Source: a virus. Taken from it: 41,771 nt of DNA. The notes below the pieces were generated by a model. That model made no database searches and was not told the origin of the DNA. It saw only the letters and a program-made list of their open reading frames with translations. Every line of letters begins with the position of its first letter. Within the stretch, counting starts at the first letter, position 1. This document shows, one piece after another, positions 1-41,771 of the stretch. Where the stretch lies: the IMG/VR virus record IMGVR_UViG_3300030406_003074, positions 1-41,771 of that record, one strand, 5' to 3'. A program made the position numbers and the translations under genes.

Positions 1-153
1 AAGAAAGTAAAGGGTGAAACTCACTTCGTTGCAGAACTAGTCGGTAGTAGAACTAATGGAAATTTAGTTGGTAAGTCGTGGACTGTTAGAGAAGGCAATC
101 CTCCTAACATTAAGTGGAATGGTATTCCGGAATTACAAGAGGGTAAAATATGA
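1..153 (+). CDS. Partial unknown gene, C-terminal 50 residues
   Basis: An open frame runs from the window edge to a TGA at 151-153 and overlaps the next start by the ATGA pattern used throughout this operon. The visible 50 residues are polar and probably beta-rich (VAELVGSRTNG, SWTVREGNP). No motif is recognised. Its place at the head of the replication operon, just upstream of the clamp, suggests a replication accessory protein, but that is context only. Confidence 0.6.
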   Translation, partial: KKVKGETHFVAELVGSRTNGNLVGKSWTVREGNPPNIKWNGIPELQEGKI

Positions 154-344
154 GCGAAAAGTTACCTAAGTGTTTAGGCAATACTTACTCTGTTAAATAC
201 AAAGGAGCAGAAGCCCACGAAGTTTGTTTCTATAGAGGCCAATTAACAGATGTAACTCATATAGGAGTTGCACTATTAATATTCGATACAAACAAATTTG
301 TTTTAAATGCAAATAAAATGATAAGTATGGAGAAGGTAGAATGA
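150..344 (+). CDS. Small protein of unknown function upstream of the clamp
   Basis: A 64-residue protein whose ATG overlaps the preceding stop (ATGA) and whose stop overlaps the clamp start, so it is translationally coupled on both sides. Alternating hydrophobic residues suggest a small beta fold, with two cysteines that do not form a metal-binding pattern. I do not recognise the family. Coupling to the clamp gene suggests a role in DNA replication, but no function can be read from the sequence. Confidence 0.65.
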   Translation: MSEKLPKCLGNTYSVKYKGAEAHEVCFYRGQLTDVTHIGVALLIFDTNKFVLNANKMISMEKVE

Positions 345-1081
345 AATTCGAAATTGATGCGAAGGTTCTCAGTAATGCACTTTCAGATATTCAAGGAAAG
401 GGTAAGTATGGATTAGTGAATACTAATCTACACGATTTGGTTTCCTGTTCTTTGGAAGGAGATGTATTAGAGATTTGGAATGCTAATACAACTCTAAGCC
501 TCAATATCAATTTGCAGGTTACTAATCATAGTGATGGAGAAATTGTTTTTGATGCAAAGGAATTGCTACCTTTCCTAAAGAAGTTCAATGGAACAATTAC
601 TGTAGAAGGTGGAGATGTTCTAACTATTGCAGACGAAGAACAAAATGTTACTCTTCCTAGAATAGTATTGCATCCTAATCAGAATGCAATCTCTAGACTA
701 AGAGGAATGTTAAACCATATTCAGTATGAAACTCCCGAAGAACTTTTTCTATTCGGGAATGGAAAGTTCGAAGGAGCCTTTACCTTACATGCGGATTATT
801 TTAAAGAAACAATAGATATGTGCGAACTTGTAAAGAGTGGAATCTACAGATTAGATTACACAGGACAAGAACTTACCATCAGTTCTCAAAATACTCCGAC
901 TAATAAATACTCTAGAGAATTACCAATAGAGAATGCCATTGGAGAACCGGCCACTGTAGAGTGGTCTTCTCCACTACACAAATTTTTCAAAGGAGAAATA
1001 AACTTCTATGTAAAGGATGAGTTTCCACTTCTTCTAATTTCTGAAGACAGAAAACTAATCTGTGCGCCACATACTAGGTGA
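341..1081 (+). CDS. pcn: PCNA-like sliding clamp
   Basis: A 246-residue protein of the length expected for a PCNA subunit. The N-terminus (KFEIDAKVLSNALSDIQ) fits the first strand and helix of PCNA. The C-terminus (FPLLLISEDRKLICAPHTR) matches the conserved end of the family, where the chain closes with a D/E-rich turn and an AP(R) motif. In archaea and eukaryotes PCNA forms a trimeric ring that tethers polymerase, ligase and nucleases to DNA. The next gene is a family B polymerase, the C-terminal polymerase fragment at 4391-5275 ends in a PIP box, and a double PIP-box microprotein lies at 7636-7722, so several partners of this clamp are encoded nearby. The fold assignment rests on terminal similarities and context; the middle is divergent. 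Confidence 0.8.
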   Translation: MKFEIDAKVLSNALSDIQGKGKYGLVNTNLHDLVSCSLEGDVLEIWNANTTLSLNINLQVTNHSDGEIVFDAKELLPFLKKFNGTITVEGGDVLTIADEEQNVTLPRIVLHPNQNAISRLRGMLNHIQYETPEELFLFGNGKFEGAFTLHADYFKETIDMCELVKSGIYRLDYTGQELTISSQNTPTNKYSRELPIENAIGEPATVEWSSPLHKFFKGEINFYVKDEFPLLLISEDRKLICAPHTR

Positions 1082-1085
1082 TGTA

Positions 1086-2825
1086 ATGATAATTGATGTA
1101 ATGAATAATAATGATATATTTTTATCTTGGAGAGAAAACGGAGAAAAGAAGATTGATATTAAATCTTTCAGACCGTATTTCTATGTCGAAGATTCACATA
1201 AAGAAATTGCATCTTACAATGTGTCAAAGTATTTGAAAAGAGATTTTGAATATGAAAGCGGAGAATGGTTTTCTTTAGAAGGAACTAAACTAAAGAAAGT
1301 CTATGTTGATGAATATAAAGATATGAAAAGAGCAAGAGAAAGATTCTCCCAAACATGGGAAGCAGATGTTCCTTATCATAGAAGATATGCAGTAGACAAT
1401 CTAACCGAGTTGCCCGAATACAATATGCGTAAATGGTATTGGGATATGGAATGGCAACAAGGTGGAGAACATGATGGTTGTATTACTACTATTGTAGCGT
1501 ATGATAATTATGATGAGAAGTTTACCCAATGGGTTTGGTTTCCTAATGAATTAGAATATGATATAGTGGATACCCCTATTGATAGAGATGAAAAACAAAT
1601 AGGAAGAAGAAGGGTATTTGACGATGAAAAGAAAATGATTGAAAGTTTCATCTATCGTATGGTTTCGGCAGACCCCGACATGTTAATTGCATGGTTTGGT
1701 CTAAAGTTCGATTTGCCAAAACTTCTAGAGAGATGTTGTGTATTAGGAATCAATCCTCTTATTATGTCTCCTGTAAAAAGAATACAGGGAATCAATTCTA
1801 CAAAGGATGGTTTTTCTTTCAAGAACAAAGATGGATTCTCTCCTATCTCTCAACCGATTGGCGGAAGACTGTGTTTGAATCTAGACCTAGCATTTGAAAG
1901 ACAGTGGAATGATTCTCAAAGAGGCACATTACCTTCTCTAAGTCTAAACTATATTTCTGAAACTATCTTAGGAAGAAACAAATTAGAATCTGAGAAGTTT
2001 CCCGACCCTAACGAATTCTATCGTAGGGCTTGGTTAGAAGATACAGAAACCTATCTGAAGTATGCTATAATAGATGTAGAACTAATGGTGGAAATAGATG
2101 AAACTAATTTCTGTAGTGAAGCGATTATTGCCCTACAAAGATTACTAGCAGCACCATTCGATTCTTGTTTCTATGCAAGTCACATGGCTAGTGTTTACTT
2201 TATGAGAAATGCTTGGTGGAAAGCACCAACAGGATACAGGCCTAAGAACAAGAAATGTTCTAACTGTGGACATATCAATGATAAGTCTGCAAAAGAATGT
2301 TCTAAGTGTAAAGAATCTTTGACCTATCAAGGAGCAATGGTTTACAATCCTCTTAGTGAGAATACTAATGGATTGCATTTAGGTGTAGCGGCATTCGACT
2401 TTGCTGGACTGTATCCTTCAATGATATTGGCTCGCAATATCTCTTTTGAGACTATTAGTGATACACCCACTCCTTTTGCTGCTAATCTAGCAACACCAAA
2501 GGATTTCAGCCATACAGACAAAGAGGACATGGTTTACTTCAAGACTGATAAGTTGGGATTGCTACCAACGGCAGTTCTAGAATTGAAAGAATTGAGGAAT
2601 GAATATAAACGAAGAATGAAAGAAGCAAGGCTATCGGATGACGGAGAATATCAGAAATGGAACAATAACCAAATGGCCGTCAAGAGATTGATGGCTTCAT
2701 TCTATGGGGTGTTGGCATTTGCTGGATTTAGTTGGTCGAATGTAAAGTTAGCAGAAAGCATTACTGCAAGTGCAAGAGAAGCAATTAGAAGTGCGGCATT
2801 CAAAGCAAAGGAGATGGAAGTATGA
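1086..2825 (+). CDS. polB: Family B DNA polymerase, N-terminal part (exonuclease, palm motifs A and B)
   Basis: A 579-residue protein when started at ATG 1086, which has AGGTGA seven bases upstream; an in-frame ATG at 1062 would overlap the clamp gene. The proofreading domain shows Exo I D120-x-E122, Exo II with D209 in WFGLKFDLP (the usual Asn is Phe), and Exo III Y326-x3-D330. Polymerase motif A is DFAGLYPS (438-445) and motif B is KRLMASFYG (533-541). Motif C is absent: the protein stops at KEMEV, just where the strand leading into YGDTDS should begin, and motif C starts the gene at 4391. An extra Cys4 knuckle (C391, C394, C405, C408) lies just before motif A. The two halves presumably assemble into one enzyme, as in the naturally split PolB of Methanothermobacter. 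Confidence 0.93.
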   Translation: MIIDVMNNNDIFLSWRENGEKKIDIKSFRPYFYVEDSHKEIASYNVSKYLKRDFEYESGEWFSLEGTKLKKVYVDEYKDMKRARERFSQTWEADVPYHRRYAVDNLTELPEYNMRKWYWDMEWQQGGEHDGCITTIVAYDNYDEKFTQWVWFPNELEYDIVDTPIDRDEKQIGRRRVFDDEKKMIESFIYRMVSADPDMLIAWFGLKFDLPKLLERCCVLGINPLIMSPVKRIQGINSTKDGFSFKNKDGFSPISQPIGGRLCLNLDLAFERQWNDSQRGTLPSLSLNYISETILGRNKLESEKFPDPNEFYRRAWLEDTETYLKYAIIDVELMVEIDETNFCSEAIIALQRLLAAPFDSCFYASHMASVYFMRNAWWKAPTGYRPKNKKCSNCGHINDKSAKECSKCKESLTYQGAMVYNPLSENTNGLHLGVAAFDFAGLYPSMILARNISFETISDTPTPFAANLATPKDFSHTDKEDMVYFKTDKLGLLPTAVLELKELRNEYKRRMKEARLSDDGEYQKWNNNQMAVKRLMASFYGVLAFAGFSWSNVKLAESITASAREAIRSAAFKAKEMEV

Positions 2826-3064
2826 AAGATAAAATTAGTTCTTGGATAGATTATTTAGATAATCTTAATTTTGTATCTAGCATTCTTGCTCTTGCTATTA
2901 TTTCGGCAGTATTATTTTTTATTTGTGTTTGCTTCTATTTTTCTTTCTTAGAAAAAGAAGCGGCTAATAGAGGAATTGTAGAGGGAATTGTAGTATTTAT
3001 GGTATCGCTAGTTGCCCTACCAATATTAGCAGTAACATCAATATTTTATGAGGTGAAAGAATGA
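2822..3064 (+). CDS. Small membrane protein, first gene of the PolB insertion
   Basis: An 80-residue protein starting inside the PolB stop (ATGA). Two hydrophobic segments, at about residues 18-42 and 52-74, are long enough to cross a membrane, and they are joined by a charged loop (EKEAANRG). No family is recognised. It opens the block of seven small genes that separates the two polymerase halves. A short bitopic or hairpin membrane protein among replication genes could tether replication to the cell envelope or be an unrelated passenger; nothing here distinguishes these. Confidence 0.7.
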   Translation: MKDKISSWIDYLDNLNFVSSILALAIISAVLFFICVCFYFSFLEKEAANRGIVEGIVVFMVSLVALPILAVTSIFYEVKE

Positions 3065-3258
3065 CATTAGAAACACATGTAGATGTAATAATTTGGCACG
3101 AAGATATGGAAACATTAGAAATAACTATGCAAGAAGTTAGAGAGATTATTGAATATATGACTAACCGAAAGCGAAGATTCGAAGTTTCCGTTGGAAGAAC
3201 TGCGGGAACAGATGAGAACGGCAACTATGTGATGGGATATCCGGAGAGAGAAGAATGA
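3061..3258 (+). CDS. Small acidic protein of unknown function in the PolB insertion
   Basis: A 65-residue protein, coupled by ATGA overlaps to both neighbours. The first half (VDVIIWHEDMETLEITMQEV) looks like strand-helix, followed by a basic patch (NRKRRFEV). No known motif is seen. Its size and coupling fit the other cargo-like small genes of this block. Confidence 0.6.
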   Translation: MTLETHVDVIIWHEDMETLEITMQEVREIIEYMTNRKRRFEVSVGRTAGTDENGNYVMGYPEREE

Positions 3259-3467
3259 ATACTTATTTCAAAAAATGGATAGAAGAAGCCTTAGTTTCAA
3301 TTGAAGGTGAATTTACTGCAAAGCACATTCTAACAAGAATAGTGGACAAGCATGGCACTAGCCCATATGTAGGAACTGTAACTGCAATCGGTTGGTATCT
3401 AACCAAACTTGACAATGTTGAACAGGTATGCAAAGGCTATTCATCTAAAACTTATAGAAAGGTGTAA
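3255..3467 (+). CDS. Small winged-helix-like protein in the PolB insertion
   Basis: A 70-residue protein with the order helix, helix, TAKHILTRIVDKHG, then VGTVTAIGWYLTKL and a beta-like end (VEQVCKGYSSKTYRKV). This matches the length and hydrophobic pattern of a minimal winged helix-turn-helix, so DNA binding is plausible, possibly as a viral transcription regulator. The fold is inferred by eye; no family is named. It starts within the upstream stop (ATGA). Confidence 0.6.
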   Translation: MNTYFKKWIEEALVSIEGEFTAKHILTRIVDKHGTSPYVGTVTAIGWYLTKLDNVEQVCKGYSSKTYRKV

Positions 3468-3470
3468 AAA

Positions 3471-3602
3471 ATGATGATGGACAAGACAAACGAATTATTA
3501 GAAGAATTGCTCGCTATGATAGCAAAGTCAAACAAGATATTGATGATGGTAAATATCGTAAACATAGCAACCATCTTAACAATAGTAACGGTGATATTAT
3601 GA
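3471..3602 (+). CDS. 43-residue single-pass membrane microprotein
   Basis: ATG 3471 follows the upstream stop by a few bases and GGTG is 10 bases before it. The product has a polar N-terminal helix (TNELLEELLAMIAKSN) and a hydrophobic end (residues about 24-43, MMVNIVNIATILTIVTVIL) that fits one transmembrane segment running to the C-terminus, like a tail-anchored protein. The stop overlaps the next start (ATGA), supporting that it is translated. No family is recognised. Confidence 0.5.
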   Translation: MMMDKTNELLEELLAMIAKSNKILMMVNIVNIATILTIVTVIL

Positions 3603-3769
3603 ATTTAGAAGAAGAAATAGAGAATCTTAAGCAAAGAATCAAAGGACTAGAAAAGGACTTAGATTATCAAATAGAGCAAAACCATAACAATACAAAATTA
3701 TGGAATGCAGTAGCAGAAATACAAGATGAACTCCTCAAGAAAGGATTTTGGTTTAACCATCAGTTGTGA
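3599..3769 (+). CDS. 56-residue coiled-coil protein
   Basis: Starts at an ATGA overlap with the previous microprotein. Residues 1-28 are a heptad-like charged helix (EEEIENLKQRIKGLEKDL), followed by a second amphipathic segment and an aromatic tail (GFWFNHQL). It probably forms a homodimeric or partner-binding coiled coil. Pairing with the preceding tail-anchored microprotein is suggested by coupling alone. Confidence 0.5.
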   Translation: MNLEEEIENLKQRIKGLEKDLDYQIEQNHNNTKLWNAVAEIQDELLKKGFWFNHQL

Positions 3770-3774
3770 TTAGT

Positions 3775-4059
3775 ATGAAACATGGGCTTCAATTTAATAA
3801 AAATAATACATGTAAAAGAATAATAAGAGCCTTTGAAGAAAGTGGAGAGAAGGCGTTGACTACTCAAGAAATAGTCAATATTCTTTTTCAGCAAAGAACT
3901 AGCACAGGAAAACTGTTTACTAACAACTTTACTAGACACACTATAACTCAAACACTTAACAAATATCCCTTCTTTACAAAAGTAGGTAGTAAAACCGTAA
4001 AGGACAGAAATACAGGCTACTCAGTAAACTGTTGGTCTATAGTAGAGGAGGAAGAGTAA
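3775..4059 (+). CDS. Small winged-helix-like protein in the PolB insertion
   Basis: A 94-residue protein from ATG 3775; the in-frame GTG at 3766 is part of the GTGATT Shine-Dalgarno motif and is unlikely to be the start. The pattern helix (CKRIIRAFEES), helix (TTQEIVNILFQQR), recognition-type helix (NFTRHTITQTLNKYP) and a wing (FFTKVGSKTVKDRNTG) is typical of a winged helix-turn-helix. Likely a DNA-binding regulator; the target is unknown. Its stop overlaps the next start by TAATG. Confidence 0.65.
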   Translation: MKHGLQFNKNNTCKRIIRAFEESGEKALTTQEIVNILFQQRTSTGKLFTNNFTRHTITQTLNKYPFFTKVGSKTVKDRNTGYSVNCWSIVEEEE

Positions 4060-4394
4060 TGCCTAGAGGTTCAATCAAGAGATTAGATTGGCCTAGTCTA
4101 AGTTTGGCTATGGATGAGATTTTCCTACAACTAGAAGTTGATGAAATATGGTTAGAGGATTTAGTTCCTAAAGTTATTGATAGGTATCAGAAAATTTCGG
4201 GTCACAAAGTAGTTAATAGAAACTCCTATCCTATTTTCCGATTTAGAGGGGCTTTCAATAAAGAGGCACTCTCTAAAAGGGGTTGGTATCTTAAGAGAAA
4301 GACTAGATACTTTTTTAATACTCTTAACGGTAAAAAAACAGTTTACAGAAAGGCAAGATTAAGTAAGGCATTTAGGATTGGTGAAGAAGAATGA
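4059..4394 (+). CDS. Basic DNA-binding-like protein, last gene of the PolB insertion
   Basis: A 111-residue protein started at ATG 4059, with GAGGAGG upstream and a TAATG overlap. It is rich in Arg and Lys, especially near the end (LKRKTRYFFN, GKKTVYRKARLSKAFR). The helix content (LSLAMDEIFLQLEVDEIWLEDLVPKVIDRY) resembles a small helical DNA-binding domain, perhaps another winged helix. No homing-endonuclease motif (LAGLIDADG, GIY-YIG, HNH) is visible. It ends in an ATGA overlap with the polymerase C-terminal part. Confidence 0.6.
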   Translation: MPRGSIKRLDWPSLSLAMDEIFLQLEVDEIWLEDLVPKVIDRYQKISGHKVVNRNSYPIFRFRGAFNKEALSKRGWYLKRKTRYFFNTLNGKKTVYRKARLSKAFRIGEEE

Positions 4395-5275
4395 AGGTAG
4401 TTTATGGACATACAGATTCTATCTATGTCAAAATAGATTCTATCGAAAAGGCAAAAAAAGCCGTCATTGAAATCAATGACCATGTTAGGAAGTCTTTCCC
4501 AAATCTACTCAATCTTCCGGAGCATCCTGTAGTTTTGGAGTTTGAAAAGTATTACTCTTCACTAGGGGTTGGTTCTACAAAGAATAGAAATGCCGGACTT
4601 ATTTCGTGGAAAGATGGCTATGACCTAGATGAGCCGGAATTTGTGATGACGGGCTTTACTGCTAAAAGAATATCTGAGACTCCTTTAGCAAAAGATGTTC
4701 AAATGACAGTTTTGCGGAAGTGGTTGAATGGAGAGTCTAGAAAAGAAATCAATTCTTGGCTACATTCCAAATATAATTCAATAATAAATGGCGATTTTTC
4801 GCTTTTGGATATAATTAAAAGAAGCCGACTCAAAGAAAATAGATTTAACTTAAAATGTCCTTCTTGTAATAGAAAATACATGGTGCAAGACTGCTATTCT
4901 ATAGAATACTGCACCAAATGTGGTAAATCTAAGGAAAAATTCGTGACAGTTGATGGTAAGAGGCCTATTTTTGGTGAAGGTATTGCCGGAATCCTATATG
5001 GGAGAGAAAAATTGGACATGGAATACGATGATTCGTACTTATTCGTAAAGGTAAAGTCAAATGATACCTATACTCATCCTTTAACAGATGAGGAAAAGCA
5101 AGTAGAATATTTTTCTGCAACAACTTATGATGATTTTAAGAATGTTAAGCCAAACTTAGAACATTATGCAAAAGTTGTGATGAAAAAGGCCGAACCTGTT
5201 TACAAGGCAATGGGTTGGGAATTAGATTCGATTAGAACAGGAAGCACTCAAAGCACATTTGAAGATTGGTGGTGA
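4391..5275 (+). CDS. polB: Family B DNA polymerase, C-terminal part (motif C, thumb, PIP box)
   Basis: A 294-residue protein beginning directly at the motif C strand: MKVVYGHTDSIYVKID. The second motif C aspartate (D9), a metal ligand in characterised enzymes, is kept; the first, usually Asp, is His7. The rest (KNRNAGLISWKDG, VMTGFTAKRISETPLA) fits the end of the palm and the thumb. A zinc-ribbon-like insertion has C156, C159, C174 and C177. The last residues, QSTFEDWW, fit a PIP box (Q-x-x-hydrophobic-x-x-aromatic-aromatic), which should bind the clamp encoded at 341-1081. Together with the fragment at 1086-2825 all polymerase motifs are present, so the two products most likely form one active enzyme. 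Confidence 0.92.
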   Translation: MKVVYGHTDSIYVKIDSIEKAKKAVIEINDHVRKSFPNLLNLPEHPVVLEFEKYYSSLGVGSTKNRNAGLISWKDGYDLDEPEFVMTGFTAKRISETPLAKDVQMTVLRKWLNGESRKEINSWLHSKYNSIINGDFSLLDIIKRSRLKENRFNLKCPSCNRKYMVQDCYSIEYCTKCGKSKEKFVTVDGKRPIFGEGIAGILYGREKLDMEYDDSYLFVKVKSNDTYTHPLTDEEKQVEYFSATTYDDFKNVKPNLEHYAKVVMKKAEPVYKAMGWELDSIRTGSTQSTFEDWW

Positions 5276-5282
5276 AATAAAA

Positions 5283-6176
5283 ATGACATATGAACAAGAA
5301 ATGGAAGAGATGGATGAATATACCTATCAGTGGTTGCCGGAAAATTATGATAATGAAGATGAGCCTATTTTGAAGATTACGAAGTCTTCAATGATGAGCC
5401 ACCTTTGGTGTCCTAAGAAATATCAGTTTGGATATATTGAGAGATTACCTCAAGACCAAACAGAAGCGATGAGAAAGGGAACTTATGTTCACAATGCTAG
5501 AGAGGCTTTCTTCAATGACTTTGATATCAAGAAAGCAGAACAAATGTCTCATAATGAATTGCTAGACTATTGCACAAGTTTGTTTCCTGTGGATGACTAC
5601 TTTGATGACTATATTGCAATTGCTGCATTTGAGGCAAATAGGTTTGCTGAGTCTAAACTAGAAGGAAAATTGGATGACTATCTACCCCCTTGTAATGAAG
5701 GAAAGTTTGATTGCGAGATTGTAATTCCTGCAAATACAGACCCGAAGTATCCTCTAAGCAGAGAATACAAAATACACCTTCAAGGAATTATTGATAGAGT
5801 ATTTGAAGAAGATGGCTCTTATATTCCAATGGAATTAAAGACGGGCAAGTGGACTGATAGTAAAGTTTCTAGCATGAGAAAAGAAATGGCTTTCTATAAA
5901 ATACTTATTGAGAATTCTAGTGATGCAGTATTAGAACAAGCAGGACTACAACCTAATGTTCCTGTTACACATTGGTCTTGGTATTATCCAACTTCCAATT
6001 ATATTTATGTTGAAGAAGTAAAGAAATCTTCTGTTACTTCAGTAATGAAAAGTATTGCTAGGTTGATTTATGCTTATGAGCAAAAGAACTTCCCTGCAAA
6101 GTTTTTCTATAGAACTTGCGCTCATTGTTCTTACTTTGGAATTTGTGAAGCCGCTCAAGAAGATACATGGGTGTGA
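5283..6176 (+). CDS. Cas4/RecB-like PD-(D/E)XK nuclease with iron-sulfur cysteines
   Basis: A 297-residue protein from ATG 5283, preceded by GGTGGTGA. The arrangement is that of the Cas4/AddB nuclease family: C43 in the SHLWCPKKYQFGYIE region, H70, D171 in LQGIIDRV, E184-x-K186 in PMELKTG, a conserved-type Y205, and a C-terminal cluster C279, C282, C288. The four cysteines would hold a [4Fe-4S] cluster around the nuclease core. Cas4-like enzymes resect DNA ends with single-strand exonuclease activity. No CRISPR genes are nearby, so a role in viral recombination, replication or end processing is more likely than spacer acquisition. Confidence 0.85.
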   Translation: MTYEQEMEEMDEYTYQWLPENYDNEDEPILKITKSSMMSHLWCPKKYQFGYIERLPQDQTEAMRKGTYVHNAREAFFNDFDIKKAEQMSHNELLDYCTSLFPVDDYFDDYIAIAAFEANRFAESKLEGKLDDYLPPCNEGKFDCEIVIPANTDPKYPLSREYKIHLQGIIDRVFEEDGSYIPMELKTGKWTDSKVSSMRKEMAFYKILIENSSDAVLEQAGLQPNVPVTHWSWYYPTSNYIYVEEVKKSSVTSVMKSIARLIYAYEQKNFPAKFFYRTCAHCSYFGICEAAQEDTWV

Positions 6177-6181
6177 TAATT

Positions 6182-6550
6182 ATGAATGAATTAATCAAGA
6201 AAAAAGTCCTATCTAGGAATTGGTCTTTCAATGAAATATCAAATCTAAAAGATACAATACTAAAACTATCTAGTGAACTATATTCTGAAATGAAACTACA
6301 GGAAAGATTCGATATGCTAAGAGAACTTAGGATTAGAGAAGATTATGTAGGATTTACATTTGAAGATATTATGCGACAAGCAGTAATGGCTTCTCTTCAA
6401 GGAGAAGTTGCAGGAACAATAAAAGATATGCTAAACAATGCAACAATAAATTTTGGTGATAACAATGAAGTTTCCGAGAGAAGTGTGGGCAGGGAGTCAC
6501 ATCAAGAACGCCCCTCAGATGAAAAGGAAGATAGTAAGAACGAAGAGTGA
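6182..6550 (+). CDS. Helical protein of unknown function overlapping the primase
   Basis: A 122-residue protein from ATG 6182; GTGATAATT just before it supplies the Shine-Dalgarno motif, so upstream in-frame starts are not needed. It is mostly helical, with a hydrophilic tail very rich in Glu, Ser, Asp and Lys (residues about 97-122). The last 86 bases are also read in another frame as the N-terminus of the primase, an unusually long overlap for this operon. No family is recognised. Confidence 0.6.
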   Translation: MNELIKKKVLSRNWSFNEISNLKDTILKLSSELYSEMKLQERFDMLRELRIREDYVGFTFEDIMRQAVMASLQGEVAGTIKDMLNNATINFGDNNEVSERSVGRESHQERPSDEKEDSKNEE

Positions 6551-7511
6551 ATATACTGCGTTTGTAAAATCGCAGAATAATCGCACTAATGTTTATACTA
6601 CAGTCTATGACTTTGAGAAGTTTAGTGAGATGGCAAAGATTGACTCTAGTGTAATTCTAGATAGAATCTTTTTGGACTTTGATGCTCATGGAGATAAGTT
6701 GGACAATGCCTTTGAAGATTTGAAAATGGTTCTAGAATATGTCATCACAAATGACATAGAACATAATTGCTTTTTCTCCGGAAGAGGTTTTCATCTATTT
6801 TTGTTTGGAGAAGTTACTAATGATATTCGTAATATTCAAGCATACTTTAGAGTAATTAAGAATTATCTAAAACAGAATACAAACTATGAGATTACTCTTG
6901 ATGATAGAGTTGGACAATCTACAAGATTAAGAAGAGTCCCTAATACTGTAAATATGTCTAGTAGAAATGCAGACGGAATACCATACTATTGTATTCCTAT
7001 TTTCTACGAAGATTTGGTAAGAGGATTAGACCATGTTCTCAAGTTGGCAGAAAAGCCTAGACTTATACCTAAAAGAAAAACAGGTTCTAAGAAAATAGTT
7101 TGGCCTAAAGCCAAGCCACTAGATTCTGTAAAGGGAGAAGTATCTCCTGTAATCTTTGAAGGAAGACTTCCTCTACTTCCTTGTTTGCATAGTGCAATCA
7201 TGGTAGAGAATCCTAGTCATATGGCTAGGGCATATCTTGTATCTTGGTATAGAGATTTATTATCGGGATGTAGGAAAGGACTAAACAATGAGCAAAAGTC
7301 CGAGATTTTGGAAAAGGTTGTAGATGAAATTAAATGGATTGCTACAACGCATGATGAAGTGTGGCTAGATTGGGATGAAGCCGAAACTAGAAAACATGCA
7401 AGATTCACGGTATTTGGGGAATACTCCACGCCCCATTGCCAAACCAAACTGATACCCGAAGGGTATTGTATTGGTAGATGTTGGAGATACCCCGAAGAGG
7501 TGAAAGAATGA
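6465..7511 (+). CDS. Single-chain archaeo-eukaryotic primase (PriS-like catalytic plus PriL-like Cys domain)
   Basis: A 348-residue protein from ATG 6465, which has GGTGAT five bases upstream. The catalytic half shows the AEP signature: FLDFD (D71, D73), SGRGFH (105-110), and RLRRVPNTVN (154-163), equivalent to the RLiRlPgS motif of PriS. The second half matches the iron-sulfur domain of PriL: C240 in LPCLHSAIM, ARAYLVSWYRDLLSG, then C325, C335 and C339 in a PHC...GYCIGRCW pattern. In cellular archaea these are two proteins; here one short chain appears to hold both. It would make primers for the PolB encoded nearby. C269 is an extra cysteine and could alter which residues bind the cluster. 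Confidence 0.82.
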   Translation: MKFPREVWAGSHIKNAPQMKRKIVRTKSEYTAFVKSQNNRTNVYTTVYDFEKFSEMAKIDSSVILDRIFLDFDAHGDKLDNAFEDLKMVLEYVITNDIEHNCFFSGRGFHLFLFGEVTNDIRNIQAYFRVIKNYLKQNTNYEITLDDRVGQSTRLRRVPNTVNMSSRNADGIPYYCIPIFYEDLVRGLDHVLKLAEKPRLIPKRKTGSKKIVWPKAKPLDSVKGEVSPVIFEGRLPLLPCLHSAIMVENPSHMARAYLVSWYRDLLSGCRKGLNNEQKSEILEKVVDEIKWIATTHDEVWLDWDEAETRKHARFTVFGEYSTPHCQTKLIPEGYCIGRCWRYPEEVKE

Positions 7512-7639
7512 ATATAGATAGTTTAACACACGCAAGTATATGTTTAGATAACGCATTAGAAGAAGCACTGAAAGGAAATCCCGAAAAAGCAAGGGAATAC
7601 ATTCGTAAGGCAAAAGAAAGTTTGGAGTGGTTTGAATGA
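7508..7639 (+). CDS. 43-residue helical-hairpin microprotein
   Basis: ATGA overlap with the primase stop, and its own stop overlaps the next start, so it sits in an unbroken coupled chain. The sequence reads as two amphipathic helices around a GNPEKA turn (LDNALEEALKG, AREYIRKAKESLEWF), like one tetratricopeptide-type hairpin. A partner-binding role is possible; no specific function can be assigned. Confidence 0.5.
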   Translation: MNIDSLTHASICLDNALEEALKGNPEKAREYIRKAKESLEWFE

Positions 7640-7722
7640 AACAATTAACACTAGATGATTTTGGATTAATGATGGAAGGACAAACTAAGTTAAGTGATTT
7701 TTATGTTAGTGATAGACAGTAG
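7636..7722 (+). CDS. 28-residue protein with two PIP boxes
   Basis: A coupled open frame of 28 codons (ATG overlapping the upstream stop, TAG at 7720-7722). Nearly the whole product is two PCNA-interacting motifs: Q3-L-T-L6-D-D-F9-G (first aromatic only) and Q16-T-K-L19-S-D-F22-Y23 (a full canonical PIP box). The next gene, an ERCC4-type nuclease, starts inside it in another frame (20-base overlap). It may bridge two clamp subunits, load a partner, or compete host factors off PCNA. It could also be the remnant of an N-terminal clamp-binding tail of the nuclease. Translation is supported by coupling but not proven. Confidence 0.6.
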   Translation: MKQLTLDDFGLMMEGQTKLSDFYVSDRQ

Positions 7723-8398
7723 AGAAAAGAAAGGTTCTCTACTCGTAGATTTGGTAGAGCAAAAAGCCAAGTCTATGAATATCAAAACAGAAAAGAAATG
7801 GCTTGAGATTGGAGACTATGTTTTTGATGATGTTTGCTTTGAAGCAAAGTCCGTTGTAGATTTTATTGGTTCTGTAATGTCTAAGAGAATTTGGACTCAG
7901 ATTGACAATATGGATAGACACTATAACCATAACATCGTTATTATCTATGGCTCTCTTACCGAAGGCATTAATAACATAATGCAGAATAGCAAATCTAAGT
8001 TGCCTCCTCCTGCGAGGTCTGTAATGCTAAACAATAAGTTTCTAGGTGGTTTAGGAAGAATCACATTAGATACAGATTGTAAAGCATTTTGGGTTCCAAC
8101 GGAGACAGAAGCGGCTAAGATAATAACTGCAATCTGCAAAATGAAACCGATAGAAAGAGAAGTAATAAGACCGGAATTATTCAAAAGAATTACTACTGAC
8201 GATTTAAGATTAGATTTGCTATCGGGCATAAAAGGCTTATCAGTTAAGAAAGCCAAAGAACTCCTAAAGGAGTTTGGTTCCATTATGGAAATAGGGGAAC
8301 AGACGGTTGACGAACTGAAACAAATAGATGGTATCGGAACTACCATTGCCGAAAGAATATTGAAAGTTCTGAACAATGAAGATAAGGTGAAAATATGA
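7703..8398 (+). CDS. XPF/ERCC4-type structure-specific nuclease
   Basis: A 231-residue protein from ATG 7703; the GTG at 7694 belongs to the GTGATTTTT Shine-Dalgarno region. The N-terminal half is an ERCC4 nuclease domain: IDSRE (5-8), IGDY (D38), and EAKSVVD (E47, K49, D53), the ERKxxxD signature with Ala for Arg. The C-terminal part holds a pair of helix-hairpin-helix motifs (IKGLSVKKAKELLKEFG and IDGIGTTIAERIL). The architecture is that of helicase-free archaeal XPF or the nuclease half of Hef, which cut branched DNA such as flaps and forks and bind PCNA. The tiny double PIP-box gene lies immediately upstream. Confidence 0.88.
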   Translation: MLVIDSREKKGSLLVDLVEQKAKSMNIKTEKKWLEIGDYVFDDVCFEAKSVVDFIGSVMSKRIWTQIDNMDRHYNHNIVIIYGSLTEGINNIMQNSKSKLPPPARSVMLNNKFLGGLGRITLDTDCKAFWVPTETEAAKIITAICKMKPIEREVIRPELFKRITTDDLRLDLLSGIKGLSVKKAKELLKEFGSIMEIGEQTVDELKQIDGIGTTIAERILKVLNNEDKVKI

Positions 8399-9918
8399 AT
8401 GAAGATATAAATATAGATGAGTTGGCAGAACTTGTAGATATTCCCGAAGAATATCACGGTCTTGCCTTAGAGGAAAGTATGCCTAAGTTGGTAGAAGATT
8501 GGACTAATGCAGTAGTTAGTGTTTCTAAGAAAAATGACATACCTGCAACAACTTCTTTCTTCGTTATCTTAGGACAGATAACAAAAGACTTCGTGAGAAT
8601 TCCTAGAGGAGAAAATACTGAAGATAGTAGAATACATTTCTGTTGGATGCAGACTTCCGGTAGTGGAAAAAGCACACTATGGAACTTCGTACACAAGGTA
8701 AACGATGAAGTAAACGAAAAGATAAATCTCTTTGAGGGAACTAATATTATCGAAGAACCCGATGTATATATTCCAAACAGATATGACCTTTTCGATATCA
8801 TAGACTATACTGATGCCGCTTTGATTGGGTTCTATGAGAAGATAGATAATCCGGAACTTGAAGAATATAGAGCATTGAGTTATGAGGATAGAGAAGATAC
8901 TCCACAACCGGAGAAGTATATTTTTGAAAGAAGGTCGGGCGCATTAGAAGGAAATGGTTTAGCCCATTGGGATGAATTCGAATACTCCGGTATTTTCAAA
9001 CAAGGACAACACAAAGAAAATGCCGTAGTTTACATGAATACCTTCATGAATACTTTGGAAGGTGATGCTTGCGTTATTACTAAGAAATTGAAAGAAGGTC
9101 ACATAATGGAATGTCGTTGTGAAAGGTCTGTATGGGCTAGCACATATATTCCTCGCCACTTACAAAAAGTAATCACTAGCAATGGAGTATTACAAAGAAT
9201 GTTAATCTATGTAAGAGAAGTTCCCGAAGAAGAAATTGATGAAATGAATTTGGAAACAATTGCACTTTCTGGAATAAGAATCAATACAGAAAAAGATGTA
9301 TCGAAGTTTTCTAATGCTTTGTTCAGACTATACACTGATGTAAAAGCCGAGTTTATTCAGAATGGTTCTGACCCATTCTCTACAATAAAATATAGTGCAG
9401 GGTTTGCAGAAGCATTGGTAAATGAATATAAGAAGATGAGAGACTACATCAAATCTTGCCATCCGGAAATCCGCAAAGTAGTTAGGACTTTTATAACAAG
9501 AATGAATGTTCAACTTCTCAAACTTTCCGTTCTTTGTTGTATTGCTAACAGTCCTAGCGTAAAAGACCCAACTAAGAAGTTCATTGTTACTCCAACGCAT
9601 GTTAGACAGGCATATATTTTAACCCAACAATGTTATATCACATTGGTAGAGTGGCTAGAACAGAGCCTCAAGGTTCATAACTCGGTATTGACTCAAGCGA
9701 AGTCTAGTATATTCGTAGATAAATACACAGAGATGATTAACGAAGGAGAAGGAAACGATGGATTCATCAGTAAGCCTAAACTGTTTGCTAGAGTCCAAGT
9801 ATCCGGAGTTTCTAGAGCGCAGTGTTACAGAGATTGGAAACATGCAGAAAAGAAATTTACTTTGGATACTAAGGGAAGGTCAGTATTCGTTAAATTGAAA
9901 GGAGATGAAAAGAAATGA
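8395..9918 (+). CDS. P-loop replicative helicase-like ATPase
   Basis: A 507-residue protein with GGTGAAAAT before its ATG. Walker A is TSGSGKST (87-94) and a Walker B-like segment is GLAHWDEFE (188-196). A possible arginine finger is R268 in GVLQRMLIYVRE. The length, the helical N-terminal domain and the sequence after the P-loop recall DUF3987-type and D5-like helicases of viruses and plasmids, which unwind DNA next to an AEP primase. That fits the primase encoded at 6465-7511. The helical C-terminus (residues about 350-507) may be a winged-helix DNA-binding end. The precise superfamily cannot be fixed by eye. Confidence 0.75.
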   Translation: MNEDINIDELAELVDIPEEYHGLALEESMPKLVEDWTNAVVSVSKKNDIPATTSFFVILGQITKDFVRIPRGENTEDSRIHFCWMQTSGSGKSTLWNFVHKVNDEVNEKINLFEGTNIIEEPDVYIPNRYDLFDIIDYTDAALIGFYEKIDNPELEEYRALSYEDREDTPQPEKYIFERRSGALEGNGLAHWDEFEYSGIFKQGQHKENAVVYMNTFMNTLEGDACVITKKLKEGHIMECRCERSVWASTYIPRHLQKVITSNGVLQRMLIYVREVPEEEIDEMNLETIALSGIRINTEKDVSKFSNALFRLYTDVKAEFIQNGSDPFSTIKYSAGFAEALVNEYKKMRDYIKSCHPEIRKVVRTFITRMNVQLLKLSVLCCIANSPSVKDPTKKFIVTPTHVRQAYILTQQCYITLVEWLEQSLKVHNSVLTQAKSSIFVDKYTEMINEGEGNDGFISKPKLFARVQVSGVSRAQCYRDWKHAEKKFTLDTKGRSVFVKLKGDEKK

Positions 9919-10157
9919 TATGGGAAAACCATTTTTTAGTGTTTGATGTAACTAAAGGGCCAAAGGTCATAATTGAAGCATTGAATACTTATGGAGAAGA
10001 AGGTTGGGAATGTGCATCTATGATTGCAGTAGCAAATACTAACATCGTAGCCTTCTTAAAGAGAAGAACAGACATAACAGATGAACAACCAAAGGATGAA
10101 CAAGCAGACAAACTTGCTAAATTGTGGGGAAGTCCTGCTAATAACAAGAAGGAGTGA
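9915..10157 (+). CDS. Small DUF4177-like protein
   Basis: An 80-residue protein that starts within the helicase stop (ATGA). The first 50 residues (TYGEEGWECASMIAV, NTNIVAFLKRR) follow the pattern of the short DUF4177-type family: a helix, GWE, and two strands ending in basic residues. The acidic C-terminal tail is probably disordered. The function of this family is not established. Confidence 0.65.
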   Translation: MIWENHFLVFDVTKGPKVIIEALNTYGEEGWECASMIAVANTNIVAFLKRRTDITDEQPKDEQADKLAKLWGSPANNKKE

Positions 10158-10162
10158 ATACC

Positions 10163-10753
10163 ATGTCCGTGTTAGCCATTGACTTAGAAACAAAGAACAT
10201 GTCTTATGAGATTGGAGGGTTTGCCAATACTCACATGTTCCAAGTTTCTACAGTGGCAACATGGGATGGTACTAGCGGAACAGTCTACGCAGATGTTCCT
10301 CTAGATTTCGCTAAGTCCGATGTTGTGGTAAAACCACTATCGCAATTAAAGTATGATTTAGATGACCACTTTCAAAAAGGTGGAAAGTTACTAGGCCATA
10401 ATATTGCGGCATTTGATTTGCCTGTTTTGAGAGATGCTATGGATATTTACTGTGTTCGAAAATACTTGAAAGAGGAACAGTATATTGATACTAGCAAACT
10501 ATTAGTTAAGGAGCATGGAGAAAGATTTCAATTGAAAAATTTGGTAAAGTGTTCTCTGTCTGATTCTAAACTTATGGAAAGTGCAGATGCTCCTAAACTT
10601 TGGAAAGCAGGAAACCATAAAGAAGTGGTAGAGTATTGTTTGAAAGATACTCAGTTAGTCTATGACCTATGGAAATATGGTCAAGAAAATACTTTTGTTA
10701 AAGCATTCTCGATAGAGAAAGAAAAATTTGTAGAATTAGGAGTTGATTGGTAA
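10163..10753 (+). CDS. DEDD-family 3'-5' exonuclease
   Basis: A 196-residue protein from ATG 10163, preceded by GGAGTGA. It shows the DnaQ-like exonuclease motifs: Exo I D7-x-E9 (LAIDLET), Exo II GHNIAAFDLPVL with D85, and Exo III Y158-x3-D162 (EYCLKDT), making it a DEDDy type. PolB at 1086-2825 already has its own proofreading domain, so this stand-alone enzyme more likely trims primers, matures recombination ends or degrades nucleic acid. The stop overlaps the following small gene by TAATG. Confidence 0.85.
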   Translation: MSVLAIDLETKNMSYEIGGFANTHMFQVSTVATWDGTSGTVYADVPLDFAKSDVVVKPLSQLKYDLDDHFQKGGKLLGHNIAAFDLPVLRDAMDIYCVRKYLKEEQYIDTSKLLVKEHGERFQLKNLVKCSLSDSKLMESADAPKLWKAGNHKEVVEYCLKDTQLVYDLWKYGQENTFVKAFSIEKEKFVELGVDW

Positions 10754-10905
10754 TGAGTACAACAGAATGGTTGGGTCTAATCCTCTTTCTAATTATCGTG
10801 ACATTGTTGTTCTTTGCAGCATTTGGTGGTTCTAAACTACAAGATTCAACTGTAGAAGAATACCTTTCACGATTGATGAAGGAAGAGGAGAAGCGTGGGC
10901 CTTAG
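10753..10905 (+). CDS. 50-residue single-pass membrane protein
   Basis: TAATG overlap with the exonuclease stop. Residues about 6-25 (WLGLILFLIIVTLLFFAAF) form one transmembrane helix, followed by a charged tail (VEEYLSRLMKEEEKRG). The last bases overlap the next gene. No family is recognised; it could place a charged helix at the membrane face, as small viral membrane proteins do. Confidence 0.6.
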   Translation: MSTTEWLGLILFLIIVTLLFFAAFGGSKLQDSTVEEYLSRLMKEEEKRGP

Positions 10906-11038
10906 AAAAAAGTGCCGTTATTGCGGCTCGCAAACAATTGCGAGAAGATTAATGGGATTCTATCTAGGGTCTAATGATAAAACAGAATTGTGGGAATGTA
11001 GAGAGTGCTTTGGCATTTGGTCAAATAAAACAAAATAA
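10895..11038 (+). CDS. 47-residue zinc-ribbon microprotein, last gene of the early operon
   Basis: Starts at GTG 10895 with GAGGAGAAG upstream and ends at TAA 11036-11038, just before the terminator. Two CxxC knuckles, C7-R-Y-C10-G and C35-R-E-C38, are 24 residues apart with basic residues between, a typical zinc ribbon for nucleic-acid or protein binding. ATG at codon 20 would lose the first knuckle, so the GTG start is preferred. Confidence 0.6.
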   Translation: MGLRKKCRYCGSQTIARRLMGFYLGSNDKTELWECRECFGIWSNKTK

Positions 11039-11039
11039 A

Positions 11040-11074
11040 GGGGTCGCCTTCGGGCGGCCCCTAACTTTTTTTTT
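11040..11074 (+). terminator. Hairpin/T-run terminator of the early operon
   Basis: A nine-pair stem (GGGGTCGCC with GGCGGCCCC, one G-T wobble) closed by a TTCG loop with C-G closing pair, at 11040-11061, is followed by a T9 run at 11066-11074. This is a textbook intrinsic terminator facing the + strand operon. No T run follows on the opposite strand, so it is directional. Confidence 0.85.
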
Positions 11075-11185
11075 GGATTTTTAAAAATCTGGGAAAATAA
11101 GGCATTTTTTCTATCGTAAAAAATACTATTTTAATTTTGCACATTTTATACTTAATCTAATTGAGTAAAGAACTTACTTTAGAAA
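11075..11185. other. Convergent intergenic region
   Basis: No gene is seen here. It contains a 14-base perfect palindrome (GATTTTTAAAAATC, 11076-11089) and an A6 run at 11118-11123. Read on the - strand, that run is a T6 tract about 63 bases after the last late gene and could serve as an archaeal poly-T terminator for the late operon. Both are weak, composition-prone signals in AT-rich DNA. Confidence 0.4.
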
Positions 11186-11617
11186 TCATAGAGCCACTGC
11201 AATGACTATGAATGGAACGGCAATGACTACATTTGGAGAAACCCCATCACTTATGACACATACTGCTTCAAACTCTGCATCGAATCCTGCACCGGAAACC
11301 GCCGGTCTTGCGCCATTAATTGTTAAAGTATTGTAGGTTGCACCATTAGTGGTTCCTGTTGAAGCAACAGAAAATCTATTTCCTGTATCCGAATTTTCAT
11401 TGGTTTTAGTAACAGTCCAAGAGAAAGTGTAACTTCCTGTTCCGTTTGCGGGAATAACTGTTGCGTCTAATGCCCCTATCAGTGTTGTAAAAGTAGCAAT
11501 TGAACCTGTATGAGGAGCAGACATATCAGCCATATCTATTAAAGAGGGCCCGTCAATAGTAGCGGATAGATTTGTAAACGACCCTTGTTGGGCACAACCT
11601 GTTAAAATAATATACAT
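11186..11617 (-). CDS. Ig-like protein at the end of the tail operon
   Basis: About 143 residues from ATG 11617; an in-frame TTG at 11626 is the alternative. The body is rich in Thr, Ser, Ala and Gly with alternating hydrophobics (GSYTFSWTVTKT, DAEFEAVCVISDG), resembling a bacterial/viral Ig-like beta sandwich, and the end is hydrophobic. It follows the fibre gene directly and is probably a fibre tip or fibre-associated protein. The early LTGC is at residue 4-7 and is not a convincing lipobox because no signal helix precedes it. Confidence 0.65.
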   Translation of the reverse strand: MYIILTGCAQQGSFTNLSATIDGPSLIDMADMSAPHTGSIATFTTLIGALDATVIPANGTGSYTFSWTVTKTNENSDTGNRFSVASTGTTNGATYNTLTINGARPAVSGAGFDAEFEAVCVISDGVSPNVVIAVPFIVIAVAL

Positions 11618-11618
11618 A

Positions 11619-13532
11619 TCAACCAACTACCATCCAATTATTAGAACCAATAGCAATACAAGTTGCTGCTTTGAAAGTTCCTAAAGTGAAGTCTGAACCT
11701 GCACCATTGATATTATTCCCATTACGGCCAATAGTGATATTTCCACCTGTTGTATTTAGAATAGCATAATGTTCACCAGCAGTTGAAGTTGAAGGTAAAG
11801 TAATATTACCTGCACAAATGTTGTATCTTCCAGCATGTGCGGCTTCAGTTAAAGTAGTGCTTGCTGAAACTGAAACTGTTAGTAATCTTGTGTTTCTAAA
11901 TGTACCGCCTGTAAGAATATCAAGAGTGGCATCAATAGTAGAGGGAGCATGACCAATCCCTACTTTATCTGTACTTGCATCTACTCGAATCATATTTTGA
12001 TTTCCTGTGCTTTCAACTCTAAGGTCAGCATCTTGAGCGTCTTCATTAAAAATAGTCTCGGTAGCAGAAATACTAAGTCGCTTTTTCATAGTACCTGCCA
12101 TCTTAGTTCTAAGGTGCATTTTGCCACTTTCCGCTCCCGTTGTCGCTACTTGTGCTTCGCAGAAAATATCAGCATAATTTGTTCTTGTAAGAGTAGTCCA
12201 AGATTGTGAAGGTGCGCCTCCTGTTGCAGGGTCATCATCAGTAGTTACACCTCTCCAAATCAAATGCCCTAAGTCATCCCCATTAGTAGGAGTAGCACTG
12301 TTTCTATACAATGCTACATCGGGTGCGGCTGATGCACTATCATCTGTTGTTTCAAATAATGCGGCGTAGTTAGTATCAGTGGTTTTAACATGTAATTTTC
12401 CCGAAGGGCTATCAAGCCCTATACCAACTCTATTATTATCACCTTTTACAAATACTGTGTGGGTTTCTCCACTTGTTTCAACTCTAAAATCACTATCAAG
12501 AGAACCATTATTGACTACCACTTCTGTAGCATTACACTCTATTCTATTTCTTTCTGTACCGGCCATAATAGTTCTAATGAATAACTCTCCATCTTCTGAA
12601 CCTGCCGATACATCATCTGCCTTAACATAAAATTGAGCATAGGTTACATCTGCGGGAGTACCTGCATCATCCTTTCCTCTAAAGATTATATGGCCTAAAG
12701 AATCATTATCGGCGGCATCTGTTCCACTATTTCTATACAAAACTAATTCGGGGCCGGTAGCCGCCCCTGTATCTGTTGATTCAATCAAAACCATTGGATT
12801 ATTATCATCTGTACCTGTAGCAGACTGAATATGCAAATCAGCAGAAATAGTATCTCCCGTTCCAATTCCTACCTTTGATTGAGAACCGTCAATTCTCATT
12901 ACTTCAGTAGGAGTCCCACCATCATTTACCTTGAAAATAATATCTTTATCTTGGACTACATTTTCAAAAGTTACATCACCATCCGAATCTGCATCTACTG
13001 TCATTGCTTGAGTATAAACATTAGAATTAGCATAAGCAATACTCAAACTATTCGATTCTTTATTTGTGGTAAAGTATTGTATCAGTCTAGAACCGGCAGA
13101 AGTCCCACTAGAATATTCTATCATAGCAACAATAGTATCTCCTAACTTAAATTCGGGGACTCTATTTGCTGCCGTAGGTGGTCTTAGATATAGAACATTT
13201 ACAGTTTCTCCCCCTTCTCTTCCATCAGCCACTACCAGCAAATGATAGCCCTTGTCATAGGTAGTTGTCAAAGAACTATCTGCAAAGGTCTTAGTTGCGA
13301 CTTCATGATATTTGCCATTGCGTAATATCTTTCCTGCTGCAACGACTAGGTTTCCTCCGGTCTGATTAATGTCAAAATCTGTTCCTGTTTTTACAACAAC
13401 ATTACCTGCTGCCATTTGATTAAGTGCTTTGATTAATCCGGAATGTGGAAAGTCTACTGTATCTACAGGCTGAGTCATACTTGAGCCATTAGCGTTTTGT
13501 GAAATATAATGGGGGTTTGGGCTATTGGTCAT
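11619..13532 (-). CDS. Tail fibre-type protein with tandem repeats
   Basis: A 637-residue protein, ATG with GAGGTGAAC upstream. The N-terminus (DTVDFPHSGLIKALNQM) looks like a fibre attachment region. Residues about 221-368 and 369-523 are two copies of a roughly 150-residue unit. Each opens with VGIG and carries LYRNS, DxLGHxIxRG and an (M)AGT segment. A third VGIG begins at 524 before a C-terminal beta-rich domain (LTVSVSASTTLTEAAHAGRYNI is its start region). VGIG-type repeats are common in marine phage fibres. The role is probably host-surface binding. No chaperone-type endosialidase motif is seen at the C-terminus. Confidence 0.8.
   Translation of the reverse strand: MTNSPNPHYISQNANGSSMTQPVDTVDFPHSGLIKALNQMAAGNVVVKTGTDFDINQTGGNLVVAAGKILRNGKYHEVATKTFADSSLTTTYDKGYHLLVVADGREGGETVNVLYLRPPTAANRVPEFKLGDTIVAMIEYSSGTSAGSRLIQYFTTNKESNSLSIAYANSNVYTQAMTVDADSDGDVTFENVVQDKDIIFKVNDGGTPTEVMRIDGSQSKVGIGTGDTISADLHIQSATGTDDNNPMVLIESTDTGAATGPELVLYRNSGTDAADNDSLGHIIFRGKDDAGTPADVTYAQFYVKADDVSAGSEDGELFIRTIMAGTERNRIECNATEVVVNNGSLDSDFRVETSGETHTVFVKGDNNRVGIGLDSPSGKLHVKTTDTNYAALFETTDDSASAAPDVALYRNSATPTNGDDLGHLIWRGVTTDDDPATGGAPSQSWTTLTRTNYADIFCEAQVATTGAESGKMHLRTKMAGTMKKRLSISATETIFNEDAQDADLRVESTGNQNMIRVDASTDKVGIGHAPSTIDATLDILTGGTFRNTRLLTVSVSASTTLTEAAHAGRYNICAGNITLPSTSTAGEHYAILNTTGGNITIGRNGNNINGAGSDFTLGTFKAATCIAIGSNNWMVVG
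11964..12872 (-). repeat. Two tandem fibre repeats encoding about 150 residues each
   Basis: Unit 1 is about 12429-12872 and unit 2 about 11964-12428 of the fibre gene. Shared landmarks in each are VGIG, (A)LYRNS, DSLGH or DDLGH followed by I(F/W)RG, an AGTE or AGTM step, and a R(V)E(T/S) closing strand. DNA identity is low, so the duplication is old. Confidence 0.7.
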
Positions 13533-13533
13533 T

Positions 13534-13893
13534 TCAGTTCACCTCTATTGTCAAAAATAATTCTAGAGTTTCGGATGCAGTAAATGGGCCAATGCCATCA
13601 AAATTCACTCTTGCAACCATATCATTGTCTGTGGTAGGACTAGTAGAATTCTTGAAAATACCTAATTCCCTAATCACCTTTCCCGCAATATTACTTCCTG
13701 CACAAGTGACCTTTATTTCCAAAACATTTAGGTCGGACTTTTCAGAAGCAAGAGTAACAGTTGCACCACTAGGAACATCTAGAGCAGTTGCTCTAGGACT
13801 AGTGGAATTTCCACCCATACCTATCTCGGCAGTTTTAGCAAGAGTGCTTTTAATGTAAGAAACTATTTCTGTTCGCATATCATCAGTAATCAA
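13534..13893 (-). CDS. Small tail protein of unknown function
   Basis: A 119-residue protein. The frame starts at TTG 13893, overlapping the stop of the giant tail gene, with GGAGG eight bases upstream; ATG 13878 is the alternative but has only a weak signal. A helical start (MRTEIVSYIKSTLAKTAEIGMGG) is followed by a beta-rich domain (ATVTLASEKSDLNVLEIKV, RVNFDGIGPFTASETLEL). Position between tip and fibre suggests a fibre connector or collar protein. Confidence 0.65.
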   Translation of the reverse strand: MITDDMRTEIVSYIKSTLAKTAEIGMGGNSTSPRATALDVPSGATVTLASEKSDLNVLEIKVTCAGSNIAGKVIRELGIFKNSTSPTTDNDMVARVNFDGIGPFTASETLELFLTIEVN

Positions 13894-16800
13894 AATTCTT
13901 CCTCCAATAAATTTGTTATGGTTTCAGCACTACTACTGAAACCTAGTGGAGTAGTTGCCGTATTTAGAGTTGACGCAAAGCCCAATGTAGGCCCTGTAGC
14001 CCCTATTTTTCTTGCTAGTAATTTAGTAACTTTTACTTCCAATCCATCTAAAATGTCAAACGAAATTGACCTTTCATCAAATTCTTTCGCTCTTAAATCC
14101 GAAGATATTCTTTTATTGTCTGCCAATAGTTCTGCAAATCTATCTTCTAACTGCTTACTATACTTACCCAATTCTAGATGCAACATTCCTAAGAAGTCAT
14201 GTTGTATCTGTAAAACAATATAATCATCTAATTCTATACCCTCTCTAGGTAATTCTACTTGAACGATATCGCCGGCTCTTAGTTGACTAATGTTAGTATG
14301 CCCCACTGTAATGTTAAGTCTTAGATTATCTCCACTGTGAACTCTTAGCAAATCTCCTGCTCTCTCATTAACTGCCTCTTGAGAAGTCAAATCCTTTTCA
14401 TGAACTTCTAGAGTTTTTCTTCCAACCTTTTGAATACTTCTCAAATCCTTTCTAGTTCCTTTGTGGGCATTTCCATAAACAATTATTTCATTATAGAAAT
14501 CAAACAAATTCTTTGCCTGTTTATATTCAAATATCTGATGGTCTCCATCTTCACTAAGCAATACTTTAGGATAATTGGAATCAGATGTTTCGTTGACTAT
14601 ACTAAAGGTAGGTTCTTTCTTATCATATAATGTAGAAGCAGTATATGATTCTAGTATTGTTTTCTCCTTCTTGCTAAGAACTAAATTAATGGCAGAGAAC
14701 AAATCAACGCCCTTGTAATTAGGAGCCAAGAAATACGGGAAAGGGCTTGCTTCATCAGTAAATTCTATGTCGTTGCTTTCTAATAAATCGTTTATTAATT
14801 CATCACCTTCATAGCAAATATTAGCAACCGCACCTATCATTCCTCTTTTAGCATCAGAAGAAATCTCTCCATTTACGGTTAATGTAATTGGTTCACTCAT
14901 AGATACTACTCCAAGAGTTTCTTCCATCTTATCAAAAGTTAAGAAGTGTCCTATATCATCTCCATTATCTGTATAAGTTACAGAAGTCTTGTAGGCTTTT
15001 TCTCCATCAGAAACTACCATAGTTAAATCACTATTAGGAGTCAATAGACTTTCCATCTTATTCGCATCTCTTTGAACTATGTAGTGACTATCAGTTTCTC
15101 CATCTATATCTACTGCAACATACATGGAAAGTGCTGCTTCCCTTCCTCCGGTATTATGGAATCTATCAAAAGACCTTCCACCACTTTTATTCCTAATCAT
15201 GTAAGAATTAATATCGTGAGGACTATAACACATATCCTCTCCACTAATTTTAGTATAGGCAGAAGATAGGGTATTCATTCTAATTTTCTTTGGAGAAAAG
15301 TTATAGAAGCAGGTATGGTTAGGTTGCATTATTCTATAGAAGTCAGTAGTATTTAAACTCCTATCTAAAGTCAAAATGTGCCTTTCACTACTATTTGTAG
15401 TATCTATTTCATGGGATATTACATAGGCAATGGTATTTGGGGTTTGTTCGTTTAAAGAAGGAGTATTTGCCAATAGGCTAGAATATTCTTGAACAGAAAA
15501 GGCTTCATCATAATATTTTCCTTTTTCGGATACTAGATAACATCCCGTTAAATCATTCATTACCTTTAGACTCCTTCTATTAATATCGGCAAATGAAATA
15601 GAATTATCCGAATCAACTTCGTCGAAATAAGTAATTGTTGATATATCTGTATCTATGTTAATAATATGAACATATACACTTCTATTTCCTGCTGCTATAT
15701 CAGAAGCAGTTCCCGAACCGCCCTGTTGCTCCAAATATAGTCGAGGCTTAAATCCTAACATAACTCCATCTGCATCTTTATCGTAAGTTCGGTTAGCATG
15801 AGAACCTACGCCGTCTTCGTGTTCTGCGAAATCATTTAGAATACCCATACCTACTAAACCGAAACTTGTTCCGGAACCATTGGAACTTCTCAGTGCTAAT
15901 GCAGTTATAGGCCCTGCAACAGTTCCCTTAGATACAGTGGAACCTCCACCCTCTTCTACATCAAACCTATCTAAAAATATAGGAAGGAATCCGTTCAGAA
16001 TACATTCATTACCTGCGGGAGCAACGGAATCCGGCTCATCTAAACTCCTATGAAGTAAATTAAATAATTTGAAAGGATGGTCGAGAATAGTATTTAATGC
16101 AGCAGTAGTAGTTCCTCCTAGCAAAGAGTCAGAATCCAAATCAACAGGAAAATAACTGTTAAATGATTTATCTCCTGTTCCCAAAGCAGCAGTATCTAAA
16201 GCAATAGTATTATGATTACTCCAAGCACAAGTTCCATGACCATAATGAGCAACACCACTCGGATTTCCTACATCATTTACTACTATTGATTTCATCATAT
16301 GCACTTCTTCATTTATCTTTGCAAAGGTATCTTCTTTGCCATGCCCCCTTATCGTAGAGACTTTGTTAGTTGTATTTCCACTACTGTCTCTCATTGTGGA
16401 TATAACAAATAGGGTTCCGGCAAAATAAGAAAGGCCGTTTGTTTTTCTAGCCTTATCCATTAAAATTATTTTTCCATTTGGACTAGAGAATTCTGTAGTT
16501 GCTACCTCTCCGATATATCTTCCATTAGAATCTGCAATTATTTCTCTCTCAGTTGCGAAAGTACTAGGATTAATAGTAGTATCAGTAGCAATGTATGAGC
16601 CGAAAGTTATGGTTTCTCCTGTATGTGACCCATTAGTAGTTGCAGAACTTATAGTAAATGTGGTAGCAGTATCTACAGATACAATCGTAGCACCTGCCGG
16701 AATATCATTTCCGCTAACAGGCATTCCTGCCCTTAGAGATGTAGTAGAAGTAACGGTAATACTTGTGCTATTATTATATGAGCCTCCCCCTACTGTATAA

Positions 16801-19800
16801 TCTAAATAATCTCCTACCGCCACTTCATTACTAGACGCAAATAAAGAGCCTAAAGAAGTAAATTTGAATGCAGAGTATTTGAATTTTGGTAGAACTCTTT
16901 CTTTGGGAATAATATTTTCGGGGTCTATTTGGTTGAATGCCCAATCGAAAACCACCTCAGTTAATCTCATTATCGAAAATCGCTTCAAATCAGAAATTGT
17001 TTTATCTGCCGAAACAATAGAAGCAGAAGAATAGTTAGCATCATTTAAAGTGAGAGTATTTGTTCTACCAACACTACCTTCTTTAATATCAGAAGAAGAA
17101 GTTTCTATCGGTTCTTCTAAAGCAAAGAAATTGTAATTTGTAATGTCTCTAGTTTGACCATCATACATTAAACTGTCATACCTTTTTGAAGAATATGGCA
17201 ATAAATCAGAATTAGCAAAAAGAAACATTCTTGCTATCTTGTAGTCAATTAAATTCAAATGGTCTTTGGCAATAAAAGCATTTTCGTGAGTTCCTGCCAC
17301 ATCTGCAACTGTATTCTTAATTGTAGGATTATGTGTGAATAGAATTCTTTGAGGGCTGCCACCCGATTTGTGTAACTCGCTATCAAAAAATCTAGACCCG
17401 TAAACAGAAGTAAAGCCCCTAGATTCAGGCAATTTGTGAGAATCAGTATCGTGACCTGTTTTTCCTACACCTATTATAGAAGACGCACCGCTATAAATTA
17501 TATCTCCATTTGATATTTTATAGGAACTTGCATAGTAGGGAACTTTACTAGGAATTTGTAAATAGTATTCTGAAACATCTTTTATGTCAGTAGTGGGAGT
17601 AGAAGTAATCCTATTGTAGTTTCCCTTTTCTAAATTTATTATTCTATAATAAGGCGACCCATATTTCTCAATATAAGAAAACTCTTCATCTCTAGTATTA
17701 TAATAAAGAGGATAGTTCATAGGAATCGCTTTATTCAAATTTGCATTATTTGTTAGTGGACTAAGTAAGGAAATTATTTTTCCTGTATGTAGGTGTCCAC
17801 CATTTATCAAACTTAATTCGTGAGTCAGTTTTTTACTCTCATGATATATTCCGGAATTTTTGTTTCCTAAGATTCCTATTGTTTGGCCGCTAATAGTAGA
17901 ACTCAACTTTCTATCTAAATATACAAAAATAGTATCGTGGTCTGTATCCAAAGTAGTCATAATTATTTTTCCAATAAAAATATTATTTGCGTAAATGGGC
18001 TTATTGTGCAATTTTCTAGGATTGCTAGTAGTGGATAATAGATTGTCACTTGTTACAGTTCCTCCTCCTGCATCTTTATCTATAGTAAAGAAAGTCGTTC
18101 CCGAAGTTCCTGTAGTACAGGCCCCTAAATCAGTAAAAGTAGTATCTTGAGTATTGGCAAAATTGATATCTACTCTTCCCAATGTTAAAGGAATATGAGG
18201 GGCTATTTCTACTAAAGTTTGATTATCAGAATTCTTAATGCTCAGTATAGAGAAATCAATTAGAGTGTTTATTGTATCGAAATCTTGGTAAGTTTTAGTA
18301 GAGGCATTATCATCCAATCTTGCTTGGAAAGTAGAATCATTTTTCATTCTTTTTACATCACTAATAAAATACCCTAATGCCCTAGAATCATCGCTAGCGG
18401 AAGTACCTACTAGTGTGCCCGATTCTGCCCCTACAGAAGTTAGAGTCTGACCACTCTCAAAAATTAATCCTCTATTAGAAGTAGCGGTTAAATCGGTAAG
18501 AGTATTTTGAAAAGAATTTGTAGACAGGGCCTTATTAAAAACATAATGTTTATCGAAAGAGTATGCTCCTATATCATCTCCTATCTCAGTTCCCCTGTTT
18601 CCACTAGTTTCGGCAAGAGAATAATTTTCTAATGTTATTGCAGAACTACTTGGAATAGACGCAATTCTTCCGGCATAAGATAAAGTGTCTTGACTTTGAT
18701 GATAGATGAAAATATCCTTTCCAACATCGTTAGAATCAAACCCATGTGCAGACAAATTTCCATTCGAAGGGTCTCTATATGTCACAGTTTTAGAGCCGAA
18801 ATTACATTCAACATAACAAATAGGGGTATTTATAATAATTCTATTATATGGACTATTACTAGAATAAATAATATCTTGAGAATGCAAAGTGTTGTCATTT
18901 ATTATAGGAGACAACAACTTAGCAAAATTGTTTCTTCCGGATATATCTAGAATTCTTTGCCCATTTTCTTGATAGGAATCCACAGTCTCTATTGTCCCAT
19001 TGAATTTTTCTATTTCTATTTCGTATTCTCCTTCTAAATAATTCAAGGCAGAATTACTTACAGTCCCATATGATTTATTGGTGAAAGACAAATCCATCAT
19101 CTTCTTTTTAGCAGCAATAGAAGTAACGCTTGCTCTTAAGAATCCAAAATCCTTAGAAATGAATTTTATGAATAGATTGTTAAATCTTCCATTTACTAGT
19201 GGAAAATTTGTCATTAGGGTTTTATCTGCTCTATTAAACGCCCTTCTGTATAATTTAGAACCAACAGATATAGTTGGGTCTGATGAAGCAACGAACTTTC
19301 CTTCCACTTCATCTGCTTTATGGAATTTATTGCTAGATGAAGTTTCAAGGGTTAATGTTTGATTAGCAGGAACGCTTCCTGTAGCGGCAACAAAAGTACC
19401 TATGGAGTCTATAATGAAAATTGTTTCTCCTATCTTAACCTCATCTTTTGTATTTACGAAATTATTCAAATCAAAATCTGTAGTGAATGTGTATGTAGGA
19501 GAAGAGTCTGTTAAAACTTCTACATCTAAATCAAACCATTCTTCTAAATCTGCTCTATGAACAGTGTGCCTAATTCGATATGATTCATTTTCTAATACCT
19601 TTTTATTCTGAATCCTAAACATATCTGCTATCTTTGTCTCAGCATATCCACCTCTATTTCCATAAGATTCGTAGATTATATTATCGAATACACCAAACAC
19701 TTGATTTGATTTATCGGGAGAATATTTGTAGTGTAAATATCTCTTTGGCCCTGTATATACTAAATTCGAATGAATATCATTTGCATCTCTCCTAGCATTG

Positions 19801-21086
19801 GGGAAAGCATCATTATAGTCTGTAAAATCTAAAGTGTTTGGGGTATTTCCTTCATTAGAAGTATTTGTTTTGGGAGCATCTAAAGTCTTTAAATTATCTA
19901 CTACTGTTGCCCTCAAATTGTATCTACTATAGTCTACTATATCTTCAGCATATTCTGTAACTGTAAGGAAAGTAGTTCTTGTGATTGGCTTGAAGGTAAG
20001 AGTAGTATTAGTATTAGTAGCAGTGGTATCAACACTTAATGTAAAACAAGTTGAGTTATTAACAGTTGAAATCGTAGCCCCATCCGGTATTCCTGTTCCC
20101 TCTACTGATAAACCTGCGACGATGTTGACATTTGCATCATGAGTAATATGTCTTACACTTGTAGTAGAACCATCCGATAGTCCCGATGTATGATTAGTAT
20201 CACAAGTTGCATCAGTAAATGAAAGTCTAACTTTACCCTCCGCACTAGCAGTTTCACAATATGCAAAATACTTGGTTCCATGATTTAATTGATTTTTCTT
20301 ATCCACTTTATCATCAAAGAAATAGAATAGGGGTCTCGAACAAAATAATTCAAATTGTAAATCGCTTTTTATTCCAGCAGATAGTGCTATTGGGTTAGTC
20401 GTTTTTAGAGGCCCCTTGAATAGCATGTACTTAGTACCCTTTGGTATTTCTGTTCCCAATCTTGGTTCGAACTCAAAAAAGTCTCCATCAACATCTCCTT
20501 TCAATACTTCTGTAACTCTAGCAAAATGATGTAAAGACGAGTTATCAGAATGAAGCAATACAAAATAATGGTGTAGAGAAAATGCAGAGGCACTATAATG
20601 GTCAGTAGAATCTATTAATTGAACCCCTTCATCAATAATAGAATCATAGCATTTTATTCTGTACCCTTCAGTAGTGGCTAAGTTTTCTCTTTCAGTATTG
20701 GAAGTAGAAGTTCCGACTTCATTGAATCTTATCGTTCCATTAGTATCATCTGCAAAAATTCCTGTAAAGATTCTGTCTGTAGAAGATAGTGTCTTGGCTA
20801 AATTAATGTGAGGGTTTGTAGGAACATCATAGTTTACAGGAGTAAATTTAATTGTGCTTGCTATAGAACCTGTAGTTGCTTTACTAAGAGTTATTTGGCT
20901 ACTACTATCAATACTTTTGATAAAAGTATTTTCTTGAAGATTAGAGTGTCCTGTAACTTTCATCCCTACAGTTAAGTTAGTTGTACTTACAGAAGTAACT
21001 GTAGCAGAAGAACCACTAACACTTGCGCTGGAAGCATAAAATTCCTTCATTCTTCCGGTAGCAAGTATATTCAATCTATCACTCAT
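13890..21086 (-). CDS. Giant tail-tip/receptor-binding protein (2398 residues)
   Basis: The largest gene of the window. ATG 21086 has a clear GGAGGTGG. Most of the protein is Ser/Thr/Asn-rich beta structure, with three copies of an adhesion-type domain (near residues 17-82, 303-366 and 1433-1496). The C-terminal 350 residues differ: YGNAHKGTRKDLRSI, NERAGDLLRVHSGDNLRLNI, LRAGDIVQVELP and YIVLQIQHDFLGMLHLELG follow the pattern of baseplate hub/tail-associated proteins of the gp27/late-control D type. It is probably the central tip protein, assembled after the tape measure and distal tail protein, with long external domains for host recognition. Its share of the genome is striking. Confidence 0.8.
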   Translation of the reverse strand: MSDRLNILATGRMKEFYASSASVSGSSATVTSVSTTNLTVGMKVTGHSNLQENTFIKSIDSSSQITLSKATTGSIASTIKFTPVNYDVPTNPHINLAKTLSSTDRIFTGIFADDTNGTIRFNEVGTSTSNTERENLATTEGYRIKCYDSIIDEGVQLIDSTDHYSASAFSLHHYFVLLHSDNSSLHHFARVTEVLKGDVDGDFFEFEPRLGTEIPKGTKYMLFKGPLKTTNPIALSAGIKSDLQFELFCSRPLFYFFDDKVDKKNQLNHGTKYFAYCETASAEGKVRLSFTDATCDTNHTSGLSDGSTTSVRHITHDANVNIVAGLSVEGTGIPDGATISTVNNSTCFTLSVDTTATNTNTTLTFKPITRTTFLTVTEYAEDIVDYSRYNLRATVVDNLKTLDAPKTNTSNEGNTPNTLDFTDYNDAFPNARRDANDIHSNLVYTGPKRYLHYKYSPDKSNQVFGVFDNIIYESYGNRGGYAETKIADMFRIQNKKVLENESYRIRHTVHRADLEEWFDLDVEVLTDSSPTYTFTTDFDLNNFVNTKDEVKIGETIFIIDSIGTFVAATGSVPANQTLTLETSSSNKFHKADEVEGKFVASSDPTISVGSKLYRRAFNRADKTLMTNFPLVNGRFNNLFIKFISKDFGFLRASVTSIAAKKKMMDLSFTNKSYGTVSNSALNYLEGEYEIEIEKFNGTIETVDSYQENGQRILDISGRNNFAKLLSPIINDNTLHSQDIIYSSNSPYNRIIINTPICYVECNFGSKTVTYRDPSNGNLSAHGFDSNDVGKDIFIYHQSQDTLSYAGRIASIPSSSAITLENYSLAETSGNRGTEIGDDIGAYSFDKHYVFNKALSTNSFQNTLTDLTATSNRGLIFESGQTLTSVGAESGTLVGTSASDDSRALGYFISDVKRMKNDSTFQARLDDNASTKTYQDFDTINTLIDFSILSIKNSDNQTLVEIAPHIPLTLGRVDINFANTQDTTFTDLGACTTGTSGTTFFTIDKDAGGGTVTSDNLLSTTSNPRKLHNKPIYANNIFIGKIIMTTLDTDHDTIFVYLDRKLSSTISGQTIGILGNKNSGIYHESKKLTHELSLINGGHLHTGKIISLLSPLTNNANLNKAIPMNYPLYYNTRDEEFSYIEKYGSPYYRIINLEKGNYNRITSTPTTDIKDVSEYYLQIPSKVPYYASSYKISNGDIIYSGASSIIGVGKTGHDTDSHKLPESRGFTSVYGSRFFDSELHKSGGSPQRILFTHNPTIKNTVADVAGTHENAFIAKDHLNLIDYKIARMFLFANSDLLPYSSKRYDSLMYDGQTRDITNYNFFALEEPIETSSSDIKEGSVGRTNTLTLNDANYSSASIVSADKTISDLKRFSIMRLTEVVFDWAFNQIDPENIIPKERVLPKFKYSAFKFTSLGSLFASSNEVAVGDYLDYTVGGGSYNNSTSITVTSTTSLRAGMPVSGNDIPAGATIVSVDTATTFTISSATTNGSHTGETITFGSYIATDTTINPSTFATEREIIADSNGRYIGEVATTEFSSPNGKIILMDKARKTNGLSYFAGTLFVISTMRDSSGNTTNKVSTIRGHGKEDTFAKINEEVHMMKSIVVNDVGNPSGVAHYGHGTCAWSNHNTIALDTAALGTGDKSFNSYFPVDLDSDSLLGGTTTAALNTILDHPFKLFNLLHRSLDEPDSVAPAGNECILNGFLPIFLDRFDVEEGGGSTVSKGTVAGPITALALRSSNGSGTSFGLVGMGILNDFAEHEDGVGSHANRTYDKDADGVMLGFKPRLYLEQQGGSGTASDIAAGNRSVYVHIINIDTDISTITYFDEVDSDNSISFADINRRSLKVMNDLTGCYLVSEKGKYYDEAFSVQEYSSLLANTPSLNEQTPNTIAYVISHEIDTTNSSERHILTLDRSLNTTDFYRIMQPNHTCFYNFSPKKIRMNTLSSAYTKISGEDMCYSPHDINSYMIRNKSGGRSFDRFHNTGGREAALSMYVAVDIDGETDSHYIVQRDANKMESLLTPNSDLTMVVSDGEKAYKTSVTYTDNGDDIGHFLTFDKMEETLGVVSMSEPITLTVNGEISSDAKRGMIGAVANICYEGDELINDLLESNDIEFTDEASPFPYFLAPNYKGVDLFSAINLVLSKKEKTILESYTASTLYDKKEPTFSIVNETSDSNYPKVLLSEDGDHQIFEYKQAKNLFDFYNEIIVYGNAHKGTRKDLRSIQKVGRKTLEVHEKDLTSQEAVNERAGDLLRVHSGDNLRLNITVGHTNISQLRAGDIVQVELPREGIELDDYIVLQIQHDFLGMLHLELGKYSKQLEDRFAELLADNKRISSDLRAKEFDERSISFDILDGLEVKVTKLLARKIGATGPTLGFASTLNTATTPLGFSSSAETITNLLEEEF
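16597..16788 (-). repeat. Adhesion-type domain copy in the giant tail protein
   Basis: Encodes a domain with the pattern SITVTSTTSLRAGMPVSGN, then IPAGATIVSVDTATTFTIS. The core is (T)xLxxGMxVxGxxIxxGxTIxSIxxxTxxTLS. It is the clearest match to the copy at 28982-29176 in the connector-like gene. Confidence 0.75.
19987..20178 (-). repeat. Adhesion-type domain copy in the giant tail protein
   Basis: Encodes NIVAGLSVEGTGIPDGATIS, then NNSTCFTLSVDTTA, the same core as the copies at 16597, 20841 and 28982. Its first strand is longer and more divergent. Confidence 0.7.
20841..21035 (-). repeat. Adhesion-type domain copy at the N-terminus of the giant tail protein
   Basis: Encodes ATVTSVSTTNLTVGMKVTGH, then SIDSSSQITLSKAT. 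The Gly-Met-x-Val-x-Gly step and the I-x-S-I-D-S-S-x-x-I-T-L-S strand match the other copies, but the IPAG turn is replaced by LQEN. Confidence 0.65.
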
Positions 21087-22222
21087 AAGTCCACCTCCTC
21101 GAATCTAAAGTAAAACAGGGTATCATCGAAATTAGGAAGCAAACTACTAATTCCCTTGAATTCTTTTCTCCTAACTCCCATCATAGACATTTCGTGTATC
21201 TCTCCCATAAATTGCTTATTTGTAGTAGCCGAACCTGCTCCTGTAGAACCTGTCCCATTTGCCCCTATGTAGCAATCCTCTTTGGCAAAAGAAAAAGTAG
21301 AATCTGTTGAATGCGTATTTGTCTTAACCAAACTCCCATTAAAGAATATATCCAATGCTCTATTAGTTTCGTTGAAAGTACAAGCAATATGGAATGTATT
21401 GTGAGTATACATAGCCATATGTTCTGCCTTTAGAAAGAGGTCTTGCCCACTTTGTAAAGCGGTTGCAGGAGTAGTTGTAAGAGTTACATCACTTCCGCTA
21501 ATACTTTGAATTGTTCCTAGTGATGTCATTACATTATTGACCAAGACAAATACTTCTTGTTTTCCTCCTGCAAATAGCCTATTAGCACTTCCTGCCGTAA
21601 ATGTTGCACCGCTAGGACTACTGATACTAGTAGCCCTAATGTGAGTTTTTCTACCATCAGCAGTAGTATGCAAAGATGGAGAAAAACCTACTGCTCCATC
21701 AAAGCGATAAAATTGACTATTTGTTGGAACTATGACTTCTTCAGTAGTATAAGTTTCAGTAGAAGTCCCTAATTTTAATCTAACTCTAATCTTATATCTA
21801 GCAGGATTATTTTCATTATGTAGGGTAGAATTAACTAAAGATATTTGAAAATTAGGATTATAGAAAATCATCATTTCATGAGTAAGTCTAGCAGTTCTTG
21901 AAAGATATAACTCGCTTTGGTGATTGCCTTCTGTTCCCGCAGTATATACACTTTGAGAAATTGCCGGCATTACTCTCTTGTCACTATATGTAGGAGCAGT
22001 TTGATTGGAATGAGTTCCATATCCATTTATTTCATAAGGAGTAATTATACTTTCAAAAGTGAATGAGCCTTCATGTGCCCATAGTCCGTAGGCGATATCG
22101 TTTGTAGTAGAAGAATCTCCTCCTGTATCTACAACATTATCACTATAGTCTATCTTAACATGACCATTGCACATAACAGGAAAGACCAATGACCTTTGGT
22201 TCCCTGCTAGTATCTCATACAT
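21083..22222 (-). CDS. Concanavalin/LamG-like tail protein
   Basis: A 379-residue protein from ATG 22222, with GAGGTGA six bases upstream (the GTG at 22231 is inside that signal). Its pattern is that of a concanavalin A-like lectin fold: HNTFHIACTFNETNRALDIF, FNGSLVKTN, and DCYIGANGTG, then MGEIHEMSMM. This LamG-type arrangement typically binds glycans. It lies between the distal tail protein and the giant tip protein, so it is probably part of the tail tip and binds a cell-surface sugar. The stop overlaps the next start. Confidence 0.75.
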   Translation of the reverse strand: MYEILAGNQRSLVFPVMCNGHVKIDYSDNVVDTGGDSSTTNDIAYGLWAHEGSFTFESIITPYEINGYGTHSNQTAPTYSDKRVMPAISQSVYTAGTEGNHQSELYLSRTARLTHEMMIFYNPNFQISLVNSTLHNENNPARYKIRVRLKLGTSTETYTTEEVIVPTNSQFYRFDGAVGFSPSLHTTADGRKTHIRATSISSPSGATFTAGSANRLFAGGKQEVFVLVNNVMTSLGTIQSISGSDVTLTTTPATALQSGQDLFLKAEHMAMYTHNTFHIACTFNETNRALDIFFNGSLVKTNTHSTDSTFSFAKEDCYIGANGTGSTGAGSATTNKQFMGEIHEMSMMGVRRKEFKGISSLLPNFDDTLFYFRFEEVDL

Positions 22223-22232
22223 TTGTTTCACC

Positions 22233-22838
22233 TCAAGGGAATACTGTTGCTACTTCAAAGGTCATGCTGAAAGAAACTTCTACAGTATCAGAAGTAAAGT
22301 CACAACCGAATTGTCTGATGAAACCTTTTACTCCTTCAGATGTTTCGGAAGTTGGGAAATCATTCGGGAAAGGAACTCTATAATTGTCTAATTCATTTGC
22401 TGCTCCTCTTGAAGCAAATGTAAATGGGATGTTTCTCTCAGTAACTTGAGTAAAGGTTTCATCTACTGTAGAAGGAATAAGAAATACCAATTCATCAAAT
22501 GCTTGATGTTGTGCTGCACCTGTAGAATCCACCCCCGACGCAATCATTTGAGCAATTTCGTGAGCAGTATAATTCAATGCTCCTTTATTGTGGCCCCCTG
22601 CACCCTCTTTGGTTATGGTTTCGGGCAAAATAAATCCGCTAATACTAATGCTTTTTCTAGACATACCTGCATCTAAAGCGGCTACTGTTGCCTCACCAAA
22701 AGTTAATCCGCTAATAGGAACAGGCATAGACGGAATCGTTTTATCTGTAGATATTCCAATAGAAGTTACTTTTAGAGGTATGACATTTTTTGTCAAGTTT
22801 CCTCCATTTGCCTTTGTTTTAAGATATACATAACTCAT
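22233..22838 (-). CDS. Distal tail/baseplate-like protein
   Basis: A 201-residue protein with GAGGTGATTAA before its ATG. It is beta-rich with a central helix (NYTAHEIAQMIASG) and a final strand pair (DTVEVSFSMTFEVATVF). The position directly after the tape measure and before the tip proteins is that of the distal tail protein of siphoviruses, which forms the ring ending the tail tube. The assignment rests mainly on order and size. Confidence 0.6.
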   Translation of the reverse strand: MSYVYLKTKANGGNLTKNVIPLKVTSIGISTDKTIPSMPVPISGLTFGEATVAALDAGMSRKSISISGFILPETITKEGAGGHNKGALNYTAHEIAQMIASGVDSTGAAQHQAFDELVFLIPSTVDETFTQVTERNIPFTFASRGAANELDNYRVPFPNDFPTSETSEGVKGFIRQFGCDFTSDTVEVSFSMTFEVATVFP

Positions 22839-22842
22839 TTAA

Positions 22843-24363
22843 TCACCTCATAGTTCTAGAAGAAGTGGTTCTGTTAATTTTATTGTTTACCATATTTCCA
22901 ATTCTTTCTGCAATTCTTCTAAGTTCTCCATCAGAAGTATCTCTTGCATTGATTGTAATGTTGTTGTGAATGATAGTTCCGCCTTGTGCAGTAGCGACCA
23001 TCCTTCTACTTTGAGCATTAGAATGAACTCTAGCACCTCTAGGAAGATTAACTAATTCGGGGCCTCTTTCTCCCACTACTGCCATTCCACCTTTAGCGAT
23101 TCCACCATTAGCCATAAATTCTATTCCATCCCACCAATCTCCGATTGCGTCTATTAAATCTCCAACCGCACCATTAAACCAATCACCTACTGCATTCCAA
23201 AACCCTCCACTAAAATAAGAGGTAAACCTATTGGTAATCCATCTACCAAAATAGATTAGAAGGGCTACCCCCGCTACATAAAATGCGCCTCCCCATACTA
23301 ATAGAGGAATTGCAACAAGAGTTACCAAAAGGGCTTGTAAGAAATTATCTTGGAAATATCCTATTACTCTTTTACTTATACTTGCAACAAAAGAAATTAC
23401 TAAAGACACAAGTATTCCTATCCCCCCTATTAAAAGAGTAAGTGCCCCCGATATTACAAAATCTAGCATCGCAGGTATTAAATCAAAAATTCCAAAGAGC
23501 ATTTCTTCTAATGAAGTATCACCAAAAATAAATCCAAATATTCCTCCAATGGCACTAAAGAATACACCTAAAAATTCTCCAACATGACCAAAGAAAGTGC
23601 TAAGTGTAGGCCATAAGACCTCCCATACTCCTGCAATGGTATCAAAAATAACTCCCGCCGATTCATACAATAGTCTAACTATTACCATAGCGGCAATTAT
23701 TATTCCTAATACATACACCATATAAGGTAAAAATATTGCAAAGGTTTTCGTAATTAATATAAATATTCCTTTTACCGATTTTAATAAAATTTTACCGATT
23801 ACCCCATAAATTATCGTTAAAAGTCTGAGCATTGTAGTTAATACCCCACCCTTACTCAAACTTTTGAATGCTCCTTTTAAATCCAATCTTGCTAAATTTC
23901 TAAAGACATCATTTATACCGCTTTTTTCCCAAAGGTCATTAATGCCCTCATTTATTTCATCTAATTTTTCTACGGCAGGAGCCAAAAAATCTCCCACTCT
24001 TTGCCCTTTGGCTTGCATTTGTTCTAAATTTACAACACTTCCAACTGCTCCCGCTACTGCTGAGAGTTTTTCAGTTATTCCTAATGTATTATTTAGATAT
24101 TCAAAAACAGGAACCGCAACACCTACTACTCCTTTAACTGCTTGAATGCTCTTTGATAGCATTTGCATAGAGGTTACAACACCTGTAACAACTCTAAATC
24201 CACCAAACTGATATATTAAATTCCTAGTAAATTCTACTCCCGTTCTCTGAGTAGTTTTGAATCTTTTTGCTATTTCTGTTAAACCGCCTACAAAGTTATT
24301 ACTTGCTTGAGTTCCATCTCTAAATGCTTCGGCAATTGCTTGTAATAAAGGAACTGTTGCCAT
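22843..24363 (-). CDS. Tail tape measure protein
   Basis: A 506-residue protein. It has the composition of tape measures: amphipathic N-terminal helices, a long central stretch of very hydrophobic helices (residues about 160-385), and the typical C-terminal signature GGMAVVGERGPELVNLPRGA, followed by an Arg-rich end. Tape measures set tail length and line the tube. At about 506 residues this is a short one, implying a short tail if no second protein adds length. It follows the paired tail chaperones, as expected. Confidence 0.88.
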   Translation of the reverse strand: MATVPLLQAIAEAFRDGTQASNNFVGGLTEIAKRFKTTQRTGVEFTRNLIYQFGGFRVVTGVVTSMQMLSKSIQAVKGVVGVAVPVFEYLNNTLGITEKLSAVAGAVGSVVNLEQMQAKGQRVGDFLAPAVEKLDEINEGINDLWEKSGINDVFRNLARLDLKGAFKSLSKGGVLTTMLRLLTIIYGVIGKILLKSVKGIFILITKTFAIFLPYMVYVLGIIIAAMVIVRLLYESAGVIFDTIAGVWEVLWPTLSTFFGHVGEFLGVFFSAIGGIFGFIFGDTSLEEMLFGIFDLIPAMLDFVISGALTLLIGGIGILVSLVISFVASISKRVIGYFQDNFLQALLVTLVAIPLLVWGGAFYVAGVALLIYFGRWITNRFTSYFSGGFWNAVGDWFNGAVGDLIDAIGDWWDGIEFMANGGIAKGGMAVVGERGPELVNLPRGARVHSNAQSRRMVATAQGGTIIHNNITINARDTSDGELRRIAERIGNMVNNKINRTTSSRTMR

Positions 24364-24367
24364 AGTA

Positions 24368-24568
24368 TCACTTCTTTTTCAGTTTTTCCATTTCTTCTGC
24401 TTTTATTTCTTCAAACACCGAATGGGTGGTCAGCAAGTCTAATACTAAACTTGCCGGCATCTGATAAATCTCTAAAGGGCTTATCTTTAACGCACTTGCT
24501 AAAGTATATACAATTATGAGGCTTACGGTAGAAGGAGAACCTTGTCCTCCTTTCAATACTCGCCTCAC
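24368..24568 (-). CDS. Tail assembly chaperone, second frame (gpT-like)
   Basis: A 66-codon frame beginning at GTG 24568, which overlaps the stop of the first chaperone. It lies in the -1 frame relative to that gene, so a -1 frameshift at the A7 tract at 24574-24580 would make a fused protein of about 189 residues. The sequence (SPSTVSLIIVYTLASALKIS, PASLVLDLLTTHSVFEEIKA) is helical, as in other C-terminal chaperone extensions. The order G-like, frameshift, T-like, tape measure copies that of lambda and most siphoviruses. It may be made only as the fusion. Confidence 0.75.
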   Translation of the reverse strand: MRRVLKGGQGSPSTVSLIIVYTLASALKISPLEIYQMPASLVLDLLTTHSVFEEIKAEEMEKLKKK

Positions 24569-24936
24569 TTCCCTTTTTTTGATGAATCCTCCTGTTGCAT
24601 AACTTCAAAAGGATTCGGCATTACTTCTTTAATTTGATTTCCGACAAACGGAGTGAGTTTAATTAAATCTACAGTAGACAAAGATGGTTCTGTCTTTGTG
24701 ATAAAGTTATCAACCATATAGCGATACATCTTATTCAAGTCTATATCCATTTCTTGTGTCTTAGGATTAATTTTCATTAATGTATTAATCGCTTTGTCTA
24801 CTTCTAACCATGTGGGTTCTTTTACCCAAACTTTCAGATATTCATCTGAATCGGGGGCTACTTGTATCCAATGGCACTTTGCATCTGCGAGTGCAAACAT
24901 TACACTCTTGTCACTTACTATTTTTCTATTCAGCAT
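24565..24936 (-). CDS. Tail assembly chaperone, first frame (gpG-like)
   Basis: A 123-residue protein with GAGGTGG upstream. It begins with a beta-rich part (CHWIQVAPDSDEYLKVWV) and continues helical (LEVDKAINTLMKIN, KMYRYMVDNFI), ending in a polar EDSSKKGK tail over the slippery site. It sits between the tail tube gene and the tape measure, the usual place for the small chaperone that coats the tape measure during tail assembly. Sequence similarity to a named family is not claimed; the frameshift geometry and gene order carry the call. Confidence 0.75.
   Translation of the reverse strand: MLNRKIVSDKSVMFALADAKCHWIQVAPDSDEYLKVWVKEPTWLEVDKAINTLMKINPKTQEMDIDLNKMYRYMVDNFITKTEPSLSTVDLIKLTPFVGNQIKEVMPNPFEVMQQEDSSKKGK
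24574..24580 (-). promoter_or_regulatory. Probable -1 ribosomal frameshift site (A AAA AAA)
   Basis: Seven A residues on the coding strand, phased as A-AAA-AAA in the first chaperone frame and followed by GGG, ten to twelve bases before its stop. After slipping back one base, reading continues as AGG GAA GTG AGG into the second chaperone frame. The phase is exactly that of the classical slippery heptamer. Confidence 0.75.
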
Positions 24937-24950
24937 TTTCTTCCACCTCT

Positions 24951-24977
24951 ACCAACAAACAAACAAACAGTTGGTGG
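24951..24977 (-). promoter_or_regulatory. Possible hairpin covering the chaperone Shine-Dalgarno site
   Basis: ACCAAC (24951-24956) and GTTGGT (24970-24975) can pair around a loop made of AAAC repeats. Alternatively GGTGG (24973-24977) could pair with CCACC (24943-24947), which is the complement of the Shine-Dalgarno GAGGTGG. Two exclusive pairings next to a start site could tune translation, but the stems are short. Confidence 0.35.
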
Positions 24978-24981
24978 AAAA

Positions 24982-25092
24982 TTATTCAGTAGTTTCTTCT
25001 TCTTTAACTACCTCTTCTTTCTTTGGTCGGCCTCTTTTCTTAGGAGCCTTGAGTTTTTCTGCCATGATTCTTCTCTTAGTATATTTATCCAA
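24982..25092 (-). CDS. 36-residue AT-hook-like microprotein
   Basis: Starts at TTG 25092, five bases after GGGGTGA, which itself contains the stop of the tail tube gene; ATG 25065 would give 27 residues. The product is basic then acidic: KKRGRPKK, an RGRP AT-hook core flanked by lysines, then EEVVKEEETTE. AT-hooks bind the minor groove of AT-rich DNA. Between tail tube and tail chaperone genes such a protein is unexpected. It could instead be a charged assembly peptide. Confidence 0.5.
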   Translation of the reverse strand: MDKYTKRRIMAEKLKAPKKRGRPKKEEVVKEEETTE

Positions 25093-25097
25093 GAAAA

Positions 25098-26714
25098 TCA
25101 CCCCTGTAGAATCCAATGTGTTTTTACGGTACATTCCTTCAAATCTCTAGGCCTTACCATTGCTTCAACAGTAATTGGCCCCTTATCATCCGGTATTGTA
25201 AAGTTTGCACTTTCTAGGAAATAGTTCTTGAAGGAGATATTAATTTCTTCTCCATTTGCCTTGTCAAATTGTAAATCAATCTGTGCATCAGTGGCAAAGT
25301 TTGTTCCGGTTGTAACTACAGAAGTTCCTGTATTTTCATTTCTATTAAATAATTCCTCAAAGAGTAAATCGTCTGTTACTAGAGCAGTAAAGGATAATTC
25401 GTATCCTCTGTTTGCCGGAATAGCATCTTGAATAGAATTGTTTCCTACACCAATGAATCTCTTTTCCTGTAGATTGTTATTGATTGTTAAAGACATATTT
25501 GTAACCTTTAGGAACTGTTGTCCGAATAGACTAAAGGAACCTCTTGAGAAAAAGAATGGCTCTAGGAATTCATCTGTTTCAAAGTTAAACAAATTAGTGT
25601 TGGTAGTTCCTGCACCACCTCTAGATTCGTATGCTTCATTTTGTTCTAACTTGTGAACAGTTCTTGTCATTAAGTCAAGAGTCATTTTTACTTCTTCATT
25701 TTCGTTTGCGGTCATAGTAAAAGTATTGACTCTATTTCCTCTTGCGATTCTTACAAAGTTCAAGTCCTCTAAATTAGAAGAGGTATCTGTTAAGTTTTCA
25801 GAACCACTAACTAGTTTGCTGATAGATTGTTCTAGTGCAAAGGAAGGTAAGTCTTCTCCATTTGCTTCTATGAATCTATATGTAATTGCATCTGTTATAG
25901 AAGAAGGAGTAGAAGGAAGCACTAACTGTTCTGTATTAGTATGTGCATCTAAGTGATTTAATAGAGGTGGAGTTAGAGCAGTTCCATCAACTCCTGTAGC
26001 GGCATATCCTGTCTTGTAAAATATTGGCCCTTGATTTAGATGAGTTGTAATTGTTTTTGTTCCTGCACCGGCATTACCCGAATCAATATAGACATCTCCT
26101 GCTGCACTAGCAGTTAATCTGTTAGTCGGGTGGTCATCATTGGTTTTTGCTATAACTTGGTCACAAGCACCTAAAGCATAGTATAGCCAAGTTCCATGAT
26201 TTGCTACAATGTTTAGATTTCCTCCACTTGCAGTTTCAATTCCCTTGTATTGATGGGTAAAGTTTCTAGAACCTCCCAAAGAAAGATTTGATTGCTTGAC
26301 CTCTACTTCTACATTTGGAAATTCTGCACTTTCTAAAATTCCTAACCAATTATCAGCATTTAGTCTTTTAACTGTGCCATGTTTCTGCCCTACATTGGGA
26401 GAGCCATATGCCCTTATTACTATAAAATCACCATTTTGTTCAGTATGGCCATGAGCAGGACTAATAGTTACAGAATTTGTAGTGTTAGCAGTAACAGTGT
26501 GTGTAGAAGCAGGGGTAGTTGTTCCTGTTACATAATAATCAACAATACAACCTACATATAAATTATTAACTAAAAGATAATTATTTTGGAAGTCTGTTTC
26601 CGCAACTATAGTTGTGCTAGTGCTAGTGCTATGGTTTAACCCGATATACAAATCTGTTTCCGGCACTAATGATAATGTTGCACCGCTTCCTAAAAATATG
26701 TCTGTGTTTGGCAT
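25098..26714 (-). CDS. Major tail tube protein, long form
   Basis: A 538-residue protein with GGAGAGGGG before ATG 26714. The C-terminal half has the repeated strand order of siphovirus tail tube proteins: VTNMSLTINNNLQ, YELSFTALVTDDLLFEELF, INISFKNYFLESANFTIP and GPITVEAMVRPRDL. The N-terminal 250 residues are additional beta-rich sequence, perhaps surface domains. No sheath gene is recognised, so a flexible non-contractile tail is likely. It lies directly downstream of the tail terminator-like gene, as expected. Confidence 0.78.
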   Translation of the reverse strand: MPNTDIFLGSGATLSLVPETDLYIGLNHSTSTSTTIVAETDFQNNYLLVNNLYVGCIVDYYVTGTTTPASTHTVTANTTNSVTISPAHGHTEQNGDFIVIRAYGSPNVGQKHGTVKRLNADNWLGILESAEFPNVEVEVKQSNLSLGGSRNFTHQYKGIETASGGNLNIVANHGTWLYYALGACDQVIAKTNDDHPTNRLTASAAGDVYIDSGNAGAGTKTITTHLNQGPIFYKTGYAATGVDGTALTPPLLNHLDAHTNTEQLVLPSTPSSITDAITYRFIEANGEDLPSFALEQSISKLVSGSENLTDTSSNLEDLNFVRIARGNRVNTFTMTANENEEVKMTLDLMTRTVHKLEQNEAYESRGGAGTTNTNLFNFETDEFLEPFFFSRGSFSLFGQQFLKVTNMSLTINNNLQEKRFIGVGNNSIQDAIPANRGYELSFTALVTDDLLFEELFNRNENTGTSVVTTGTNFATDAQIDLQFDKANGEEINISFKNYFLESANFTIPDDKGPITVEAMVRPRDLKECTVKTHWILQG

Positions 26715-26738
26715 TATTCCCCTCTCCTTACTTACTTA

Positions 26739-27248
26739 CTATGGGACTGAGAGTGCGAACCGTTTTGCTTCTATACTTATCTTGTATCCGAATATTCTTT
26801 TTTTCCTGTCATTGGATTCATTTCTAGAGCCTACAAATATTTGATTAAACTTAGAACCATCCGATGCAGTGTATCCGGTTCGCTTCCCCTCAAGCACATG
26901 ACGAGTAATCAAGTATAAAGCCCTTAGCCTGTCTTTGCCAAAGTTACTATCCGTTCCGGCTCGCTCATCTTGAACATGTCGAATGTGGACTGTAAAGGAA
27001 TAAGTTTCATTTCTAATGTCAAAATGCACTGTAGGATATTCTAGATTTTGGCTATCTTCAAAAACAACAATCAAATCTTTTAATGACAAATCATAGCGAG
27101 TTCCTCTATTGGCTTCTAGAGTTCTAATGTCAATAATATTGGGCTTACCAATATGGTCTGAAGAAATAGTTCCGGCACTTTGTAAAGTAGTAGCAGAACT
27201 AGACCAATTACTATCTAGAAGGTCAATGAGCAAACTAACTTCATCCAT
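26739..27248 (-). CDS. Tail terminator-like protein
   Basis: A 169-residue protein, ATG with GAGGGAGTATA upstream. The alpha/beta layout, with central strands DLIVVFEDSQNLEYPTVHFD and YSFTVHIRHVQDERAG, a helix (DRLRALYLITRHVLEG) and a last strand (RIFGYKISIEAKRFAL), is like small tail-completion/terminator proteins. It precedes the tail tube gene. The call depends on order and general fold. Confidence 0.55.
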   Translation of the reverse strand: MDEVSLLIDLLDSNWSSSATTLQSAGTISSDHIGKPNIIDIRTLEANRGTRYDLSLKDLIVVFEDSQNLEYPTVHFDIRNETYSFTVHIRHVQDERAGTDSNFGKDRLRALYLITRHVLEGKRTGYTASDGSKFNQIFVGSRNESNDRKKRIFGYKISIEAKRFALSVP

Positions 27249-27261
27249 TATACTCCCTCAA
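27246..27261 (-). repeat. 16-base start-site repeat, copy 1
   Basis: TTGAGGGAGTATAATG on the - strand, containing GAGGGAG and the ATG of the tail terminator-like gene. It is identical to 27837-27852. Confidence 0.7.
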
Positions 27262-27263
27262 TA

Positions 27264-27839
27264 TTATTCATTACCTCTAAGCGAATCTTTCCAATTTTGT
27301 AAAGAAGGCCCATATTTTTCAACTATTTTCCCGTAAGCATCTTCCATGAGGGATTGCGCCCAAGAATCACTATCCTTGCAATGCAAAGCAAGTGTAGTTT
27401 TTCCCCCCTCTATTTTTCCAATAACATAACTAACTATAGGAAAATGTTCCTTATCTTCTTCTTTTAGTTTATATTCTTCTCCAAATTGGGACGCTATTTC
27501 TTCTATGTCTTTTTTAAAAACACTCCAATGGGAATACCAATCTACGCTATTTTCCACTACATTTGGGCTTCCTACTTCAAATGAATACATGGTATTATCT
27601 CCACTAGCATATTCTTCCCTTTCATTTCTATTAAATCCTATTAAGGGGAAAAATTCTAGCACATAATTTGGAGTATAATAGTAGCCGCCCCTATTTCTAT
27701 ACTCTCCTAAATTAATAGGCTCCTTTCCTTCTCTTGCTTGTATTTTGTCTAGAATATAATCTGATAAAGAAAACATAAATTCAAGATGGTCATTTTTTTC
27801 AGTATTCCACTCTGATTTGAAAATATTTTTCCAAGACAT
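27264..27839 (-). CDS. Neck/head-tail protein of unknown function
   Basis: A 191-residue protein that starts in a TAATG overlap. The N-terminus MSWKNIFKS resembles the starts of the genes at 28341 (MWRDILKD) and 33006 (MWKNVLKS). The rest is aromatic and acidic (GGYYYTPNYVLEFFPLIGFN). A GKIEGGKTT segment fits the loose P-loop formula but lies in a strand-like context and is not taken as ATP-binding. Position between the connector and tail terminator suggests a head completion role. Confidence 0.6.
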   Translation of the reverse strand: MSWKNIFKSEWNTEKNDHLEFMFSLSDYILDKIQAREGKEPINLGEYRNRGGYYYTPNYVLEFFPLIGFNRNEREEYASGDNTMYSFEVGSPNVVENSVDWYSHWSVFKKDIEEIASQFGEEYKLKEEDKEHFPIVSYVIGKIEGGKTTLALHCKDSDSWAQSLMEDAYGKIVEKYGPSLQNWKDSLRGNE

Positions 27840-27852
27840 TATACTCCCTCAA
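27837..27852 (-). repeat. 16-base start-site repeat, copy 2
   Basis: Identical to 27246-27261 and likewise containing the Shine-Dalgarno motif and start codon, here for the gene at 27264-27839. Confidence 0.7.
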
Positions 27853-28045
27853 ATATTTTGTCTATTTTTTCTTGTAAAGTCTTTTCCATATACTCTACTA
27901 TTTTTTGTTCTGCGTTTTGAATCATTTCTTCTTCTGAAAAAGTAAAGTCTACTCCTAATAATCTAGATACTTCAAGCATTTGCAAATTTCTTTCCCTTTC
28001 TATTTCTAGATATTTTTCGAACTTTTGCTTTAGGTCTTCAAACAT
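27839..28045 (-). CDS. 68-residue coiled-coil protein
   Basis: Almost entirely helical and charged (FEDLKQKFEKYLEIERERNL, MIQNAEQKIVEYMEKTLQEK), with a short break at SRLLGVDFTFSEE. Its stop and the next start share TAATG. Probably a small structural linker or chaperone of the neck; no family is recognised. Confidence 0.6.
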   Translation of the reverse strand: MFEDLKQKFEKYLEIERERNLQMLEVSRLLGVDFTFSEEEMIQNAEQKIVEYMEKTLQEKIDKIFEGV

Positions 28046-28047
28046 TA

Positions 28048-28341
28048 TTAATTCTCCAAGTAATATGCAGATTCGCTATCCGCCTTTATCCAAACAGTAT
28101 CATTCGAAGTTTGTTTAGTTTCATATCCTGTTGTATGTTTATCTATTTCATTAATAAAATCTTGAGGAGTTCCCAAAGGAGCAACTGCAACATTAGGGCG
28201 ACTATCATTAGATTTATCAAATCTAACCATTACTTCATTAGGATGAACTTCTTTTACTTTAGGTATAACTACTTTATGAACAAAATCAATAAACTGTTTA
28301 TTATTCTGAGAAGTCAAATCTTTCAATATATCTCTCCACAT
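28048..28341 (-). CDS. Small neck protein with the MW-x-x-(I/V)LK start
   Basis: A 97-residue protein from ATG 28341; the GTG at 28350 lies inside the AGTGATT Shine-Dalgarno motif. The N-terminal MWRDILKDL tag is followed by a helix and an alpha/beta domain (VIPKVKEVHPNEVMVRFDKS, DTVWIKADSESAYYLEN). The function is unknown; gene order suggests head-tail joining. Confidence 0.6.
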   Translation of the reverse strand: MWRDILKDLTSQNNKQFIDFVHKVVIPKVKEVHPNEVMVRFDKSNDSRPNVAVAPLGTPQDFINEIDKHTTGYETKQTSNDTVWIKADSESAYYLEN

Positions 28342-28346
28342 ATTAA

Positions 28347-28616
28347 TCACTTCTTCTTACCTAAAGCCTCTGCCAACCTTTTCAAATTTTTATCTAAATT
28401 TTTTTCATCTTCTAGTAGTTTAGCAACGAAAAGTTTTCTAGTCTCCTCATCTCTATTGACTAAGTTAATAACAGGTTCAGAAAAAGGCCCACTGTTTTTA
28501 ACCATAGCATTCAACTGTTTTGCCTTTCTAGTAAGTCTCTTATCATCGGAAACCTCTCTAATCTTATTTTTTTCCTCTTCGGAAATAAACTTTCTTTTGG
28601 ATATTGTTTCCCGCAT
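28347..28616 (-). CDS. Small basic helical protein
   Basis: An 89-residue protein from ATG 28616, just after GAGTGATT (GTG 28625 is part of that motif). It is highly charged and helical throughout (RKFISEEEKNKIREVSDDKR, ARKLFVAK-type segments, KNLKRLAEALGKKK at the end). It could be a small head protein, scaffold helper or DNA-interacting protein; no family is recognised. Confidence 0.55.
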   Translation of the reverse strand: MRETISKRKFISEEEKNKIREVSDDKRLTRKAKQLNAMVKNSGPFSEPVINLVNRDEETRKLFVAKLLEDEKNLDKNLKRLAEALGKKK

Positions 28617-28621
28617 ACTAA

Positions 28622-29941
28622 TCACTCAATAATATAGACAATATCTTTCTTACCATCTAGTATTTCCATAGCCTCTTTCTTGAGAATATCATACTTTTCC
28701 TTAGTGGTAATATTAGCCCCTGTCTCAGCAATAAGAATAGTTTGGTCATCATGTCTCAGTATTTCTGCCGCCACTAATTTTGTAGCCGCTTCATGTATAG
28801 CAGAAGGAACTCTCTTATCCCCTGCGATATAAGAAACAATTACAGAATTGTTGGTGTGGTAAGGGAAATCTTGTAGGAAAAATAGCCTACCTTCATTCCC
28901 TATCTTCCAAAAACTTCCAATCCTTTTCATGTCCTGCTTATCTGTAAAAGCCTCAATATCGCAAACTTTAGGAATTGTTTCAGTAGAAGTAAATGTTACA
29001 GTAGTGCTTCCGCTTCCCGTAGAAGTTCCACTTAATTCAACTGTAGTAGAATCTGTAATAGAAGTAATAGTAGTGGTTCCTGCTGCAATATGAGTTCCTG
29101 TCACTACCATTCCCACTGTCAATTTAGAAGAATCTGCCACAGTTAAAGTAGCATCCCCACTTGCCGCAGTACAGGATTGTTGAATAGAAACTTTTAGAGT
29201 GCAATCAGAACCATCTTCTCCCATCAATAAACTAGAGATGTTTATTTTTCTTCCATTGTTTAAGTCACTAGCAGCATAGAAAAAGTCTGAAACATTAAAG
29301 TTAGTTCCTCCATTTTCTGTCAAACTTTTCTTATTATCTGCTCCTGTAAATGTAGAAGTATTAGATGGAAATTGTTCGTTGGTCAAAGCAATAATTTCTT
29401 TTGCAGTAGTTTTAGAACCAAACCTATTATTGAATTTAGAATCAACTAAAGAAGTTCCAACATTAGTGCTAGACTCTAAAATAAATTCTGTTCCATCCGG
29501 TAGACTCAAAATAATTTGATGTAGGTCTCCATAATTATCTTCACTCAAAATGATACTCGACTGAGCAGAAGCCAACTCTTTGTATGAGTTTCCTTGCCAC
29601 ACTTGAAGACTTACAATTTTTCTAACCTTCATATGTTGTAACTGAACAAATCCTACATAACCACCGTAATAAGAATCTGCTGGATGTCTACCAAAATGAA
29701 AATCATGGAATTCTGTTTCGTGTCGAATAGGGCGATATGACCTTTTTACTTTATCATCAATCATACCTTCTACTCTTTTAATTATAGAACCAACTTGAGC
29801 ATTGGTAGGATTTGTAGATGCGGTAAAAGCAGGAATTTGCAGAAGGTCTGAAATTGCACTAATGTCAGTATAGAACCCTCTTCCTGCGGAATAGTCCGGA
29901 TTGATAGAAGTATAGTCACTAGGGGAAAATACGGTTGGCAT
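28622..29941 (-). CDS. Head-tail connector-like protein with an inserted adhesion-type domain
   Basis: A 439-residue protein in TAATG overlap with its upstream neighbour. The N-terminal part (NAQVGSIIKRVEGMIDDKVK, then RSYRPIRHE) and the C-terminal helices (AIHEAATKLVAAEILRHDDQ) are those of gp6-like head-tail adaptors, which are normally about 100-200 residues. The middle is expanded. Residues about 256-320 are a copy of the GMVVTG/IAAGTTTITSI domain found three times in the giant tail protein. This gives the neck an outward-pointing domain. The adaptor assignment rests on the terminal helices and gene order. Confidence 0.65.
   Translation of the reverse strand: MPTVFSPSDYTSINPDYSAGRGFYTDISAISDLLQIPAFTASTNPTNAQVGSIIKRVEGMIDDKVKRSYRPIRHETEFHDFHFGRHPADSYYGGYVGFVQLQHMKVRKIVSLQVWQGNSYKELASAQSSIILSEDNYGDLHQIILSLPDGTEFILESSTNVGTSLVDSKFNNRFGSKTTAKEIIALTNEQFPSNTSTFTGADNKKSLTENGGTNFNVSDFFYAASDLNNGRKINISSLLMGEDGSDCTLKVSIQQSCTAASGDATLTVADSSKLTVGMVVTGTHIAAGTTTITSITDSTTVELSGTSTGSGSTTVTFTSTETIPKVCDIEAFTDKQDMKRIGSFWKIGNEGRLFFLQDFPYHTNNSVIVSYIAGDKRVPSAIHEAATKLVAAEILRHDDQTILIAETGANITTKEKYDILKKEAMEILDGKKDIVYIIE
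28982..29176 (-). repeat. Adhesion-type domain copy inside the connector-like protein
   Basis: Encodes ATLTVADSSKLTVGMVVTGT, then IAAGTTTITSITDSTTVELS. It is clearly the same domain as at 16597, 19987 and 20841, here flanked on both sides by connector-type sequence. Confidence 0.75.
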
Positions 29942-31284
29942 TAATCTTCAACTCCTATCAAATCTTTTGCATTTGCGATATCGTCTTCTAGATTGACATA
30001 TCTTTCTTCTATGTCTTGTAGGATATCATCCATTTTGATATTTGCTCTATATCCGGCTAGAGTTTTAGTAGGAACTTTTCCTGCTCCGCCCACTATCTGT
30101 TCTTTGATTCTATTTATAGTTCCGGCTATTGTATCTAGAAGTTTATTATCTACGCCCGAATCTAATACTATTTTTTCTCTCTTCTCAGAATCAGCATTGG
30201 CATATTCGAATATAGTATCTAATTCTACTAAATTTAATATGTCCTCTAAGGTTCTATCTTTATCTATTTGTATGGTGTTTTTATTTTTATTGATATAGGT
30301 TTTAAATTCGGCATCAGACATAGCACCCGAAACAGTTCTTCTAAATCCTCCACCAAAAGGTCTAATTTCTAATCTAGCATCTTGTTCTTGTATAATAGTT
30401 AAATCCGCACTGAATGAATTTTCATCATTTACTATATTGTTAATAGTAATAGAAATCTCTCCTAAAATAGAAGGATTTAGGTTTCCTGCAACGATTCTTG
30501 CAATTTTTTCTTTGAAACTTCCATCTTTATCGAAGTCTATCTTTTTTGTCATTTTTACGGGTGGTTCACTAACGGGAACCATTTCAACACTATCATAATA
30601 TTTCAGAATATGCTTTTTCTGAATTTCTTCCATATCCCCTACTTCTAGCATTGTAGGAATACTTTTCAGTTCTTCTTCTACAATTTTTTGATATTCGGGG
30701 TCTACATCCTTCATAGTAGAAAGTTTAGTTCTAAATCCTTCCATTTCATCTATTGCCTTTTCACTTTCATTTGTAAAACTAATGTCTTGCCAATCTAAAT
30801 CCGGTATTCCTTTTATGTTTCTTTCTCTACTTCTACCCATGTCTAAAGTATCCGGAAGAATACTAATAGGCTTATAGATTCCTCTACCTTCTTCTGTCTC
30901 TCCTTCTTTTTCATAGGCAAAAAATGAATATCCAATCAATTGATTTCTTTTGAAATCGTCATCTATTACATCACCTAAAGTATAGTCTTCATAATTTGCT
31001 GCAATTTTAGGCTTATCAGTAAGTAGTGCTAAAGCAACTCTAGCCTCTCCTCCAATCTCTTTAAGAATATCAAAAATCTTCATCTCTTTTAATTTTTCAA
31101 CTTCTTCTAATCCTTCTGTAATAAAATCTTCAATATCAAATTCGATATCTAAACTAGTAGTAGATTCGTTGACTATGTTATCTATCTTAACTTCCTTATC
31201 TTCGATAAGAGCATTACGAAATTCTCCAACATATTCATCGGGCCAATTTCTAATTCGCCCTTCATCTACTACTTTGATTGGCAT
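29941..31284 (-). CDS. Acidic virion protein of unknown function
   Basis: A 447-residue protein with GAGGCGGTCAGA before ATG 31284. It is strongly acidic, with long helical stretches (FITEGLEEVEKLKEMKIFDI, IDEMEGFRTKLSTMKDVDPE) and a beta-rich middle (ISITINNIVNDENSFSADL, then RLEIRPFGGGFRRTVSG). No enzyme motif is seen. It lies between a coiled protein and the connector gene, so a head-vertex, portal-associated or internal protein is plausible. I do not recognise the family. Confidence 0.65.
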   Translation of the reverse strand: MPIKVVDEGRIRNWPDEYVGEFRNALIEDKEVKIDNIVNESTTSLDIEFDIEDFITEGLEEVEKLKEMKIFDILKEIGGEARVALALLTDKPKIAANYEDYTLGDVIDDDFKRNQLIGYSFFAYEKEGETEEGRGIYKPISILPDTLDMGRSRERNIKGIPDLDWQDISFTNESEKAIDEMEGFRTKLSTMKDVDPEYQKIVEEELKSIPTMLEVGDMEEIQKKHILKYYDSVEMVPVSEPPVKMTKKIDFDKDGSFKEKIARIVAGNLNPSILGEISITINNIVNDENSFSADLTIIQEQDARLEIRPFGGGFRRTVSGAMSDAEFKTYINKNKNTIQIDKDRTLEDILNLVELDTIFEYANADSEKREKIVLDSGVDNKLLDTIAGTINRIKEQIVGGAGKVPTKTLAGYRANIKMDDILQDIEERYVNLEDDIANAKDLIGVED

Positions 31285-31294
31285 TCTGACCGCC

Positions 31295-31951
31295 TCACAT
31301 TAGCCATTTTGCCCAAGCCGCACCTTTTTGAATTGCACTACCTAATCCTAGACCACTTTTAGGAGGTTCATACAAAGTTTGTCCTGTTTGTGGGTCTATC
31401 CAATATGGTCTGCCGTATGCGTCTGTGCCATTTGGAGGAACAGGATATCCTGTTCCATTATTCATAGCACCCTGCATTTGCTGATATTGTTGAGAATTTC
31501 CTGTAACTCCCGCTATTGCTGCCCCTGCTGAAATTTGTTGAGGCATTCCTCCCCCACCAAAACCTTGAGATTCTAGATATTGTTGCTTTGCCATCTTTCT
31601 TTGATTGATAACTTCTGTATCAATAGCAGAATTTAGCAAATTAATAATATCCAACTGAATATTTTCTTGAGTAATTCTTTCGTATTCTCTAAGAGAATCG
31701 GGATGAACTCTAATACTCTTAGTAGTATCATCTTGAACCAATTGCAACTTTACTAGCATTTGGCTAACTACTCTTTCTACCACATCCTCTATTAGTTTCT
31801 CAAATGTAACTAGGAACTTCTCACCATGATACTGAAAGAATTCTTCTACATGATTATCTTGTAGAGATAATAGATTATTCATTGATTTGAATTGTTGGTC
31901 TCCTTGTTGTTGAACTGCATTTAATACTGTGCCATTACTTGTTCCAAACAT
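31295..31951 (-). CDS. Gln/Gly-rich virion protein of unknown function
   Basis: A 218-residue protein from ATG 31951, with GGAGATGA upstream; the ATG at 31960 is too close to that signal. Residues 1-100 are helical (EEFFQYHGEKFLVTFEKLIE, DVVERVVSQMLVKLQLVQ). The middle is a flexible Gln/Gly/Asn stretch (GFGGGGMPQQ, QQYQQMQGAMNNG). A proline-containing YGRPYWIDPQTGQTLYEPP segment resembles a WW-like or collagen-free linker. Probably a structural protein with a disordered arm. Confidence 0.6.
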   Translation of the reverse strand: MFGTSNGTVLNAVQQQGDQQFKSMNNLLSLQDNHVEEFFQYHGEKFLVTFEKLIEDVVERVVSQMLVKLQLVQDDTTKSIRVHPDSLREYERITQENIQLDIINLLNSAIDTEVINQRKMAKQQYLESQGFGGGGMPQQISAGAAIAGVTGNSQQYQQMQGAMNNGTGYPVPPNGTDAYGRPYWIDPQTGQTLYEPPKSGLGLGSAIQKGAAWAKWLM

Positions 31952-31952
31952 A

Positions 31953-32600
31953 TTACTCATCTCCTTCTACTACCACACCTTGTTTTATCATTAAATGATT
32001 TAGCCTATCTGTTAAAATATTAATTTCTCCAACTATCTCAATTGCCTCATTGGTAGCCGACTTATTATCCGCTAAGGTGGGCGGTTTAATAAGCCATCCG
32101 GCAGAAACCAAACTAGTAACATCTTCTTTTGTTAGGGTAGTAAGTGGGCCGGACTTAGTTAGTTTTGGCATTCTAGGAATAAAGGCCTTGAACTCTAAGC
32201 CATGTTGTTCTGCTAGGATTTGTTGTTGAAGCATCTCCATTTGTCTATGAATACCGGCATGTTTAGGACAATAAGTTCCTCTCATTGGCCTACCTTTAGT
32301 GACATGTGTTAGTGGAATTGGTGGTCTCATATAGTCTCCACTTTCCCAAATGTGGTGAGTTCCACAAACTACGCAGCGTTCTTTGAGATTAAACTTGTAG
32401 CCGTATTTTATCTTCAAAAAAGATTTTCTTTCCGGACTTAATACTTTAGTCAATTCCTTCAATTGCTTCTTTGGTTTGATATTCATGCACTTGTATTCTT
32501 CTACAGGGCCACTTGCTCTTGCTCTTTGTAGTGGTGGCAAGAATGCAGATGGCGCATTTGTGTTCATCGGTTGTCCTATTAAACTTGGTTGTTGAAACAT
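31953..32600 (-). CDS. Zinc-binding virion-operon protein
   Basis: A 215-residue protein with GAGAGAGTAAA before its ATG. A metal-binding site is suggested by CVVCGTHH (residues about 77-84) and, about 30 residues on, CPKHAGIH, giving a Cys/His zinc-finger arrangement. The N-terminus is proline-rich and the C-terminus helical (NEAIEIVGEINILTDRLNHL). It could bind DNA ends, the portal or terminase components; none of this is shown by the sequence. Confidence 0.65.
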   Translation of the reverse strand: MFQQPSLIGQPMNTNAPSAFLPPLQRARASGPVEEYKCMNIKPKKQLKELTKVLSPERKSFLKIKYGYKFNLKERCVVCGTHHIWESGDYMRPPIPLTHVTKGRPMRGTYCPKHAGIHRQMEMLQQQILAEQHGLEFKAFIPRMPKLTKSGPLTTLTKEDVTSLVSAGWLIKPPTLADNKSATNEAIEIVGEINILTDRLNHLMIKQGVVVEGDE

Positions 32601-32601
32601 T

Positions 32602-33006
32602 TTACTCTCTCCATTGGCTTTCTTTCATTGTTAAAACGACAGTGGGTATAGTTTTATGCCCCGCTAGTCCTCTTATGTGAGAACGAAGGTGTCCTGCTAC
32701 TAATATTCTATCAAATATAGAACCATTATTATTTAGTAATTCTATCACTACAACAGGTTCTATTTCTTTCATATTTCTAAATAATTCTTTTGTTTCTTCT
32801 TGCATATTAGAATCGTATCTGCTTCTTAGAGTTTTATCTATAAATCTTTTATTAGGTATTACCATTAGTGGATAATTAGGCTCGTATTTTTCTTCATACT
32901 GCTCATTGTCATATGCCTTTACATTAAAATCGCTAGGCATAAGGTCTAACCAATCATCATCGTCAATGTAATAGTTTGGGATTGATTTTAGAACATTTTT
33001 CCACAT
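32602..33006 (-). CDS. ParB/sulfiredoxin-fold protein
   Basis: A 134-residue protein from ATG 33006 (TTG 33015 overlaps the previous stop and is less likely). After the MWKNVLKS start and an acidic run (YIDDDDWLDLM), the second half follows the ParB N-terminal domain: EPVVVIELLNN, then DRILVAGHLRSHIRGLAGHK and TIPTVVL. GHLRS stands where ParB has the GERR nucleotide-binding box, so CTP binding is uncertain. ParB-like domains also occur in phage DNA modification and nuclease proteins. It follows the GTPase gene by an overlap of a few bases. Confidence 0.68.
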   Translation of the reverse strand: MWKNVLKSIPNYYIDDDDWLDLMPSDFNVKAYDNEQYEEKYEPNYPLMVIPNKRFIDKTLRSRYDSNMQEETKELFRNMKEIEPVVVIELLNNNGSIFDRILVAGHLRSHIRGLAGHKTIPTVVLTMKESQWRE

Positions 33007-33011
33007 AGTAA

Positions 33012-33674
33012 TCAATAGTCCTTTATCATTGTTGTAACTCCCCTGTAAACCATTTCGGGTTGTGATTTAGCCGATACGATATACTTGAAAGTAGGTATGC
33101 CTTTGTCATTTAACCTTTGCATCCCATATTTAAAAGGCTCGAAGATAGGATGGTCTTGTATTTCCCCTTCATGAGAATATTTCTTACCCCATAAATCATA
33201 TTTGTTTGCCCAAATTCCAATACCCATAGGATAGTCTGCTTCCTTTTTCTTTTTTCCATCGGGCCATGTAGAAGAACAAATTGCATCTACCAAAAATTTC
33301 CAAGCAAGTTGGTGGTCTAAATTAGCAGAACTTTCTAGATGTCTATGGTCTATCATAAATATAATGTAATTTACTTTACGCCGACGCATATCCTTTACCC
33401 ATTCTTTCCAATAGAAAGATTCTCCTCCAACATCTGCCGTCTTGAGAGTATGAGTCTCACCATCTAACTTAATAGTTTTTCTAGTTCCTCTGTGTAGGCC
33501 AACAGTCCTTTTCTTAATATCGGGAACTTCTCCCCTAGTTCTAAGTTGATGATGTAAAGTAGTTTTACCTACTTTTGTTGCACCATAAACTCCAAAATTA
33601 ATCGCATGTATTCTTTTGTAAAAAGCAATCGCCGCTTCTGTAATTACAATAGCGAAACCTGCGAGGACTGACAC
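33012..33674 (-). CDS. Membrane-anchored Arf/SR-beta-like small GTPase
   Basis: A 220-residue protein starting at GTG 33674, six bases after GGGTGAT. All G motifs are present. G1 is GATKVGKTT (31-39), a Thr at 57 fits G2, and G3 is DVGG (81-84), as in Arf, Sar and G-alpha. G4 is NKYD (157-160) and G5 is SAK (201-203). The residue after DVGG is Glu, where related GTPases carry the catalytic Gln, so hydrolysis may be slow or differently catalysed. The first 18 residues are hydrophobic (LAGFAIVITEAAIAFY), a signal-anchor before the G domain as in the SRP receptor beta subunit. Two membrane-protein genes precede it. The function in the virus is unknown. Confidence 0.88.
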   Translation of the reverse strand: MSVLAGFAIVITEAAIAFYKRIHAINFGVYGATKVGKTTLHHQLRTRGEVPDIKKRTVGLHRGTRKTIKLDGETHTLKTADVGGESFYWKEWVKDMRRRKVNYIIFMIDHRHLESSANLDHQLAWKFLVDAICSSTWPDGKKKKEADYPMGIGIWANKYDLWGKKYSHEGEIQDHPIFEPFKYGMQRLNDKGIPTFKYIVSAKSQPEMVYRGVTTMIKDY

Positions 33675-33680
33675 ATTTAA

Positions 33681-33899
33681 TCACCCAAAGGTATGATTCC
33701 AAGCATCTCTGCAAACTTCTAATATCCATCCTAGAATATTAATATCGAAAACACCTAGTATGTTTCCTATTAGAAAACCCGACAAAGCGGCACAAGTTCC
33801 CCAAAAGTAGGCTCTAAATTTTAGAAACCAAATATCAGCAGAGTGCGCTCTCTGTAGGTCATATGCCATTGCGCTTTCATCGAATCCGGTAAAAACCAA
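33681..33899 (-). CDS. Small membrane protein next to the GTPase
   Basis: Best start is TTG 33899, five bases after GAGGTGA, giving 72 residues; an in-frame TTG at 33920 lies before that signal. One or two hydrophobic segments (residues about 27-55, WGTCAALSGFLIGNILGVF and INILGWILEV) form a membrane hairpin or one helix plus a surface helix. No family is recognised. Its tight spacing to the GTPase gene suggests joint function. Confidence 0.6.
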   Translation of the reverse strand: MVFTGFDESAMAYDLQRAHSADIWFLKFRAYFWGTCAALSGFLIGNILGVFDINILGWILEVCRDAWNHTFG

Positions 33900-33909
33900 A
33901 GGTTTCACC

Positions 33910-34305
33910 TCACTGTTCAATAGCCGCTAAAAATTCGTTTCCTATTCCTTCTGCTTCCATCTGAGAAACAAACTGTGGTTGAGTATTATATGTTGTAGTA
34001 TAATTCTTCATTGTTTCTCGGATTTTTTGCTTCTGTTCTTCTTCCTTTCTCTTTTGTGCCCAAAAGTGACTCACTCTTCTATCCAACAGATACATTTCTA
34101 TCTTTTCATTTAAGGCTAAATCAAAGATTGCCTTTAGAATCATAATAGAACCTACTGTTATCAGTCCGAATAAAGTCGCATGTGCCAAAGTGGTATATGG
34201 GAAATTTGTTCCATAGTTAGCGTAAAAGAAAACATTCGCTCCGCTAACTGTTCCTACGAATAGGATAGTCATAACTAATCTTGTGTCGTGTGCTAGTGCT
34301 GGCAT
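33910..34305 (-). CDS. Two-pass membrane protein with charged cytoplasmic tail
   Basis: A 131-residue protein with GAGGTTTTTACT before its ATG. Hydrophobic segments at about 10-29 (LVMTILFVGTVSGANVFFYA) and 40-63 are followed by a basic/acidic coiled region (WAQKRKEEEQKQKIRETM). It is the first of three consecutive membrane-linked genes, the third being the GTPase. The tail could be the site of interaction with that GTPase; this is inference from order. Confidence 0.65.
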   Translation of the reverse strand: MPALAHDTRLVMTILFVGTVSGANVFFYANYGTNFPYTTLAHATLFGLITVGSIMILKAIFDLALNEKIEMYLLDRRVSHFWAQKRKEEEQKQKIRETMKNYTTTYNTQPQFVSQMEAEGIGNEFLAAIEQ

Positions 34306-34315
34306 AGTAAAAACC

Positions 34316-34642
34316 TCAGTTGAATTCTACGGAAACTGCATGTCTTGTAGTGCCATCCGGACTTCCTGCACTGTTTGTAATTTCAAGATAAAGTCCTTCT
34401 CTAGCCAAAACTCCGTGCATATCGTATTCTATATTGCTTACCGATTGCGACCCTTCAACAACTACCCTAGCCAATTCAGTATTTCCTGTTAAAGTAGAAT
34501 CTTTTGAGTCAAAAACTTTGACTGTTACAACATCCGGCCCACCGGCAAAAATGCTGAAATGTATGCTCTTTAATTTACAAGGATGTGCCGCTACTACTGC
34601 GCTAGCCGTCAATACTCCGCTTGACCTACAAGAGTCTACCAT
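34316..34642 (-). CDS. Small beta-sandwich virion protein
   Basis: A 108-residue protein with GGAGAG upstream of its ATG. Strands such as KLKSIHFSIFAGGPDVVTVK, ARVVVEGSQSVSNIEYDMH and LYLEITNSAGSPDG suggest a jelly-roll or Ig-like sandwich. In the head region such proteins are often decoration or minor capsid proteins. The 49 bases before it hold no gene or obvious promoter. Confidence 0.6.
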   Translation of the reverse strand: MVDSCRSSGVLTASAVVAAHPCKLKSIHFSIFAGGPDVVTVKVFDSKDSTLTGNTELARVVVEGSQSVSNIEYDMHGVLAREGLYLEITNSAGSPDGTTRHAVSVEFN

Positions 34643-34691
34643 AATATTCTCTCCGTATGTCCGTAGTTCCGATGATACTTGAAGATGTTGG

Positions 34692-35075
34692 TCATTCAGA
34701 ATCTTCAGATTCTTCTACAACTTCTTCAGTTTTCGTTGGAACTACTGCTTCTTTTGCCTTCTTTGCTGCTTTCTTAGCAGTATTTTTAGCCCTAGTAGTT
34801 ACTTTAGGCTTAGGCAAAAGCGCACTTGCTACTTCTTTTCCTGTCGGAACTCCTTCTAGTTTTAGAATTCTAGCAGACAAAACTAGTAGTCTATCATCTA
34901 GACTCTCTAATTCTTCCCTATCGGACTCTTCAAAAGTAATGAGAAGGTTGGGGTCTTCCATTCTAAGTAGACCTTTTAGTGCGGAGATTTCACAAGAAAC
35001 TTCTCTTGTGATTTCTTCTCGCCCAACTCTCAACCTTCCCATTACAGAAGACTCACTAAGAATAATCTTAGCCAA
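34692..35075 (-). CDS. Head-region protein with a histone H1-like tail
   Basis: A 127-residue protein starting at TTG 35075, after GAGGTGA. The N-terminal 85 residues are a compact mixed domain (RLRVGREEITREVSCEIS, LESLDDRLLVLSARILKLEG). The tail is Lys/Ala-rich (TRAKNTAKKAAKKAKEAV) and ends in acidic residues. The basic part resembles the linker-histone or HU-like tails that bind DNA. A DNA-condensing internal head protein or a capsid-bound factor are both possible. Confidence 0.6.
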   Translation of the reverse strand: MAKIILSESSVMGRLRVGREEITREVSCEISALKGLLRMEDPNLLITFEESDREELESLDDRLLVLSARILKLEGVPTGKEVASALLPKPKVTTRAKNTAKKAAKKAKEAVVPTKTEEVVEESEDSE

Positions 35076-35085
35076 CTATTTCACC

Positions 35086-35442
35086 TCAAAGGTTTCCGTA
35101 AACTCTTACTCTAACTGCGCCAACATCGTCAGAATTTGAAGCAGAAGCATTAGTTCCATCAAAGTCGGTAGCGACTATTTGGAAAGAACTTGAAGATTCA
35201 TATGCACCAGCAGTAGATAGTTCTACTGTAGCCAAAAATCCTGAGTTACCAATACCTTTTTCTTGTCCTGTAATTATTACGCAATTAATAGTAGAAAGTC
35301 CTAGAGAAGACGCAGATACTTCCTCACCAGCCGCAGTGTGACTAGTAATGTCAATAACTGCATCTACGAAATACTCATCTCCGGAAACTCTCGGCCTTGT
35401 CTGTCCTTTATGGTCAGCCAACAATGTTACAGTGTGTGTCAA
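35086..35442 (-). CDS. Capsid decoration-like protein
   Basis: A 118-residue beta-rich protein starting at TTG 35442, after GAGGTG. It directly follows the major capsid gene in transcription order, the usual place for a head decoration protein. Its strands (YFVDAVIDITSHTAAGEEVS, CVIITGQEKGIGNSGFLATV, GAVRVRVYGNL) fit a small beta barrel. No sequence family is claimed. Confidence 0.6.
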   Translation of the reverse strand: MTHTVTLLADHKGQTRPRVSGDEYFVDAVIDITSHTAAGEEVSASSLGLSTINCVIITGQEKGIGNSGFLATVELSTAGAYESSSSFQIVATDFDGTNASASNSDDVGAVRVRVYGNL

Positions 35443-35452
35443 TTAAAACACC

Positions 35453-36817
35453 TCACTGAATGTTGGTAATCTTACCTTGACCCTTAAAGAATGAACAACC
35501 CATTTCACCAATAGTGCGGTAAAGTGCTTGGTTTCCTAGACGGCCAACACCGAATGGGTTTCCGTTAGTAATACCATCTTCAAAGTATTGTGTAGGTTTC
35601 ATAACAGATAGCCATAGATGGTCTGTGTCAAGGAATAGCAAGTCACTTAGTTTTGTGGTTGCGTTTCCTGTAGTAGCCATATCCTTACAAGGAATTAGTG
35701 GGATATCGTAGTATGTTGCTACTCTAAATCCAACTTCTGCGCCCTTTACTCCACGAACACCATTTACGGTAGGAACTATTTCCTTTCTGTCCATGAATCT
35801 TTCTTGGCTCTGTAGCAAATCTGCAACTGCTTGAATAGTGTCGTATCCTGTTAGAATAACCTTTGGAGAACCGCCAGCAATTCGTAGGTTGCGAATCATA
35901 TTATTCAATAGTGTTAGAGTTAGTGAACGAACATCTCCACTAGCATATCCGCTTCCAAAGTCTACTTCTGCATCTAGGAAAGAGGCAGCACTAAATCTCT
36001 CATCACCAAAAATCTTACCCAAGTTGTTTGATGCAGTTGTAGTATCGGTTGCAATAACTCCGCCATCAATAGCCAAAAGTTCTGCTCGGCTAGTAATAAT
36101 CTTGTTTAGAGAAGTGTAGTTTCTCTCGATGTTTTCTAGACGACCTGTAGATTGGTTTGTTGATTCACCATAATGCTCTAGTGGCATTAGTAGCATCATG
36201 TTCTGTGCTTCTGCGTGAGCAATTCCCATGTCTTCACGAAGTTGCGCTCTGATATCTCCAATACCGTCATCAATTGCTGCCATCTCCATTGCCAATTCGC
36301 TGAAATCAAATTGATGTGCAACAGTCTTTGGACTCATAAACAATTGTGCGTATGTTGGAGCCATAGAACCTAGACCGTCTGCTGCGGTAGATAGTCCAGC
36401 ATTTTCTGGAACGCCACCAATAGCGTCTGCTGCCGGTGCATCTTCTCCAATACCGGAGTTTGCTAGGTCTGAATCATTTACGATTGCTTCTGCTAGAGTG
36501 TTTCCGGAGCCACCAAAAGGTCTGCTCTTTAGAACTCTCCATCCGGAAGCGGTGTATGGTCTCTTTGAAATCATTGATAGTGCGTTTACTTCACGGTTTA
36601 ACATAGACCAAACTTTTTGTCCGTAAAGAACATTGTAAAGTCCGGTTGTAGTGCTAATTCCTGTAACTCCCGATGCCGCAGTATCAGCGATATCGTGAGC
36701 AGTGTGTAATCCTTGAACTACTCCTGCTTGCTTTAGAATGTCGTTGCCGCCATATGCGCCACCGATTCCGTATGTCTGTGCTTCTAAGTCTCTAATTGTG
36801 TTTACATATCCTGCCAT
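35453..36817 (-). CDS. HK97-fold major capsid protein
   Basis: A 454-residue protein, ATG with GAGGGGTGAT upstream, directly after the protease-scaffold gene. Features fitting HK97-type capsid proteins are an N-terminal arm, a long helix region (ELAMEMAAIDDGIGDIRAQL), KVILTGYDTIQAVADLL in the P-domain-like core, and a basic/aromatic end (FKGQGKITNI). The codon and base use is richer in G+C than its neighbours (more CGT, CGA, GCG and CCG), common for the most abundant virion protein. The call rests on size, order and pattern. Confidence 0.85.
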   Translation of the reverse strand: MAGYVNTIRDLEAQTYGIGGAYGGNDILKQAGVVQGLHTAHDIADTAASGVTGISTTTGLYNVLYGQKVWSMLNREVNALSMISKRPYTASGWRVLKSRPFGGSGNTLAEAIVNDSDLANSGIGEDAPAADAIGGVPENAGLSTAADGLGSMAPTYAQLFMSPKTVAHQFDFSELAMEMAAIDDGIGDIRAQLREDMGIAHAEAQNMMLLMPLEHYGESTNQSTGRLENIERNYTSLNKIITSRAELLAIDGGVIATDTTTASNNLGKIFGDERFSAASFLDAEVDFGSGYASGDVRSLTLTLLNNMIRNLRIAGGSPKVILTGYDTIQAVADLLQSQERFMDRKEIVPTVNGVRGVKGAEVGFRVATYYDIPLIPCKDMATTGNATTKLSDLLFLDTDHLWLSVMKPTQYFEDGITNGNPFGVGRLGNQALYRTIGEMGCSFFKGQGKITNIQ

Positions 36818-36829
36818 TTAAATCACCCC

Positions 36830-37510
36830 TCAATTTCCAGCAAGCCTGTTCAAGTCGGCCCAAGACATATTTGCTACTTCATCCATAGATGGTAGTTCAA
36901 CAGATTTTGGTTGCTGAGATTTGAGAATAGTTTCTTTTTCTACAGTAAAGGACTTTCGCAATTCTGCTAGTTCTTCCTTTAGTGCGGAGACTTCGCTCTT
37001 TGCGTCATAGTTTTGCTTTGCGATAATATCTGTTCTTGCAGATACTTCGCTCTTGAATCTTGTCTCGAAAGACTTTGCTAGATTTTCATATGCAATCTTT
37101 TCTAGTTGTTCTGCTCTAAATTCACGGTATGCCTTCTCGATGTTCTCCGGAGAAAGGTTTAGTGAAGAAATTTCGTCATTTCCAAAGGACTTGACTACTG
37201 TTTGTGGTTGGTGGCGTGGATTTCCGTTGTCAATTACTATACGGTCTGCTACATCTCCGATTTCTACTCCGGCTCCGTCTACTGTTGGAACAAGAGCCTT
37301 TGCTTCTTCATCCATGTATTCTCCTGCCATAGTTTCCTTCATGTCCATAGTTTCCTTCATGTCCATCATTTCTTCATCCTTCTTATCCATGTTTCCGCCA
37401 TACATTTTTTCATCTGTAGGCTCCATCATTTCTTCTTCCTTTCTCAAAGAGTTGACTTCCTCTAGTAGAGTGTCAAGTTCTCCAAGTGCTTTTTCTAGTT
37501 TTTCACTCAT
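36830..37510 (-). CDS. Nested scaffold protein from an internal start
   Basis: In-frame ATG 37510, with GAGGG about seven bases upstream, could start a separate 226-residue scaffold from the C-terminal half of the protease gene, as lambda Nu3 is made inside gene C. Residue 178 of the protease gene becomes Met1 (MSEKLEKALGELD). Internal start use is predicted only from the Shine-Dalgarno match and domain boundary. Confidence 0.5.
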   Translation of the reverse strand: MSEKLEKALGELDTLLEEVNSLRKEEEMMEPTDEKMYGGNMDKKDEEMMDMKETMDMKETMAGEYMDEEAKALVPTVDGAGVEIGDVADRIVIDNGNPRHQPQTVVKSFGNDEISSLNLSPENIEKAYREFRAEQLEKIAYENLAKSFETRFKSEVSARTDIIAKQNYDAKSEVSALKEELAELRKSFTVEKETILKSQQPKSVELPSMDEVANMSWADLNRLAGN

Positions 37511-38041
37511 AATTTTTCCCTCATTATCTTGCTTCAAAATATCAAATTTCGCTTCGGGATTGATGCCCTTTTCGCATATGGTTACTTCATGTAATTCCAA
37601 CTTACTGATTTCGCTATATTCACCTAATTCAGCATGTTGTTTTTTTACTTTCTGTAATGCCTGTCCTCCTATGCTAAAAGACCTCAATGTTCCTTTGCGA
37701 ATTCCTCTTCCAATTTCTTTTGCCTTTTCTATGTCATCTCTTAATTTTATTACTACAAAAAACCCAACATCATCAACTTCTGTTTTCCATAGTTTTCCAT
37801 TTTTATCTCGGTATGATTTTACTACTTCTCCAACTTGCACATTTGAATGATTTGTCATTACATTTCTAAACTTTGCATTCTCCATGTATTTTTCTACTGC
37901 ATCTTCTAGTGCTTTGAGTGTGATTAAATCATTTTGCTTGTCAACGATTTCTATGCTTGCATATCCCCCAATCATTAAATCGCTTTGGCTTTTGAGTATG
38001 TGAAAGTCCATATCACTCTTTGCAATAACTGCACTTCCCAT
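36830..38041 (-). CDS. Head maturation protease fused to scaffold
   Basis: A 403-residue protein from ATG 38041 (an in-frame TTG at 38050 lies within the Shine-Dalgarno region). Residues 1-165 are a prohead protease of the HK97/U35 type: GGYASIEIVDKQND, H65 in MTNHSNVQVG, and S123 in LRSFSIGGQA, with LELHEVTICEKGINPEAKF. The second half is acidic, helical, Met/Glu-rich scaffold sequence (EKLEKALGELDTLLEEVNSL) with a C-terminal helix ending SMDEVANMSWADLNRLAGN. An internal start at 37510 would make the scaffold alone. The protease would cleave scaffold and capsid arms during head maturation. Confidence 0.88.
   Translation of the reverse strand: MGSAVIAKSDMDFHILKSQSDLMIGGYASIEIVDKQNDLITLKALEDAVEKYMENAKFRNVMTNHSNVQVGEVVKSYRDKNGKLWKTEVDDVGFFVVIKLRDDIEKAKEIGRGIRKGTLRSFSIGGQALQKVKKQHAELGEYSEISKLELHEVTICEKGINPEAKFDILKQDNEGKIMSEKLEKALGELDTLLEEVNSLRKEEEMMEPTDEKMYGGNMDKKDEEMMDMKETMDMKETMAGEYMDEEAKALVPTVDGAGVEIGDVADRIVIDNGNPRHQPQTVVKSFGNDEISSLNLSPENIEKAYREFRAEQLEKIAYENLAKSFETRFKSEVSARTDIIAKQNYDAKSEVSALKEELAELRKSFTVEKETILKSQQPKSVELPSMDEVANMSWADLNRLAGN
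37328..37363 (-). repeat. Two tandem 18-base repeats in the scaffold
   Basis: Perfect tandem duplication (37328-37345 and 37346-37363), encoding the hexapeptide MKETMD-type unit twice. It keeps the frame and is probably a recent replication slip. Confidence 0.9.
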
Positions 38042-38070
38042 TTTCCTCAACCCCTTGTTTTTTAGATTTG

Positions 38071-38080
38071 GTATTTAAGC
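38071..38080 (-). promoter_or_regulatory. Possible archaeal TATA box for the protease-capsid genes
   Basis: The - strand reads GCTTAAATAC in the 41-base gap between ligase and protease, close to the archaeal TATA consensus. It lies about 30 bases before ATG 38041, which would give a very short leader that still includes GAGG. AT-rich DNA makes chance matches common. Confidence 0.4.
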
Positions 38081-38082
38081 GT

Positions 38083-40581
38083 TTATTCGTTTTCCGGATT
38101 TATTACTAATTTCGAATACTTATCTTCATTAATATTCCAAAGACCTTCATCCCCTTCTCTATCAGCAGGAGTTTGTTTGTATCCTGTCCATGCTAACCAC
38201 ATCTCTTTTTCGTCTACGGGAACAACTCTTACATGTAGTTTAGTTTCAAATTTGTTTCCATTTAGGAAATATTCATGATATCCTGCTCTTTGAACACCTA
38301 GTTCTATTTCTCCTTCGTCTACGACAGTTCCATCTACAGGAGGAGTAGTTGCAACTTGAGCAGGGAATTTTCCAGCCTTACCAAATAAGTTGAATATATC
38401 GTCATCGGAATTAATGTCAATAGTCCAAGACATTGTGGTATCTTTTAGTTTGATTACTAAATTTAAATCATCATCCTTTCTAGAATAAACTTTGAATTGT
38501 CCTCTTCTATATTCTGATGGAGTTTTATAGGACTCTTCTTCTTCCATCATTATTTTGTCCTCATCGGAAAAAAACTTCTGAGTATTAGAATCAAAACTAA
38601 TTCCATCTCTGTTGCTAAACCAATCTTTCAGCCTATCCATTTTGCTTTCTAATATAGTATCGTAAAGTCTACCGTAATCCTTTACTAAGAAATTGTGTAA
38701 GTCTTTGATAGTCAATGGTTGGTCTTTCAACTTCTGAAATACTGCTACTGTTAGTTCACTTTGTTTAGTCTTCATAATATTCTCAGCATCAGTCTTCCAT
38801 GAATCCAAATTCATCATAGCATGTTTAGACATTAGATTATCTCTTTCAAATTCGTATAGGGAAAAACCATCCATAGATTTCAAAATGGCTTCTCCGTGAA
38901 TATGGTCTGTAATGAGGATACCCTTTTTCAAAGCCTTAGTCTTAAATTTCAAACTAGGTTTGGTATCCTTAGAAAGTAATTCTAGAGTAACTACCTTTTC
39001 CGGCATTTCAACTTCCGGTATTTCTATAGCAACTGCATTGTAAATGGTAAACTTGTCTTCAGAACCTTTGACTTCATCTACCTTTACTCTTAGAATTTCT
39101 CCGATATCAACATCTAATTTGGTATTGTTTGCTTTACCAACATTCATGTATTTTCTACCATTAATTTCTTGACCTTCATCTACAGGCCCCGCACCTAATG
39201 TATAGGAGAACATATTGGATTTAGTTTTCTTCTTATCCAATACAATCAAATCCAAATCTACAAACTTCTTCCATTTAATCCACTTAGGATTCTTTTTAGT
39301 TCCTATGAAATATGTTGATTCAATATCTTTGATGACTACCCCTTCTGCCGTTGGCATATCCATAATCTCTTCACTATACTCTTTCATGTCTTTCATGTTA
39401 TCAGCAATTCGAGTATCTTTCTTAGAAGGGAATGCTAATTTTTCATCACTGTGCATAGAATAATTTGTGAATAGAATATCTATTCTATCTCGAAGTGGTT
39501 CTTGTGTCATGTCTCTATCATCATGTCTCATAATGTCAAATACATGCGCTCTAAGTCTAGCCTCCGGATAGTTGCCTTTGAAAACATGAGCAATAGTATC
39601 TGCTCTATGTAGGGCTTCATCACCATCAAATAGAATCAACTCTCCATCAAGAATACAATCTCCAAAGTGTTTCTTCTGTAGAATTTCAACTTGGTCTTTG
39701 CACTTATCTGTAATGTCTTTTTCATTATAGGAGTAAACTTTGACCTTACCATCAATCTTGTGAAGTTGTATTCTCATTCCATCATATTTCTCTTGAATAA
39801 CATACTCTCCTGTAAAGCCCTGTAATTCTAGAATATCGTCTAATTCAAATATTCTATACATTGGCTTATTTGGAATGATGAAATCTATTTCGGCTTTTTC
39901 CTCTTCGGACTTTTCTGCCTTCTTTAATTCTACGCCTAGTAAATTATTCCAATCTTCTTCTGAATTTTTAGAAGTGAAAAGTAATTTGAGCATTGATAGT
40001 CCATTCTTGAACTTACCTTCTATTTTCTTAGAATCTTTACCATCACCATAATGTTCAGTAATGTAGAGAGTAATGTCCTTTGGGTCTAAGTCCATACCCT
40101 TTAGACCAACTGTTAAATCATCTGCTTCTATATCTTTGATTGCATATAGTTCATCGGGTAATACTTCTTCATCTGCCCTAAGAGCATAGTGGATAAACTT
40201 GACCATAACTCCTGCATCATTCATTAGTGCCTCTAAAACATCCCCCTTAAATCTCTTAGCAAATGGGTCTTGAACTTCATCAGACTCAAAACGCATTTCT
40301 TTGATTCCTTCGTATATTTTAGTAGCCATGAGGCTTTCGGGATTTAGGGCCTCCTTGTTTGATAATACATCTTCGGAAATATATGTTTTCAATTGACCCC
40401 CTAAGTAGTCCAAATCATCATAAGAATCCCTAATATCTTCTACAGTCTTTCTCCATCGAGAACCGTAGTTCTTTGGGTCACTCTTTGCAGAAAGGTATGC
40501 TACTCTTGCTTTTTCGAATAGAGAAAGAATTTCACTTGAGATTGATTTATCCTTCTCAAATAGAAGGCCGGATTCAGGCAT
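38083..40581 (-). CDS. lig: ATP-dependent DNA ligase with extra N- and C-terminal domains
   Basis: An 832-residue protein. The nucleotidyltransferase core has motif I EKYDGMR (nucleophile K265), III ILDGELI (310-316), IIIa HVFDIM (346-351), IV AEGVVIKD (412-419) and V WIKWKK (434-439). An OB-fold follows (about 440-525), then a possible winged helix (about 555-670). Residues about 696-801 align by eye with the LigD-type 3'-phosphoesterase fold: FKVYSRKDDDLNLVIKLKD, then MSW. The metal-binding His and Asp positions are replaced, so this part is probably inactive. The first 230 residues are helical and unrecognised. A ligase inside the late operon next to the head protease is unusual, and it may be packaged or act on ends during packaging. 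Confidence 0.88.
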   Translation of the reverse strand: MPESGLLFEKDKSISSEILSLFEKARVAYLSAKSDPKNYGSRWRKTVEDIRDSYDDLDYLGGQLKTYISEDVLSNKEALNPESLMATKIYEGIKEMRFESDEVQDPFAKRFKGDVLEALMNDAGVMVKFIHYALRADEEVLPDELYAIKDIEADDLTVGLKGMDLDPKDITLYITEHYGDGKDSKKIEGKFKNGLSMLKLLFTSKNSEEDWNNLLGVELKKAEKSEEEKAEIDFIIPNKPMYRIFELDDILELQGFTGEYVIQEKYDGMRIQLHKIDGKVKVYSYNEKDITDKCKDQVEILQKKHFGDCILDGELILFDGDEALHRADTIAHVFKGNYPEARLRAHVFDIMRHDDRDMTQEPLRDRIDILFTNYSMHSDEKLAFPSKKDTRIADNMKDMKEYSEEIMDMPTAEGVVIKDIESTYFIGTKKNPKWIKWKKFVDLDLIVLDKKKTKSNMFSYTLGAGPVDEGQEINGRKYMNVGKANNTKLDVDIGEILRVKVDEVKGSEDKFTIYNAVAIEIPEVEMPEKVVTLELLSKDTKPSLKFKTKALKKGILITDHIHGEAILKSMDGFSLYEFERDNLMSKHAMMNLDSWKTDAENIMKTKQSELTVAVFQKLKDQPLTIKDLHNFLVKDYGRLYDTILESKMDRLKDWFSNRDGISFDSNTQKFFSDEDKIMMEEEESYKTPSEYRRGQFKVYSRKDDDLNLVIKLKDTTMSWTIDINSDDDIFNLFGKAGKFPAQVATTPPVDGTVVDEGEIELGVQRAGYHEYFLNGNKFETKLHVRVVPVDEKEMWLAWTGYKQTPADREGDEGLWNINEDKYSKLVINPENE

Positions 40582-40587
40582 AGGGCA

Positions 40588-40962
40588 TCACAATTCGCCA
40601 ATTTGATAGTTTTCTAAAATTTCAAGTAGTTCTAGTTTAGATAAATTAACTAGATTTCTTTCGACTAAATTTCTTAACTCATCTATATCCATGTCAGCAA
40701 GTGGTGACATCATATATCTAGAATCAGATTTCTTAATTTTATACTCCTCTTCTACACCTGCAAGACCATAGCCTTCCTTGTCTTGATTAGGAACTTTGAT
40801 AGTAACATTTTCAGCCTTTGGTCTAGTAACCTTAACTAAATCTTCATCTACTTCCAAAGGCATTCTATCCCTTGTTTCTTCTAGTAGAGTTTGCTTTGCT
40901 ATTCTAGCGGCTCTAATTGCTCGCTGAACTTTTGCTTCTTCTTTTGTCATTCTTTCCGGCAT
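40588..40962 (-). CDS. Helical late protein of unknown function
   Basis: A 124-residue protein from ATG 40962, after GGTGAG; the GTG at 40971 is within the signal. A basic helix (EAKVQRAIRAARIAKQTL) is followed by a polar middle and a Leu-rich acidic C-terminal helix (IDELRNLVERNLVNLSKLEL). It ends seven bases before the ligase start in transcription order. The family is unknown; it could be a DNA-binding or assembly factor. Confidence 0.6.
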   Translation of the reverse strand: MPERMTKEEAKVQRAIRAARIAKQTLLEETRDRMPLEVDEDLVKVTRPKAENVTIKVPNQDKEGYGLAGVEEEYKIKKSDSRYMMSPLADMDIDELRNLVERNLVNLSKLELLEILENYQIGEL

Positions 40963-40985
40963 TTTACTCACCTATTCTATAATTG

Positions 40986-41186
40986 TCAAAGACTATCTCT
41001 TCCTTCCATGTGTGCTAAAACTCTCTTTACAACAGAAAGAGTTTCTTCTTTATCTAAATCAAAATCTCTAGAAATATCAACGATGGAATTATACACCCTT
41101 GTTCTAATTACGCCGAAATCTCGGATTCTATTAGTAGGAGTAAGATAATCTTCTTTCTTTTTAATATCGTAATAATCCCAAGTCAT
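40986..41186 (-). CDS. Small MTWDYYD-start protein, copy B
   Basis: A 66-residue protein from ATG 41186, with GGTGATTAGA upstream; the frame can be extended to 41195 through that signal but need not be. It begins with the same seven residues, encoded by the same 21 bases, as the gene at 41196-41429. The rest is charged (KKKEDYLTPTNRIRDFGV, DFDLDKEETLSVVKRVLAHM) and unrelated to the other copy. Function unknown. Confidence 0.6.
   Translation of the reverse strand: MTWDYYDIKKKEDYLTPTNRIRDFGVIRTRVYNSIVDISRDFDLDKEETLSVVKRVLAHMEGRDSL
41166..41186 (-). repeat. 21-base coding start repeat, copy B
   Basis: Identical to 41409-41429 on the same strand, starting with the ATG and encoding MTWDYYD. Identity ends exactly after the seventh codon. 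Confidence 0.85.
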
Positions 41187-41195
41187 TCTAATCAC

Positions 41196-41429
41196 CTAAG
41201 CATTTCTCCAAAAATTAAATTGTTCAAGGGAACCTTTCCTTCTCTCAATTGTAGGAGTTACTTGAACTCCCATCTTGCGTTCTAACATTTGTAAATGTTC
41301 ATGGAAGAATTTCTGAGATTCGGGATTATCTGCCTCCATAAATTTCCTAGAAACACTAGGATACATTTCCCTAGCCGTAGCCTTTTCATCTTTCAAAATT
41401 TTTCCGTCATCGTAATAATCCCAAGTCAT
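41196..41429 (-). CDS. Small MTWDYYD-start protein, copy A
   Basis: A 77-residue protein with GGAGGG before its ATG, overlapping the preceding stop. Begins MTWDYYDDGKILKDEKATAR; the rest is helical and basic (NPESQKFFHEHLQMLERKMG, ERRKGSLEQFNFWRNA). Resembles small terminase-adjacent proteins only in position. The shared start with the following gene is the main feature. Confidence 0.6.
   Translation of the reverse strand: MTWDYYDDGKILKDEKATAREMYPSVSRKFMEADNPESQKFFHEHLQMLERKMGVQVTPTIERRKGSLEQFNFWRNA
41409..41429 (-). repeat. 21-base coding start repeat, copy A
   Basis: First copy of the 21-base identical start also seen at 41166-41186. The bases before the ATG and after codon 7 differ between copies. 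Confidence 0.85.
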
Positions 41430-41668
41430 CTAGAACCCTCCGCCTTCTTAATTATCTTAGCCATGTCATCAAAGGACATAGAACTTACATCATCCATAGA
41501 AAAAGAAGATGCAATCTTATTATTCATTGTAGGAGTAGGACTGTTAGTTACAACAAATCCCGACTTCATTAGAACATTATCATTATCGTATGCTACCTTT
41601 TCTAATTGTTGAACTCTTTGAACAAGTTCCTTTAGTAGCATAACTACTTCATCATTTATTTCTGTCAT
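41426..41668 (-). CDS. 80-residue coiled-coil protein with a scaffold-like C-terminus
   Basis: Starts at an ATGA overlap with the partial gene at the window edge. A heptad helix (VVMLLKELVQRVQQLEKVAY) leads to a polar linker. The C-terminal SMDDVSSMSFDDMAKI closely resembles the end of the scaffold (SMDEVANMSWADLNRL). A shared binding partner, such as the capsid protein or portal, would explain this. No other family is recognised. Confidence 0.65.
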   Translation of the reverse strand: MTEINDEVVMLLKELVQRVQQLEKVAYDNDNVLMKSGFVVTNSPTPTMNNKIASSFSMDDVSSMSFDDMAKIIKKAEGSR

Positions 41669-41771
41669 CTTAAGTCATCTCCCTTCTTCGGATATACTAA
41701 TTTTCGAATTTGTCTATAGAGTGTTTCATACTCTTTACGGAGTTTGCTAGCAGTGGCGACGATATCAATGT
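41665..41771 (-). CDS. Partial late gene, C-terminal 34 residues
   Basis: The open frame enters from the right edge and ends at TGA 41665-41667, overlapping the next ATG. The visible end (TASKLRKEYETLYRQIRKLV, then YPKKGDDLR) is a charged helix. Too little is present to name it; it is the natural place for further late genes, possibly including portal or terminase. Confidence 0.55.
   Translation of the reverse strand, partial: IDIVATASKLRKEYETLYRQIRKLVYPKKGDDLR

Follow-up and report, generated by a model that had tools for sequence, protein, structure and literature searches.

An Arf-like small GTPase gene and two membrane-protein genes as a core late unit in tailed archaeal viruses resembling Magrovirales

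The window, by which we mean the whole stretch of 41,771 nucleotides analysed here, a 41.8-kb virus record (IMGVR_UViG_3300030406_003074 of IMG/VR), encodes an Arf-like small GTPase together with two membrane proteins, and this trio belongs to the core late genes of tailed archaeal viruses that resemble Magrovirales. The anatomy of the trio is firm while its function we infer; the GTPase itself is real and strongly selected, and adds a new branch to a known superfamily. The membrane traffic of eukaryotes, controlled by Arf proteins, has small GTPases as a hallmark. To our knowledge, the gene unit found here matches no known system. A core, strongly conserved late GTPase in viruses that appear to infect very abundant ocean archaea, linked to a pair of membrane proteins in no fewer than two virus clades, brings a virus-borne branch into the debate on the origins of Arf-like GTPases, and makes testable how tailed viruses assemble at, or exit, the membrane of archaea lacking peptidoglycan. 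The unit's conservation suggests that it acts at the host membrane, at a late stage of infection. No GTPase is mentioned in the open-access magrovirus literature searched.

The gene trio and its viral setting

The trio occupies positions 33012-34305 on the minus strand and has two conserved downstream neighbours, here termed g215 and g221:

33910..34305, minus strand: TM2, a two-pass membrane protein of 131 aa with hydrophobic segments at residues ~9-28 and ~43-61 and a charged C-terminal tail
33681..33899, minus strand: TM1, a small membrane protein, 72 aa from TTG 33899 (the listed ORF begins at 33920)
33012..33674, minus strand: Arf-like small GTPase of 220 aa, GTG start, with an N-terminal hydrophobic helix (2-22), five G motifs and Glu85 in place of the usual Gln
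31953..32600, minus strand: g215, a conserved neighbour with CxxC and CxxH recognised by eye; a homologue also lies downstream of the sister-clade GTPase
31295..31960, minus strand: g221, a conserved neighbour with a helical N-terminal part and a Gln/Gly/Pro-rich tail; probable sister-clade homologue

The three ORFs of the trio are all real and all co-directional, and their anatomy confirms the initial annotation, in which they had been read as three consecutive genes for a two-pass membrane protein with a charged tail, a small membrane protein and a GTPase; the late-operon location proposed there also holds, the GTPase gene lying inside the block of morphogenesis genes. Since the homologues of TM1 begin with MVFTGF, and the equivalent point in the window is the TTG codon at 33899, preceded by a Shine-Dalgarno-like GAGGTGA, we place the start of TM1 there, and not at 33920, giving a protein of probably 72 aa. 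The g215 gene follows that of the GTPase, sometimes with a short insert gene between them. A ParB_N-like ORF (32602-33015), which overlaps the GTPase stop, was matched in only five of the compared loci and is for that reason probably a mobile extra gene.

The replication genes of the window encode a sliding-clamp-like protein, a family B polymerase in two ORFs, a Cas4-like nuclease, an ERCC4 nuclease and an ATP-dependent ligase, and its virion module comprises a prohead protease, an SU10-like capsid protein, a tail-tube protein and a tape measure. The capsid protein has relatives in the haloviruses HCTV-1 and HVTV-1 (Druskaviridae-like), and Cpn60 is encoded by 17 of the 18 related contigs of 84-97 kb. 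The Aoguangviridae (Magrovirales) are described as viruses of 90-100 kb with a split PolB, clamp, ligase, GroEL and opposed modules (PMC10768690), and on the basis of this description, together with the split PolB, clamp and ligase and the Cpn60 of its kin, the window virus is provisionally placed in Magrovirales, a group characterised also by Poseidoniales hosts. The split PolB, Cpn60, sliding clamp and ATP ligase, the opposed replication and virion modules and the HCTV-1-related capsid protein are likenesses to both Magrovirales (Aoguangviridae, Apasviridae) and Druskaviridae. In HCTV-1, by contrast, the GTPase is absent, and close to its place stands a single small membrane-like protein, gp116; this protein (L092:14224-14553) carries a charged tail and sits between capsid-associated and adaptor genes. 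The two PolB halves of the window (1062-2825 and 4391-5275) are split just ahead of motif C (YGHTDS) and separated by two small ORFs (3766-4394); the polymerase of the sister clade described below is unsplit, at about 800 aa.

Motifs, predicted fold and family placement

The GTPase contains all five G motifs:

Residues 31-39: G1, GATKVGKTT
Residue 57: G2, T57
Residues 81-85: G3, DVGGE
Residues 157-160: G4, NKYD
Residues 201-203: G5, SAK

The core residues of these motifs are invariant among 56 dereplicated relatives, and dN/dS against near relatives is 0.035-0.075; intact motifs and this ratio together rule out a degenerate GTPase. The N-terminal helix, with a Kyte-Doolittle 18-mer mean of up to 2.04, includes an invariant Glu13, so that both a single-pass anchor and an in-plane helix are possible. 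Single-sequence profile matches of the window protein lie below their cut-offs (Pfam Roc, E 6e-4; Ras, 2e-3; NCBIfam small_GTP, 1.5e-6), yet the motif and fold evidence makes the assignment as a GTPase firm.

In the AlphaFold2 model obtained with 56 aligned relatives (pLDDT 78, pTM 0.79), which superseded an earlier, poor model from 27 rows (pLDDT 71, Z about 8), the helix 2-22 runs into a canonical Ras-like fold, on which G1 to G5 follow in order, as in a small GTPase of the TRAFAC/Ras superfamily. Motifs, hydrophobicity and predicted fold together bear out an anchor-type N-terminal helix and a complete G1-G5 set, as first annotated. The fold was compared by Foldseek and VIA-align, Z differences below 1 in the latter being counted as ties. 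This structure search, which had been proposed at the outset, returned ARL1 and ARF6 as the top VIA-align matches (Z 16.8, 2.5-2.6 Å over 161-163 residues); the top 26 rows are all Arf/Arl or Asgard Arf (Z 15.3-16.8), with G-alpha and Rab at 15.1 or less. A two-clade profile search gave 8oun as the best PDB match (E 1e-4), an entry deposited as a GTP-binding protein, which from the adjacent codes we take to group with the Asgard Arf entries 8ouk and 8oum.

The predicted fold shares with the Arf/Arl/Sar and Asgard ArfR proteins Z values of 15-17 (15.3 for the Asgard entries 8ouk and 8oum), a DxGG switch II and a non-glycine residue at the position of Ras Gly12. As expected of Arf/Arl/Sar, its closest structural relatives are Arf/Arl proteins and a hydrophobic N-terminal helix, predicted to bind membrane, immediately precedes strand 1. 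It differs from Arf/Arl/Sar in its longer hydrophobic helix, its occurrence in a virus within a fixed gene unit and, in the window clade, Glu in place of Gln. Because the score for Pfam Arf (PF00025) falls below the cut-off (best E 0.0016 among 27 members, with Arf unlisted for the window protein), we do not file the GTPase as an Arf family member but regard it as a member of the extended Ras superfamily whose predicted fold lies closest to Arf/Arl.

The replacement by Glu of the Gln after DVGG, remarked upon in the initial annotation, extends to the whole window clade (160 of 160 distinct GTPases), from which the catalytic Gln typical of Arf is accordingly absent. At the same position the 80 sister-clade proteins have Gln in 53, Glu in 15, Thr in 9, His in 2 and Asp in 1. 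For Ras Q61E a raised intrinsic activity is reported (PMC10515638, PMC2987813), so Glu at this position does not denote a dead enzyme and, by analogy, the change need not abolish hydrolysis. The variability of the residue in the sister clade could mean that there hydrolysis is slow or unneeded.

Other virus-encoded small GTPases are the Ras-family proteins of giant eukaryotic viruses, which provide the top BFVD matches; the hosts of those viruses, however, are eukaryotic, and we know of no comparable membrane gene unit in them. Likewise, MglA and Rup are prokaryotic switches of the Ras superfamily. In contrast to MglA the viral protein keeps the G3 Asp, and no MglB/Roadblock partner gene was found, there being no Roadblock match above cut-off in 13 records. 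Group 1 Rup genes lie beside genes for membrane and coiled-coil proteins and also lack the G3 Gln (PMC4316618); viruses are unmentioned in that paper.

Conservation within and between two virus clades

Relatives of the GTPase occur in 246 IMG/VR stretches. Both membrane genes accompany it in all loci that could be assessed for the co-conservation suggested by the initial annotation: homologues of TM2 and TM1 lie upstream in 222 of 222 loci with enough flank, and the order and strand TM2-TM1-GTPase are identical in all 231 loci having the three genes. As these loci had been selected through the GTPase, a further set was fetched by the capsid protein, with at least 4.5 kb downstream, and here all three genes are present in 49 of 49. 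A one-genome oddity or misassembly is ruled out by the hundreds of contigs and the agreement of the capsid-selected loci. A scan for the DNA pattern of DxGGExxYW hit at least 119 stretches and, among the matches listed, only L146 has no family match.

Over 80 loci, and with no value for TM1, no late protein in the comparison varies less than the GTPase: its mean distance is 0.233 and that of the capsid protein 0.283. Its dN/dS is lower as well, at 0.035-0.075 against 0.08-0.13. In the window clade the unit comes after the capsid gene, between capsid-associated genes and a head-tail adaptor-like gene.

Some loci depart in detail. The gap between TM1 and GTPase holds about 300-950 bases of extra sequence in 26 of the 231, and in L031, L023 and L058 these insertions contain short ORFs with mutually similar, MWKDILK-like starts. 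In IMGVR_UViG_3300021958_000021 (184733 bases) two matches to the GTPase pattern lie about 90 kb apart, possibly because it is a concatemer or two joined genomes.

Outside these viruses, tblastn with the GTPase of either clade gave no match in the 50,697 phage records of INPHARED, and the haloviruses checked are without the GTPase unit. A single genome scan for cellular relatives yielded a sole match, a Maricaulis MAG contig (L082) with a GTPase copy 73% identical, which is probably viral contamination of the bacterial bin.

A capsid search ranked by similarity to HCTV-1 led to marine contigs of up to 108 kb, the sister clade, whose capsid proteins are 38-40% identical to that of the window (24-25% for the haloviruses) and whose GTPases are 24-32% identical to the window protein. 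A six-frame HMM search found no GTPase near the sister-clade capsid gene. When whole records were searched, 11 of 19 proved to have it, among them all five marine contigs of at least 95 kb, which had been chosen by capsid protein; it was absent from two halovirus-like contigs and from HCTV-1. In this clade the unit lies upstream of terminase, apart from the capsid gene, the terminase large subunit of L345 being about 7.5 kb downstream. At the mapped loci the GTPase is preceded by a membrane protein of 172-223 aa with a charged tail and, save in L342, for which that strand yielded no such ORF, by one of 78-100 aa, and is followed by a homologue of g215 and a g221-like gene. Among 80 loci fetched with the sister GTPase, the two membrane genes are upstream in 75 of the 75 with enough flank and g215 is present in all 80. 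G5 is ATR in much of the clade.

Cross-clade comparison of profiles by hhalign gave probabilities of 100 for the GTPase, 97.5 for g215 and 87 for g221 (E 4e-6). For TM2 the homology is weak (E 0.007) and for TM1 hhalign detects none, so that the equivalence of the two membrane proteins across clades rests on position and topology. The unit is retained in both clades although its genomic place differs. We looked for a GTPase situated elsewhere without the membrane genes, the contrary case envisaged in the initial annotation, and found that the sister GTPase, although relocated, is still preceded by two membrane-protein genes.

Possible roles at the host membrane

There is, in our judgement, an even chance that the GTPase is a membrane-anchored GTP switch acting late with TM1 and TM2, in virion assembly or, more tentatively, in egress. 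Membrane attachment, partnership and late action are here what we infer, timing and localisation being read from gene position. In such a scheme the helix would hold the GTPase domain at the host membrane, on its cytoplasmic side; the GTP-bound state would recruit or rearrange TM2 and TM1, and perhaps g215 and g221; a membrane patch would thereby be marked or remodelled, where virions could mature and from which they could leave; and hydrolysis would reset the switch. If a single use had to be named, egress from a host lacking peptidoglycan would tentatively be favoured.

We favour a part in assembly or egress, played at the host membrane, on account of the linkage of the unit to virion genes and of its place in the sister clade upstream of terminase, where many phages keep their lysis genes. 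It is favoured also because most archaeal viruses are without a known egress mechanism: their egress is mostly unexplained (PMC4456609), and a detectable lytic protein is present in only 10.9% of 129 archaeal dsDNA viruses (PMC12596118). A bolder form of this proposal, which we consider rather doubtful, is that the Arf-like GTPase and its partner membrane proteins constitute a GTP-timed machine that remodels or breaches the host membrane, a mode of lysis or egress unlike the holin-endolysin system, virus-associated pyramids or ESCRT-dependent release, and one that would put an Arf-type switch in a virus of non-Asgard archaea.

The main rival, which appears unlikely, is that the particle carries the GTPase, TM1 and TM2, that on entry these become inserted into the host membrane, and that GTP acts as the sensor of arrival in the cytoplasm. 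A structural or ejection role is compatible with the same anatomy, and would accord with the place of the window-clade unit between capsid-associated genes and the head-tail adaptor-like gene and with conservation of the GTPase at the level of the capsid protein; the sister-clade unit, however, lies away from the capsid gene and upstream of terminase, and we know of no tailed-virus particle that contains a GTPase.

Somewhat less probable is a host-takeover factor, which would take the place of, or imitate, a small GTPase that serves the host in polarity, motility, division or protein targeting. This would include the initial suggestion of an SRP-receptor-like surface controlling host protein targeting, which finds no support, since the structure and profile searches favour Arf/Arl. 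Weak Pfam SRPRB matches in 9 of 27 members of the GTPase family speak for takeover. A Pfam SRPRB score of 14.5 bits lies under the cut-off of 25; SR-beta is not among the 50 VIA-align matches listed, which excludes nothing. Archaeal genomes, so far as we are aware, have no SR-beta, and FtsY lacks the SRX domain to which SR-beta binds. Takeover also gains from the existence in prokaryotes of small GTPases of the MglA and Rup families, of which Group 4 MglA is almost exclusive to Euryarchaeota (PMC4316618), and loses from the fixed, not sporadic, association of the viral GTPase with dedicated viral membrane genes in a late block. Least probable is a membrane-associated replication or packaging compartment on which the GTPase would confer identity, as Arf does on organelles, for while the Arf-like fold, the anchor and the terminase genes that come after the unit in the sister clade are in keeping with it, we know of no precedent for such a compartment in archaeal tailed viruses.

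The surroundings of the sister-clade unit vary. An HMG-CoA-lyase-like gene is found near the unit in L338, L342 and L346 (PF00682 matches 9 of 33 records), and in part of the clade a 64-aa MazE/AbrB-like protein is encoded between GTPase and g215 (L346:9096-9290, L345:9635-9829). L345 also encodes an 81-aa protein (11401-11646) with two strong hydrophobic segments, of holin-like size and topology, just upstream of a helix-turn-helix, terminase-small-subunit-like gene.
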